From Lentimicrobium sp. (GTDB lineage: Bacteria; Bacteroidota; Bacteroidia; Bacteroidales; Lentimicrobiaceae), in contig JAMLHF010000031.1 in the NCBI GenBank assembly GCA_023957275.1, positions 1 to 50,052 on the forward strand: a stretch of DNA of 50,052 nt, written 5' to 3'. Positions within the stretch are counted from its first letter, which is position 1. Every line of letters begins with the position of its first letter. This document shows, one piece after another, positions 1 to 50,052 of the stretch. The position numbers were made by a program, and so were the translations under genes. A model generated the notes under the pieces. The model searched no databases, was not told where the DNA came from, and worked only from the letters and a program-made list of their open reading frames with translations.

Positions 1-1163
1 CGGTTGGGAACCAGCTCCATTTCATTCATTTCATCCACGACTTCCTGGCAGAGTTCATGAACATTGCAAATTGAGGGCTTGAACTCGAGTTTACCCTTGC
101 CCGAAGCATCGATAATGGTCACTTTGTCGAGCACCCTGAGCAGCGATTTTACGGCCATCCTGCTCAGCTCAAAAGCATCGTGAATGGTTTCCTCATCAAG
201 CTCAAACCGGTATTTTTCAAGCAATTGCAGATTGCTGTATATAATGGAGAGGGGCGTACGGAATTCATGTGAAACGGTGGAGATATACCTTGATTTAACC
301 TGACTGAGTTCAATCTCATGCTGAAGGGATGTACGCATCGCTTCCTGCCTGGTTTTCCGTTCGGTAATGTCACGGATCATTCCGTGAACCCCCTGAATGT
401 TGTTATCTGAATCAATAAACGGAGAGGACGATACTTCGGCCCATCTTACAGATTTGTCTTTCCTGATAAATTTTACTTCGAAACATAACGGCCTGATTTC
501 AGCTTTGCTGATTTTCCCGGATTCGAACAATGGCTGGTACTCTTCCCAAATCCGGGTCACAACTTCTATAGAATCAGGCGGAATAATTCCTGTCAATGGC
601 CGGCTCAGAAGCTCCTCAACCGTATATCCGGTCAGTTCACAGATTGAAGGGCTTAAAAAGGAGACCTTCCCCGAAGTACCGACGACGCAGAATACATCAG
701 ACATGTTATCCGCCACCAGATCGAACAAAACATTACTGCCGGAAAGCTTTAACCTGGACTCAGAGATTCCTGAAATATCCCTGATGGTTACCAGCAGACC
801 GGTTTCGCTGCCATGACTGAGCGGAAATCTGCTGACAAGAAAGAGACCGGTATTTTCCTGACCGACGACCACTTCCACGGCCTCCTCCAACCTTCCCTGA
901 CGAATTGCGTCAAGATTCACATTAATAAAATTCTCATCCATCAACTGATCCATCGCGGACTGCCATGGCGCGGGCAATTGACTGAGGCAATCTGCAAATC
1001 CTCCCTCAAGCGCTGTTCCGTTGAAATACAGGCTGACCGGCAAGCCGGTTTTATCGGTATAGCAGGTTAACAATCCTGAATCCTGAATTTCTGAAATAAG
1101 CGCATGTTGGTTTTCAGGTGTAAACATTGGCCGCAGGTTTTCGGTATCCGGGGGTGTTTTCAT
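1..1163 (-). CDS. PAS-domain sensor histidine kinase (partial, C-terminus beyond left edge)
   Basis: Reading the minus strand from ATG at 1163 gives an uninterrupted frame of about 387 codons that leaves the window. The codon just before the ATG is TGA, so this is the most upstream possible ATG start. Residues about 145-270 form a PAS domain ending in the classic 'IRDITERK' linker. Residues 1-140 look like a more diverged PAS-like segment that also ends in 'VTIRDISG'. The dimerisation/phosphoacceptor box 'VSHEFRTPL' follows, with the histidine near residue 299. The ATPase domain would lie beyond the edge. No membrane segment is visible, so it is probably a cytoplasmic sensor. The signal sensed and the partner regulator cannot be told from this part. 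Confidence 0.93.
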   Translation of the reverse strand, partial: MKTPPDTENLRPMFTPENQHALISEIQDSGLLTCYTDKTGLPVSLYFNGTALEGGFADCLSQLPAPWQSAMDQLMDENFINVNLDAIRQGRLEEAVEVVVGQENTGLFLVSRFPLSHGSETGLLVTIRDISGISESRLKLSGSNVLFDLVADNMSDVFCVVGTSGKVSFLSPSICELTGYTVEELLSRPLTGIIPPDSIEVVTRIWEEYQPLFESGKISKAEIRPLCFEVKFIRKDKSVRWAEVSSSPFIDSDNNIQGVHGMIRDITERKTRQEAMRTSLQHEIELSQVKSRYISTVSHEFRTPLSIIYSNLQLLEKYRFELDEETIHDAFELSRMAVKSLLRVLDKVTIIDASGKGKLEFKPSICNVHELCQEVVDEMNEMELVPN

Positions 1164-1693
1164 TCAAAGACTTTAATGATTTCTGAAAGTTTTTCAGACA
1201 GATCAACAAAATTAACTATTTATCCGCTCTGTTTTCAGGACATACTCAGATTCTCCTCATCAATTAAAGGCAAAAGTTCCGGCAAATAAAGATTACAGAA
1301 AGTAATACGACATAATTGTTTGAGCCTTTACCGGCAGCTTAACGGAAAACCGGAAGACCATCCTGATAAGTTAACAGGAATAAAGGTTATTCCGGCATAT
1401 ACAAATCGTTAAACTGCAACTTATTAATCTGCAAAAACAAAAATTGTAACCGGTTTTCATCCTGACATCTCAGCAGCGGATTCAACATAAATGCAGCAAT
1501 CAATCAGTTGCACGGGATGATCCGCCTGCCGGTTAAAAACTATCATTACCTTTATGCTGCCGGAGAAACCGGCCTTCAGCATAAAACCACACAGGGGCAT
1601 CCCGGTAAAGATTATAAAAAAAATCGCAATGGGTTGTAACATTTCTTATATTAAATTGTCATACTCTCAACCGACTGAATCAAATCAGGGCAG
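1164..1693. other. Intergenic region between divergent kinase and sigma-factor genes
   Basis: About 530 bases separate the divergently transcribed histidine kinase and ECF sigma-factor genes. It is AT-rich. Short open frames exist here, but none shows a recognisable family, signal peptide or protein-like composition. A run around 1630-1665 is the likeliest place for the sigma-factor promoter, but I do not see a clean TAnnTTTG element. I see no RNA gene or repeat. Confidence 0.5.
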
Positions 1694-2179
1694 ATGACAA
1701 CAGCGGAGTACAACAGGTGCGTGGATGCACATGCCGACGGCGTTTACAGGTTTATCCTCAAAAACATAGGGGACGAAGAGCGTGCACGCGATGTTGTACA
1801 GGAGTCATTTTCAAGAATGTGGGAAAAGTCAGGGGAAATTTCATTTGAGAAAGCCAAATCATACCTTTTTACCACCGCATACCACACCATGATCGACGAT
1901 ATCAGAAGGGAGAAGCGCAACAGCAGGCTGAATGAAGCCCAGTCTGACACATTGACGGTGAATCACGGATTCAGCGACCTTCAGGAAGTACTGAATGCCG
2001 CCCTGAACACCCTGCCGGAAATCCAGCGTGTTGTAATCACCCTGAGGGATTACGAAGGATACCCTTACGATGAAATCGGGGAGATTACGGGATTAAGCGA
2101 ATCTCAGGTTAAAGTTTATATATACCGTGGAAGGGTTGCCCTGAAAAATTATATTGGCAGCCTCGACCGCGTCATCTGA
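1694..2179 (+). CDS. RNA polymerase sigma factor, ECF (sigma-70 family)
   Basis: This 161-residue protein has the two-domain layout of extracytoplasmic-function sigma factors. Region 2 lies at about residues 10-75 and contains 'ARDVVQESFSRMWEK' followed by the 2.3/2.4 stretch ending 'MIDDIRREKR'. Region 4 lies at about 100-155 with the helix-turn-helix 'YDEIGEITGLSESQVKVYIYRGR'-type pattern. It would redirect RNA polymerase to a small regulon. The next gene starts 17 bases after its stop and encodes a protein with one membrane segment, the usual place for a cognate anti-sigma factor, so activity is probably controlled by protein binding. The family is certain; the signal and regulon are unknown. 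Confidence 0.93.
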   Translation: MTTAEYNRCVDAHADGVYRFILKNIGDEERARDVVQESFSRMWEKSGEISFEKAKSYLFTTAYHTMIDDIRREKRNSRLNEAQSDTLTVNHGFSDLQEVLNAALNTLPEIQRVVITLRDYEGYPYDEIGEITGLSESQVKVYIYRGRVALKNYIGSLDRVI

Positions 2180-2196
2180 AGCCCAGGATTGAAGTT

Positions 2197-3312
2197 ATGG
2201 AAAGCAAAAAGATCAACAGGCAAAATTATGAGGAATATATTTCCGATTATCTCGACGGAACCGCTGGTCCTGTTGAGGCTGCCGAGCTATTGCTGTTCCT
2301 TGAGCAGAATCCGGATATTAAAGAAGAGGTTGAAGGTATCAGCGAAATTGTTCTGGGCAATGAGCCGCAAACAGCATATCCGTTTAAGGAGGTACTGAAA
2401 GCAGGCTACGATCAGGATGCAGCGCTTATCACAGAAGAAAACTCCGCTTATTACTTTATCGCGTTTCACGAAAACGACCTTTCAGAAACGGGCAAACGCA
2501 ATGTCGAAAACTTCCTCCATAAACATCCTTCACTCAGGGCAAGCTTTGATCTTTTTGCCAGCTGCAGGGTAACTGCCGATAAAGGAATCAAATTCCCTGA
2601 TCACGGAAGAATTAAGAAACCTGTTCCCGTCATCAGTATGGGCTTTATGCATTATGCTGTCCTGGCCGCTTCAATACTGATCCTGATCACTGTCTATTTA
2701 AGAATACAGCCCGAGGGCGAAGATGCCATCAGGGAAACCCTTGGGGGGTACGAAACACCGGTTACCATTAAACAACCGGCTACCACTACCACCGTTATGC
2801 CCTCCTCTACAGACGATGAAACAGTTCCCGCACCTGCAAAACAGGTCAATAAAAAAATCCCGGAAAGAAAGACTGTCAGCCCGGAGGCGCCCGAAATACA
2901 AAGGCAACGCCCGCTTGAGCGGATTCCCATGCACAAAGGCAACTTAAATACAACTGAACCATTTACAGGCGAAACCAGGGATTTATATTCAGGCCTGTAT
3001 GAAGACATCCGCCTTTCGCAGGAGATGCTGCTCGCATATTACGAGGAAACGAACATTGAAAACGCTGATAAAAAAGGATTTTCAGCAGGGAGACATTTAC
3101 CCGGTCTGATCCGCAGCGGAGCACAGGTTATCAATCAGGTTCCTGAATCACTGAACGCCTGGATGCTGGCAGATATAGGCATTAACGGATTCAACGCGAT
3201 TACCGATAATGAGCTGAAACTCGAAAGGCAGATCAACCCTTCAGGTAAAACGGAAAACGTAAGGTTGCTTAACGGCGAAACCGCCTATTCGCTCCGCAGA
3301 AACCCAAATTAA
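2197..3312 (+). CDS. Probable membrane anti-sigma factor-like protein
   Basis: The product has 371 residues. Its N-terminal ~140 residues are acidic and predicted cytoplasmic, beginning with a 'YEEYISDYLDG' motif resembling the short N-terminal helix of Bacteroidota anti-sigma-like proteins. One hydrophobic segment lies at about 148-168. The rest is a Thr/Pro-rich stretch (about 185-235) and a C-terminal domain I do not recognise. It lacks the zinc HxxxCxxC motif of ZAS-type anti-sigma factors. The call rests mainly on topology and on its position 17 bases downstream of the ECF sigma gene, with which it is very likely co-transcribed. It could instead be an unrelated envelope-stress protein. 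Confidence 0.6.
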   Translation: MESKKINRQNYEEYISDYLDGTAGPVEAAELLLFLEQNPDIKEEVEGISEIVLGNEPQTAYPFKEVLKAGYDQDAALITEENSAYYFIAFHENDLSETGKRNVENFLHKHPSLRASFDLFASCRVTADKGIKFPDHGRIKKPVPVISMGFMHYAVLAASILILITVYLRIQPEGEDAIRETLGGYETPVTIKQPATTTTVMPSSTDDETVPAPAKQVNKKIPERKTVSPEAPEIQRQRPLERIPMHKGNLNTTEPFTGETRDLYSGLYEDIRLSQEMLLAYYEETNIENADKKGFSAGRHLPGLIRSGAQVINQVPESLNAWMLADIGINGFNAITDNELKLERQINPSGKTENVRLLNGETAYSLRRNPN

Positions 3313-3474
3313 CGGATATTCAGCGCATTTATAAATTTACCCCCGTTTTTCTCCACTGGAATGAATTGCTCTATAGAATCCCCGCTCAGGATAATAAATA
3401 AATATGCGGTTCATTGTAACATTTTGCAAACACAACCCGTCACAAAGGAAAACACAACCCAGAAATAATCTACC

Positions 3475-5019
3475 ATGAAAAAGCTCACTACACTCAGCAC
3501 AAAGGTCTTCGCGGCTGTTATGCTCGCCCTGGCGACAGTTACAGCATTTGCCCAGACAAACGGAAGCGGTAAACTTGTGAAACAGGACCGTGATCTTCCC
3601 GGATTTACCGAGATCGAAGTCGGAAGCGCCTTTTCGGTGAAAGTATCGCAGGGCGACGCCATCACAGTTACCGTAGAGACTGACGACAACTATCTGGATA
3701 AAATTGAAACGGTGGTTAAGGACGACCGCCTGCATATCGCATCCATGGGAATGAAAAACCCTTCAGCAATGAGGATTTATATCCGCATGCCGGATCTGAA
3801 GCACCTGGACATCAGCGGTGCTGCAAGAGTTGAATCTGACGGGGGAATTACCTGCACCACCCTTGATGTTATTGCATCGGGCGCCTCAAAAGTCAAACTT
3901 GACCTGAACACTGAATTGCTGAATTCAAAGATCAGCGGAGCTTCCAAGGTAGAATTTGACGGCAATGCCTCTGTTCACCGGAGTGAAGTTTCAGGCGCAT
4001 CAAACCTGAACGCCGTAAACCTCAAAACCCTGACAACCAATATCCAGGTAAGCGGCGCCGGCAAAGCCGGTATATTTGCCAGGGATGAAATAACGGCTGA
4101 ACTGAGCGGAGCAGGGTCACTTTCTTACTACGATAACGGACAGCTTAATAAAATAAGCAAACCAGGAACACTTACCATTACTCCCCAGAGTCCCGGATCA
4201 GGGCCGTCTGATGAAATAAGCGCCAGTATTGAGGCAAACGATGCCGGCGACTCTACCATAGTAAAAATCGGCGACATTGAAGTATCCGTCCGGGAAGGAG
4301 ATCCAACCAGAATAACCATTGGCGGATCAGAACTTGAGGTGGATGACGATGGCAATGTAAATTTCAAACGTAAAAAACAAACCCGCTTCGACGGCCACTG
4401 GGGCGGATTTGAACTTGGCGTTAACGGATATGTAAATAAGGACAGGCAGTTTGATATGCCTGAGGGATATGACTTCATGGACCTCAGGATGGAAAAATCA
4501 GTGAATGTTAAACTCAACTTCTTCGAGCAGAACTTCAACCTGATTTCAAACAAATTCGGGCTCACCACCGGCCTGGGCTTTGAATGGAACAACTATCGCT
4601 TCGACAATAACGTTGTACTCAAAAAAGAGGGGAACGACCTTATTGATGATTATGAATCAACTCCCCGCGATTACACCAAGAGCAAGCTGGTGGTCAACTA
4701 CCTTAACCTTCCCCTGCTCCTTGAATATCAGACAAACCGGTTTTCAAAGAAAAACTCCTTTCACATCGGCGCCGGCCTCCAGGCGGGACTGAGAATAGGC
4801 TCGCACACCAAGCTGGTATACCAGGATGACGGCAGAAAGAAAAAGGACAAGGATCCGGGCGACTACCACATCAATCCCTTCAAGTACGACCTGATGGTAA
4901 GGATTGGATGGGGCAAACTGAATCTCCACGCAAATTATTCGCTGAACACCCTTTTCAAAAATAACCGCGGTCCGGAACTCTACCCGTTTGCTGTAGGCAT
5001 AGCGCTTGCAAGCTGGTAA
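3475..5019 (+). CDS. DUF2807 (head GIN) domain protein with C-terminal beta-barrel-like region
   Basis: This 514-residue protein has a signal peptide (residues 1-26, ending 'TAFAQ'). Residues about 40-230 are the repetitive 'ISGAARVES', 'SGASKVEFDG', 'SGAGKAG' pattern of DUF2807, a right-handed beta-helix domain of Bacteroidota surface proteins. A Gly/Asp-rich linker (about 240-300) is followed by about 200 residues of alternating aromatic/polar strands ending 'AVGIALASW', as in outer-membrane beta-barrel proteins. It therefore probably sits in the outer membrane with the beta-helix as the soluble part. It follows the sigma/anti-sigma pair on the same strand after a 160-base gap and is a plausible member of that regulon. 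DUF2807 joined to a barrel-like domain is less usual than DUF2807 alone. Confidence 0.75.
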   Translation: MKKLTTLSTKVFAAVMLALATVTAFAQTNGSGKLVKQDRDLPGFTEIEVGSAFSVKVSQGDAITVTVETDDNYLDKIETVVKDDRLHIASMGMKNPSAMRIYIRMPDLKHLDISGAARVESDGGITCTTLDVIASGASKVKLDLNTELLNSKISGASKVEFDGNASVHRSEVSGASNLNAVNLKTLTTNIQVSGAGKAGIFARDEITAELSGAGSLSYYDNGQLNKISKPGTLTITPQSPGSGPSDEISASIEANDAGDSTIVKIGDIEVSVREGDPTRITIGGSELEVDDDGNVNFKRKKQTRFDGHWGGFELGVNGYVNKDRQFDMPEGYDFMDLRMEKSVNVKLNFFEQNFNLISNKFGLTTGLGFEWNNYRFDNNVVLKKEGNDLIDDYESTPRDYTKSKLVVNYLNLPLLLEYQTNRFSKKNSFHIGAGLQAGLRIGSHTKLVYQDDGRKKKDKDPGDYHINPFKYDLMVRIGWGKLNLHANYSLNTLFKNNRGPELYPFAVGIALASW

Positions 5020-5043
5020 AAAATCCGGAAGTGGTCTGCCCGG

Positions 5044-5073
5044 TGCTGCCCCCTTACAGGAGGCAGCATTTTT
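5044..5073 (+). terminator. Rho-independent terminator after the DUF2807 gene
   Basis: A 7-bp stem (TGCTGCC at 5044-5050 with GGCAGCA at 5062-5068) is followed directly by TTTTT. It lies 24 bases after the stop codon of the DUF2807 gene, separating the sigma-factor cluster from yebC. Confidence 0.75.
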
Positions 5074-5170
5074 CGTTTCAGGAAAAAACATTATTTTTAC
5101 AGACGCAAAGACACCTTCATCTGAAGGCTTTTACAGACAGTGATTTCAATACATTCAAAATTTCAGGTTT

Positions 5171-5914
5171 ATGTCAGGACACAATAAATGGTCAACCATC
5201 AAACGTAAAAAGGGAGCGCTCGATGCAAAGCGGTCAAAGATTTTCTCAAGGATTATTAAAGAAATAACTGTAGCGGTAAAGGAGGGAGGGCCCGATCCTG
5301 ACGGCAATCCACGCCTGCGCCTGGCCATTTCGAATGCCAAAGGGGCCAGTATGCCCAAGGAGAATATCACCAGGGCTATCAACAAGGGGTCTGACAAGGA
5401 TGCTGCCAATTATATTGAAATCACTTATGAAGGATACGCACCCAACGGCGTAGCGATTTACCTTGAATGTACCACCGATAATCAGCAGCGCACCATCAGT
5501 AACATCCGGTCCTATTTCAACAAATTCGGCGGCAGCCTTGGGACCAATGGCTCATTAACCTTCCTTTTCGACCGGAAAGGTGTTTTCAACATCCCCAAAG
5601 GCAGCATCAACCTGGATGAATTTGAGATGGAAGTCATCGATGCCGGGGCTGAAGACATTCAGCTTGAAGACGACATGATCACGGTTACCACTGCCATGGA
5701 AGATTTCGGAACAATGATGAAGAAACTGGAAGAGCTGGGCATAGAACCTGAAAACGCGGAACTGCAGCGCCTGCCAAAAAACACGGTGAAGGTGGATAAC
5801 GAGGCGGCGAAAAAGGTACTCAGGCTGATCGACCTGTTTGAAGATGACGACGACATCAGCAATGTATTTCATAATCTTGAACTGACCGATGAGCTGATGG
5901 AGGAAATGGAGTAA
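5171..5914 (+). CDS. yebC: YebC/PmpR family protein
   Basis: The 247-residue product opens with the family signature 'MSGHNKWSTIKRKKGALDAK' and keeps the 'KGASMPKENITRAI' and 'YEGYAPNGVAIYLE' blocks over the usual length of about 240. Members are cytoplasmic; they were described as DNA-binding transcription regulators, and related members have been linked to relief of ribosome stalling. The C-terminus is more acidic than is typical ('FEDDDDIS'). It is a single-gene unit: a terminator lies upstream at 5044-5073 and a bidirectional one immediately downstream. The ATG at 5171 gives exactly the conserved N-terminus. Confidence 0.96.
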   Translation: MSGHNKWSTIKRKKGALDAKRSKIFSRIIKEITVAVKEGGPDPDGNPRLRLAISNAKGASMPKENITRAINKGSDKDAANYIEITYEGYAPNGVAIYLECTTDNQQRTISNIRSYFNKFGGSLGTNGSLTFLFDRKGVFNIPKGSINLDEFEMEVIDAGAEDIQLEDDMITVTTAMEDFGTMMKKLEELGIEPENAELQRLPKNTVKVDNEAAKKVLRLIDLFEDDDDISNVFHNLELTDELMEEME

Positions 5915-5933
5915 CCGCTGTATTTTCCGATAT

Positions 5934-5973
5934 AAAACAGAGGGCCGCCCTGAAAAGAGCGGCCCTCTGTTTT
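5934..5973. terminator. Bidirectional rho-independent terminator between yebC and ackA
   Basis: A perfect 15-bp inverted repeat (5934-5948 with 5959-5973) encloses a 10-base loop. The GC-rich core is flanked by AAAA on the left and TTTT on the right, so each strand reads a stem plus a T-run. It sits between the converging ends of yebC (+) and ackA (-) and serves both. Confidence 0.93.
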
Positions 5974-5988
5974 GTTTAAGAAAGTTAA

Positions 5989-7194
5989 CTATTTCAGGCT
6001 ATTTACAATCTCAAAGGTATCAAGTGCAATTACCAGTTCTTCGTTGGTAGGTATTACCATCACTTTCACCCTTGAATCATCTTTGGAAAGAATGGCTTCT
6101 TTTCCACGCAGGCCTTCATTTTTCGCCTGATCGAACTGAATACCCATAAATTCCATATCTTTTGTGGTAAGATACCGGGTAATGGAATCATTTTCGCCAA
6201 CACCTCCGGTGAATACAATGACATCCACTCCGCCCATGGCGGCAGCATAAGCGCCGATATACTTTCTGATGCGGTAATAATACATTTCCAGGGTGACTTT
6301 TGCCCTTTCATTGCCATCGGCGGCAGCATGCTCAACATCGCGCATATCGGAAGATACCCCGGAAACACCCAACATACCGCTATGTTTGTTAACCAGTGTA
6401 TTGGCAGTGTTGATATCAATTTCTTCCTTGTTCATGATCTGAATAAAGGCTCCGATATCCAGATCGCCGGTGCGGGTGCCCATCATCAGTCCTTCAATCG
6501 GGGTCATGCCCATGGACGTGTCGAGCGACTTTCCGTTTTTGATGGCGGCAATGGATGCGCCGTTACCCAGGTGGCAGGTAATGATCTTAAGTTCATCGAG
6601 TTTCTTCCCGAGCATTTCAGCGGCCCGCTGAGAAACATAGCGATGGCTCGATCCGTGAAAGCCGTACCTGCGGATCTTATATTTCTCGTAAAGTGAATAA
6701 GGAATGCCATACAGGTAAACATAGTCCGGCATAGTCTGGTGAAAAGCCGTATCAAACACACCTACCTGGGGAATTTCGGGCAACAGTTTGGTGATGGAAT
6801 AGATTCCCTTTAGGTTAGGCGGGTTGTGCAGCGGAGCAAGGTCGATACACTCTTCCAGCGCAGCAACCACCTCAGGTGTGATATAAACACTGCCGTTAAA
6901 CTTTTCTCCTGCATGAACCACACGATGGCCGACTGCCTGAATCTCATCAAGACTCTTTATGCTACCGTATTTTTCACTGATCAGGATTCCCAGGAGGTAT
7001 TCAATGCCTATCTGATGGTCAAGGATTTCCCCTTCCAGCTTAACCTCGGAGCCGTCGTTGCGCGCATGCTTGATAAGGGACCCTTTCAGGCCAATTTTAT
7101 CTACCAGCCCTTTGGCCAGCACTTCTTTTGAAGGGAGATCAAACAGTTGGTATTTAATCGATGAACTGCCACAGTTCAGTACTATTATCTTCAT
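5989..7194 (-). CDS. ackA: Acetate kinase
   Basis: The 401-residue product is full length for acetate kinase. It shows the N-terminal 'LNCGSSSIKYQLF' phosphate-binding motif, 'HRVVHAGEKF', 'FDTAFHQTMP', 'HLGNGASIAAI', 'GLMMGTRTGDLD' and the C-terminal 'VFTGGVGEND'. It transfers the phosphate of acetyl phosphate to ADP, giving acetate and ATP, in the cytoplasm. It is the last gene of a minus-strand unit with pta and a 3-hydroxyacyl-CoA dehydrogenase; the gap to the latter is 41 bases. Transcription stops at the bidirectional terminator 15 bases beyond its stop codon. Confidence 0.98.
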   Translation of the reverse strand: MKIIVLNCGSSSIKYQLFDLPSKEVLAKGLVDKIGLKGSLIKHARNDGSEVKLEGEILDHQIGIEYLLGILISEKYGSIKSLDEIQAVGHRVVHAGEKFNGSVYITPEVVAALEECIDLAPLHNPPNLKGIYSITKLLPEIPQVGVFDTAFHQTMPDYVYLYGIPYSLYEKYKIRRYGFHGSSHRYVSQRAAEMLGKKLDELKIITCHLGNGASIAAIKNGKSLDTSMGMTPIEGLMMGTRTGDLDIGAFIQIMNKEEIDINTANTLVNKHSGMLGVSGVSSDMRDVEHAAADGNERAKVTLEMYYYRIRKYIGAYAAAMGGVDVIVFTGGVGENDSITRYLTTKDMEFMGIQFDQAKNEGLRGKEAILSKDDSRVKVMVIPTNEELVIALDTFEIVNSLK

Positions 7195-7235
7195 TGTATC
7201 AATGTTTTGGTCAATTAAAACTCGGATTTGCAGTC

Positions 7236-8204
7236 CTAACCCCTGCCCAGGTTTGTGATGGAGCCTTTTTTAGAGAGGCGCTTATTGTCCTGGTAAAGAT
7301 AAAAACCCTCTCCGGTGCGCCGGCCGACCAGGTTGGCCCTCACCAGACGTTTGAGAACAGGGGATGGCTTATATTTGTGTTCTCCAAATTCGGCATAGAG
7401 ATTTTCCATCCATTTGAGCACCTTGTCAAGGCCGATTTTATCAGCCATTTCAAAAGGGCCGAGTTGCAGTCCGGAGGTCTCTTTCATGGTTTCATCAATA
7501 TCTGAAACGGTAGCCACCCCTTCCATCAGTATTTCACAGGCCTCATTGATCAGCGGCACCAGCATACGCGTGCTGATGTTACCGGCCGATTCGTTCACAT
7601 TGATCAGCCTTTTTCCTATCAGGAGCGCCAGCTTGCTGACAACGGCATAGGTTTCATCAGTAGTGTATACCGAACGAACAGCTTCAATGACCTTGATTTT
7701 TCCGACCGGCGAAAAGAAATGCAATCCCATGGCGCGGCCCCGGTTCTTCAGTACTGAAGATATTTCTGAGATCATCAGTGTTGCGGTATTGGATGCAATC
7801 ACCGCATCGGGAGAAACCACTGCCTCAATCTTTCTGAAAATATCCTGGCGAAGATCCAGGCTGGTCCCCTTCTTTTTTGAATTCACTGTTTCGAAAACGA
7901 TATCGCAGTCGGCAAGTGTTGAATAATCAGTAGAACCTTTGATTCGCGAAAGGATAAGTTTTTTCTCACTGCCTGTGAGGCCCCATTTACTGATTCTGTC
8001 ATCCAGCTGCTGCTCGATACGCCTGAAAACTTCCGCGATGCGTTCATCCGAAATGTCAATAAATGCCACTTCAATTCCCGACTGACTGATGAGAACTGAG
8101 ATTTCCTGGCCCATGGTGCCACACCCGACAACACCTACCTTCTGGATACTGCCTTTCGGTTGCATTGATTTGCCCAGGCTAAAATCTTCTAATCTTTCTG
8201 ACAT
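7236..8204 (-). CDS. 3-hydroxyacyl-CoA dehydrogenase (3-hydroxybutyryl-CoA dehydrogenase-like)
   Basis: The product has 322 residues. The Rossmann NAD site 'VGVVGCGTMGQEIS' starts near residue 23. 'ASNTATLMISEI' and 'GLHFFSPVGKIKVIEAV' carry the catalytic Ser and His of the family, and the C-terminal domain has 'GPFEMADKIGLD' and 'GRRTGEGFYLY'. It oxidises 3-hydroxyacyl-CoA to 3-oxoacyl-CoA, or runs in reverse in butyrate-type fermentation. The usual 'GFxxNR' segment reads 'SAGNISTR' here. About 20 residues precede the usual N-terminus; a second Met at residue 14 is an alternative start. It sits between pta and ackA with gaps of 39 and 41 bases, so it is very probably co-transcribed with the acetate pathway, an unusual arrangement. 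Confidence 0.93.
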   Translation of the reverse strand: MSERLEDFSLGKSMQPKGSIQKVGVVGCGTMGQEISVLISQSGIEVAFIDISDERIAEVFRRIEQQLDDRISKWGLTGSEKKLILSRIKGSTDYSTLADCDIVFETVNSKKKGTSLDLRQDIFRKIEAVVSPDAVIASNTATLMISEISSVLKNRGRAMGLHFFSPVGKIKVIEAVRSVYTTDETYAVVSKLALLIGKRLINVNESAGNISTRMLVPLINEACEILMEGVATVSDIDETMKETSGLQLGPFEMADKIGLDKVLKWMENLYAEFGEHKYKPSPVLKRLVRANLVGRRTGEGFYLYQDNKRLSKKGSITNLGRG

Positions 8205-8243
8205 TTTAATCTGATTTATGTTGTTTAATATTAAAGCTTCAGG

Positions 8244-9245
8244 TTACATTCCGGCGCTCTGAGTGGCGGTGATGGCAACAAGGTTCACAATATCGCTCAC
8301 CGAACACCCTCTGGAAAGATCATTGATGGGTGCAGCCATCCCCTGAAGTACAGGGCCAATGGCTTCGGCGCCGGCCAGGCGCTGTACAAGCTTGTAGGCA
8401 ATATTTCCCGTTTCAAGGCTCGGGAAAACCAATACATTGGCTTTACCGGCGATCATACTGCCCGGAGCTTTATGTATCCCGACCGACTCAACGATGGCTG
8501 CATCGGCCTGAAGTTCCCCGTCGATCTGAAGCCAGGGCGCCTTTTCCTTTGCTATGCGGGTAGCTTCAATCACCTTATCACACAGGGCGTGTTTGGCGCT
8601 TCCTTTCGTAGAGAAACTTAGCATGGCTACCCTTGGCTCCAGCCCCGCGATAGATTGAGCCGTACGTGCAGTGGATATGGCTATTTCGGCCAGCTCCGGC
8701 GCAGTGGGATCGGGATGCACAGCACAATCGGCAAAAACGAGAATATTCTCCGGCACATAAGGATTATCCTTGAAAATCATAAGAAATGCACCGGAAACCA
8801 CACTGATGCCGGGCATGGTTTTAACAATCTGGAATGCGGGGCGCAATACATTCCCCGTTGAATTCATCGCACCGGCCACCTCCCCGTCAGCCTCGCCTGC
8901 TTTGATCAGAAGCGTAGCAAGATACAGCGGATCTTCAGTAAGCACAAGGGCTTCCTCATAGGTAAGCCCCTTCCCTTTTCTGATTTCATACAGCAATTCA
9001 GCATACTTTTCTTTATCCGGGTTATTAAGGGGGTCAATAATCCGGGCGCCGGCCGTAAACTGCAAGCCCCACTCCTGACTTTTCCGTTCAATCTCTGCCT
9101 TGTTTCCCAGCAATATAATCCTGGCAAGCTTTTCTTTAAGAATATAGTCTGCGGCTTTCAGTGTCCGCTCTTCGGTACCTTCGGGTAAAACAATGCACTT
9201 GCTGAGTTTCTGTGCATTCTCCCTTATGGTTTTCATTAAAGTCAT
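8244..9245 (-). CDS. pta: Phosphate acetyltransferase
   Basis: Starting at 9245 the protein has 333 residues, the length of short-form Pta. Motifs include 'IVLPEGTEERTLKAADYIL' near the N-terminus, 'GAMNSTGNVLRPAFQIVK', 'FADCAVHPDPTAPELAEIA', 'MLSFSTKGSAKH' and 'VLVFPSLETGNIAYKLVQRL'. It converts acetyl-CoA plus phosphate to acetyl phosphate, the substrate of the AckA encoded two genes on. An in-frame ATG at 9296 is rejected because a TAnnTTTG promoter element (9301-9294) overlaps it, so the transcript would start downstream. The ATG at 9245 gives the 17-residue lead before 'IVLPEG' that I recall for Bacteroides homologues; ATG 9236 is the alternative. Confidence 0.95.
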   Translation of the reverse strand: MTLMKTIRENAQKLSKCIVLPEGTEERTLKAADYILKEKLARIILLGNKAEIERKSQEWGLQFTAGARIIDPLNNPDKEKYAELLYEIRKGKGLTYEEALVLTEDPLYLATLLIKAGEADGEVAGAMNSTGNVLRPAFQIVKTMPGISVVSGAFLMIFKDNPYVPENILVFADCAVHPDPTAPELAEIAISTARTAQSIAGLEPRVAMLSFSTKGSAKHALCDKVIEATRIAKEKAPWLQIDGELQADAAIVESVGIHKAPGSMIAGKANVLVFPSLETGNIAYKLVQRLAGAEAIGPVLQGMAAPINDLSRGCSVSDIVNLVAITATQSAGM

Positions 9246-9293
9246 GAGTAAATTCAGATTAACGTGAATGGTCTGAGGTTGAAAATCAGGCGG

Positions 9294-9301
9294 CAAATTT
9301 A
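9294..9301 (-). promoter_or_regulatory. Bacteroidota -7 promoter element for pta-hbd-ackA
   Basis: The minus strand reads TAAATTTG, a full match to the Bacteroidota -7 consensus TAnnTTTG, ending 48 bases before the chosen pta start. The nearest TTG (-33) on the same strand is about 25 bases upstream, longer than the usual 19-21, so the -33 element is weak. The element decides between alternative pta starts. Confidence 0.55.
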
Positions 9302-9448
9302 GAACTTAATCAGGAGTGTTCCTAAGCAATTCAATCTTAATTTGTCAGATAGTCTGCCGGATTATCAGTTACATTTCTCCGGCTTCATGGCCGGCTGTTT
9401 TAATAATAGTCCTGATGCTATGTGTTAAAAAGTGGCAGAAATTTAGAT

Positions 9449-9456
9449 TAATTTTG
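9449..9456 (+). promoter_or_regulatory. -7 promoter element directly upstream of the DUF4271 gene
   Basis: TAATTTTG matches TAnnTTTG fully and ends 8 bases before the ATG at 9465, so a transcript from here would be leaderless or nearly so. No convincing -33 TTTG is seen at the right spacing. Confidence 0.5.
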
Positions 9457-9464
9457 CACCCCGG

Positions 9465-10403
9465 ATGGCAGCTCAGAATTCGTATAACCAGTATCAGGGA
9501 AACAGCACTCCCTTTTTGATTCAGCAAGCCGATACAGTTCCTGCAACGGACACTGTGCGTAGCTATTACAGTTATCTGGAAGACAGCCTGAATTTCCCCT
9601 TGGCAGATACGCTGTTCCGGTTCGAACTCCGCGAGATCATCCTCCCCGATCGCGCCACTGACAGTGCCGCCACCGGTCCTGTTTACAATATGCCTCCCTT
9701 GTTTTCGACACAACTCCACCATGGCAGGCAAATACAGGAGCCCATCCGCAGGCCGGCACAGGGATATGACTGGCTCACCATCCTGCTGCTGGCTTGTGTG
9801 GCAATTCTGGCCTGGATAAGATTTTATTATACCCGAAGATTAAAACAATTATTCAGGGCAGTCTACGCAAGGCACCATGTAAATCAGCTGGTAAGAGACG
9901 GCAACCTGAGCAGTGAGCGGATCAGTTTCGGGCTCGGGTTGATTCTTGTTACCGGAGTGAGCACAGTGATATTAAAACTAGCCGGCGAAAACCTCAGTGA
10001 AATGCTTGGAATTAAGAACTCATTCTTCACATTTTTGGTTATAGCAGCGGCCCTTGGTCTGCTCTGGCTGCTTAAACTCCGGGTGATCAAAGGAGTTGGC
10101 AGCTTATTCAGAACCAGGCAAGCCAGCGATGAATACCTCCTGACAAATGTATTGTTTAATATTACAGCCGGATTCATCGCATTTCCTTTTATCATCGCCT
10201 GGCATTTCAGTCAGCTTCAACTGCTGTTGTATGTGATTTTGGCTATTTTTCTTATTGCCGCGGCAATGAGGATGTTAAGAAATATTTCACTCGGGTTGTC
10301 GGTGCAATCGTTTTCGGTTGTGTATTTATTTTTGTATCTTTGCACCCTCGAAATTTTACCGTTTCTGTTTGTGTATAAATATTTCACAATATTAGACTGG
10401 TAA
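9465..10403 (+). CDS. DUF4271 domain-containing membrane protein
   Basis: The 312-residue product has a soluble N-terminus of about 110 residues, then a membrane domain with about seven hydrophobic segments, beginning 'DWLTILLLACVAILAWIRFYY' in character and ending 'LPFLFVYKYFTILDW'. The layout, and the position directly upstream of hemD, match the Bacteroidota family DUF4271, whose function is unknown. The start at 9465 gives no signal peptide, and the N-terminal region would be cytoplasmic or translocated depending on topology. The gene after it is hemD (gap 61 bases), so the two are likely co-transcribed, possibly with an extra promoter for hemD inside this gene's 3' end. Confidence 0.82.
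   Translation: MAAQNSYNQYQGNSTPFLIQQADTVPATDTVRSYYSYLEDSLNFPLADTLFRFELREIILPDRATDSAATGPVYNMPPLFSTQLHHGRQIQEPIRRPAQGYDWLTILLLACVAILAWIRFYYTRRLKQLFRAVYARHHVNQLVRDGNLSSERISFGLGLILVTGVSTVILKLAGENLSEMLGIKNSFFTFLVIAAALGLLWLLKLRVIKGVGSLFRTRQASDEYLLTNVLFNITAGFIAFPFIIAWHFSQLQLLLYVILAIFLIAAAMRMLRNISLGLSVQSFSVVYLFLYLCTLEILPFLFVYKYFTILDW
10335..10342 (+). promoter_or_regulatory. Possible internal -7 promoter element upstream of hemD
   Basis: TATCTTTG matches the TAnnTTTG consensus within the 3' end of the DUF4271 gene, about 120 bases before hemD. The -33 region (10311-10315) reads TTTTC rather than TTTG, so it is only a candidate. Confidence 0.3.
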
Positions 10404-10464
10404 GCAATTGCGATAAAAACCCCGGAAGAAGTCATCCTAAGTAAAATTGTAAATTGCAGAAAAA

Positions 10465-11220
10465 TTGAAGATCAAACAAGTACTGATTTCGCAGCCCAAG
10501 CCTGCTGAAGTTGAAAAATCGCCTTATTTCGAATTGATGAAGAAGTACAACCTTTGTGTTGACTTCTATAAGTTTTTTAGAATTGAAGGCCTGAGTTCCA
10601 TTGATTTCAGGAAAGAGAACAAGGTCAGGCTTGCCGATCAGACAGCCGTGATCTTCACCAGTAAACACGCGGTAGATCATTTCTTCCGCCTTGCCGGTGA
10701 ACTACGTGCAGAGATCCCGGAAACAATGAAATATTTCTGCTCGTCCGAATCAACGGCTTACTATTTACAGAGATACATCCAATACAGAAAGAGAAAGATC
10801 TTCTTTAGCAACAAGGAAGCATCGGACCTTGTAGATATCATCAGGAAACACAAATCTGAAAAATACCTGCTTCCCTGTAACGAAGACCACAACAATGAAT
10901 TATCAGATTTGCTGGACATTCAGAAGATCGCATACTCCAAAGCTGTTATGTACCGGACAGTTTCGGATGATATGACCTTTCTTGACCTGAACAAGTACGA
11001 TTTACTGGTATTTTTCAGTCCGGCCGGAATTAAATCACTTCAGAAGAACTTCCCCGACTTCACACAGGGCGAAAAGATCATCGGGGTTTTCGGGAATACA
11101 ACTGCTGAAGCCGCGAAAGAGGCCGGCCTGAATGTACAGATTGAAGCTCCCTCGACCCTGGCTCCCTCAATGGCCAAAGCTATTGAACAGTTTTTAGCAG
11201 CCAACAACAAATCCAGGTAA
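10465..11220 (+). CDS. hemD: Uroporphyrinogen-III synthase
   Basis: This protein of 251 residues carries the Bacteroidota-type HemD pattern: 'VLISQPKPAEVEKSPYFELMKKYN' at the N-terminus (split here as SQPKP plus KSPYFEL), 'TAVIFTSKHAVDHFF', and 'DLLVFFSPAGIKSLQKNFPDF' followed by 'IIGVFGNTTAEAA'. The enzyme cyclises hydroxymethylbilane, inverting ring D, on the way to haem and other tetrapyrroles. The start is TTG: an in-frame TAA lies at 10450, no ATG or GTG occurs between it and the conserved first strand, and the first ATG (residue 25) would delete that strand. rnpA follows 61 bases later. Confidence 0.93.
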   Translation: MKIKQVLISQPKPAEVEKSPYFELMKKYNLCVDFYKFFRIEGLSSIDFRKENKVRLADQTAVIFTSKHAVDHFFRLAGELRAEIPETMKYFCSSESTAYYLQRYIQYRKRKIFFSNKEASDLVDIIRKHKSEKYLLPCNEDHNNELSDLLDIQKIAYSKAVMYRTVSDDMTFLDLNKYDLLVFFSPAGIKSLQKNFPDFTQGEKIIGVFGNTTAEAAKEAGLNVQIEAPSTLAPSMAKAIEQFLAANNKSR

Positions 11221-11281
11221 GCAGAAGCTCTTATTGCACGGGGCCTTTCCTACTGCCATCAAACACTTAATGGCCGTTGCT

Positions 11282-11665
11282 ATGCAAACATTTAAGAAAA
11301 GGGAACGTTTATGCAGTGCAACAGAAACAGACAGGCTCTTTCGTGAGGGCAAAGCCATATTCAGGCATCCAATAAAACTCATCTGGCTTCACGCAGCCTG
11401 GGAAGGACCGCCGTTGGTTAAAGTAATCATCAGCGTCCCAAAACGCAACTTCAGGCATGCGGTATCCCGCAACCGGATCAAGCGTATTATCAGGGAGTGT
11501 TACCGTAAAAACAAATGGATGCTTTTCCAGGGACTCGGTAATCAAAAGTGCTATATCGGTCTGGTATTTTCAGGTAAAGAAATTCCTCATTATAACAACC
11601 TGGAACCAATAATAATTCAATTGTTTCAGCGTTTAATTCGAGAACATGAAAAAACTGCTGGTTAA
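11282..11665 (+). CDS. rnpA: Ribonuclease P protein component
   Basis: The ATG at 11282 gives 127 residues. The family fingerprint is 'FKKRERLCS' at the start, '[25 protein letters not shown]' in the middle (the RNR signature) and a mixed C-terminal helix. It binds the RNase P RNA and helps 5' maturation of tRNAs. ATG 11270 and TTG 11234 are in-frame alternatives that add residues without family resemblance. Its end overlaps yidD by 20 bases, the classic rnpA-yidD pairing. The central '[18 protein letters not shown]' segment fits Bacteroidota homologues. Confidence 0.93.
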
Positions 11666-11867
11666 CATAATGGTTGGGATGATCCGCTTATACCAGGGGG
11701 CCATTTCGCCTTATCTTCCGCCATCCTGCCGTTACACACCCACGTGTTCCCAATACGGAGTGGAAGCACTGCGCAAACACGGTCCCTTTAAAGGCGGATG
11801 GTTGACACTGAAAAGAATTCTTTCATGCAATCCATGGGGCGGAAGTGGATATGATCCTGTTCCATGA
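11646..11867 (+). CDS. yidD: Membrane protein insertion efficiency factor YidD
   Basis: The 73-residue protein shows the whole YidD signature: an amphipathic N-terminus '[18 protein letters not shown]', the cysteine block '[16 protein letters not shown]' and '[17 protein letters not shown]' at the end. It works at the inner membrane with the YidC insertase. Its start overlaps rnpA by 20 bases and its stop overlaps the next ATG (ATGA), so rnpA, yidD and the S41 peptidase form one translationally linked unit. Confidence 0.96.
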
Positions 11868-13570
11868 ACCATTTCTTTAACACGAGAAAGATGACACAGA
11901 TTTACAAAGCACTGATCAGCATTACCTTAACCTTGTTGCTGGCATCCACAGCCCAGGCACAGATAACATCTTCAAGTTTCGAGATATCAAAGAATCTTGA
12001 CATTTTCGCAACCATGTATAAAGAGCTCAACAACAACTATGTTGATGAACTGAATCATGGCGAGCTGATCAAGACCGGGATAGATGCCATCCTCGATAAA
12101 CTTGATCCTTATACCGTATTTATTTCGGAAGCAGAAATTGAAGATTTCAATTTCATGACCACCGGCCAGTATGGCGGCATCGGCGCCCTGATTCATAAAC
12201 AGGGTGATTTCATCGTGATTTCAGAACCATACGAAGGATCTCCGGCCGTGAAAGCCGGTCTTTTGCACGGCGACCGCATCCTGAAGGTCAACGATAAAGA
12301 CACCAGGGGCAAATCAGTGAGTGATGTCAGCAGCGTGCTCAAAGGACAGCCGGGTACAAAACTCAAGGTGCTCGTTGAACGTGACGGAGAAAAATCACCG
12401 CTCGAAAAAGAGATTATCCGTGAAAACGTATCCATTCCCAATGTGACACATTCAATGATGCTCAGCGATGGAACAGGCTATATCAAGTTAAGCGGTTTCA
12501 CCCAGAACTCAGGCAAAGAGTTTAAAGAAGCGTTTCTTAAACTAAGGGAAAACGGCGACATGAAAGGGCTTATCATTGATCTGCGCGACAATGGAGGCGG
12601 GTTAATGAACGAAGCCGTGAACATTACCAATCTATTCATAAAAAAGGGAGAGCTGGTGGTAAGTACGAAAGGCAAGGCGCCCGACAGAAATAAATCCTAC
12701 AAGACATTTATCCAACCGGTTGATACTGAAATCCCGCTGGTAGTGCTGGTAAACGCATTCAGCGCCTCCGCCTCAGAAATTGTTGCCGGTGCGCTCCAGG
12801 ACCTCGACAGGGCCGTAATCATCGGAGAACGGACTTTCGGAAAAGGCCTGGTACAAAACATCATCCCGCTGAGTTATAATACCCAGATGAAGGTAACGGT
12901 GGCAAAATATTATATCCCCAGCGGCCGTTGCATTCAGGCAATCGACTATGGACACAAAGACAGTACAGGTCACTCGGAAAAAATACCCGATTCACTGATC
13001 AATACATTTAAGACAAGGTCGGGCAGACTGGTTTATGACGGAGGTGGAATCATCCCTGATATTCTTACCGAACAACCGATGCTGAGCAATATTTCCATGA
13101 GCCTGATCAGCCGGTACCTGATTTTTGATTACGCCAATAAATTCAAGCGGGAACATACCGAAATTCTCCCGGCCGGTGATTTTACCATCACTGACGATAT
13201 CTACACTGATTTTGTCGGCTGGCTTCAGCATAAGGACTACGATTACACCACCCGAAGTGAAAAAATGCTGAGTGAATTGAAGAAAACCGCTGAATCTGAA
13301 AAGTATTTCGAAGAACTGAAGAATGAGTTCGAAATGCTTGAGTCAAAAATGATGCATAATAAGCAGGCCGATCTTGAAAAATACAGGGATGAAATCAAAT
13401 CACTGCTACGCAACGAAATTGTCTCAAGATACTATGCACAGAAAGGCAGGGTTGAAGCTGCCGTAACTGAAGACCAGGAAATCAAAAAAGCCATTGAAGT
13501 ACTTGGTAATCAGCAGACTTATAAAACCATATTAAGCGGCACAGACATTACATCCAAATCCAAATCATAA
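11864..13570 (+). CDS. C-terminal processing peptidase, S41 family
   Basis: The 568-residue product has an N-terminal signal sequence ending near residue 32 ('STAQAQ'; start at ATG 11864 or ATG 11891). A PDZ domain spans about 97-175 with the carboxylate-binding 'YGGIGALI', then comes the S41 catalytic domain. The '[17 protein letters not shown]' block gives catalytic Ser 302, and '[11 protein letters not shown]' gives Lys 327, the same 25-residue Ser-Lys spacing as in Prc/CtpA. '[14 protein letters not shown]' is the oxyanion loop. Such enzymes trim exported proteins in the periplasm. The C-terminal ~150 residues are helical. It overlaps yidD by 4 bases. Confidence 0.94.
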
Positions 13571-13589
13571 ATCGGAGAGGCACCGGAAA

Positions 13590-15263
13590 ATGGCTGGTTT
13601 ATCAAAGATCACCATGAAGATTAACACCGATGCGTCATCGCTGATGTTCTATACATTGGTGTTGCTTGCCATTTCAATCCCGCTTTCTGAATTCGGTATG
13701 AGTATTTCTCAGTTTATTTTGCTGGGAATCTGGATATTTCAGGGAAATGATGCATACATGCCGCAGGGTTTTGAGAAAAAATCCCGGCTGCACAGGTTTT
13801 TTATTACCATCAGGAATGCAGCACTGACTCTTCCCGGCAAATTCCGGATGTTATTCAATAATCCGGCTGCCATGGTTGTGGTATCGTTGTATCTTCTGCA
13901 TGTAGCCGGTACCCTGTATTCTTCTGACCTGGATTACGCCCTCAAGGACCTACGCATTAAACTTCCCCTGCTGAGCCTGCCGGTAATCCTGGCAACCACT
14001 CAGGGGCTTTCCGGCGGAAGATTCCGGAGGCTCATGACTTTCTTCACACTTGCTGTTTTTACCGGCACACTCGCGAGTATATATGTGCTGCTGACAAAAA
14101 ATGTGAGCGACCCCAGAGAGCTGAGCATCTTTATATCCCATATCCGTTTCAGCCTCACCATTTGTTTTGCCATTTTCATACTTATCTACTTCCTGATCCG
14201 GAAAAAATTCAAGTACAAAGTATACAGGTACATAATCGCGGCCGGAATCCTCTGGTTCCTGCTGTTTCTATTTATCCTTGAGTCGATTACGGGTATATTC
14301 ATCACTGGTTTACTGACGCTTATATTCCTGGGTTATTACATTTTTACCGCAAGAGGACAACTCCTGAGGCTATCCGTGGCTGTGCTGGGTATACTTTTAA
14401 CAGTGGCTTCCGTTTATTATTTCAGATCCTTTGTGAAGGATTTTACCAGCGCCAGCCCGGTGGACATTTCCACCCTTGACAAGTACACCGAATTCGGCAC
14501 ACCCTATATTCATGATACCTGCGCATATGGTATAGAGAACGGACAGTATGTCGGGCTTTTTCTCTGCCCGACCGAACTCAGGCATGAATGGAACAAGCGC
14601 AGTAAGCTCAGTTATGATGGAGCCGATAAAAAAGGTCATGAATTGAATTACACCCTGATACGTTTCCTCCATTCCAAAGGCTACCGGAAAGACGCGCGGG
14701 GGGTCAGGAAGCTCACCGATGCCGAAATCAGACATATAGAAAATGGGGTAGCCAATGTCGATTACCTGGAAAAATTTAATCTGAGATCACGATTTGAGCA
14801 GATAGCCATGGGTTATTCCAATTACATCAGACATGGCGACCCCAATGCCTCCTCGGTTATGCAGCGTTTCGAATATTGGAAAACTTCAATCCATATTGTA
14901 AAAAAGCACTGGCTTACAGGAGTCGGAACCGGTGACCTCAACGACGCTTTTTATAAAGCATATAATGAAACGGAATCCAAACTTCAGGAGGATTACAGAA
15001 AGCGATCGCACAATCAGTTTCTTGCAATTTTTATTGCTTTCGGTGTTTTCGGTCTTGCATGGTTTCTTTTCACCCTGATATACCCTGCCTTAAAGCTCGG
15101 GAAATTCAGTGACTATTACTATGTAGTGTTTTTTATCATTATTTTCATGTCCATGCTCACCGAGGACACCCTGGAAACCCAGGCCGGAGCTACTTTCTTT
15201 GCTTTTTTCAACGCCCTGCTGCTTTTCGGACGTCGCCGGCACAGCGATGCCCTGGCTGACTGA
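13590..15263 (+). CDS. O-antigen ligase family (Wzy_C-like) membrane protein
   Basis: This 557-residue polytopic protein has about ten hydrophobic segments split by a large polar region at about 285-430. That loop and the following 'FEYWKTSIHIVKKHWLTGVGTGDL' and 'RSHNQFLAIFIAFGVFG' match the Wzy_C/O-antigen ligase fold, in which the big periplasmic loop carries the catalytic residues ('SHNQFL' is the recurrent motif). It probably joins polysaccharide to lipid A-core or polymerises surface sugar units at the inner membrane. It begins 19 bases after the S41 peptidase gene and ends the operon. No sugar-transfer genes lie next to it, so its substrate is unknown. Confidence 0.82.
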   Translation: MAGLSKITMKINTDASSLMFYTLVLLAISIPLSEFGMSISQFILLGIWIFQGNDAYMPQGFEKKSRLHRFFITIRNAALTLPGKFRMLFNNPAAMVVVSLYLLHVAGTLYSSDLDYALKDLRIKLPLLSLPVILATTQGLSGGRFRRLMTFFTLAVFTGTLASIYVLLTKNVSDPRELSIFISHIRFSLTICFAIFILIYFLIRKKFKYKVYRYIIAAGILWFLLFLFILESITGIFITGLLTLIFLGYYIFTARGQLLRLSVAVLGILLTVASVYYFRSFVKDFTSASPVDISTLDKYTEFGTPYIHDTCAYGIENGQYVGLFLCPTELRHEWNKRSKLSYDGADKKGHELNYTLIRFLHSKGYRKDARGVRKLTDAEIRHIENGVANVDYLEKFNLRSRFEQIAMGYSNYIRHGDPNASSVMQRFEYWKTSIHIVKKHWLTGVGTGDLNDAFYKAYNETESKLQEDYRKRSHNQFLAIFIAFGVFGLAWFLFTLIYPALKLGKFSDYYYVVFFIIIFMSMLTEDTLETQAGATFFAFFNALLLFGRRRHSDALAD

Positions 15264-15325
15264 TTCAGTTATCTGATGATTGTAAAATAAAATACTTAAA
15301 TTAGCACCTGAAATGCCTCCCGGAT

Positions 15326-15820
15326 ATGGAAGAAAAGAAAATAACCCTGCGCTTCAGATTATCAGATAATGCGGGGGATCTTGAACCTGCAGACAAAGCG
15401 CTGTTGGAAAAAGCACGTCTGACAGCCCTGAATGCTTATGCGCCCTATTCCAGGTTCAGGGTGGGAGCTGCCATCCGGCTGGATAACGGCGAGATCATCA
15501 CGGGGAATAATCAGGAAAACGCGGCCTACCCGTCAGGTCTGTGCGCGGAAAGGGTAGCGCTTTTTGCCGCTTCCGCTCAATTTCCCGAAGCGGTTATTGA
15601 AGCAATTGCCGTTAGTATTGATACCGATAACCATGAAATTATCCAACCGGTTTCCCCTTGCGGTGCATGCAGACAGGTTTTGGCAGAATATGAGCACAGA
15701 CAGGAAAGAGAAATCAGGGTAATATTTTCCGGCGAAACGGGCAAAACAGTCACTGTGGATGGCATGAACAATCTTCTTCCGATGACATTCACGGCCAACA
15801 ATCTGAAAAAGAGCAAGTAA
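15326..15820 (+). CDS. cdd: Cytidine deaminase
   Basis: The 164-residue product is a homotetrameric-type cytidine deaminase. It has 'ALNAYAPYSRFRVGAAI' for substrate binding, 'ENAAYPSGLCAERVALFAA' with the first zinc Cys and catalytic Glu, and 'QPVSPCGACRQVLAEY' with the other two zinc cysteines. It deaminates cytidine and deoxycytidine to uridine and deoxyuridine in pyrimidine salvage. About 20 extra residues precede the usual N-terminus. It starts 62 bases after the O-antigen ligase-like gene; TAAATTAG at 15298-15305 is a near match to a -7 element and may give it its own promoter. Confidence 0.95.
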   Translation: MEEKKITLRFRLSDNAGDLEPADKALLEKARLTALNAYAPYSRFRVGAAIRLDNGEIITGNNQENAAYPSGLCAERVALFAASAQFPEAVIEAIAVSIDTDNHEIIQPVSPCGACRQVLAEYEHRQEREIRVIFSGETGKTVTVDGMNNLLPMTFTANNLKKSK

Positions 15821-15963
15821 TATCGTTGTTGACCCGGCGTGCACTTGTAGCTGAAAAAATTGCATCCAATCAGCATGGCAGGGAAACGATATTAACCGGT
15901 CACCTTTTCTGCCATCAGGCCTCAATGCACAAACTGCAACGCAGCAATCAAATAAATGAGATC

Positions 15964-16830
15964 ATGAAAAGAACGCTTTACATTCTGACCCTTTTTATTA
16001 CGCTTTCCGCCATGCGAAGCGACCTCCCCGCCTATAAATTATACAATGCAAAAGGAAAGTCAGCAGATTTCGGCAAATTGGTAGAAGCAGCCTCAGAAGC
16101 CGATATTGTGCTTTTCGGTGAATTGCACAACAATCCTGTATGCCATTGGCTGCAACTCGAGCTGACCAGGGCCCTTTACGAACTGAAAGGAGATAAACTA
16201 ATGCTGGGCGCCGAAATGTTTGAAGCCGATAATGCGCTGATTATAAGAGAATACTTATCAAGAAAAGTCAACGACAGGAATTTTGAATCTGAAGCCAGAT
16301 TATGGCCCAATTACAAAACTGATTACAAACCTTTGCTGGTTTATGCCAGGGATAACGGGATACCGTTCATCGCCACCAACATTCCGCGTCGCTATGCTTC
16401 GCTGGTAAACCGTGAAGGATTTGAAGGATTATCGGAATTAAGCCCGGAAGCGTTGCAATATATAGCCCCTTTGCCACCGGCCTATGACCCTGAACTGCCA
16501 GGCTATAAAGGAATGATTGAGATGATGGGTGGAGCCGGCGGCCATGTCAATGAGAATCTGCCCAAGGCCCAGGCCATCAAAGATGCCACCATGGCGCACT
16601 TTATCCTGAAGAATTTCTCCTCCGGAGGGCTGTTTTTACACTTCCACGGAACCTACCATTCCGACAATTATGAAGGCATCGTGTGGTATTTGAAAAATCA
16701 GAACCCGGATCTTAAAATTCTTACCATTAAAAGTGCGGAGCAGGTTTCGGTCGACAGTCTTGAAGAAGCAAATTCAGGGAAAGCGGATTTCACACTGGTG
16801 ATCCCTGAAACGATGACCAAAACCCATTAA
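15964..16830 (+). CDS. ChaN-like (DUF399) secreted protein
   Basis: From ATG 15964 the product has 288 residues with a signal peptide of about 20. 'ADIVLFGELHNNPVCHWLQLEL' is the ChaN signature carrying conserved Glu-x-His, and 'LMLGAEMFEADNALIIREYLS' and 'FLHFHGTYHSDN' follow as in haem-binding ChaN-family lipoproteins. No lipobox cysteine is seen at the end of the signal sequence, so it may be soluble periplasmic. A longer frame opening at TTG 15826 adds 46 residues unlike any signal sequence and was rejected. The family is linked to iron/haem in Campylobacter, but function here is inferred only from fold. Its stop lies 3 bases from the end of the converging gtrA-like gene. Confidence 0.85.
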   Translation: MKRTLYILTLFITLSAMRSDLPAYKLYNAKGKSADFGKLVEAASEADIVLFGELHNNPVCHWLQLELTRALYELKGDKLMLGAEMFEADNALIIREYLSRKVNDRNFESEARLWPNYKTDYKPLLVYARDNGIPFIATNIPRRYASLVNREGFEGLSELSPEALQYIAPLPPAYDPELPGYKGMIEMMGGAGGHVNENLPKAQAIKDATMAHFILKNFSSGGLFLHFHGTYHSDNYEGIVWYLKNQNPDLKILTIKSAEQVSVDSLEEANSGKADFTLVIPETMTKTH

Positions 16831-16833
16831 GGA

Positions 16834-17232
16834 TCAGGCCACAAAGGTATAATTAAGGTTAACCACAAAATTCCAGATGGTGACCACGCCGATGGCCAGG
16901 AGCTTGGCAAAATAGAAATTAAATTTTGCCTTTGATACCAGGGCCCAAAGTACCAATGTATTTATCAGCAACCCTATCAGGGAAATCAGCAGAAACCGGC
17001 CGTATTCAACGGCAATTTCCGGGTTGTTGCTGTGAAATGTCCAGATACGGTTGAGGTAATAATTGCTGCTGGCCGCGATGGTAAAGCCGATTGCATTAGA
17101 AACGTACTTCTGTATTTTAAGCCATTCCTTACAGATGTATGTAAACCCGAAATCGACAAAAACACCGGAAAAACCAACTGCACCGAATTTAACAAACTTG
17201 TAGGCTACTTCCCGTGTAAAAATATCAACCAT
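16834..17232 (-). CDS. GtrA-like family membrane protein
   Basis: The 132-residue protein has four hydrophobic helices and the family pattern 'FVKFGAVGFSGVFVDFG' at the start, 'NAIGFTIAASSNYYLNRIWTF' in the middle and 'WNFVVNLNYTFV' at the end. GtrA proteins are thought to move polyprenyl-linked sugars across the inner membrane for surface glycan decoration. It starts 40 bases after the stop of the upstream M28 peptidase gene on the same strand and may be co-transcribed with it. No glycosyltransferase sits beside it. Confidence 0.93.
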   Translation of the reverse strand: MVDIFTREVAYKFVKFGAVGFSGVFVDFGFTYICKEWLKIQKYVSNAIGFTIAASSNYYLNRIWTFHSNNPEIAVEYGRFLLISLIGLLINTLVLWALVSKAKFNFYFAKLLAIGVVTIWNFVVNLNYTFVA

Positions 17233-17272
17233 AATATTACTATGACATTTGCGAAAATTCCTCCACCACCAG

Positions 17273-19063
17273 TTACAACTGTACGATCAGGATTTCATGC
17301 TTTCCGTTTCTGATCACCTCAATATTTACTGTTTCACCGGGTTTAAGTTTGCCCATTCGTCCCATGTAGTCATAAACGTTGGCTACAGCCATTCCGTTGA
17401 TGGCAATGATGATATCGCCTTTAAGCATTCCTGAACGGTGCGCCGGCCCTTCTTTTCTGACTCCTTCCACCTTCATTCCGCCGCTGGTTTCAGCTCCTGA
17501 CACATCCGGCATAATGCCCAGGGTCACTTTCAGGTTACGGCCATAATGACCGGCCTGCTGGCGTGAACCGGATTCACTGAAAACAGGCGCCGAGTCCAGC
17601 GTTGAAAGTTTATTAATCAAAGAGACGACAAATTCTGTAACCTGCTGCTGGCCAACGGCATTGATGCGATCGGGAAGATCGAATGGTGTATGATAATCTC
17701 CATGGGCACCGGTAGAAATAAACAAAACAGGGATTCCCTCCCCGTAAAAGGCGGCATGATCCGAAGGGCCATAGCCGTCGGGGGAACGTTTCACCTCAAA
17801 AGGTCTGCCTGCTGCCACTATATTCAGCAATGAATCAGCCACGGTAAATGTGCCGGTTCCGGCAATAGTAACAACAGGTTCATCGGTCTTTAACCGTCCG
17901 ACCATATCCATATTGATCATTGCCTTCACCGATTTCAGGTTGAAAGGCGGATCGGAAACAAAATGGCGGGAGCCAAGCAACCCCATTTCTTCGGCACCAA
18001 AAGCAACAAAAACAATACTTCTCCCGCGATTGCCCCCCTGCTGCCCGAACCAGCAGGCCAGTTCAATCAGGGATGCTACCCCTGAGGCGTTGTCGTCAGC
18101 CCCAGCGTGTACTGCCGTAGTGTCGATCATCCGTGAACCCGATCCCGGACCACCCATTCCGAGATGATCATAATGGGCACCAATAACCAGGAATTCATCT
18201 TTTAACTGCGGATCATTCCCCGGAAACATTGCCACAACATTACGGCTGGTCACTTTCTTCCGGATTACATCGGTAACCACGGTAACTTCAATATCCCGGT
18301 TAAAACGCGCACTCTCGCGTCCGGTTATCATTGATTTCTCCAATGAATCTACAGCTGAGCCCGGCAACCCCAGCAAAAAGGCTGCAAGATTCCTGGTAAT
18401 GCTCACCACAGGAATTCCTGCATCCGAAACCGATTTGTCGAATGCAATATCAATGGTTTTATCCATTCTGTCGATGGATGAGGGAGAAACCAGCAACAAA
18501 CCGGCTGCTCCCCTGTCGCGGGCACTCAATGCCTTGGCCCTGTCGGTAGCCAAAGGAATAAAAGCGCTGCTCGGATTATCCGGTTCCGGATCCCCGCGAA
18601 GGGCCATAACCCATTTATCGCGGACATCGATGCCTGAAAAATCGTCCCATTTCAATTCGCCGCTTATTCCGGAAATCCCAAACCCTGCAAAAACCAAAGG
18701 GGCAGAAACTTCGGCAGACGCGGAAAAAGAAAACGGCTGGAAGTCCTTTTCAGGTGTAAAAGTTTTACCACCGGCTGCAAATGAATTTTTCTCTCCGGCT
18801 TTTACATCCGCTACCAGGCTGAAATACTGGTATCCATGATTAAACATTAATGCTGCACCGGCCTCCCTGAACTGATCACGTATATATGCTGCAGCCATTG
18901 AGTCACCTGCGGTTCCGGCTTTACGACCTGCAAGTTGCGCTGAAGCAAGGTATTCAATATGTTTCTGCAGCCTGTCGGATGAACCGGCAGTCTCCTGTGC
19001 TGAAAGGCGGTAGCCTCCGCTCAGCAGCAATAAGGTAATATAAACAGAAGCAAAGTATCTCAT
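17273..19063 (-). CDS. Secreted M28 family metallopeptidase with PA and PDZ domains
   Basis: The product has 596 residues with a signal peptide (1-23, ending 'RLSAQ'). A protease-associated domain spans about 115-245. The M28 domain (about 270-495) holds a full set of zinc ligands: His 297 ('GAHYDHLG'), Asp 323 ('GADDNASGVA'), Glu 358/359 ('FGAEEMGLLGS'), Asp 386 ('NMDMVGR') and His 458 ('GDYHTPFD'). A PDZ domain closes the protein (about 505-590, 'RSGMLKGDIIIAINGM'). It is probably a co-catalytic zinc aminopeptidase of the periplasm or cell surface. It is followed by gtrA. A TAnnTTTG element lies 36 bases upstream of its ATG. Confidence 0.95.
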   Translation of the reverse strand: MRYFASVYITLLLLSGGYRLSAQETAGSSDRLQKHIEYLASAQLAGRKAGTAGDSMAAAYIRDQFREAGAALMFNHGYQYFSLVADVKAGEKNSFAAGGKTFTPEKDFQPFSFSASAEVSAPLVFAGFGISGISGELKWDDFSGIDVRDKWVMALRGDPEPDNPSSAFIPLATDRAKALSARDRGAAGLLLVSPSSIDRMDKTIDIAFDKSVSDAGIPVVSITRNLAAFLLGLPGSAVDSLEKSMITGRESARFNRDIEVTVVTDVIRKKVTSRNVVAMFPGNDPQLKDEFLVIGAHYDHLGMGGPGSGSRMIDTTAVHAGADDNASGVASLIELACWFGQQGGNRGRSIVFVAFGAEEMGLLGSRHFVSDPPFNLKSVKAMINMDMVGRLKTDEPVVTIAGTGTFTVADSLLNIVAAGRPFEVKRSPDGYGPSDHAAFYGEGIPVLFISTGAHGDYHTPFDLPDRINAVGQQQVTEFVVSLINKLSTLDSAPVFSESGSRQQAGHYGRNLKVTLGIMPDVSGAETSGGMKVEGVRKEGPAHRSGMLKGDIIIAINGMAVANVYDYMGRMGKLKPGETVNIEVIRNGKHEILIVQL

Positions 19064-19098
19064 TCCAATTTATTTCAAAGGTTAAAAATCAAAGTATG

Positions 19099-19106
19099 CA
19101 AAAGTA
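19099..19106 (-). promoter_or_regulatory. -7 promoter element for the M28 peptidase gene
   Basis: The minus strand reads TACTTTTG, matching TAnnTTTG, 36 bases before the start codon. It abuts the T-run of a terminator (19106-19145), so incoming transcription appears to stop where this gene's own promoter begins. A -33 TTG at ideal spacing is not seen. Confidence 0.5.
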
Positions 19107-19145
19107 AAAAAAAACCGGCAAGGATTACCTGTGTGACTTTGCCGG
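19106..19145 (-). terminator. Rho-independent terminator upstream of the M28 peptidase gene
   Basis: On the minus strand CCGGCAA (19145-19139) pairs with TTGCCGG (19121-19115), followed by nine T residues (19114-19106). It would end transcripts coming from the flavodoxin direction just before the peptidase promoter. Confidence 0.75.
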
Positions 19146-19572
19146 GTATCAAAATGAAGGGTCGTTTGTTAACAATAGTCCGTTAAATTAAAGAATCAAC
19201 CAAGGACCCCGCCTCAGCGGGGCAGGCTGAAAAAACGCATTCACTTGATTACGCATGATTTACAAGGATTAAACAAGTTTTATTAATCCACTGTATGTCA
19301 ACTCATTAAAAAAATCCAAGTAGTATTGCGTCCAATGATATGCTATTAATTCTTACCATAAAAATACAATCCCGATCCCGGTAGTTTTCGGAATCGGGAT
19401 AGCGCTTTGGTGGCTTCCTTTTTAATCTAATGCCATCATATTAATTCCAGCACATCAAATATCGAATTACCCAAAATAAGCGAAAGCCGGGAAGTCCCCG
19501 GCTCTCTCTATATTTAAATACGGGAAGATAGAATTGCTGTTGAGAGCAATCCCGGATCTCTGATTCTTCAGA
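19146..19572. other. Intergenic hairpins between flavodoxin and M28 peptidase genes
   Basis: This 427-base gap has no plausible gene. It holds three inverted repeats. CCCCGC/GCGGGG lies at 19207-19222. A 12-bp ATCCCGAT-type stem with one mismatch lies at 19369-19400. AGCCGGG/CCCGGCT lies at 19485-19503, which on the minus strand is a modest terminator candidate for flavodoxin. The ATCCCGAT stem resembles the hairpin within the tandem array at 44.7-45.8 kb. Confidence 0.6.
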
Positions 19573-20085
19573 TTAATTGAGTTGAAACTCCTCGCGAAGC
19601 TGGCTGACCCATTTGGATATCCGTTCCTCGGTAAGTTCAGGCTGACTGTCTTCGTCAAGGGCCAGACCGACAAATTTGCCGTCTTTTTCGGCTGTCGAGA
19701 AATAATAGGAATATCCTTTGGTAGGCCAGTAACCGACCACGTTTTCCTTGAACGGCAAACGGCAAAATACGGTTCCCATTCCATCCACAAAACTTTCAGG
19801 GTATTCTACCTGATCGCCAAGGCCGAAGATTGCAATCTTTTTATCTTCAATTTTCGCTTCCACCAGTACATCAATGAAACGTTCCCAGTCCTGATGCATC
19901 TCTCCGATGCCCCAGGCTGAGGTTCCCAGGATCAGATATTCATACTTTTCAAGGTCTTCACGAGTAGCTGAACTAACATTGTGGTATTCAACCTGACCTT
20001 TACCAAAGTTTTTTCCAATATACTGGGCAGCTTTATGCGTACTCCCTTTGGGGCTTCCCCCGTAAAAAATTCCAATTTTTCCCAT
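19573..20085 (-). CDS. fldA: Flavodoxin
   Basis: The 170-residue product has the long-chain flavodoxin fold: a FMN phosphate loop at residues 8-16 ('YGGSPKGST'), the first isoalloxazine loop 'GTSAWGIGEMHQDWERF' and the second 'FGLGDQVEYPESFVDGMGT'. It carries electrons at low potential, typically for pyruvate oxidoreductase or other anaerobic redox enzymes. The phosphate loop has Ser-Pro-Lys where the common form is Ser/Thr-x-Thr-Gly-Asn-Thr. AAGGAG lies 9 bases before the ATG, a clear Shine-Dalgarno site that is uncommon in this window, and a full-consensus promoter lies upstream, suggesting strong expression. Confidence 0.95.
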   Translation of the reverse strand: MGKIGIFYGGSPKGSTHKAAQYIGKNFGKGQVEYHNVSSATREDLEKYEYLILGTSAWGIGEMHQDWERFIDVLVEAKIEDKKIAIFGLGDQVEYPESFVDGMGTVFCRLPFKENVVGYWPTKGYSYYFSTAEKDGKFVGLALDEDSQPELTEERISKWVSQLREEFQLN

Positions 20086-20128
20086 GTGATCACTCCTTGT
20101 CGTTAAGAAGGAAACTTATTAGCGGGCG

Positions 20129-20160
20129 CAAATATAATCGTGAACATTCATTAATGCAAA
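20129..20160 (-). promoter_or_regulatory. Full-consensus Bacteroidota promoter of the flavodoxin gene
   Basis: The minus strand shows TTTG (20160-20157), a 20-base spacer and TATATTTG (20136-20129), fitting the -33/-7 consensus TTTG-N19-21-TAnnTTTG exactly. The leader to the ATG at 20085 would be about 35-40 bases and contains a Shine-Dalgarno site. Confidence 0.8.
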
Positions 20161-20478
20161 TCTGAACATAAGAACCATTTGCTTTGCATTTATTTGACAT
20201 CCAGCGCATTGAATTAGTGTTAACAGTACAACTAGTCCCTGCTCAGATAGTTAGCATCTTTTAAACCTCTGAAACAAAAATTTGTTCAATCATTGCAGGT
20301 AGTTTATAATCAGGCACATTGATAACTACTACAGAAAAAGTCTTTTTCATATCAAAATCAGCAGCCCGGCAGATTTTCAGAAAACAGGTTGCCAATATCC
20401 CCGGGTCCGGTAGCATGATGAAACCGGGATATCCCGGAGATTCCCTGAACATTCGTCATAAGCAGAAGCAACTTCCGC

Positions 20479-20517
20479 AAAAGGTTTTGATACATATCAA
20501 AACCTTTTCTAATTTTG
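20479..20517 (+). promoter_or_regulatory. Promoter with overlapping 14-bp perfect palindrome (thioredoxin-fold gene)
   Basis: TTTG at 20486-20489, a 20-base spacer and TAATTTTG at 20510-20517 form a full-consensus promoter. Superimposed is a perfect inverted repeat: 14-bp arms at 20479-20492 and 20495-20508, 2-base centre. The palindrome covers the -33 element and ends 1 base before the -7 element, as an operator would. No T-run follows, so it is unlikely to be a terminator. The gene starts at 20577. Confidence 0.7.
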
Positions 20518-20576
20518 CGCTTCCTGAGCAGCCAACCAATTGCCGGAAAATTTGTTAATTGAATAAATCCATCAGC

Positions 20577-21104
20577 ATGAGAAAATCATTAACCCTAATC
20601 TCCGCATTGCTTTTTATGGTATTCAACCTGAGTGCGCAGGAAAACCATCGGGTAAACGATGAAAAATCGGGCAAGGAGATCCTTATCGGAACCGTTACCC
20701 GCGATGGCCTTGCCGGGATGGGCGAATGGTTTAACAGTGAATACAACCTATATCAACCGGATACCATGGTGGTAGCGCACCTAAAATTTCACAGCGGGGA
20801 TTATCCCTGGATATTTATTGCGCTCGGCACCTGGTGCAGCGACAGCAGGGAACAGGTACCACGTTTTCTGAAAATCCTCGATCAGCTGGCATATCCTGCC
20901 GACAGGATTTTCATGGTTGCAGTTGACAGGGACAAAAAAGCGAAGGATTTCTGCATAGGCGATTATGATATTAAGCTTGTTCCAACCTTTATTTTCACGC
21001 GGCAGGGTGAAGAGATCGGCCGTATTATTGAAACTCCGGTTGAATCGCTTGAGCGCGATTTTATGAACATCCTCAACGGCAGGGCTTCTGCCCCGCGCAA
21101 TTGA
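20577..21104 (+). CDS. Secreted thioredoxin-fold protein with single active-site cysteine
   Basis: From ATG 20577 the product has 175 residues with a signal peptide ending 'FNLSAQ' (about residue 21). The thioredoxin core follows: strand 'WIFIALGTW', active-site position 'WCSDSREQVPRF', then 'VDRDKKAKDFC' and the cis-proline loop 'LVPTFIFTRQGEEIGR'. The usual CxxC is CSDS, leaving one cysteine at the site, so simple disulfide exchange is unlikely; peroxidatic, glutaredoxin-like monothiol or structural roles are possible. A TTG at 20559 is in frame but adds only six residues before the signal peptide. panC starts 24 bases downstream, so the genes may be co-transcribed. Confidence 0.82.
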   Translation: MRKSLTLISALLFMVFNLSAQENHRVNDEKSGKEILIGTVTRDGLAGMGEWFNSEYNLYQPDTMVVAHLKFHSGDYPWIFIALGTWCSDSREQVPRFLKILDQLAYPADRIFMVAVDRDKKAKDFCIGDYDIKLVPTFIFTRQGEEIGRIIETPVESLERDFMNILNGRASAPRN

Positions 21105-21128
21105 ATCAGGTCCTCTTAATTTATCTGA

Positions 21129-21968
21129 ATGAAACTTTTTAACACAATCCGGGAAACCCGCGATTTCGCCGGATATTTAAGGGAACAGGGGCTGAAAATC
21201 GGCTTTGTACCGACTATGGGAGCGCTGCACGAAGGGCACTTGTCACTGGTGAGAAAAGCCGCTTCAGAAAACGATGCCGTGCTGGTGAGTATCTTTGTAA
21301 ACCCGATACAATTTAACAATCCCGAAGACCTTAACAAATACCCCAGAAACCTTGAACAGGACCTCAGGCTTCTGGAACCGGAAGGATGTACCGCTGTGTT
21401 TGCGCCTGAAGTATCGGAGATGTACAGGGGTGAAGAAGAAAAACAATTTGATTTCGGAGACCTCGCCCTTGTGATGGAAGGCGCCTTCAGGCCCGGACAT
21501 TTCAACGGCGTAGCGGTGGTTGTCGACAAACTGTTCAACATCGCCCTGCCACACCGTGCCTATTTCGGAGAAAAGGATTATCAGCAGTTACAAATCATCA
21601 AAGAACTGGCAAAACGGGATCATCCCGGTGTTGAAATAGTCCCCTGCCCCATCAGCCGGGAGCCTGACGGCCTGGCCCGCAGCTCCAGAAACGAAAGACT
21701 TACAACCGAAATGCGGAAAGCTGCGCCTTATATCCACCTGGTGCTGGAAGAAGTAAAAAATCTTGCCGGTAATCATACCGCGGAGGAAATTATTAAATTT
21801 GTTAACTACAAATTTGAAAGCCATCCCCTGCTCAGGCTGGAATACTTTTCAATTGCTAACGGAGAAACCCTTCAGCCGGTAAGCGGAAAAATTTCAAGTA
21901 GCGACCGCGCTTTTATGGCAGTATTCGCAGGCGAAATAAGACTGATTGATAACATTCGGTTAATTTGA
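21129..21968 (+). CDS. panC: Pantoate--beta-alanine ligase
   Basis: The 279-residue product is full length. It has '[18 protein letters not shown]' (HxGH nucleotide site), '[20 protein letters not shown]' and '[16 protein letters not shown]', with '[14 protein letters not shown]', and '[13 protein letters not shown]' with the KMSKS-like Ser-Ser-Arg loop. It activates pantoate with ATP and joins it to beta-alanine, giving pantothenate, the precursor of coenzyme A. panD, which makes beta-alanine, starts 17 bases downstream. Confidence 0.98.
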
Positions 21969-21977
21969 GTATTTTTG
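21946..21977 (+). promoter_or_regulatory. Candidate promoter of panD
   Basis: TTG at 21946-21948, a 21-base spacer and TATTTTTG at 21970-21977 match the Bacteroidota consensus. The -7 element ends 8 bases before the panD ATG, so transcripts from it would be almost leaderless. It overlaps the last codons of panC. Confidence 0.5.
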
Positions 21978-21984
21978 CAGCGCT

Positions 21985-22332
21985 ATGACCATAGAGATTT
22001 TAAAATCCAAAATTCACAGGGCCACCATCACCGAAGCCAACCTCCACTATATCGGAAGTATCGGCATCGACGAGGACCTTATGGAGGCAGCCAGGCTTGT
22101 AGAATTTGAAAAGGTTCAGGTACTGAACATCAACAACGGAGAACGGCTCGAAACCTATGTTATAAAAGGGGAAAGAGGCAGCGGAATGATCTCGCTCAAC
22201 GGCGCTGCAGCGCGAAAAGCTGTTGCCGGCGACCTGATCATCATCGCAGCTTTCGCGCAGATGACCCCCGAAGAAGCCAGGAGTTTCAAACCGGCCATCG
22301 TATTCCCCGACAGCAAAAACCGCCTCGTTTAA
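21985..22332 (+). CDS. panD: Aspartate 1-decarboxylase
   Basis: The 115-residue proenzyme keeps the self-cleavage site Gly 24-Ser 25 ('HYIGSIGID'), which yields the pyruvoyl group on Ser 25. It also has the '[12 protein letters not shown]' start, the '[15 protein letters not shown]' strand and '[13 protein letters not shown]'. It makes beta-alanine from aspartate for pantothenate synthesis. It directly follows panC. Unlike many genera, no panB is seen next to them. Confidence 0.98.
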
Positions 22333-22338
22333 GCCGCC

Positions 22339-23391
22339 TTGAAAAAAAACCTCCGAAATATTCTCCGTTTCACGTTTTTCCTGGGCATCGGGGTGTTCTT
22401 TATCTGGCTCTTCATGAGGAACCTAAGCCTGGAACAAAAACGGGAAATCTTTGAATCGTTCCGGCAGGTAAACTATTCATGGATCATCCTCGCTTTTGTG
22501 CTGGGGGTCTTAAGCCATCTGCTCAGAACCCTGAGATGGAAAATCCTGATGGAACCCATGGGTTACCGGCCAAAAACCAGTAATGTGTTTATGGCTGTAA
22601 TGATTGGCTACCTGGCTAACCTGGCCCTTCCCAGACTTGGCGAAGTAAGCCGTTGCGGCATCCTCACCCGCTATGAAAAAATACCGTTCAATAAATCTTT
22701 CGGCACGGTGATCACCGAAAGGGTGATCGATATGCTCTCGTTTGTCCTGCTTTTCCTGTTGCTGATCGTTACCCAGACAGGCAGGATACATACCTATATT
22801 GAGCAAAAAATTTACTCACCTCTTCAGGAAAAATTTAATTTTGATTTTTCCGGAGGCAGTTACTTTACCTGGGTGGCCATCATCCTGCTGGCAACCGGTC
22901 TGCTCGCCGCCTTTATAATCTACAGGAACTTCAGGCATACTGCTTTTTACAAAAAAATATACAACCTGTTTTCAGGTCTGCTCGAAGGCATAAAGTCGTT
23001 GACAAAGATCAGAAAACCAATGACATTTATTGTCTATTCCGTTGGAATATGGGTTCTTTACCTGCTGATGGCCTGGGTGGTTTTTTACAGTCTTGAGGAG
23101 ACTTACGGACTGGGGCTTGATGCCGGCTTAACCGTGCTGGTTTTCGGTTCCATAGGGATTATGATCGTGCAGGGCGGAATTGGAATTTATCCGGCCATTG
23201 TTGCTGAAACCCTGTTTTTATGGGATATCCCTGAAACCAAAGGCTATGCCATGGGTTGGCTCATCTGGGCGTCGCAAACCGTCATGATTTTAATTGCGGG
23301 GGTATTTTCATTAATTTTACTTCCAGTTTTAAACAAGAGAATTAATGACAAAACCGGAACTCATCCAGCGCAAAATACTGAAACAGCCTGA
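22339..23391 (+). CDS. Flippase-like membrane protein (lysylphosphatidylglycerol synthase TM region family)
   Basis: The 350-residue polytopic protein has about eight hydrophobic helices. 'SHLLRTLRWKILMEPMGY' and 'LANLALPRLGEVSRCGILTRYEKIPFNKSFGTVITERVID' (in short pieces: LPRLGE, RCGIL, ERVID) are hallmarks of the UPF0104/LPG_synthase_TM family, and 'GGIGIYPAIVAET' is near the C-terminus. Members without the soluble synthase half are thought to move lipid-linked molecules across the inner membrane. The frame has TTG at 22339, 6 bases after the panD stop, and no ATG before the first membrane helix, so TTG is the likely start. It overlaps rfaE2 by 47 bases. Confidence 0.85.
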   Translation: MKKNLRNILRFTFFLGIGVFFIWLFMRNLSLEQKREIFESFRQVNYSWIILAFVLGVLSHLLRTLRWKILMEPMGYRPKTSNVFMAVMIGYLANLALPRLGEVSRCGILTRYEKIPFNKSFGTVITERVIDMLSFVLLFLLLIVTQTGRIHTYIEQKIYSPLQEKFNFDFSGGSYFTWVAIILLATGLLAAFIIYRNFRHTAFYKKIYNLFSGLLEGIKSLTKIRKPMTFIVYSVGIWVLYLLMAWVVFYSLEETYGLGLDAGLTVLVFGSIGIMIVQGGIGIYPAIVAETLFLWDIPETKGYAMGWLIWASQTVMILIAGVFSLILLPVLNKRINDKTGTHPAQNTETA

Positions 23392-23839
23392 GCTTGACCG
23401 CATGCTCGCTTACTGGCGTTTCAGGGATCAGAAGATTGTTTTTACCAACGGGTGTTTCGACATCATACACCTTGGCCATATCGACTACCTGGCAAAAGCC
23501 GCAGCATTGGGCGACAAACTGATTATCGGCCTGAATACCGATGCATCCACCCGCAGGCTGAAAGGGCCTCACCGCCCCATCAACGACGAAAATGCCAGGG
23601 CGATGATCATGGCATCCTTCAGTTTTGTGGATGCCGTTGTGTTGTTTGACGAAGATACGCCTTACAACCTGATCCGGACAGTACAGCCGGATATCCTTGT
23701 AAAAGGCGCCGATTACCGCGCCGAAGATATCGTTGGTTATGACATCGTTACATCGAAGGGCGGAAAAGTGGAGACGCTTGAATACCTGCCGGGATACTCA
23801 ACCAGCCTGATAGAAAAGAAAATCAGGGATAGGGAATGA
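23345..23839 (+). CDS. rfaE2: D-glycero-beta-D-manno-heptose 1-phosphate adenylyltransferase
   Basis: The 164-residue product is a stand-alone cytidylyltransferase-fold enzyme: 'IVFTNGCFDIIHLGHIDYL' (HxGH), 'LIIGLNTDASTRRLKG', 'RAMIMASFSFVDAVVLFDEDTP' and 'PDILVKGADY' end with 'LPGYSTSLIEKKI'. It adenylates heptose 1-phosphate on the way to ADP-heptose for lipopolysaccharide core. It matches the C-terminal half of HldE; the kinase half is not nearby. It overlaps the flippase-like gene by 47 bases, so the two are translationally coupled, an inferred link to envelope lipids. Confidence 0.94.
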   Translation: MTKPELIQRKILKQPELDRMLAYWRFRDQKIVFTNGCFDIIHLGHIDYLAKAAALGDKLIIGLNTDASTRRLKGPHRPINDENARAMIMASFSFVDAVVLFDEDTPYNLIRTVQPDILVKGADYRAEDIVGYDIVTSKGGKVETLEYLPGYSTSLIEKKIRDRE

Positions 23840-23948
23840 ATGGAGACAGCCGCTTTACCTGCCCGTGAAGTTCGCTGACGCCTTATGCACCCCTGCCGTA
23901 ACCATGACAGGCAGATTAAGTGACTGATAAAAATAACCGATAAACCCC

Positions 23949-25313
23949 ATGGCCAAAACGCGAACTGCTTTTTTCTGCCGCAACTGCGGCGCCCAGTCGC
24001 CCAAATGGATTGGTAAGTGTCCTTCGTGCGGCGAATGGAATACCTATATCGAAGAGGTAATCCAACGTTCAGAGCCCGGCGCGTCCATGGCTGTCGCCTC
24101 CCGCCAAACAGCGGTGCCTACCCTGATTACCGATATCGCGTTCAGCAGTGAAAGCAGGATTGACACCCATAACGGGGAGCTGAACAGGGTGCTCGGCGGG
24201 GGACTGGTCCCCGGAAGCGTTATACTGGTTGGTGGTGAACCGGGTATCGGAAAATCGACCCTGATGCTGCAGGTGGCGTTGACCATGCCCGCCATAAGGG
24301 TGCTTTATGTTTCCGGTGAAGAAAGTGAACAGCAGATCAGGATGCGGGCAGAACGCCTGGGCATGGGCAAAAACGAATGTTACATCCTCACGGAAACCTC
24401 AACAACCGCCATCCTGAATCATATTGCCGGCCTGAATCCGGGAGCGGTCATCATTGACTCCATACAGACCCTTACCAGCGAAAGCATTGATGCCTCAGCG
24501 GGCAGTATTTCACAGATCCGTGAGACGGCATCAGAACTTCAGCGTTATGCAAAGACCGCAAACATACCGGTTTTCCTGATCGGTCATATTACCAAGGAGG
24601 GATCCCTGGCCGGTCCGAAACTGCTGGAGCATATGGTGGACACCGTTCTCCAGTTCGAGGGTGACCGCAACTACGGTTATCGTATTCTGAGGTCCGTCAA
24701 GAACCGCTTCGGAAGCACTTCAGAACTGGGAATTTACGAAATGCAGGGCGATGGGCTCAGGGAAGTTTCGAATCCTTCAGAAATCCTGATTACCCAGCAT
24801 GAGGAACCCGTCAGTGGCACCACCGTGGCAGCCACCATCGAAGGATTGCGCCCCATGCTGATCGAAACGCAGGCCCTGGTGAGCACGGCGGCTTATGGCA
24901 CCCCGCAGCGTTCCTGTACAGGTTTCGACACCCGCAGGCTTAATATGCTTCTGGCCGTACTCGAAAAACGAAGCGGTTTTAAGCTGGGGGTAAAAGATGT
25001 ATTTCTCAATATTGCCGGCGGTCTGCGGGTAGATGACCCCGCCACCGATCTGGCGGTAGTCAGCGCGGTTCTTTCATCCAGCATCGACATCCCCGTAAGC
25101 TCAAAAACCTGCTTCGCCGCCGAAGTCGGGCTTTCGGGCGAAATCAGGCCTGTGACCCGTGTGGAACAGAGAGTTTCTGAAGCGGAGAAACTGGGATTCG
25201 GGACCATCGTAATTTCAAAACTAAACCTGAAAGCGGCCAGGAGTTCAGCAGGCAGGATAAAAATCCAGCCTGTCGGGAAAGTGGAAGAAGTTTTCAGGCT
25301 ACTCTTCGGCTGA
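23949..25313 (+). CDS. radA: DNA repair protein RadA
   Basis: The 454-residue product has all RadA blocks: an N-terminal zinc finger (Cys 10, 13, 24, 27), a RecA-like ATPase with Walker A 'GGEPGIGKST' at 95-104, the family-specific 'KNRFGSTSELGIYEM', and a C-terminal Lon-like domain ('GGLRVDDPATDLAVVSAVLSS', split here, and 'AEVGLSGEIRPV'). It helps process recombination intermediates, acting as a branch-migration motor. A 109-base gap with no recognisable signal precedes it. Its stop is 6 bases from the end of the converging gene. Confidence 0.97.
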   Translation: MAKTRTAFFCRNCGAQSPKWIGKCPSCGEWNTYIEEVIQRSEPGASMAVASRQTAVPTLITDIAFSSESRIDTHNGELNRVLGGGLVPGSVILVGGEPGIGKSTLMLQVALTMPAIRVLYVSGEESEQQIRMRAERLGMGKNECYILTETSTTAILNHIAGLNPGAVIIDSIQTLTSESIDASAGSISQIRETASELQRYAKTANIPVFLIGHITKEGSLAGPKLLEHMVDTVLQFEGDRNYGYRILRSVKNRFGSTSELGIYEMQGDGLREVSNPSEILITQHEEPVSGTTVAATIEGLRPMLIETQALVSTAAYGTPQRSCTGFDTRRLNMLLAVLEKRSGFKLGVKDVFLNIAGGLRVDDPATDLAVVSAVLSSSIDIPVSSKTCFAAEVGLSGEIRPVTRVEQRVSEAEKLGFGTIVISKLNLKAARSSAGRIKIQPVGKVEEVFRLLFG

Positions 25314-25319
25314 GGTCAA

Positions 25320-25997
25320 TTATTCCTGCTCCTCTTTTTCCGGCTTGCTCCAGTCGACAAAAAACCTGCCGTCACTCAGTATAATGGTATCCGTTTCATT
25401 CGATTTACGGGTATTGTCATGATCGTGCGGTCCGCCGTTTACCCACATTCCTGCTCCCGCTTTTGTAAAAGCTTTTTTCTCAAGGTTGGCTTTGATACCG
25501 GAACCTGTCATGGTAGCCACCGCACGTTTTTTGTAATAAACGCCCCGCAATGTCGCTTCAAAAGAGCCCTCAATTGAAGTAGGACTAACTTTGTCAATCG
25601 TCACAGTTCCCGACAGGGATTCTCCATCATGAAACGCATGACCAAGCCCTTTGGTCTCTTCGGAGTAATCAACCAACGCCCAAACCATAGCCCTGTCGGC
25701 CTTTTTCTTTGATTCAGACTCCAGATTTTCCTCATCAAAAATCTGGTAGGTTCCCGGTTTCAGACTGTCGGAAAAATAATATAACCGGATCCAGACCTGC
25801 ACATCAGGACTTACCTGAAACGAAGCAATGCCGAGGTACTCAAAACCCCTTACGGGAATTTTCACCCGGCGGGCTTCGGCTTTATATTCCTTTCCATCTA
25901 CCTTGCAGGAAATGTAATTGGTAAACTCCTGCGCCACAGAAAGCCCGGCAAAACCGGTAAAAACGACCAGCATCAGCAACAGACGGATTCTTTTCAT
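25320..25997 (-). CDS. Secreted protein of unknown function
   Basis: I do not recognise a family. From ATG 25997 the product has 225 residues with a signal peptide of about 22 ending 'LSVAQ'; a start at 26039 would put 14 odd residues before it. The mature part is a small beta-rich domain: 'YISCKVDGKEYKAEAR' at its start, a 'LKPGTYQIFDEEN' segment and 'LSGTVTIDKVSPTSIEGSFEA', a pattern common in Bacteroidota periplasmic proteins. A His/Asp-rich 'GGPHDHDNTRKS' segment lies near the C-terminus and might bind metal. The last residues are very acidic. Confidence 0.7.
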   Translation of the reverse strand: MKRIRLLLMLVVFTGFAGLSVAQEFTNYISCKVDGKEYKAEARRVKIPVRGFEYLGIASFQVSPDVQVWIRLYYFSDSLKPGTYQIFDEENLESESKKKADRAMVWALVDYSEETKGLGHAFHDGESLSGTVTIDKVSPTSIEGSFEATLRGVYYKKRAVATMTGSGIKANLEKKAFTKAGAGMWVNGGPHDHDNTRKSNETDTIILSDGRFFVDWSKPEKEEQE

Positions 25998-26297
25998 AAG
26001 ATTTGATTTAAGTGAATAACTCAATGGAAAAACATGCAAATATCCTACAGGGCAAATCTAATCAAACGCTACCCTGCAGGGGCAATCTTCATTTATTCAG
26101 GACCTAAAATTATAAAAATGTAAACACATCTGCAATGTTTATGTTTCCGGAACAGATCACAAATAGCTTTCAATAAACAGATATCATCAGATGACAGATC
26201 ATTGCAGACAGTCGACTCATTTATTATTTATTTTATGATTGCGGAATCCGGTGTATATTCGCAAATATTCCCGTGAAATATTCCTGATAAAAACCAA

Positions 26298-26927
26298 ATG
26301 AAAGTATTCCGTAAAATATTAATCATCCTGCTGATTGCCAATCTGGTCAGAATCATACCGGGGTGCTGCGACTGCGATGGCCCCGCAACTTTTTTCAGTT
26401 TTAACAAAACCGGAATTACAAACCTTGACAATTCAGGAATTTTTCCCCAGAGTTCAGCTTCCGACACCATGCGTGCTGCAGCGGTAGCCTTCGAGATTTC
26501 GTTGTATGATTCCACCGGATACTGGTATTATGCAGCCCTGCCAGCAAAATCCGGCGCCGGGTTCAGCCGCGCAACAGCCATGAGCTGCGATTGTGCCTAT
26601 CCCATGCAGGCAAGGGCGCACCTGACAAATATCAGCATTACCACACTTTTCCCAATTTCGGACCAGATAGCTGCCGGCGCCGAAGTCAGCGGGTTGTTTG
26701 CGGCAAGTCTCAGGGGCAATTACGCCGGTGACGGAGTTTACATTACCCCGGAAATGCTCTGTAGCCAGACAGAAAATAAAATCTATTACGACAGCGGCAT
26801 TGAATCCTTCGGACTTTTCCTGAAGCCTGAAGTACAATCAGCCAATGCCCGCTTTGTCATGCGTTTTACCTTGTCCGACGGAATCACCCTCACCGACACT
26901 ACCGCCCTGATCACCATCCGCCCATGA
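26298..26927 (+). CDS. Putative lipoprotein of unknown function
   Basis: The 209-residue product has a hydrophobic N-terminus followed by 'IIPGCCDCDGP', where a cysteine (Cys 23 or 24) could be lipidated. The mature part is beta-rich, with 'AVAFEISLYDSTGYWYY' in the middle and a further Cys pair ('MSCDCAYPMQ'). I recall Bacteroidota families (such as DUF5034) with this general layout but cannot assign one. It overlaps the next gene by 4 bases, so the two are co-translated and probably work together at the envelope. Confidence 0.65.
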   Translation: MKVFRKILIILLIANLVRIIPGCCDCDGPATFFSFNKTGITNLDNSGIFPQSSASDTMRAAAVAFEISLYDSTGYWYYAALPAKSGAGFSRATAMSCDCAYPMQARAHLTNISITTLFPISDQIAAGAEVSGLFAASLRGNYAGDGVYITPEMLCSQTENKIYYDSGIESFGLFLKPEVQSANARFVMRFTLSDGITLTDTTALITIRP

Positions 26928-27817
26928 ACCGTCCCGGCCTGAACATCCCCCCTTCCTTACTGCTGATTCTGTTATGGTTTACCATTGGAACATCGCATGC
27001 ATCAGCCCAGTCCGTCAGGCAGGAGCAAATGGAAATTTACCTGCACTACGCATGCAGGGAAACCTACCGCAGCATGCAATTGCAGGAGGGCGACATAGAC
27101 TTCCTGAACTATCTTGATTACAAGGCCGATACCGGTTGTACCGGTGTTGTACACGTTGGTTTCAACTTGTCCCCTTCCGAAAAATGGACATTCACAGCAG
27201 ATTTGGGCATGATGAGCGATATGAGGTTCAGTCAGATGAACATAAGCGCATCCCGCATAGTGAACAATACCGGCAGATACACTTCCTGGGGGTTATCAGC
27301 CGGCATCTCAGCCTACCCCGTTTACCTGAACGAATTCAACGAATACCACCTGCTGAGGGATACCGGCCTGATGGCCGACCTGGATGCAAATTACCGGCAA
27401 GAAACCCTGTATGATCCCGGGTTGGACTTAATGCCTTTTCTGCTGTACACAAAAAACAGACTAAGTCTGAAGGCAGGCACCGGGTTGAGAATCAGCTCTT
27501 TTATGCCTTTTAATCTGCTGATCAGGCAGAAAAAGGATGGAGGCAATTTCCGCCGTGAAATCAGGTATGAAACCTTATACAAACCTGCCCTGACATCCAT
27601 TTCAACCCTGCATGCCACACTGATGCTTAGCGACAAACCGGGGCTTTCGGTGGGATTGCAGGCCGGTGCGCAACTGCTCTTCGGGATGCGCTCCATTCCA
27701 TACGAGCGCACGATCCTTACCTGGACCGCCGGCAACAGGGTTACCGACAAGATCACACCCGGCAGTAAGCCGTTCACCGTCACGGAAGTGAGCGCGGGCA
27801 TTGTGATCAGATTCTGA
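26924..27817 (+). CDS. Putative outer-membrane beta-barrel protein of unknown function
   Basis: The product has 297 residues with a signal peptide ending 'ASAQS' (about 28). The rest alternates short amphipathic strands rich in Tyr, Phe and Leu ('KWTFTADLGMMSDMRF', 'LSLKAGTGLRISSF', 'LSVGLQAGAQLLFG') and ends in 'SAGIVIRF', a terminal Phe in a strand, as in outer-membrane barrels. It shares an ATGA overlap with the preceding lipoprotein gene. I do not recognise a family; the barrel call comes from strand pattern only. Confidence 0.6.
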   Translation: MNRPGLNIPPSLLLILLWFTIGTSHASAQSVRQEQMEIYLHYACRETYRSMQLQEGDIDFLNYLDYKADTGCTGVVHVGFNLSPSEKWTFTADLGMMSDMRFSQMNISASRIVNNTGRYTSWGLSAGISAYPVYLNEFNEYHLLRDTGLMADLDANYRQETLYDPGLDLMPFLLYTKNRLSLKAGTGLRISSFMPFNLLIRQKKDGGNFRREIRYETLYKPALTSISTLHATLMLSDKPGLSVGLQAGAQLLFGMRSIPYERTILTWTAGNRVTDKITPGSKPFTVTEVSAGIVIRF

Positions 27818-27840
27818 AGGTGGGTGGCCCGATAAAATAC

Positions 27841-27848
27841 TACCTTTG
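27841..27848 (+). promoter_or_regulatory. -7 promoter element of the CvfB-like gene
   Basis: TACCTTTG matches TAnnTTTG, 37 bases before ATG 27886. It rules out an in-frame GTG at 27820, which would lie upstream of transcription start. No clear -33 element is seen. Confidence 0.55.
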
Positions 27849-27885
27849 CAGGCAGTATTTTACCAACCTGCAAACAAGCATTCCC

Positions 27886-28725
27886 ATGGCCGTTCCCGGA
27901 AAATTCAACACCCTCAGCATTTCAAGAATTGTAGATTTCGGCGTTTACCTCGACGGGGGCGAATCCGGCGAAATACTCCTGCCTATGAAGTGGGTACCCG
28001 AAGGCTGCAAACCCAACGACGATCTTGAGGTTTTTGTTTATTTCGATTCGGAAGACCGCCTGATCGCGACGACCATCAAGCCACTGGCACAGGTTGGAGA
28101 ATTTGCATTTCTAAGGGCGAAGGCTGTAAATGAGGTAGGTGCCTTCCTCGACTGGGGGCTCGAAAAAGACCTGCTGGTGCCATACAGGGAACAATCGGTA
28201 AAAATGGTTGCCGGAAAATCTTATATTGTTTATTTATTTGCCGATCCTCAGACTGGCCGCATTGCCGGTTCATCCAGGGTTGAACGGTATTTGAGCAGGG
28301 AAACTCCCTCCTTCCGCCTGCATGAGGAAGTAGATCTGCTGTTGTGGCGCACCTCCGAGATCGGCTATATGGCCATCATCAACAACAGCCACGAAGGACT
28401 GATTTATGCCAGCGAAGTATTTGAAGAACTGGAGCGCGGTCAGAAAATCAGGGGGTATGTGACCAAAATAAGGGATGACGGCAAGATCGACCTCAGCCTG
28501 CAAAAACCAGGGTATGAAAAAATCGATGAACTGTCGGAGCGCATACTCGGGCTGATTGAGTCAAACAACGGGTCACTGAGCCTGAACGACAAAAGCCCGG
28601 CTGAGGATATATACGCGCTATGCGGAATGAGCAAAAAGAACTTCAAGAAATCAGTGGGCGCGCTTTACAAACAAAAATTAATCCGAATCACCGATAATGG
28701 CATAGAACTGACTGCAAAGAAATGA
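27886..28725 (+). CDS. CvfB-like RNA-binding protein with S1-type domains
   Basis: From ATG 27886 the product has 279 residues. Three S1-like OB segments are suggested: 'ISRIVDFGVYLDGGESGEILLP' type at about 8-60, 'VNEVGAFLDWGLEKDLLVPY' at about 80-140 and 'GYVTKIRDDGKIDLSLQ' at about 185-215. A winged-helix-like end ('YALCGMSKKNFKKSVGALYKQKLI') closes the protein. This is the layout of the YitL/CvfB family, known from Gram-positive bacteria as regulators binding RNA or DNA. Its precise role is unknown. It ends 47 bases from the converging desaturase gene. Confidence 0.88.
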   Translation: MAVPGKFNTLSISRIVDFGVYLDGGESGEILLPMKWVPEGCKPNDDLEVFVYFDSEDRLIATTIKPLAQVGEFAFLRAKAVNEVGAFLDWGLEKDLLVPYREQSVKMVAGKSYIVYLFADPQTGRIAGSSRVERYLSRETPSFRLHEEVDLLLWRTSEIGYMAIINNSHEGLIYASEVFEELERGQKIRGYVTKIRDDGKIDLSLQKPGYEKIDELSERILGLIESNNGSLSLNDKSPAEDIYALCGMSKKNFKKSVGALYKQKLIRITDNGIELTAKK

Positions 28726-28772
28726 CCTTCTTTACCTGAATACAGGCCCCTTCCTGCAGAACTGATATTTGA

Positions 28773-29777
28773 CTAGACCGCTGCCTGCCTGTAGGTTACC
28801 AGTTTCTGCCTGCCTTCATCCCACAGCCGCAGGCTTAAGGACTTCATGCTCTCCCTGAAGTTAACAGGGACAACCTGACTGAATTCCTTATTTTCACGCT
28901 GACATTTCTCCAGCTTATAATTCGGGATTTTCGAACTGAGGTGGTGAATATGATGAAACCCGATATTTCCGGAAAACCATTGCAGAATTTTAGGAAACTT
29001 CAGATAGGATGCCCCGGAGATGGCCACCGTACTGTAATCCCATTCCTGGTCGCGATACCAGTGCACACCTGAAAACTGGTGCTGCACATAGAAGAGGAAA
29101 ACACCCGCCGTTGAGGCAAAGTATATCACAGGCAACTGAATCAGCAGGTAATTCTCAAAACCGATCAGCAAGCTGATCCCTGCAGCAAGAACAGCAATTC
29201 CCAGATTAGTAACATATACACTGATCCTTTCTTTCCGGCCGAAACCCTTCCTTGTAAACCGGTTCATAACCAGAAACACCAAGGCCGCTCCGATGCCAAA
29301 CATTACAACAGGATTCCGGTATATCCTGTAAAACACTCTTTTACGGGCCGGCAGATTCCTGTATTCATCCACCGTCAGCGTCCATACATCCCCTACACCC
29401 CGTTTATCCAGATTCCCTGCCGTACGATGGTGAATAAGATGTGCATGATGCCAGCGGTAATAGGGTGTAAATGTAAGGATGCCCAGCACGATTCCGGTGA
29501 TGTCAGCCGCTTTCTTTGATCTGAAAAAAGCGCCATGCCCGCAATCATGAAAAATAATAAACAACCTGACAGTAAAACCGGCAGCAAGAATTGATACAGG
29601 CAGGACAAGCCACCATGATCTGTCAATCAGAAATACCATCAGAAACCACAAGCCAATATATGGAACCAATGTATTGATTAACTGCCAGATACTCATCTTC
29701 AGGGAAGGAGTCTTATATGCCGCGGTCAACCTGATCAGAGATTTATCCGATCCAGGGACTGATGATTTTGGTGCCAT
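28773..29777 (-). CDS. Membrane fatty-acid desaturase
   Basis: From ATG 29777 the product has 334 residues with four or more membrane helices and three histidine boxes: 'HDCGHG' (77-82), 'HHAHLIHH' (110-117) and 'HHIHH' (275-279). These bind the di-iron centre that introduces a double bond into acyl lipids with O2. An in-frame ATG at 29855 adds 26 residues but lies upstream of the candidate promoter and was rejected. An O2-dependent enzyme beside anaerobic-type genes (flavodoxin, acetate kinase, nitrite reductase) suggests a facultative or microaerobic life, an inference. Confidence 0.93.
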   Translation of the reverse strand: MAPKSSVPGSDKSLIRLTAAYKTPSLKMSIWQLINTLVPYIGLWFLMVFLIDRSWWLVLPVSILAAGFTVRLFIIFHDCGHGAFFRSKKAADITGIVLGILTFTPYYRWHHAHLIHHRTAGNLDKRGVGDVWTLTVDEYRNLPARKRVFYRIYRNPVVMFGIGAALVFLVMNRFTRKGFGRKERISVYVTNLGIAVLAAGISLLIGFENYLLIQLPVIYFASTAGVFLFYVQHQFSGVHWYRDQEWDYSTVAISGASYLKFPKILQWFSGNIGFHHIHHLSSKIPNYKLEKCQRENKEFSQVVPVNFRESMKSLSLRLWDEGRQKLVTYRQAAV

Positions 29778-29788
29778 CCTTTTTTTAT

Positions 29789-29823
29789 TAAAGATACGTA
29801 AAAACAGGTTCCCATTAACAAAA
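29789..29823 (-). promoter_or_regulatory. Weak promoter candidate of the desaturase gene
   Basis: The minus strand shows TTTTG (29823-29819), a 22-base spacer and TATCTTTA (29796-29789), one mismatch from TAnnTTTG. The ATG at 29777 would be close to the transcript start. Confidence 0.35.
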
Positions 29824-29980
29824 CAGCAGAATATCATTACAATCGGATGAAACAATTCCCTTTCAGAATGATGCTACACCTTACTGTCTGCAGGAATACT
29901 AAATTCATAAAATAATTTAGGTATTAGAGAACTTATTTACTTATTTACTGTTTAACTATTGACTCAAAAACCGACGAGCT

Positions 29981-31429
29981 ATGAAAAAAAACAGCCTGCC
30001 CTTTATCGCAATTGGTTTTATAACGCATGTTATGCTGCTCAGCGCCTGTCAAAATGCTGACAGCTCAAACGATGACGCGCATATCGGAAGGGAGTATAAT
30101 CTCACGGAGATCAAAGGTGAGGAGCGGGCAGTGCTGACCCCGCCTCCGTTTGTACCTCCCCCCATCACACGCGACCATGCAAGCAAGGTGATTGTAGATC
30201 TGGAAATCATCGAACAGGAGATGGAGATTGCCGACGGAGTTAACTATATGTTCTGGACTTTCGGCGGTACAGTGCCTGGTTCTTTTATCCGCATAAGGGA
30301 AGGAGATTACGTTGAATTTCATCTGAAAAATCATCCCGACAACAAACTGCCCCACAACATCGATTTACACGCGGTAACCGGACAGGGCGGCGGGGCCGAG
30401 GCCACTTTTGTCGCCCCGGGGTATGAAGCCACCTTTAATTTTACTGCACTGAATCCCGGACTGTTTGTATATCACTGCGCCACCGCCCCGGTGGGCATGC
30501 ATATTGCCAACGGCATGTACGGACTGATACTCGTGGAACCCAAAGAAGGGCTTCCAAAGGTAGACAAAGAGTTTTACGTAATGCAGGGCGATTTTTACAC
30601 CGAAGGCAGTTATGGCGAGTCGGGCCTGCAGGCGTTCGACATGAACAAGGCGATTAAGGAGCAGGCTGATTATGTGGTCTTTAACGGCAAGGTAGGCGCC
30701 CTTACCGGGGACAATGCACTGAAAGCCAGGACGGGGGAAACAGTACGTTTGTTTGTCGGAAATGGCGGGCCCAACCTGGTTTCAAGCTTCCATGTAATCG
30801 GGGAAGTATTTGACAATGTCTATATGGAAGGTGGCTCACTGAAAAACCATGACATACAGACCACCCTGGTTCCGGCCGGAGGCTCCGCCATTACAGAGTT
30901 TAAGGTTGAGATCCCGGGAAACTTCATCCTGGTCGATCATTCTATTTTCAGGGCATTTAACAAAGGAGCTCTTGGCATCCTGGCAGTTGACGGGGAGGAA
31001 AACAAGCAAATATATTCGGGTAAAAGCGAGCCGGGCATCTACCAGCCGTCAGCAGAAGCAGTAAAACAAGTCCGCAAATCGACGGAGGCAGTTGAAATAA
31101 GTCCGGAGCAGCAGCTGGCCATGGGCGAAAAACTCTATCAGGTGAACTGTGCCGCCTGTCATCTTGCCGATGGCAAAGGGGTAGCGGGTGTATTTCCGCC
31201 GGTTGCCGGCAGTGATTTCATCGCGAAAAGCCCCGAAAAGGCAATCGGGGCGGTGGTAAACGGCTTATCGGGGGAAATCACCGTTAACGGGGTAAAGTAC
31301 AACAGCGTGATGCCGCGCCAGGCCCTTACCGATGCAGAAACAGCGGCAGTACTGAATTTTGTATACAGCGCCATGAATGGTTCTGACATGAGGGTAACCG
31401 CGGAACAGGTAAAAAAAGCGCGCAAATAA
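29981..31429 (+). CDS. nirK: Copper nitrite reductase (NirK, class II type) fused to cytochrome c
   Basis: The 482-residue product is a probable lipoprotein (lipobox 'LLSAC', Cys 23). Two cupredoxin domains span about 70-345. Type 1 copper ligands are His 125, Cys 166, His 174 and Met 179; type 2 ligands are His 130, His 165 and His 320. The catalytic Asp 128 and His 271 are present. The short '[15 protein letters not shown]' loop is that of class II NirK. A C-terminal cytochrome c domain (about 375-465) has 'CAACH' at 390-394 and a likely axial Met 444. It reduces nitrite to nitric oxide in the periplasm, the haem domain probably feeding electrons to copper. It is followed directly by an FGE-fold and a SCO gene. 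Confidence 0.97.
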
Positions 31430-32218
31430 ATGGAAAAATGCATCTCCTGTACGATTCTTTCCTTGCTGCTGATGATGACGCAGTTGCTTCACATACCGGC
31501 GTCGGCTCAGGAGGATCAGACCATGGCACTGATTCCGGCGGGAACTTATCTCCCGCTTTATTCCGGTAACAAAACCACCAAGGTCCCTGCTTTTATGATC
31601 GACCGGCTGCCTGTAACCAATGCGGACTTCAGCCGGTTTATCGCAGACAATCCGGAATGGAGCAGAAAAAATGTAAAGCGGCTTTTCGCGGATGCGGGAT
31701 ACCTCAGGCACTGGAAAGATGACGGCACTTTTGCACCCGGCATCGCCGGTAGTGCCGTAGTGAATGTATCCTGGTTTGCCGCCCGGAAATACTGTGAATG
31801 TCAGGGGAAGCGGCTACCGACCACCGCCGAATGGGAAAGGGCTGCGGAAGCAGGAAGGACCAGGCCTGACGGCAGGAATGAAGAAGGATTTTACGCCCTG
31901 ATTCTTGAGCTGATTTCAAAACCTTCCTTTACACATCTTCCCGAAGCCGGAACCACGCTGAAGAATTATTACGGTGTCTGGGATTTGATCGGGGTAACCT
32001 GGGAATGGACCTGGGATTTCAACAGCGCCTTATCTACGGGAGAATCAAGGGGGAATGCCAGTCTCGACAATACCCTCTTCTGCGGAGGGGGCTCCCTGCA
32101 ATCGGGCGATACCGGAAATTATGCCGCCTTTCTGAGGTACGCCATGCGCTCAAGCCTCAAAGCCAGTAACACGGTGCAAAGCCTCGGCTTCAGGTGCGCG
32201 AAAGATGTTGCCAGGTAA
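31430..32218 (+). CDS. Secreted FGE/SUMF1-fold protein of the nitrite reductase cluster
   Basis: The 262-residue product has a signal peptide ending 'PASAQ' (about 26). The formylglycine-generating-enzyme fold follows: 'MALIPAGTYLPL', 'FMIDRLPVTNADFSRFI', 'VNVSWFAARKYCECQGKRLPTTAEWERAAE' and the end 'LGFRCAKD'. The region that carries the two active-site cysteines in true FGE has none here, so sulfatase activation is unlikely. Its ATG starts immediately after the nirK stop codon with no spacer, and a SCO gene follows, so a role in assembling or assisting NirK is the natural inference. Such SUMF1-like neighbours of nirK are, as I recall, common in Bacteroidota. Confidence 0.88.
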   Translation: MEKCISCTILSLLLMMTQLLHIPASAQEDQTMALIPAGTYLPLYSGNKTTKVPAFMIDRLPVTNADFSRFIADNPEWSRKNVKRLFADAGYLRHWKDDGTFAPGIAGSAVVNVSWFAARKYCECQGKRLPTTAEWERAAEAGRTRPDGRNEEGFYALILELISKPSFTHLPEAGTTLKNYYGVWDLIGVTWEWTWDFNSALSTGESRGNASLDNTLFCGGGSLQSGDTGNYAAFLRYAMRSSLKASNTVQSLGFRCAKDVAR

Positions 32219-32297
32219 GCCGGCTGGCATCACAAGCCGGTGCTTTTCGAACAACTGAATTCATTAAATATTAAAGAAAATCAACCAACAAATATCA

Positions 32298-32924
32298 ATG
32301 ATACCTATGAAAAAATTCTTGTTTTTTGCATCCCTGGCAGCATTCATTGCCATTGCCACAGCCTGTGGCCGGAAATCAGAAACGGGCAATTGTTGTAAAA
32401 CAGCTGAGGCTGGTCAGCTCCCGACCAGTGAAATCTCAGATCAGTCCATCTTTCTGCTTGAGTCGGATTGGGAAACATACCGCAACGGCAGAATGACCCT
32501 CGCGGATTTAAGCGGGAAGGTCACCGTGGGGGCGATGATATTTACGCATTGTCCATCAGCTTGTCCGCGCATTGTAGCCGATATAAAAAATATAGAATCG
32601 GCATTGAGTGAAGATGAACGGAAACAGGTGCAGTTTCTTCTGATCAGTATGGATCCTGAAAGGGACACTCCGGAAAGGATGCGGCAATTTGCCGCTGACC
32701 ATCGCCTGAACGACTCCTGGGAAATGATCCGCGCCGGCAAAGATGCGACCATGGAAATTGCCCAGGTGCTGGGGGTAAGGATCAAGCCCCTGGATGACGG
32801 AGGCTTTGACCATTCGAATATCATCCAGATACTGAACAGGGAGGGTGAAATTGCCTATCAGCAGCAGGGGTTGAATGTTGATCCCGGCGAATGTCTGAAG
32901 CAGATCAGGTTATTGCTGAAGTAA
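32298..32924 (+). CDS. SCO1/SenC family copper chaperone (lipoprotein)
   Basis: The 208-residue product has a lipoprotein signal ('AIATAC', Cys 23), with start at ATG 32298 or 32307. The thioredoxin-like SCO domain has the copper-binding 'CPSACP' (Cys 85, Cys 89) and the distal ligand His 172 ('DHSN'), with 'LLISMDPERDTPERM' between. SCO proteins deliver or reduce copper sites, classically CuA of cytochrome oxidase. Here the gene is third in the nirK unit, 79 bases after the FGE-fold gene, so copper supply or thiol chemistry for NirK is likely. Confidence 0.94.
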   Translation: MIPMKKFLFFASLAAFIAIATACGRKSETGNCCKTAEAGQLPTSEISDQSIFLLESDWETYRNGRMTLADLSGKVTVGAMIFTHCPSACPRIVADIKNIESALSEDERKQVQFLLISMDPERDTPERMRQFAADHRLNDSWEMIRAGKDATMEIAQVLGVRIKPLDDGGFDHSNIIQILNREGEIAYQQQGLNVDPGECLKQIRLLLK

Positions 32925-33065
32925 AAAAAGAGAAATTAACATAGACACACTCCAGCCCCGGTTCTATGGACAGGAATATCAACGCCTGATTTAACTTCAT
33001 CCCCCCAAAACAACCCACCGACAAACCGATGAAATGACCAGTGCATTTCATACAATATCTCAATC

Positions 33066-33098
33066 TTGTTAAAAATTCAATATTTTGAATTACATTTG
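33066..33098 (+). promoter_or_regulatory. Promoter candidate of the membrane histidine kinase gene
   Basis: TTG at 33066-33068, a 22-base spacer and TACATTTG at 33091-33098 fit the Bacteroidota consensus with a slightly long spacer. Its transcript would begin near 33105, just upstream of the open frame that lacks an ATG. Confidence 0.55.
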
Positions 33099-33120
33099 AT
33101 CGCTAATCTATACGGTCAAT

Positions 33121-34545
33121 CTGAAAAATAAGAAGAAAATATTCAGCGGAACTGGTTTCCTGAACCGTACGATCTCAATTAAACGGGACGACTTCCGGTT
33201 TAACCGTGAAGAAAGCGCAGCAGGCCATCAGGAGGCACTCAGGGTAAATCTGGGCCGTCTGGTTTACCTTATTTCCATAGGTTTGTCTGTTTCCATCGCA
33301 CATATTGCGCTATTCTATTTTTTTAATTCTGACGCTTCAGGCACAGAGTTACAATGGAAAAACGGGATCATTGCCTCACACTCGACCATGTTTCTGATTT
33401 TTCTGATTACCGGCCTCAGCGTTATTATTATCAGAAAACGGGGGCTGATCAATAAACCGTACGCCAGGGCAATCCCGCATTTCATGTTTCTGTTTTTCCT
33501 GTTGATAGGCACCATTATCACAGGCATAGACCAGCTTATCACCAATGCCATTACCCCGTTTATGATTGTGTGTTTCTTCACGGCCATGGTGCTGATCATC
33601 CCTCCCCTTATCTCCGCCTTGTACTATTTGCTTGCATATACATTTTTCTACTTTGTAATTACCCATTTCCAGCCATTTCAGGATGTACTGCTTTCCAATT
33701 ATGTGAACGGCCTTACTTCAGTGGCCATCGCCTGGTTTCTCTCCATGATTCTCTGGAGGAACTTTGTTTACCGTTTCCGGAACGACCGCCTGGTGCGGCA
33801 GCAGCAAACGGCATTGCAGGATCAGAATAATGAATTATCGAGGATTGCCAATGAATTAAGGGAGGTTAACAAAAGCAGGATCCGTCTGTTTTCGATTATT
33901 TCGCATGATCTCAGGGGGCCGCTCGCCAACCTCAACAGCCTGATGAAACTGGTCCAGAATGATGATATCACTGAACCCGAGTTCAAGGAGCTTCTGCCGG
34001 AACTGGCCTCTCAGACTCTGCTGACCAGCGAATTACTTGACAACCTGCTCAACTGGTCAAAGAATAACCTCAATGGCATTTCCTGTCATCCAAAGGCGTT
34101 TGCCATCCACGATATAACTTCAGATATTATCCGGCTCTATGAAAGCCAGACAGGTTTGAAAGGATTGGTCATTTCAAACGATACAGATCCGCAACACATG
34201 GCCTATGCTGACCCCGGCATGATTTCGCTCGTGTTGAGGAATCTGATTTCCAATGCCATAAAATTTTCAGAAAAGAACGGAAAAATATCCGTTTACAGCA
34301 AAATAAAGGGACTGGTTGCAGAAATCAGTGTAGAGGACTCCGGCATTGGAATTGAACCGGAAAGAATTACATCCCTTTTCGGTGACGATCAGTTCAGCAC
34401 ACAGGGAACGGCCGGAGAGAAAGGTACAGGCCTCGGCTTACTGCTTTGCCGGGAGTTTGTTGAACGCAACGGTGGCAGCATCGGCGTGCAAAGCACCCCG
34501 GACAAAGGCAGCAGATTCTGGTTTACAGTGCCAACCGCAACCTGA
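33121..34545 (+). CDS. Membrane sensor histidine kinase with unusual start
   Basis: The kinase core is clear: phosphoacceptor 'FSIISHDLRGPLANL', N box 'RNLISNAIKFSEKNG', 'VEDSGIGIEPERI' and 'GTGLGLLLCREFVERNGG'. About six membrane helices form the N-terminal sensor, with a short coiled coil before the H box. The frame is open from a TGA at 33097 but has no ATG, GTG or TTG until TTG 33283, which would start inside the first membrane helix. The 54 codons from CTG 33121 ('KNKKKIF...FNREESAAGHQEALRVNLGRLVYL', quoted in part) look protein-like and complete that helix. I therefore extend the gene to CTG 33121, giving 474 residues with the H-box His at about 262. The exact start is uncertain. No response regulator is adjacent. 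Confidence 0.8.
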   Translation: MKNKKKIFSGTGFLNRTISIKRDDFRFNREESAAGHQEALRVNLGRLVYLISIGLSVSIAHIALFYFFNSDASGTELQWKNGIIASHSTMFLIFLITGLSVIIIRKRGLINKPYARAIPHFMFLFFLLIGTIITGIDQLITNAITPFMIVCFFTAMVLIIPPLISALYYLLAYTFFYFVITHFQPFQDVLLSNYVNGLTSVAIAWFLSMILWRNFVYRFRNDRLVRQQQTALQDQNNELSRIANELREVNKSRIRLFSIISHDLRGPLANLNSLMKLVQNDDITEPEFKELLPELASQTLLTSELLDNLLNWSKNNLNGISCHPKAFAIHDITSDIIRLYESQTGLKGLVISNDTDPQHMAYADPGMISLVLRNLISNAIKFSEKNGKISVYSKIKGLVAEISVEDSGIGIEPERITSLFGDDQFSTQGTAGEKGTGLGLLLCREFVERNGGSIGVQSTPDKGSRFWFTVPTAT

Positions 34546-34793
34546 AGCGAATGCGCTCGTCTATGCCCTGTCTGACTTTCACCGTTGGCGCGGACGTCCT
34601 CGTCCGGGCAGGGATAAACCAACACCGATGCAAGTATTCATATAAAACCCTAAGAAGACCTGACAAGTCGGAAGAAGACTTGTCAGGTCAGGCAGATTGA
34701 CTCGTCTTTGCGCAATTTATTCGTGCATTCGTGGCAATTTGCAGACATGTTCTCCCGGACAATCCCGTCTGAAATTCAGCGCATGCTTTTCCG
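34546..34793. repeat. Intergenic palindrome (CCTGACA family) and dispersed 'ttcgtgcattcgtgg' word
   Basis: The gap between converging genes holds a perfect 12-bp inverted repeat (34658-34669 with 34677-34688, arms starting ACCTGACAAG, 7-base loop). Next comes a stretch near 34710-34742 resembling part of the tandem array at 45.7 kb. A second hairpin with the same ACCTGACA start and 7-base loop lies at 45838-45870, so these are copies of a dispersed palindrome. Confidence 0.7.
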
Positions 34794-37391
34794 TTACTGC
34801 TTCCTCATAGTCTGCCCCAGGTGCAGCATCCTGAAACCTTTTTCGAAATCCTCCCAACGCATGGTGGCCGGACAGGTTATCAGGCGGGTTTCACCCGGCT
34901 GCATATCGAAAAAGTTATCCGAAAAATTCACATCCGCACTGTCGCTGACCAGCATCAGGTTTTTACAAAAATTGCGGGATGTGATTTCAATCACAAAATG
35001 GTCGCCTTTATCGCTGATCCGCGATTTAAGACCCGGTTCGGGCAGCCGGAGGTCTTTTGGTTTTGCGAAATAAGCAAATTCCTGGTCAATCACCCGGGAA
35101 CCATCCATCAGTGTGGCAGTAAAAAAAACACTGTTCTCCTTGTAACTGAGCGGCAGTTCCTTCAGATCTATGCTGCAGATCAGCGCTGCCCCGTTTGCCG
35201 GAAGCATCACTTTGTAAGGCCTGTTCCATAATGAAAGCCCGCTGAAATCTGCCAGGTTGAGACGCAATATGGCAGGGGTCTTTTTCTCGGTATCCGAAAC
35301 GCCGTATACCAAAAGTTTCCCGTCTTCGACAACCACCTGTATAATCTGGTTTTTCAATGCATCTTTCACAGAATAATGCATAGCTTTCCATTTGCCGTAA
35401 TAATCGATGCCCGACCAGGAGGCCACCGGCCACACATCGTTCAATTGCCAGTAAAGTGATCCCATGCAAAACGGCATATCCGACCGGTGGGTTCTGAGTG
35501 CCATGCCGATGGCATCTGCCTGCAGCAACTGACCAACATAAAGCAGGTGCTCAAAGTTCTCAGGAATCTGATAATCCTGTTCCATATACTGCCGGATGCG
35601 GAGGTTTCCGATACCGCTGCGCTGGTGCGAGGCCATTACGGGCGATTCTATGTTCCAGTCTTCGGGCAGGGTGTATTTTTTAACGCTGTTGAACTCGGGG
35701 AACGATTGAAATCCGTATTCGCTCATAAAGCGTGCTTTATAATTCCTGAAAGCGGAAATCGGCTCCTGACCGTGCCATACGCCCCAATAATGCACATCGC
35801 CGCGGTTTCCGCTCCAGTTGGCCAGCACTCCCCCGCCCTGCGTCGGTGAAGAAGGCCAGTAGGCATGATCCGGCGCATATTGCTTCACGGCAGCAGGCAG
35901 TATATGGTGAAAAAGGGTATCATAGCTTTGCCATATCTCACGTTGCTGTGCTTTGTCATATTTCTCCTTCCATCCCCATCCGCGCGTAAAATCGCCTTCG
36001 GCCCAGGCATATTCAATCTCATTGTTGCCGCACCATAGTGCAATGCAGGCATGATTCCTCAGGCGTTTGATGTTGTCAACGGCTTCGAGCCTTACATTAT
36101 TCAGAAAATCCTTATCTCCGGGGTACATGGCACAGGCAAACATAAAATCCTGCCATACCATAATGCCGTGCCTGTCGCACAAATCATAAAAATAATCGTT
36201 CTCATAAATGCCCCCTCCCCACACCCGGAGCATATTGATGTTGGCTTCGGCGGCCGATTTCACGATAAACTCATAGCGGGCTGAATCCACCCTGGGCAGA
36301 AAAACATCATTGGGAATATAATTAGCCCCTTTGGCAAACACCGGCCGTCCGTTTACCTCAAAATGAAAACTTTCCCCACCCCCTTTGGCATCAGGCCTGC
36401 GCACATGCTTCAGACTGCGTATACCAATCTGACGGTTAAAAGCGTGCAGTTCTTCACCCTTATGGCTGAGCACCGCGCTCACGGTATAGAGAGGCTGACC
36501 GCCCGCCCCGTTGGGCCACCATAGCCGGGGATTCTTTATGATAAAATCTATATCTGAATACCGGATCCCGGGTGACATGCTGATTTCACGGGCAGCAACC
36601 GCCTGGCCGTCCATCAGAATTTCCAGTTTATAAAGTCCTTCCTGCTGAACATTGACTTCCACGCCGGCGGTGACACGTGCTTCCTTTGCCGTAACGCTTT
36701 CCTGCCTGACGAAAAGGTCGTTGATGCGTGCTGTCCGGTTAATAATCAGCTCAACAGGCCGCCAGATACCGGAGGTCACCAGGCGCGGGCCCCAATCCCA
36801 GCCGAAGTGATATCCCGGCTTGCGCGTAAAGATGCTGATCCTAACCGGGCCCATCCCTCCGATCTCCGACTGATCATTATCCGCCGGAAGAGCATAACCC
36901 AGCGCTTCCTGCTTCATCAATCCCCGCATCACCGGCGATTCAAAACGGATAAAGATCTCGTTATCGCCTTCTTTCAGGTGATTCCCGGCTTCGGCTTCCC
37001 AGGTACGGTGAAAATTATCGGCTTTGAACAAAAGCGCCCCGTTTACCATTACCGTTGCATAGGTATCCAGCCCGTGAAACCGCATCATCAGGCTGCCTGC
37101 CCGGAGTTGTGCGGCATCCAGCCTGAAACGGGTGCGGTACTCCCAGTTAACCTTATCGATCCACTGCAGATTCTTTTCGTTGAGCCTGTAGTATGGATCC
37201 TCTATCAGTCCGTTTGCCAGCAGGTCGGTGTGAACCGTGCCGGGAACAAGGGCGGGATACCACTGCAGGGTTCCGGCCTGCCGGAACTCCCAGTTATTGT
37301 GAAGTACCACTGATGTCTGAGCCCGCAGATTCAGTGCGCCTGCCATAACCAACCACGGCAAAAGGATAAAAAATGCAATCAGTTTCTTCAT
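34794..37391 (-). CDS. Secreted beta-mannosidase, glycoside hydrolase family 2
   Basis: The 865-residue product has a signal peptide ending 'NLRAQ' (about 25). The GH2 jelly-roll domain comes first (to about 210, 'HGLDTYATVMVNG'), then an Ig-like domain and the TIM barrel (about 340-640). The acid/base Glu 458 is in 'WCGNNEIEYAW' and the nucleophile Glu 558 in 'MSEYGFQSFPE'. 'GYHFGWDWGPRLVTSGIW' is typical of beta-mannosidases rather than beta-galactosidases. It removes terminal beta-mannose from mannans or glycans in the periplasm or outside. It stands alone, with no SusC/SusD pair or other carbohydrate enzymes in the window. The divergent neighbour is an SGNH hydrolase. Confidence 0.95.
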   Translation of the reverse strand: MKKLIAFFILLPWLVMAGALNLRAQTSVVLHNNWEFRQAGTLQWYPALVPGTVHTDLLANGLIEDPYYRLNEKNLQWIDKVNWEYRTRFRLDAAQLRAGSLMMRFHGLDTYATVMVNGALLFKADNFHRTWEAEAGNHLKEGDNEIFIRFESPVMRGLMKQEALGYALPADNDQSEIGGMGPVRISIFTRKPGYHFGWDWGPRLVTSGIWRPVELIINRTARINDLFVRQESVTAKEARVTAGVEVNVQQEGLYKLEILMDGQAVAAREISMSPGIRYSDIDFIIKNPRLWWPNGAGGQPLYTVSAVLSHKGEELHAFNRQIGIRSLKHVRRPDAKGGGESFHFEVNGRPVFAKGANYIPNDVFLPRVDSARYEFIVKSAAEANINMLRVWGGGIYENDYFYDLCDRHGIMVWQDFMFACAMYPGDKDFLNNVRLEAVDNIKRLRNHACIALWCGNNEIEYAWAEGDFTRGWGWKEKYDKAQQREIWQSYDTLFHHILPAAVKQYAPDHAYWPSSPTQGGGVLANWSGNRGDVHYWGVWHGQEPISAFRNYKARFMSEYGFQSFPEFNSVKKYTLPEDWNIESPVMASHQRSGIGNLRIRQYMEQDYQIPENFEHLLYVGQLLQADAIGMALRTHRSDMPFCMGSLYWQLNDVWPVASWSGIDYYGKWKAMHYSVKDALKNQIIQVVVEDGKLLVYGVSDTEKKTPAILRLNLADFSGLSLWNRPYKVMLPANGAALICSIDLKELPLSYKENSVFFTATLMDGSRVIDQEFAYFAKPKDLRLPEPGLKSRISDKGDHFVIEITSRNFCKNLMLVSDSADVNFSDNFFDMQPGETRLITCPATMRWEDFEKGFRMLHLGQTMRKQ

Positions 37392-37579
37392 TTACTAATG
37401 ATGATTGAGTAACATGATACTTTCCACAACCCTTGCCTTCAGAAGCGTTTCCTGTTCTGATTCCCGCCCTGGGCGGAGTTGGCCGAAAATACATGCGCAA
37501 TTTAAGCATAATCAGCGGATGGAAAATCTTTAGCTGATCAATAATCAGCTGCCGGCAGATTTTCTATGTCCGGATTTGG

Positions 37580-37587
37580 TAGCTTTG
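37580..37587 (+). promoter_or_regulatory. -7 promoter element of the SGNH hydrolase gene
   Basis: TAGCTTTG matches TAnnTTTG, 53 bases before ATG 37641. An in-frame ATG at 37566 lies upstream of the element and would not be transcribed. The -33 position is T-rich without a perfect TTTG. Confidence 0.5.
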
Positions 37588-37640
37588 CAGTTGTTAAAAA
37601 TCTACCTGAAAAAATCAGTTTCATTAACAGCAGCCCCGAT

Positions 37641-38342
37641 ATGTGCACCCGATTTACATCAATCCTCCGCCGTTCTGGCAGATTTTATCTTTTCCTGATC
37701 TCTCTGATGCTTATGTCATTTACATTCCAGTCCACGAAACCTTTCCGCATCGTATTTTTCGGCGATTCCATCACGCAGATGGGCAATGAACCGGGCGGGT
37801 ACATTGACCTGATGCGGCAGGAGATCAGCAAAAACGGGCTGAACGGCCGTTACGAACTGATCGGGGCCGGCATTGGCGGTAACAAAGTTTATGATCTGTA
37901 TCTGCGCCTCGAAGAGGATGTGCTGAAGCATAAGCCCGGTGTGGTATTTATATACATAGGCGTGAACGATGTATGGCACAAATTGTGGGGCACCGGAACC
38001 GATGCCGACAAATTTGAACGATTCTACCTGGCATTAATCCGTAAAATCAAGGCAGCAGGCGCCGATGTTGTACTTTGCACCCCCGCAGTAATCGGAGAGC
38101 ATACCGATTTCACCAACCAGCTTGACGGAGACCTGAACAGGTATTCTCAGATCATCAGAAAACTGGCCGGCGACGAACACTGCAAGCTGATTGACCTGCG
38201 ACGGATCTTTCTTGATTATAACCTGAGAAATAATCCGGACAACCTTGAAAAAGGCATCCTGACCACCGATGGCGTGCACCTGAATGACAAAGGCAACCGG
38301 TTGGTGGCGGATACATTTTTAAGCGAGATTTTTCCCAAATAA
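37641..38342 (+). CDS. SGNH/GDSL-type hydrolase
   Basis: From ATG 37641 the product has 233 residues with a hydrophobic signal-like segment at about 14-30. The SGNH blocks are all present: block I 'IVFFGDSITQMG' (nucleophile Ser), block II 'GAGIGGNKVYDL' (Gly), block III 'YIGVNDVWH' (Asn) and block V 'TTDGVHLNDKG' (Asp and His). Members deacylate carbohydrate or lipid esters; rhamnogalacturonan or acetyl-xylan esterases are close in pattern ('GVNDVWH'). It is divergent from beta-mannosidase, and glycan de-esterification alongside mannose removal is a reasonable but unproven link. Confidence 0.9.
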   Translation: MCTRFTSILRRSGRFYLFLISLMLMSFTFQSTKPFRIVFFGDSITQMGNEPGGYIDLMRQEISKNGLNGRYELIGAGIGGNKVYDLYLRLEEDVLKHKPGVVFIYIGVNDVWHKLWGTGTDADKFERFYLALIRKIKAAGADVVLCTPAVIGEHTDFTNQLDGDLNRYSQIIRKLAGDEHCKLIDLRRIFLDYNLRNNPDNLEKGILTTDGVHLNDKGNRLVADTFLSEIFPK

Positions 38343-39191
38343 ACAGGCAATGGCCAGCTGAAGCACTCATCAAGCCTGGTGGGTGCGGCATTTTGGCTAC
38401 TCCCGGTTTTCGGCTAAAGCCGGTTGGTTCTGGATTCCGCTTTTCCCCGGGCTGAAGCCCGGAGTCAGGCAAGCAGATTTTTCCGGCTTTTCACCGGTTA
38501 TTGGACGTCTGAACCAGAACTTCGGCTCAATCAACACAAGCTTTGGTTATCTATATCCTGCAGTTTCTGATGATAATCAATTCCGCTTTATTACCCCCGG
38601 CTTGAGCCGGGGGTAATAAGCTGCTGACAAACGCGGGGGCTTTAGCCCAAAAGCCGGTAGAATTCTATTCGCAGCCCGGCTTGAGAAAAACCCGCAAGCC
38701 CGGACGCTCCCCAGGTTTGGCTGCTCCCGGTTTTCGGCTAAAGCCGGTTGGTTCTGGATTCCGCTTTTCCCCGGGCTGAAGCCATGAGTAGACAAGCACT
38801 TTTTTTCTGACTTTTCATCTGAAACCTGACATCTGAATCAGGGATTAAGCTTAACCCACAAGAGCATTTAAGATATTGAGCTTTAATTCACAAAAACTGC
38901 CTGGAAAACTGAAAAACCAGATGAGGACGCGAAGGTCAAATCAACTTTAAAGATAATGGTGAACTGAACTACTATAAAATTATCGCTAACGGCACTTTTC
39001 CTTTTTTCTTTTTCAAACACATAGAAATAACGAAATTACTTTCACCTGCATACATTTCCGGTTTTCAACCACTACCGTATTAATACAAGGCCTGTTAGCA
39101 GCCGATAATTCAGGCAGATGTGAAAAATTCCTCAACTTTTTAGTATCTTAGCTGTTTAATTCGCCACTGCTCTGCATATCCCGCGCCCGCA
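38343..39191. repeat. Intergenic repeat region with duplicated 68-bp unit and GGCT/AGCC palindromes
   Basis: No gene is seen in this 849-base gap. Two copies of a 68-base unit (38392-38459 and 38716-38783) are nearly identical over their whole length. Between them lies a perfect 15-bp inverted repeat with a 2-base loop (38588-38602 with 38605-38619), core CCCCCGGCT/AGCCGGGGG. Several smaller GGCTnnAGCC palindromes occur in the units. The last 350 bases are AT-rich; TATCTTAG at 39144-39151 is a one-mismatch -7 candidate for the response-regulator gene. Confidence 0.8.
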
Positions 39192-40559
39192 ATGTATAAA
39201 GTCCTGATCGTTGACGATGATCCCACTTTCTGTCTTATGCTCAAGTCATATCTTGGGAATAAGGGCTTCGACGTAAAGGAAGTTTTTACGGCGGGTAGTG
39301 CTATCAAAGCATCCAGGGCGCAGCATTTCGATATTATTCTTACTGATTTCCGCCTTCCTGATATTGATGGGATCACGCTGATTGCTGAACTCAAAAAGAT
39401 ACAACATGGTGTTCCGGTCGTACTGATGACCCGTTACGGGGATATACGGTCGGCTGTTACCGCCATAAAATCCGGGGCTTTTGATTACATCACCAAGCCG
39501 GTGAATCCTGACGAACTTTTACTGACCGTAAACAAGGCCATCAGCAAACAGAAACAGGAGAAAAAAAACGAATCAGGCATCAGGTCGGAGCCATTGCCCG
39601 GCAACATGAGTTACCTCAGGGGCACCAGTCAGCCGGCGATGCTGGTGGAACAATATATTTCGCTGATCGCCCCTACCGATATGTCGGTGATCATACAGGG
39701 AGAGAGCGGTACCGGAAAGGAGTATGTGGCCAGGATGATCCACATGAAAAGTCAGCGCAGCAGCAAACCTTTTATCGCGGTAGACTGTGGCGCTTTGACC
39801 AATGAACTGGCGGCCAGTGAATTATTTGGCCACACCAGGGGTTCATTTACAGACGCCCATGCGGACAAGGAAGGGCAGTTTCAGCAGGCGAACGGGGGCA
39901 CGCTTTTTCTGGATGAGATCGGTAACCTGTCTTATGAAAACCAGATCAAACTGCTCAGGGCCACCCAGGAGCGGAAAGTCCGGAAGCTGGGCGGCACCAG
40001 GGATGTGGAAGTGGATGTAAGGATCATCGTTGCTACAAACGACGACCTTGCTGCCGCAGTGCAAAAGGGAAGCTTCAGGGAGGATCTGTTTCACCGGCTC
40101 AATGAATTCAAGATCAATATTCCTCCACTCCGGAACCGGGGTGAAGATATTATCCATTTTGCCGGCTACTTTCTTGAAAATGCCAACCTCGAACTAAACA
40201 AAAACATCATCGGATTTGAAAAGGATGTTATTGAAACCATACTGAAATATCCCTGGCCCGGCAACATCCGTGAATTGAAAAATGTGGTTAAGCGGGCGGT
40301 GTTGCTCGCCACAACAGGCATGATTACCAGGGCAGACCTCCCGCCCGAAATACCCTCACCGGGCAGCGCGCCCTCACCGGCCGGAATCTTTCAACCTCCC
40401 ACTACCGACCTGAAGTCAATGGCCGAAACCCAGGAAAAAACCACCATCATCAACGTGTTAAAGGAGGTGCATTATAACAAATCCAAGGCAGCCCGGCTGC
40501 TGAATATCGACAGAAAAACGCTGTATAACAAGATGAAACTTTATGGTATTGAAGGCTGA
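39192..40559 (+). CDS. Sigma-54-dependent response regulator (NtrC family)
   Basis: The 455-residue product has a receiver domain (1-120, phosphoacceptor Asp 52 in 'ILTDFRLPDIDG', Lys 102), a AAA+ domain (about 145-375; Walker A 'GESGTGKE' 170-177, Walker B 'TLFLDEIG' 237-244) and a Fis-type helix-turn-helix at the end ('KSKAARLLNIDRKTLYNKMK'). It would activate sigma-54 promoters when phosphorylated. The sigma-54-contacting GAFTGA loop reads GSFTDA (217-222), a departure at two positions; the threonine and phenylalanine are kept. No kinase lies in the same transcription unit; the hybrid kinase at 41.6-43.8 kb on the other strand is the nearest candidate partner. Confidence 0.95.
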   Translation: MYKVLIVDDDPTFCLMLKSYLGNKGFDVKEVFTAGSAIKASRAQHFDIILTDFRLPDIDGITLIAELKKIQHGVPVVLMTRYGDIRSAVTAIKSGAFDYITKPVNPDELLLTVNKAISKQKQEKKNESGIRSEPLPGNMSYLRGTSQPAMLVEQYISLIAPTDMSVIIQGESGTGKEYVARMIHMKSQRSSKPFIAVDCGALTNELAASELFGHTRGSFTDAHADKEGQFQQANGGTLFLDEIGNLSYENQIKLLRATQERKVRKLGGTRDVEVDVRIIVATNDDLAAAVQKGSFREDLFHRLNEFKINIPPLRNRGEDIIHFAGYFLENANLELNKNIIGFEKDVIETILKYPWPGNIRELKNVVKRAVLLATTGMITRADLPPEIPSPGSAPSPAGIFQPPTTDLKSMAETQEKTTIINVLKEVHYNKSKAARLLNIDRKTLYNKMKLYGIEG

Positions 40560-41193
40560 TTACAAATTAATAAGATTTAATTTTTTAAAGCCATCCTATT
40601 AACAATAATTTTTTAACGGCAGCCCTGGTAAGCAGCAGATAATATCCTTTAATAAGATTTTTAAGCTGGTTCACGGTTATTGAATTTCCGTCTTGCAGCC
40701 TGCAGGCGGAGCAATCCGGATTCGAGGAGAAAGAAAATGCCCGGAATTTATATCCGACCCCTCCGGGGCCGCAATTGCCTGTTTTTGTCTTCTTCTATAA
40801 ACCTGTGACTCCTCCGGAGTCAGGATTTTGGTTCGGATTGCAGCTTGAGACCCCAGCGTAGTTGTGTGCAATAAGAATGGATAATCCCAATGAATTTATC
40901 CTGCCCCTCCGGGGCCGGAATCCGCAATACCGATCATTTTCAAAACAACTATGACTCTTCCGGAGCCAGAATCCGGGTTCGGATTGAGATCTATGACCCC
41001 AGCGGGGTCAAATGTGTATAGAATGAAAAGTGCCTGATGAATCTCCGACCCCGGCGGGGTCGCATGTTTATTGAGAATAAATTACAATTTTATTATCTCC
41101 ATCGCGTCAAATGCTTTCAGCGGTCAGATTCAGATCATTGCAATAATATACACGCCGACACCGGATATATTCATTTTTGATGCTGTGTTGCGC
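40560..41193. repeat. Array of short GACCCC/GGGGTC-type palindromes
   Basis: This gap has no gene. It contains at least five short palindromes: near 40756-40770, 40807-40821 (GACTCC/GGAGTC), about 40903-40916, 40995-41009 (GACCCC-AGC-GGGGTC) and 41047-41061 (GACCCC-GGC-GGGGTC). They are embedded in a degenerate unit of about 140 bases, in which a ctccggggcc palindrome is followed by a tccgga palindrome and 'ggttcggatt'. The unit is seen at about 40755-40850 and again at 40900-40990. Confidence 0.75.
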
Positions 41194-41571
41194 TTATTCA
41201 ATTTCCGCCTTACTGCCAGACAGGCGGAGCAATTCGGACTCCAGCAGGGGATGCAGCCGGTTGTTGATGGCTGTTATTTTCCGGAGCAGGGCTTTTACCG
41301 ATTCCTCATTGATTTCCCCGTTTCCGGCATTTTCGAGCTGGCCCAGCACCTGCAGCGCCTGCGACACCCCCATGTGTCCGTAGCTGGTAAGTAATTTGTG
41401 CGCCAACAATCTGATCCCTTCATAATTACCGGTTTCACTGAGGTTCCACAATTCCTGCACTGCGGCATGCGAGGTATGCACAAAAGAGCGGATAATGCTG
41501 GCAAGCTGTTCCGGCTTTCCCGAAGCGAAGGTTTCAGCCTGACGGAGGTCATAAAGCCGTCCGGATAGCAT
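41194..41571 (-). CDS. Hpt-domain phosphotransfer protein
   Basis: From ATG 41571 the product has 125 residues, nearly all an all-helical histidine phosphotransfer domain with the active His 58 in 'LLAHKLLTSYGHMG'. It starts 10 bases after the stop codon of the hybrid kinase gene and is clearly its relay partner, taking phosphate from the kinase receiver and passing it to a final regulator. Longer in-frame starts (up to 41715) would overlap the kinase and are unlikely. The sigma-54 regulator next door is a possible end point, an inference. Confidence 0.87.
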   Translation of the reverse strand: MLSGRLYDLRQAETFASGKPEQLASIIRSFVHTSHAAVQELWNLSETGNYEGIRLLAHKLLTSYGHMGVSQALQVLGQLENAGNGEINEESVKALLRKITAINNRLHPLLESELLRLSGSKAEIE

Positions 41572-41581
41572 CTCGTCCGGT

Positions 41582-43795
41582 TCACCCGGTTGTGGCTTTG
41601 GGAATGGTGTTTGAAAGGTAGAATGCCACCCGCGACAAGAGGTCATGCTCGCTGAATGGTTTCTGAAGCACCTCATTAAAACCTGCCTGCATGTACCCCG
41701 GATCATAACGGGCAACCTTTCCGGCTGTAAAAGCGATCACCGGCACCAGTGAAACTTCCGGGTCTTCGTGGGCCCGGATATGCCTGACCAGCTCGATGCC
41801 ACTGACTTCCGGCATCTGGACATCCGTCATGATGATATCGAAACGACGGCTGGTAAGAATATCTATCGCCTGTCTGCCGTTTGAAGCTACTTCAACAATC
41901 ATTCCATGATTTTCCGTGATGATCCTTGCCAGTAATATATTGAATACATCATCGTCGACCAGCAACATCCGCCGGTCTGTAAGTTCCACATCTTCATTCA
42001 ATACGACAGTCGCTGCTTTCTCCGGTTCAAGGTCGGAAAGCGGATAGGGAATGCGCACGGTAAATACCGAGCCTTTATGCGGGGTACTTACTACGGTAAT
42101 ATCACCACCCTGCAGACGTGCCAGTCGGCGGCTGATGGCCAGCCCCAGCCCCGAGCCGCCATATTGCCGTGCCAGTGATGATTCAGCCTGCCTGAAATCA
42201 CCGAAAATATGATCAATTTTATCTTCGGGAATGCCAATGCCGGTATCGTGAACCTCCACGATGGCCTCACATACGTCGGCACTGCACTCGATGTTGCAGA
42301 GCACTGTAACCGACCCTTTTGAAGTAAATTTCACCGCATTGCTCATCAGGTTATACATTATCTGCCTGAGCCGTAAAGGGTCTCCTTCCAGCACGATATT
42401 GCTGCCTTTGTTACAGACCGCTTCAAACTCAAGCCCTTTTTCCAGGGCCGTAATCCTGAATGTCTGAATCACATCTTCGAGCACATCGCTCAGACGGAAA
42501 GGGATTTTTTCGAGCTGCAGCTTTCCTGCGCCAATGCGGCTAAGATCCAGGATATCGTTTACGGTTTCGAGGAGGTGGCGCGAAGAACGTCTCACCGCGC
42601 CAAGATATTCCTGCTGTACTTTATTGAGCGGGGTATGGATCAGCTGATCTGAAAATCCGATAATGGTACTGAGCGGGGTCCTGATCTCATGGCTCATATT
42701 GGCCAGAAACTCCTCCTTAATCCTGGCCAGGTCCTGCGACTGCCGGCTGGCACTGATGAGGTCGCGCCGGTACCTGTTGCCCCGGTGGATTCCCTGAAAG
42801 ATCAGATAGACGAAAACCAGGATCAGCAACAGCGACAAAACAGACACAAGGCGAATAATCATAATGGAACGGGAAGCCGAAGCCTCTGCCTCTTTCTTAC
42901 GCTTTTCGGCCAGCCGTAACTGCTGGTACTCGAGTTGCCTGAAGATGGTCATTACCTGGTCAATGATCAGGGAGCTGTTCCGGAGCATATTCAGTTCCTG
43001 CTCTTTCAGCTGGTTGTACGCCTGAAGTTCACGGCGCTTTACTGCCGACAAAACCTGCCTTACATTGCTGTATAAAGCTGAATCGTCGTGCCGGTAAACC
43101 GCCGTATCCGTAATCATACGGGTGGTTGAAAGCAAGGCCGGCTGTGCATGTTGTTCAACAATTTCCTCCTGCTGTTTCTTTGCAAAAAGTTTTTTTACCT
43201 TGTTGAAAAAGCCACGTGTTTCTTCCTCTTTGGCGCTGCTTACCGGAGTTTCCACCGGGATGGTGTCGAAAACCGTGACCACGGTGGTAGAGGTACGGAG
43301 CTTTCTGGGAATGGTATCGGGCGTTACCGACCTGATGCGCGTATATGCTTCGCCGGCAAAATCAAACTTCTCCCTCCGGCTTTTTACATCGAGATAGGCC
43401 GCGATCATATCGCGCCGCTGCTCCAAAAGCCTTGAAACACTGTCGAGGCGGATCAGTTTCGCATAATCCCTTCCGGCTTCAAGCTTCAATGAATCCAGCT
43501 TCACTTCAACCGAAGTGATCAGGTCATTATAAATATCAAATGACTGGGCGTCATTGGTCAGGGCATAAATCCGGATATTGTTTTCGGCTTCCGACAAAAA
43601 TCCAAGCAAATCCCTGAGCTTATTCAGTTCACTGTCGGGCTGCGAAAGCGAAGCCACCGTTTCACCGAGGGTACGGGAATTCTCCCTCACCAGATATCCG
43701 GCTGCAGCAACCGCAAGAAAGGCCACGGTAAACCCCAGAGCCACCTTCAGCTGAAGGCCACGGGGACGCATACGCACTTTTACTTTCGCCGGCAT
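41582..43795 (-). CDS. Hybrid sensor histidine kinase/response regulator
   Basis: The 737-residue product has membrane helices at about 15-35 and 311-333, enclosing a 275-residue helical periplasmic sensor (CHASE3-like, not certain) with an odd Thr/Val and Lys-rich insert at 155-225. The H box 'FLANMSHEIRTPLS' (His 369), ATPase motifs 'NLMSNAVKFTSKGS', 'DTGIGIPEDKIDHIF' and 'GGSGLGLAISRRLARLQGG', and a receiver domain (609-725, Asp 658) follow. It senses an unknown envelope signal and relays through its receiver to the Hpt protein just downstream. TATCTTTG on the minus strand at 43807-43800 lies 4 bases before the ATG, so the message may be leaderless, or start at Met 9. Confidence 0.95.
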   Translation of the reverse strand: MPAKVKVRMRPRGLQLKVALGFTVAFLAVAAAGYLVRENSRTLGETVASLSQPDSELNKLRDLLGFLSEAENNIRIYALTNDAQSFDIYNDLITSVEVKLDSLKLEAGRDYAKLIRLDSVSRLLEQRRDMIAAYLDVKSRREKFDFAGEAYTRIRSVTPDTIPRKLRTSTTVVTVFDTIPVETPVSSAKEEETRGFFNKVKKLFAKKQQEEIVEQHAQPALLSTTRMITDTAVYRHDDSALYSNVRQVLSAVKRRELQAYNQLKEQELNMLRNSSLIIDQVMTIFRQLEYQQLRLAEKRKKEAEASASRSIMIIRLVSVLSLLLILVFVYLIFQGIHRGNRYRRDLISASRQSQDLARIKEEFLANMSHEIRTPLSTIIGFSDQLIHTPLNKVQQEYLGAVRRSSRHLLETVNDILDLSRIGAGKLQLEKIPFRLSDVLEDVIQTFRITALEKGLEFEAVCNKGSNIVLEGDPLRLRQIMYNLMSNAVKFTSKGSVTVLCNIECSADVCEAIVEVHDTGIGIPEDKIDHIFGDFRQAESSLARQYGGSGLGLAISRRLARLQGGDITVVSTPHKGSVFTVRIPYPLSDLEPEKAATVVLNEDVELTDRRMLLVDDDVFNILLARIITENHGMIVEVASNGRQAIDILTSRRFDIIMTDVQMPEVSGIELVRHIRAHEDPEVSLVPVIAFTAGKVARYDPGYMQAGFNEVLQKPFSEHDLLSRVAFYLSNTIPKATTG

Positions 43796-44280
43796 AAGAC
43801 AAAGATAATCAAACCAGTGTTTCAGACATACAACCGTTTCAGGTATGCCTTAAAAGAACAATATTTCAACCGTTTAAGTTCCCCTGCTACAAACACGGAT
43901 CATAAAGCCGGATAAAAGGCTCCTGAAAGCAATGCCTCCCCACGCAGCCCATGAGATGATCCCTGCTCAGATTAACAAATAACCAAACAATTGGTTTTGA
44001 ATGAGGAAACAGAACTTTAGCCCGTAAATAAAGTTTGGCAGAGGATATTCTTATGCAGGGTTATTCCCTGACAAGCGACCAGGCTTATCCCTATGAAACC
44101 TGAGGATGGTGAGGTATTCAGAAACCGGAAACCTTCACCGGTGTCACCTGGGCTGGTTTAAAAAAAACCTTGAAAATCATCGGTTCTTAAAAGCGGGAAG
44201 CAATTAAAGCGGCATATTATTACGTAAAAAAATCAGTCATCCGGGGGAATGACTGATCAAAGAAAAAGCGGTCAATGTGG
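43796..44280. other. Intergenic region with hybrid-kinase promoter element
   Basis: In this 485-base gap the minus strand has TATCTTTG at 43807-43800, a full -7 match for the kinase gene, with TTG 23 bases further upstream (43833-43831). The rest shows no gene, RNA or clear repeat. Confidence 0.5.
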
Positions 44281-44562
44281 TTAATTGAGGCTGTAAACGG
44301 TAAGATACTCCCATTCGCGGTTGATCTCCAGAAAGCGGAGCACCGCCGGATGGGAAGGCCTGACACGCAAACCATTCATAACTGCATAGTGCATACCGTG
44401 AAGGATCAGATCGGAAGCGAGCCCTTTACCCCTGAGCGATCCCGGAACATAGGCACTGTAAAAATCCAGCACCTCCCCACGGCGGCGATAAGCAAGGTAG
44501 GATTCCATTCCTTCATGATTTAAGATAAACTTTTCACCGGTATCGATGATGGTGCTTTTCAT
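44281..44562 (-). CDS. Small GNAT-type N-acetyltransferase (YjdJ-like)
   Basis: The 93-residue product matches the short GCN5-related acetyltransferase family: 'FILNHEGMESYLAYRRRGEVLDFYSAYV' type start, 'VPGSLRGKGLASDLILHGMHYA' carrying the acetyl-CoA loop (RGKGLA), and 'GLRVRPSHPAVLRFLEINREW' with the conserved P-S/C-P-x-V/xxF end. The substrate is unknown. It stands alone at the edge of the gene-poor region. Confidence 0.88.
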   Translation of the reverse strand: MKSTIIDTGEKFILNHEGMESYLAYRRRGEVLDFYSAYVPGSLRGKGLASDLILHGMHYAVMNGLRVRPSHPAVLRFLEINREWEYLTVYSLN

Positions 44563-44742
44563 AGATTTTAACTGTTTCTGGCACTGATATTAATAAATTG
44601 ACAGGTAAAAGTACGACGCATATTGCGAGATTGTACTCCTGCAACTGCAAAATAAGTATAAATACTACCTTTCGAGGATGCAGATGTTCAGATGATTAGG
44701 GGTTTGGGTGTTCAGGGGTTCAGGGGTTTAAGTTTTATTTAA

Positions 44743-45783
44743 AGATTCAAGGATTCAAGGATTCAAGGATTCAAAAATTCAAAAAATTCAAATGATTCCA
44801 GGCCGTGTGCACGGGACAAGGATTCCAAAAATATTTTGTGGTTTTTGGTGTTTCTGTGTTTTAGTGGCAAATAATATTCGTGTCCCGATCGCTATCGGGA
44901 TCGTGGCTTAAGAATTCAAAGATTAGCTTCGCTGAGCTCCCTTCGGTCGGTTCAAGGATTCAAGGATTCAAGGATTCAAAAATTCAAAATTCAAATGATT
45001 CCAGGCCGCGTGCACGGGACAAGGATTCCAAAAATATTTTGTGGTTTTTTGTGTTTCTGTGTTTTAGTGGCAAATAATATTCGTGTCCCGATCGCTATCG
45101 GGATCGTGGCTTAAGAATTCAAAGATTAGCTTCGCTGAGCTCCCTTCGGTCGGTTCAAGGATTCAAGGATTCAAAAATTCAAAAATTCAAAAATTCAAAT
45201 GATTCCAGGCCGCGAACACAGGACAAGGATTCCAAAATATTTTGTGGTTTTTAGTGTTTCTGTGCTTTAGTGGCAAATAATATTCGTGTCCCGATCGCTA
45301 TCGGGATCGTGGCTTAAGAATTCAAAGATTAGCTTCGCTGAGCTCCCTTCGGTCGGTTCAAGGATTCAAGGATTCAAAAATTCAAAAATTCAAAAATTCA
45401 AATGATTCCAGGCCGCGAACACAGGACAAGGATTCCAAAATATTTTGTGGTTTTTAGTGTTTCTGTGCTTTAGTGGCAAATAATATTCGTGTCCCGATCG
45501 CTATCGGGATCGTGGCTTAAGAATTCAAAGATTAGCTTCGCTGAGCTCCCTTCGGTCGGTTCAAGAATTCAAAAATTCAAATGATTCCAAATGATTCCAA
45601 ATGATTCCAGGCCGCGTGCGCAGGACAAGGATTCTAAAAATATTTTGTGGTTTTTGGTGTTTCTGTGCTTTAGTAGCAAAAAATATTCGTGCATTCTTGG
45701 CTTAAGAATTCAAGGATTAGCCCCCAACGCCGTTGGCAGGGTAATCTGTTGAACTCAATGCGTTCGATTCAAGGATTCAACTT
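44743..45783. repeat. Tandem array of about five ~203-bp units with internal octamer arrays and hairpins
   Basis: The word tgattcca recurs at 44793, 44996, 45200, 45403 and 45602, giving periods of 203, 204, 203 and 199 bases. Each unit has four parts: octamer runs (GATTCAAG, AAAAATTC), a core with attttgtggttttt and gtgtttctgtg, a hairpin TCCCGAT-CGCT-ATCGGGA (first copy 44883-44900), and a GC-rich end (agcttcgctgagctccc). Units 1-4 are close to identical; unit 5 is shorter and loses the hairpin. There is no plausible coding frame. Confidence 0.95.
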
Positions 45784-47264
45784 TGCGGGAGAATTGCATC
45801 TGCTATTAACCAATATTGCCCGATTGCGTCTTTTATACACCTGACAGGTTAAAAGGAAACCTGTCAGGTGAATCCCGCCCACCTGCCGGCACGGATGTTA
45901 AAACCAGGATGCAATCCGGATTATTTATCAAAAAAAAGCACTTTGCCGGTTTGAGCTGCAAACCTGCCGGTGCTCCCGGTGTGGAAAATACCGCCCCGTT
46001 TTCCCCTGTTCAACCCCAACCGCTTACTATAAACACCCATAAAAACCAATTTATACTCAGCGCATTAAAAACAAAGGATAAATAAACTTCATCAAATAAA
46101 AAATCCCGTAAACTGCTGCAATGCCATTCCTTTAACAAAAATTTAACAAAAAAGATGTAAAAACTTTTTTTACTACAAGCCTCTTCTCCGGCAGGGCCAA
46201 CTGACAGTATCAGATACAATCAAGAAAATTATATGTATTTCATTTATTTACAAGGCATTAGGCATTACCCACCGGTCTTGTAAACAAATATACAGCCCAT
46301 TGAAAGTAAAATATTTTTACACCTCATCCTATTTATATATTTTTTTACATCATATTTAGATTTCTATCTTATTTTTATAATCTTTACCAGACAAGCAATT
46401 CAGCATCAAAATACGTGTTTTTACTAATGTTTTTTTATAAAAAAGGTATTACTTTTAACCTGATTACGGATAAATACACTACAACATCCGTGGTGCATAG
46501 AAAGCCTGCTGATTTTTCCGGAAACGGGCGTTTGGGAGAGCGCAAAAAGCAGCAAAGCACGGATGAACAACCTGAAGTTGGGAGATTAAAATCTTACACC
46601 GGGAAAATCAACTGCCAAAGGCCTAAGAACCGGCGGCGGAATGTTAAACCCATAAAACTGTATATTTTGGGGGCAAAATATACCTGCTTAATCAAGGTTT
46701 CTCACGAAACCAATCTGAAACCGGCTTTATATCCGGCTACATTAACAGCGCCGCTTCAACGCGGGCCGTTTTGCTGCACATTCAGTTGCAGACGCGAAGT
46801 TCAGACTTCGCCAAGCTGCCGGTTGACCACCCGCATCGCGGATCTGGCCAGCCGGCAATCGCTTTTTACCGGATTTCCGGCATTGAAGACCGCCCCTCCT
46901 TCAATTACAAGCATCATCAGCATTCAGTATTTTGCCGCCGGGATACAGGAGTAACCGGCATAACAGAAATTATTCACCATTTATCAACCTATGCAATGAT
47001 TGTCTTTACCACTGTCGTCTTTCCCTTCCGCATCTGCCGGTCAATACCTGAACCGGCTATCAGGATGCAACACGGGATCAGTGACCGGTGCAGCGGCCAT
47101 TGCCTGGATTTAACACACCGGGTTTGAAGGCAGACACCTCACCGAAACGCATTCCCGCAAGGACGCCCTTACAAAGGCGCGGAGCCTGCAATATCCCTGC
47201 CGGCATCTTTCGGAAGGCGTGTTTTAATGATGTTGTATCGTCTTTCTTAGCCCAACTCCCGCGT
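45784..47264. other. Gene-poor region with two palindromes
   Basis: I see no convincing gene in about 1.5 kb. A perfect 13-bp inverted repeat lies at 45838-45850 with 45858-45870 (CACCTGACAGGTT and its complement, 7-base loop), related to that at 34658. A GCGAAGT-TCAG-ACTTCGC hairpin lies at 46794-46811. The stretch 46100-46450 is very AT-rich with T-runs. Open frames here (for example 46415-46954) lack family signatures. An in-frame extension of the next gene back to 47085 reads as non-protein-like sequence. Confidence 0.6.
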
Positions 47265-50052
47265 ATTATTGTACGCGCGCGTGCCTGTTCCTTAATATTA
47301 TCATTTTTACTTATCTCCCTGAATATCAAGGCACAACAACCCGTTGTCCTGACCTGGCCCCTCACCGCCCCCACCGAAACGGCCATCCCCTCTCCCTACG
47401 CCACCCTCACCTTCTCGGCCGGCAAAGGCGTTGATTCGCTGCGCTTTAGCGATTCTTTCGGCGTGATGGCCAACGGCTGGAACACCGACAACCAGGACCC
47501 TGAAGCTTACTTCGAGTACACCCTTACCCCCGCCCCCGGTACCAGCCTTGAAATCAACCGGCTGAACTTCGAAGTAAGCCTGAGCCGCGTGAATATGCGC
47601 ACCTCGGTGCAATACTCCTACGACGGTTTCCGCATGCAGAAGACCCAGATCGGTCACACCATCTACATCGCCACCCATGAGCCCCGCAACCTGCCCGTAA
47701 AAACCAGCCTCCGGGTCACCTACCCCCAGACCCTGAGCATCCGCATCTACGGCTGGAGCACCGTGGATTACCTGGTGGACTTCAACAACCGCAATGTGGT
47801 GTTCGAAGGACTGGTGTACGGCAAAGACCTGCTCGCCCAAACCACCGGGGAAACCCCGGCCGAACCTGAAGTACAGGAACTTCCGGTCCCTGAACCTGAA
47901 GAACAGCTGGTAGTCGGCCCCGAACCCGATCCGCTGGCCGCTATGGCCGTGATGCCGCCGCAGGATACGGTGGGTGGTGATAATAACCTGGTGAAAGCGC
48001 CGATGGGAACTCAGACTTACAGTACACCAGGTTCATACACTTTTACGGTACCTGCAGGAGTTTACAGTGTGGATATTCAATGCTGGGCAGGCGGTGGAGG
48101 TGGCGGTGGGACATACGCGCAAGGTTTTTCATGGGAAGGCGGCGGTGGTGGCGGTGGCGGTGGCTTTCGTGGAGGTGTGATCAATGTTTCACCTGGTGAT
48201 ATAATAACCATTGCAGTTGGAACCGCTGGTAGTGGTGCTGGAAATAATAATGCAGGTAATAACGGCGGAAATTCTTCTGTTTCGCACTCAAACGGCACAA
48301 TAACAGCTTATGGGGGTTCAGGAGGTGCTTGTCAGAATGGCGGTGGCGCCGGAGGCACAGGTGGTGGTGGGAATTATAGCGGTACTGTTTCTAATCGTAT
48401 TAGCTGGAATGGCGGTACAGGCGCATCGGGAAATTCGGATAATGGTGGTGGTGGAGGTGGTGGCGCCGGAAATGCTCAAAATGGTGGCTCTGGCTCAGGT
48501 ACCACAGGTGGTAATGGTGGTAATGCTCTTGGTGGGAATGGTGGAAATGGTTCAACCAATAATAGTGCAGGTGGAATTGGCCAAGATTTTGGAGGTGCCG
48601 GCGGTGGCGCAAGTGATAATAATGCTTCAGTTGGGGGGAATGGTGCAGGAGGACAAGTCATTATCACCTGGCCCGATTGCATCAATCCAACTATCTTCGA
48701 TGTAACCGGTGGCGGTTCATACTGCTCCGGTGGCAGTGGATTACCGGTTGAGCTTTCAGGATCTGAATCAGATGTGACCTATCAACTGTACCGGGATGGC
48801 AATCCTGTTGGTTCTGCAATTAATGGAACAGGAGGTGCCATAAACTTTGGAAACCAAACAATAGCCGGAACATACACGGTGGTTGCAACCAGAACTGTTG
48901 GTAGCTGTACCTCAAATATGAATGGGTCTGCTGTGATTACGATAAATCCCTTGCCAACAATCACTCTTGGCACAAATCCCTCTATATGCGCCGGCACAAC
49001 ATCTGCCGAACTTCCATATACTTCAACATCTGGTTCTCCAAACAGGTACAGTATAGATTACAATGCTGCGGCCAATGCAGCAGGTTTTATAGATATTACA
49101 GACAATGTTTTGCCCTCAACCCCGATCATCTTAACAAGCCCGGCTGCAGCACCAGCTGCAACCTATACTGCTGTTTTAACAGTATCAAATTCAACAACAG
49201 GGTGTACCAGCACCGGAAATAATTTCACAGTAACCATCAATGCTCAGCCAATTGCTCCTGCCGAAGCCCTGACAAACAGAAATAATTTCTGTGCGGATGA
49301 TTCCGGAGATATCTCACTTTCAGTAACCGGCGGTGCAGGCACAACGGTTGGTTGGTACACAGGCAGTTGCGGCGGCTCTCCGGTTGGCACCGGCAATCCG
49401 CTGGTGATTTCTTCCCCAACAGCAAATACCACCTACTATGCAAGATGGGAATCTCCCACCTGCACGCCTTCATCATGTGCTGATGTCACTGTCACAGTCA
49501 ACCCCCTGCCCACCCCCCCGGCCTCAATCACCTCTTCAGCTAATCCGGTTTGCGTCAATGCCGGAGGTAATATCACCCTTACTGCTACCGGAGGTTCCGG
49601 CACCACCCTGCGTTGGTTCACCGGAAGTTGCGGAGGAACCGCAATAGGCACAGGCAACCCCCTGGTGATTGCATCCCCTGTCACCACCACCACCTATTTT
49701 GCCCGCTGGGAAAACAGTTGCGGTAATTCTGCCTGTGCCAGTCTGGAAGTTACTGTAACGCCCCTGCCTGTCCCGCCCACCTCGGCAGGTGTTGACCGCA
49801 ATAATTTCTGTGCCGACGACGGAGGCGATATTACCCTGACAGCCAGCGGCGGTTCAGGGGCTACACTTCAGTGGCATTCAGGCTCATGCGGCGGTACATT
49901 GGAAGGAACGGGAACTTCACTGACGATAGCTTCTCCAACTGCAACAACTACTTATTATGCCCGCTGGGTAAACGACTGCGGCATTTCCACCTGCGCTGAA
50001 GTAACCGTAAATGTGCTTCCGCTTCCCACAGCTCCAACGAATGCCAGCGTTG
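47265..50052 (+). CDS. Giant secreted protein with glycine-rich and repeated Ig-like domains (N-terminal part)
   Basis: The frame runs off the right edge after about 929 codons. A signal peptide is evident ('LILSFLLISLNIKAQQ'). Then come about 180 residues of beta-rich domain, a Pro/Glu-rich linker ('EVQELPVPEPEEQLVVG'), and a glycine-rich domain at about 48010-48670 opening 'FTVPAGVYSVDIQCWAGG', with long runs of Gly/Asn. Ig-like repeats follow. The last three, starting near 49281, 49540 and 49800, are about 86 residues each, share 'GGxGTTLxWxxGSCGG' and 'TTTYYARW' motifs and have two or more cysteines each. It is probably a surface or type IX-secreted adhesin-like protein. No ATG precedes the signal peptide in frame; ATT 47265 is used here as a placeholder, with TTG 47124 or GTG 47088 further up. 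Confidence 0.82.
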   Translation, partial: MIVRARACSLILSFLLISLNIKAQQPVVLTWPLTAPTETAIPSPYATLTFSAGKGVDSLRFSDSFGVMANGWNTDNQDPEAYFEYTLTPAPGTSLEINRLNFEVSLSRVNMRTSVQYSYDGFRMQKTQIGHTIYIATHEPRNLPVKTSLRVTYPQTLSIRIYGWSTVDYLVDFNNRNVVFEGLVYGKDLLAQTTGETPAEPEVQELPVPEPEEQLVVGPEPDPLAAMAVMPPQDTVGGDNNLVKAPMGTQTYSTPGSYTFTVPAGVYSVDIQCWAGGGGGGGTYAQGFSWEGGGGGGGGGFRGGVINVSPGDIITIAVGTAGSGAGNNNAGNNGGNSSVSHSNGTITAYGGSGGACQNGGGAGGTGGGGNYSGTVSNRISWNGGTGASGNSDNGGGGGGGAGNAQNGGSGSGTTGGNGGNALGGNGGNGSTNNSAGGIGQDFGGAGGGASDNNASVGGNGAGGQVIITWPDCINPTIFDVTGGGSYCSGGSGLPVELSGSESDVTYQLYRDGNPVGSAINGTGGAINFGNQTIAGTYTVVATRTVGSCTSNMNGSAVITINPLPTITLGTNPSICAGTTSAELPYTSTSGSPNRYSIDYNAAANAAGFIDITDNVLPSTPIILTSPAAAPAATYTAVLTVSNSTTGCTSTGNNFTVTINAQPIAPAEALTNRNNFCADDSGDISLSVTGGAGTTVGWYTGSCGGSPVGTGNPLVISSPTANTTYYARWESPTCTPSSCADVTVTVNPLPTPPASITSSANPVCVNAGGNITLTATGGSGTTLRWFTGSCGGTAIGTGNPLVIASPVTTTTYFARWENSCGNSACASLEVTVTPLPVPPTSAGVDRNNFCADDGGDITLTASGGSGATLQWHSGSCGGTLEGTGTSLTIASPTATTTYYARWVNDCGISTCAEVTVNVLPLPTAPTNASV

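Follow-up and report, generated by a model that had tools for sequence, protein, structure and literature searches.

A ~203-bp intergenic tandem array composed of dispersed repeat words in Lentimicrobium sp.

The DNA considered here, referred to as the window, is a 50,052-nucleotide stretch of Lentimicrobium sp. (positions 1–50,052 of contig JAMLHF010000031.1, assembly GCA_023957275.1). Near its right end, a block of ~203-bp composite units (44743–45783, no strand assigned; 4.7 copies by TRF) lies in a non-coding gap, with a GNAT gene on one side and a giant surface-protein-like gene on the other. The left neighbor encodes a small GNAT acetyltransferase (PF14542; 44281–44562, reverse strand), and the array begins ~180 bp ahead of its start. 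The right neighbor is a long open frame (47088–50051, forward strand) that runs off the contig end, with 988 amino acids seen and a true start that may lie later. Its counterpart in the congener G001 (2,865 amino acids seen) carries HYR, Ig_7, Gly_rich_2, and DUF11 domains; the cut, adhesin-like frame of the window aligns well with G001 at 47200–47800, and poorly or not at all beyond. No open reading frame longer than 65 amino acids touches 44563–45800, where the longest is 65 amino acids, and codon-phase bias is absent from the aligned flank (45400–46300). A coding repeat is rejected on these two grounds.

TRF reports 44746–45691 as a tandem repeat with a period of 203, 4.7 copies, 95% matches, and a score of 1629. 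The ~203-base tandem array noticed in a preliminary description of the window is thus real, as assembled. Cores (GATTCCAGGCCG) begin at 44794, 44997, 45201, 45404, and 45603, and define units U1 (44794–44996), U2 (44997–45200), U3 (45201–45403), U4 (45404–45602), and a partial unit, U5 (45603–45783), all on the forward strand. An octamer run, (TTCAARRA)n, precedes the U1 core (44746–44793, forward strand). Within U1, a “GTG” module that is dispersed in the genome (ATATTTTGTGG...TTCGTG; 44831–44882, forward strand) is followed by a hairpin, TCCCGAT-CGCT-ATCGGGA (44883–44900, no strand), and by the module AGCTTCGCTGAGCTCCCTTCGGTCGG (44925–44950, forward strand). Further copies of AGCTTCGCTGAGCTCCCTTCGGTCGG occupy 45128–45153, 45331–45356, and 45534–45559, and the other hairpins 45086–45103, 45289–45306, and 45492–45509. 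The hairpin sequence, TCCCGATCGCTATCGGGA, is exact at 44883, 45086, 45289, and 45492, i.e., in units 1–4 only; allowing 2 mismatches reveals no additional site in the window, and 100 shuffles gave 0 matches.

The preliminary description counted five copies, four of them almost identical. Five cores are indeed present, but the fifth belongs to a partial unit whose right end is unlike that of the others. Likewise, the remaining repeat units are near-alike but fall into two pairs. Within the 134-bp core, U3 and U4 show zero differences and U1 and U2 are 2 substitutions apart, while 5–6 substitutions separate the U1–U2 pair from the U3–U4 pair. U5 differs from each of U1–U4 by 9 substitutions plus gaps, the missing hairpin among these.

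G001, a member of the same genus represented by 2 contigs, is syntenic with the window and is the only congener with an aligned array locus. Its orthologous locus holds one unit, with the same DNA flanking both sides. This unit is 3 substitutions away from U5 and does have the hairpin, reading TTCGTG-TCCCGATCGCTATCGGGA-TCTTGG where U5 reads TTCGTG-CAT-TCTTGG; U5 is therefore the orthologous unit. Judging from the alignment, U5 lost or swapped its hairpin, in agreement with the earlier claim of a loss in the last unit, and in U5 the place of the G001 hairpin is taken by TTCGTGCATTC (45686–45696, forward strand). As had also been pointed out, TTCGTGCATTC recurs at 34720, which is intergenic between two genes.

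Copy number at the orthologous locus is thus five (the last partial) in the window versus one in G001. Recent amplification, as originally proposed, fits U3 and U4. It does not extend to a fresh amplification of U5, since U1–U4 lie 9 substitutions from U5 and U5 lies 3 from its G001 ortholog. Given these distances, the origin of the array would involve a gain here or a loss in G001: either an ancestral U1-type unit was lost by G001, or a U1-type unit arrived from elsewhere and was amplified here. The reverse case is seen at a second locus, where a tandem array of 328 bp × 2.5 copies in G001 (L032, 3449–4260) corresponds to a single copy in the window (~38392–38868). Intergenic copy-number change between the two species therefore runs both ways.

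With the array excluded, the surrounding block (44250–46050, no strand) is much alike in the two species, at 96–100% identity per 50-bp bin, with sharp drops on both sides to mostly 56–80% in the adjoining bins. Its non-coding parts are 98.5–98.9% identical to G001, versus 73–83% in seven of eight other non-coding stretches and 92.4% in the eighth. Four-fold sites differ from G001 at 2 of 45 positions in the GNAT gene versus 213 of 964 in four neighboring genes (Fisher p = 0.0025). The simplest reading of these comparisons is that the block was probably exchanged recently between the two species; constraint rather than exchange is a possible reading. The same block contains a further hairpin, ACCTGACAGGT...ACCTGTCAGGT, at 45839–45869. 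Sequence from around this hairpin matches G001 at 21 dispersed places, and some of these matches follow one another in tandem, spaced 141 and 183 bp apart.

A search of the array block against its own genome gave 50 additional matches, spread over 16 contigs besides that of the array and none of them full-length (40 of 43 candidates scored), which bears out the proposal that the unit is assembled from dispersed modules. In the loci inspected as examples, the order of the components (octamer runs, GTG module, AGCTTCGCTGAGCTCCCTTCGGTCGG, and hairpins) differs from that in the array. With at most seven candidates scored per genome, block matches were found in 20 of 60 relatives, its own genome included; 14 of these belong to the genus (19 genomes) and 6 to the rest of the order (41 genomes). 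The octamer pattern occurs in 4 of 395 genomes of a phylum sample that has only six members of the same order; the count includes the source genome, which has 104 overlapping matches. In a collection of 84,980 species that may omit near relatives, the junction of module and octamer was found in 8 stretches; these come from 5 MAGs whose titles name Bacteroidales, Bacteroidetes, or Lentimicrobiaceae. A 23-base GTG-module pattern had no match in the same collection. From such searches, the modules appear to be mostly confined to this genus.

Other arrays are likewise built of array words. Among 21 sequences submitted to TRF (the window plus 20 loci), these were found at the genus loci L037 (117 bp × 2.8 copies), L045 (92 bp × 2.0), and L046 (90 bp × 3.6), and arrays without array words were also present. 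L035 of genome G000 includes a long, intergenic-looking stretch (8500–10000) with repeated paragraphs of other words, namely, AAGAAGT heptamers and GAAATCCGAAATCCG. Genome G555, from a different family of the order, contains octamer-like runs of its own, of the GATTAGCA type, and the hairpin palindrome lies between their words; its loci L169, L171, L173, L226, L227, L231, and L233 repeat the layout of the array with different words. The listed matches of the open-access literature include no description of the array words or of the palindrome, and the sole listed match to the sequence strings themselves is a microRNA paper on leptospirosis.

No unusual-fold or RNA-family signal emerged. RNA fold z-scores of the unit are ordinary (−0.40 and −0.05), and the window has no Rfam match at gathering score; a search of 44200–46600 gave one sub-threshold match (E 0.12) at 44226–44273. 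A known non-coding RNA or RNA element is rejected on the fold and Rfam results. Promoter-like sites (7 versus 6.7 in shuffles) and terminator-like sites (2 versus 3.7) are not enriched, and none of the latter falls on the hairpins, so intrinsic termination by the hairpins is rejected. The suggestion that the array could be a structural or transcribed element was thus not upheld by the folds, Rfam, or the terminator-like sites. Since folds are ordinary, Rfam lacks a match at gathering score, and promoters and terminators are not enriched, a neutral minisatellite is preferred.

Accordingly worded, the array is likely a neutral, non-coding intergenic minisatellite made from lineage-specific repeat words. 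Its copies lie head to tail, and their number differs between close relatives (five, the last partial, versus one, in one congener). The unit would be a mosaic of words scattered in the intergenic DNA of an uncultured Bacteroidales genus, comprising octamer runs, (TTCAARRA)n, the GTG module, and AGCTTCGCTGAGCTCCCTTCGGTCGG, with an 18-bp palindrome as an optional component. Copy number may be altered by slippage on the octamers and by unequal exchange between units, and modules such as the hairpin may be swapped via exchange with dispersed copies; we infer both these routes of recombination and the absence of function. Taken alone, the array is a minisatellite of the ordinary kind, if unusually composed. 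More broadly, it points to a lineage in which the intergenic DNA is made up of a limited repertoire of octamer runs, modules, and hairpins, and these seemingly recombine.

Three other explanations of the array have been weighed. A regulatory or transcribed role for the array or its flank, whether ahead of the GNAT or giant surface-protein gene or as a repeated small RNA, is improbable. Such a role would suit an array start ~180 bp before the GNAT start, a GNAT upstream region that aligns with genome G011 to about window position 44669, and non-coding flanks that are nearly identical to those of G001 (98.5–98.9%). However, it is at odds with the fold z-scores, the lack of Rfam matches at gathering score, the shuffle-level counts of promoter- and terminator-like sites, none at the hairpins, and the single unit that suffices in G001. 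An assembly artefact, in which the true copy number differs, is also unlikely. Several dispersed matches do occur at contig ends (C22:1–35, C135:2–50, and C94:31357–31395 of 31,395), so the assembly breaks at such repeats, and the U3 and U4 cores are identical; nevertheless, the units carry distinguishing variants, both array flanks are syntenic with G001, and a miscount would not remove the array. Finally, a transposable nature of the unit, or its mobilization by a transposable element in the manner of a REP/RAYT system, is very improbable: the hairpin is dispersed and the source genome has four Y1_Tnp matches, but no full-length unit beyond the array turned up in the genome (the best other match is 276 bp at 73%, with 40 of 43 candidates scored), the four Y1_Tnp matches have no hairpin, octamer, or CCTTCGGTC within flanks of ≤1.5 kb and only three bare TTCGTG words there, and a GTAG or CGTC tag, allowed at 0–2 bases from the stem, was found on 0 of 124 hairpin ends in 62 contexts. 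REP/RAYT is rejected on the missing tags and on the Y1_Tnp flanks, which also speak against the unit being a known transposon end, the refuting case named in the preliminary description, as far as Y1_Tnp is concerned.

The hairpin has a wider distribution of its own. A slightly degenerate form is present in 13 of 19 genomes of the genus. Within the order, the palindrome TYCCGATNGCTATCGGRA is patchily distributed: 54 of 295 genomes have it, as do 40 of 183 genera, and site numbers range from 0 to ~46; a reversed control of TYCCGATNGCTATCGGRA had one match seen, in genome G639. The window and other loci together supply 62 distinct contexts, with outer stem pairs of TC/GA in 43 and TT/AA in 16; the stems therefore change in a paired way. 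The hairpin sits among many different repeat words, and apparent hairpin-within-hairpin contexts exist at L094, L150, and L151.

Presence and absence of the hairpin can be compared directly at orthologous sites. Three differences were observed: U5 is empty and G001 filled; L034 reads GAGCTC-CCTTCGG-TCGGTTC where L046 reads GAGCTC-TCCCGATAGCTATCGGGA-TCGGTTC; and one site differs between L035 and L044. All three are swaps inside a repeat word and could be accounted for by conversion with a dispersed copy. Sites filled in both species (L096/L147, L099/L078, L153/L146, L156/L144, and another L035/L044 site) argue against frequent movement of the hairpin. In total, 11 locus pairs were compared; L101/L094, L157/L094, and L085/L089 gave no long alignment, and the L038/L042 alignment contains no hairpin. 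At L203, a locus outside the genus, the hairpin lies in a gap to which orthologous stretches of two congeners (L213 and L214) align; both lack the hairpin, although at 73% and 67% identity the exact junction is not decisive; this search covered six genomes including the query’s own, with L215 stopping short of the site and two genomes having no match. A second empty-site search outside the genus found no orthologous site.

Flanking sequences provide a further line of evidence. For other families, 40 contexts from 40 stretches were collected and 9 with similar flanks removed, to leave 31. Direct flanking repeats of at least 4 bp occur at 5 of these sites, versus 0.18 expected, and 0 of 20,000 shuffles reach 5. 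Four-base matches in this set number 4 at the junction, 2 and 3 at one base off, and 0–2 further off. Repeats of at least 5 bp are not in excess (1 of 31 sites; 1,301 of 20,000 shuffles reach that), and one removed context, L165, has a 5-bp flanking repeat. In the set from the window’s genus and other loci, a T...A boundary is present in 61 of 62 contexts; among 27 kept sites, 4 have direct repeats of at least 4 bp, a number reached by 1 of 5,000 shuffles. Sites without such a repeat are the majority in both sets (26 of 31 and 23 of 27), and on inspection several contexts can be read equally well with the hairpin taking the place of a 3-base spacer that separates two words. Since most sites lack a repeat and tandem words can mimic one, insertion of the hairpin is suggested, not proven, and a clean target-duplication reading is weakened by the tandem words.

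These patterns hint that the hairpin may be a very small mobile palindrome. In its full form, tentative and rather less than probable, the proposal is that TYCCGATNGCTATCGGRA is a free-standing 18-bp mobile palindrome that makes 4–5-bp duplications, inserts between or into intergenic words, nests in its own loop, and has spread patchily among families of the order, with the array representing one amplified hairpin-bearing unit. To our knowledge, no bacterial mobile element is as small as 18 bp. The patchy spread of the palindrome would call for an enzyme or repair route capable of moving so short a sequence, and the orthologous filled and empty sites of congeners make its mobility testable.

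Several known systems resemble the array and its hairpin in part. Bacterial intergenic minisatellites, or VNTR loci, consist of head-to-tail copies that differ in number between relatives and have no coding function seen. The array shares all three features, whereas its unit combines octamer sub-runs and a palindrome in a mosaic of dispersed, lineage-specific words. The STRR repeats of cyanobacteria are short tandem runs of 7–8 bases scattered in intergenic DNA. Runs of this kind are shared by the array, but its words are different, it occurs in another phylum, and its runs are joined to palindromes and longer modules. As for the hairpin, GTAG- and CGTC-tagged REPs are also short dispersed palindromes, and PMC3733652 gives CGTC-1 4-base loops, lists Bacteroidetes as one of the phyla that have CGTC repeats, and describes these as apparently without a dedicated transposase. 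In contrast to such REPs, the array hairpin is untagged, its arms vary from TC/GA to TT/AA, and its host words are many and different. Mitochondrial GC clusters and repetitive hairpin-forming elements are not known to have a gene of their own. They are described as small repeated DNAs that are mobile or hairpin-forming (PMC4478555, PMC2800124). They are organelle elements, unlike the palindrome described here; in kind, judged by description, organelle GC clusters (PMC4478555) are nonetheless the nearest likeness to the hairpin.
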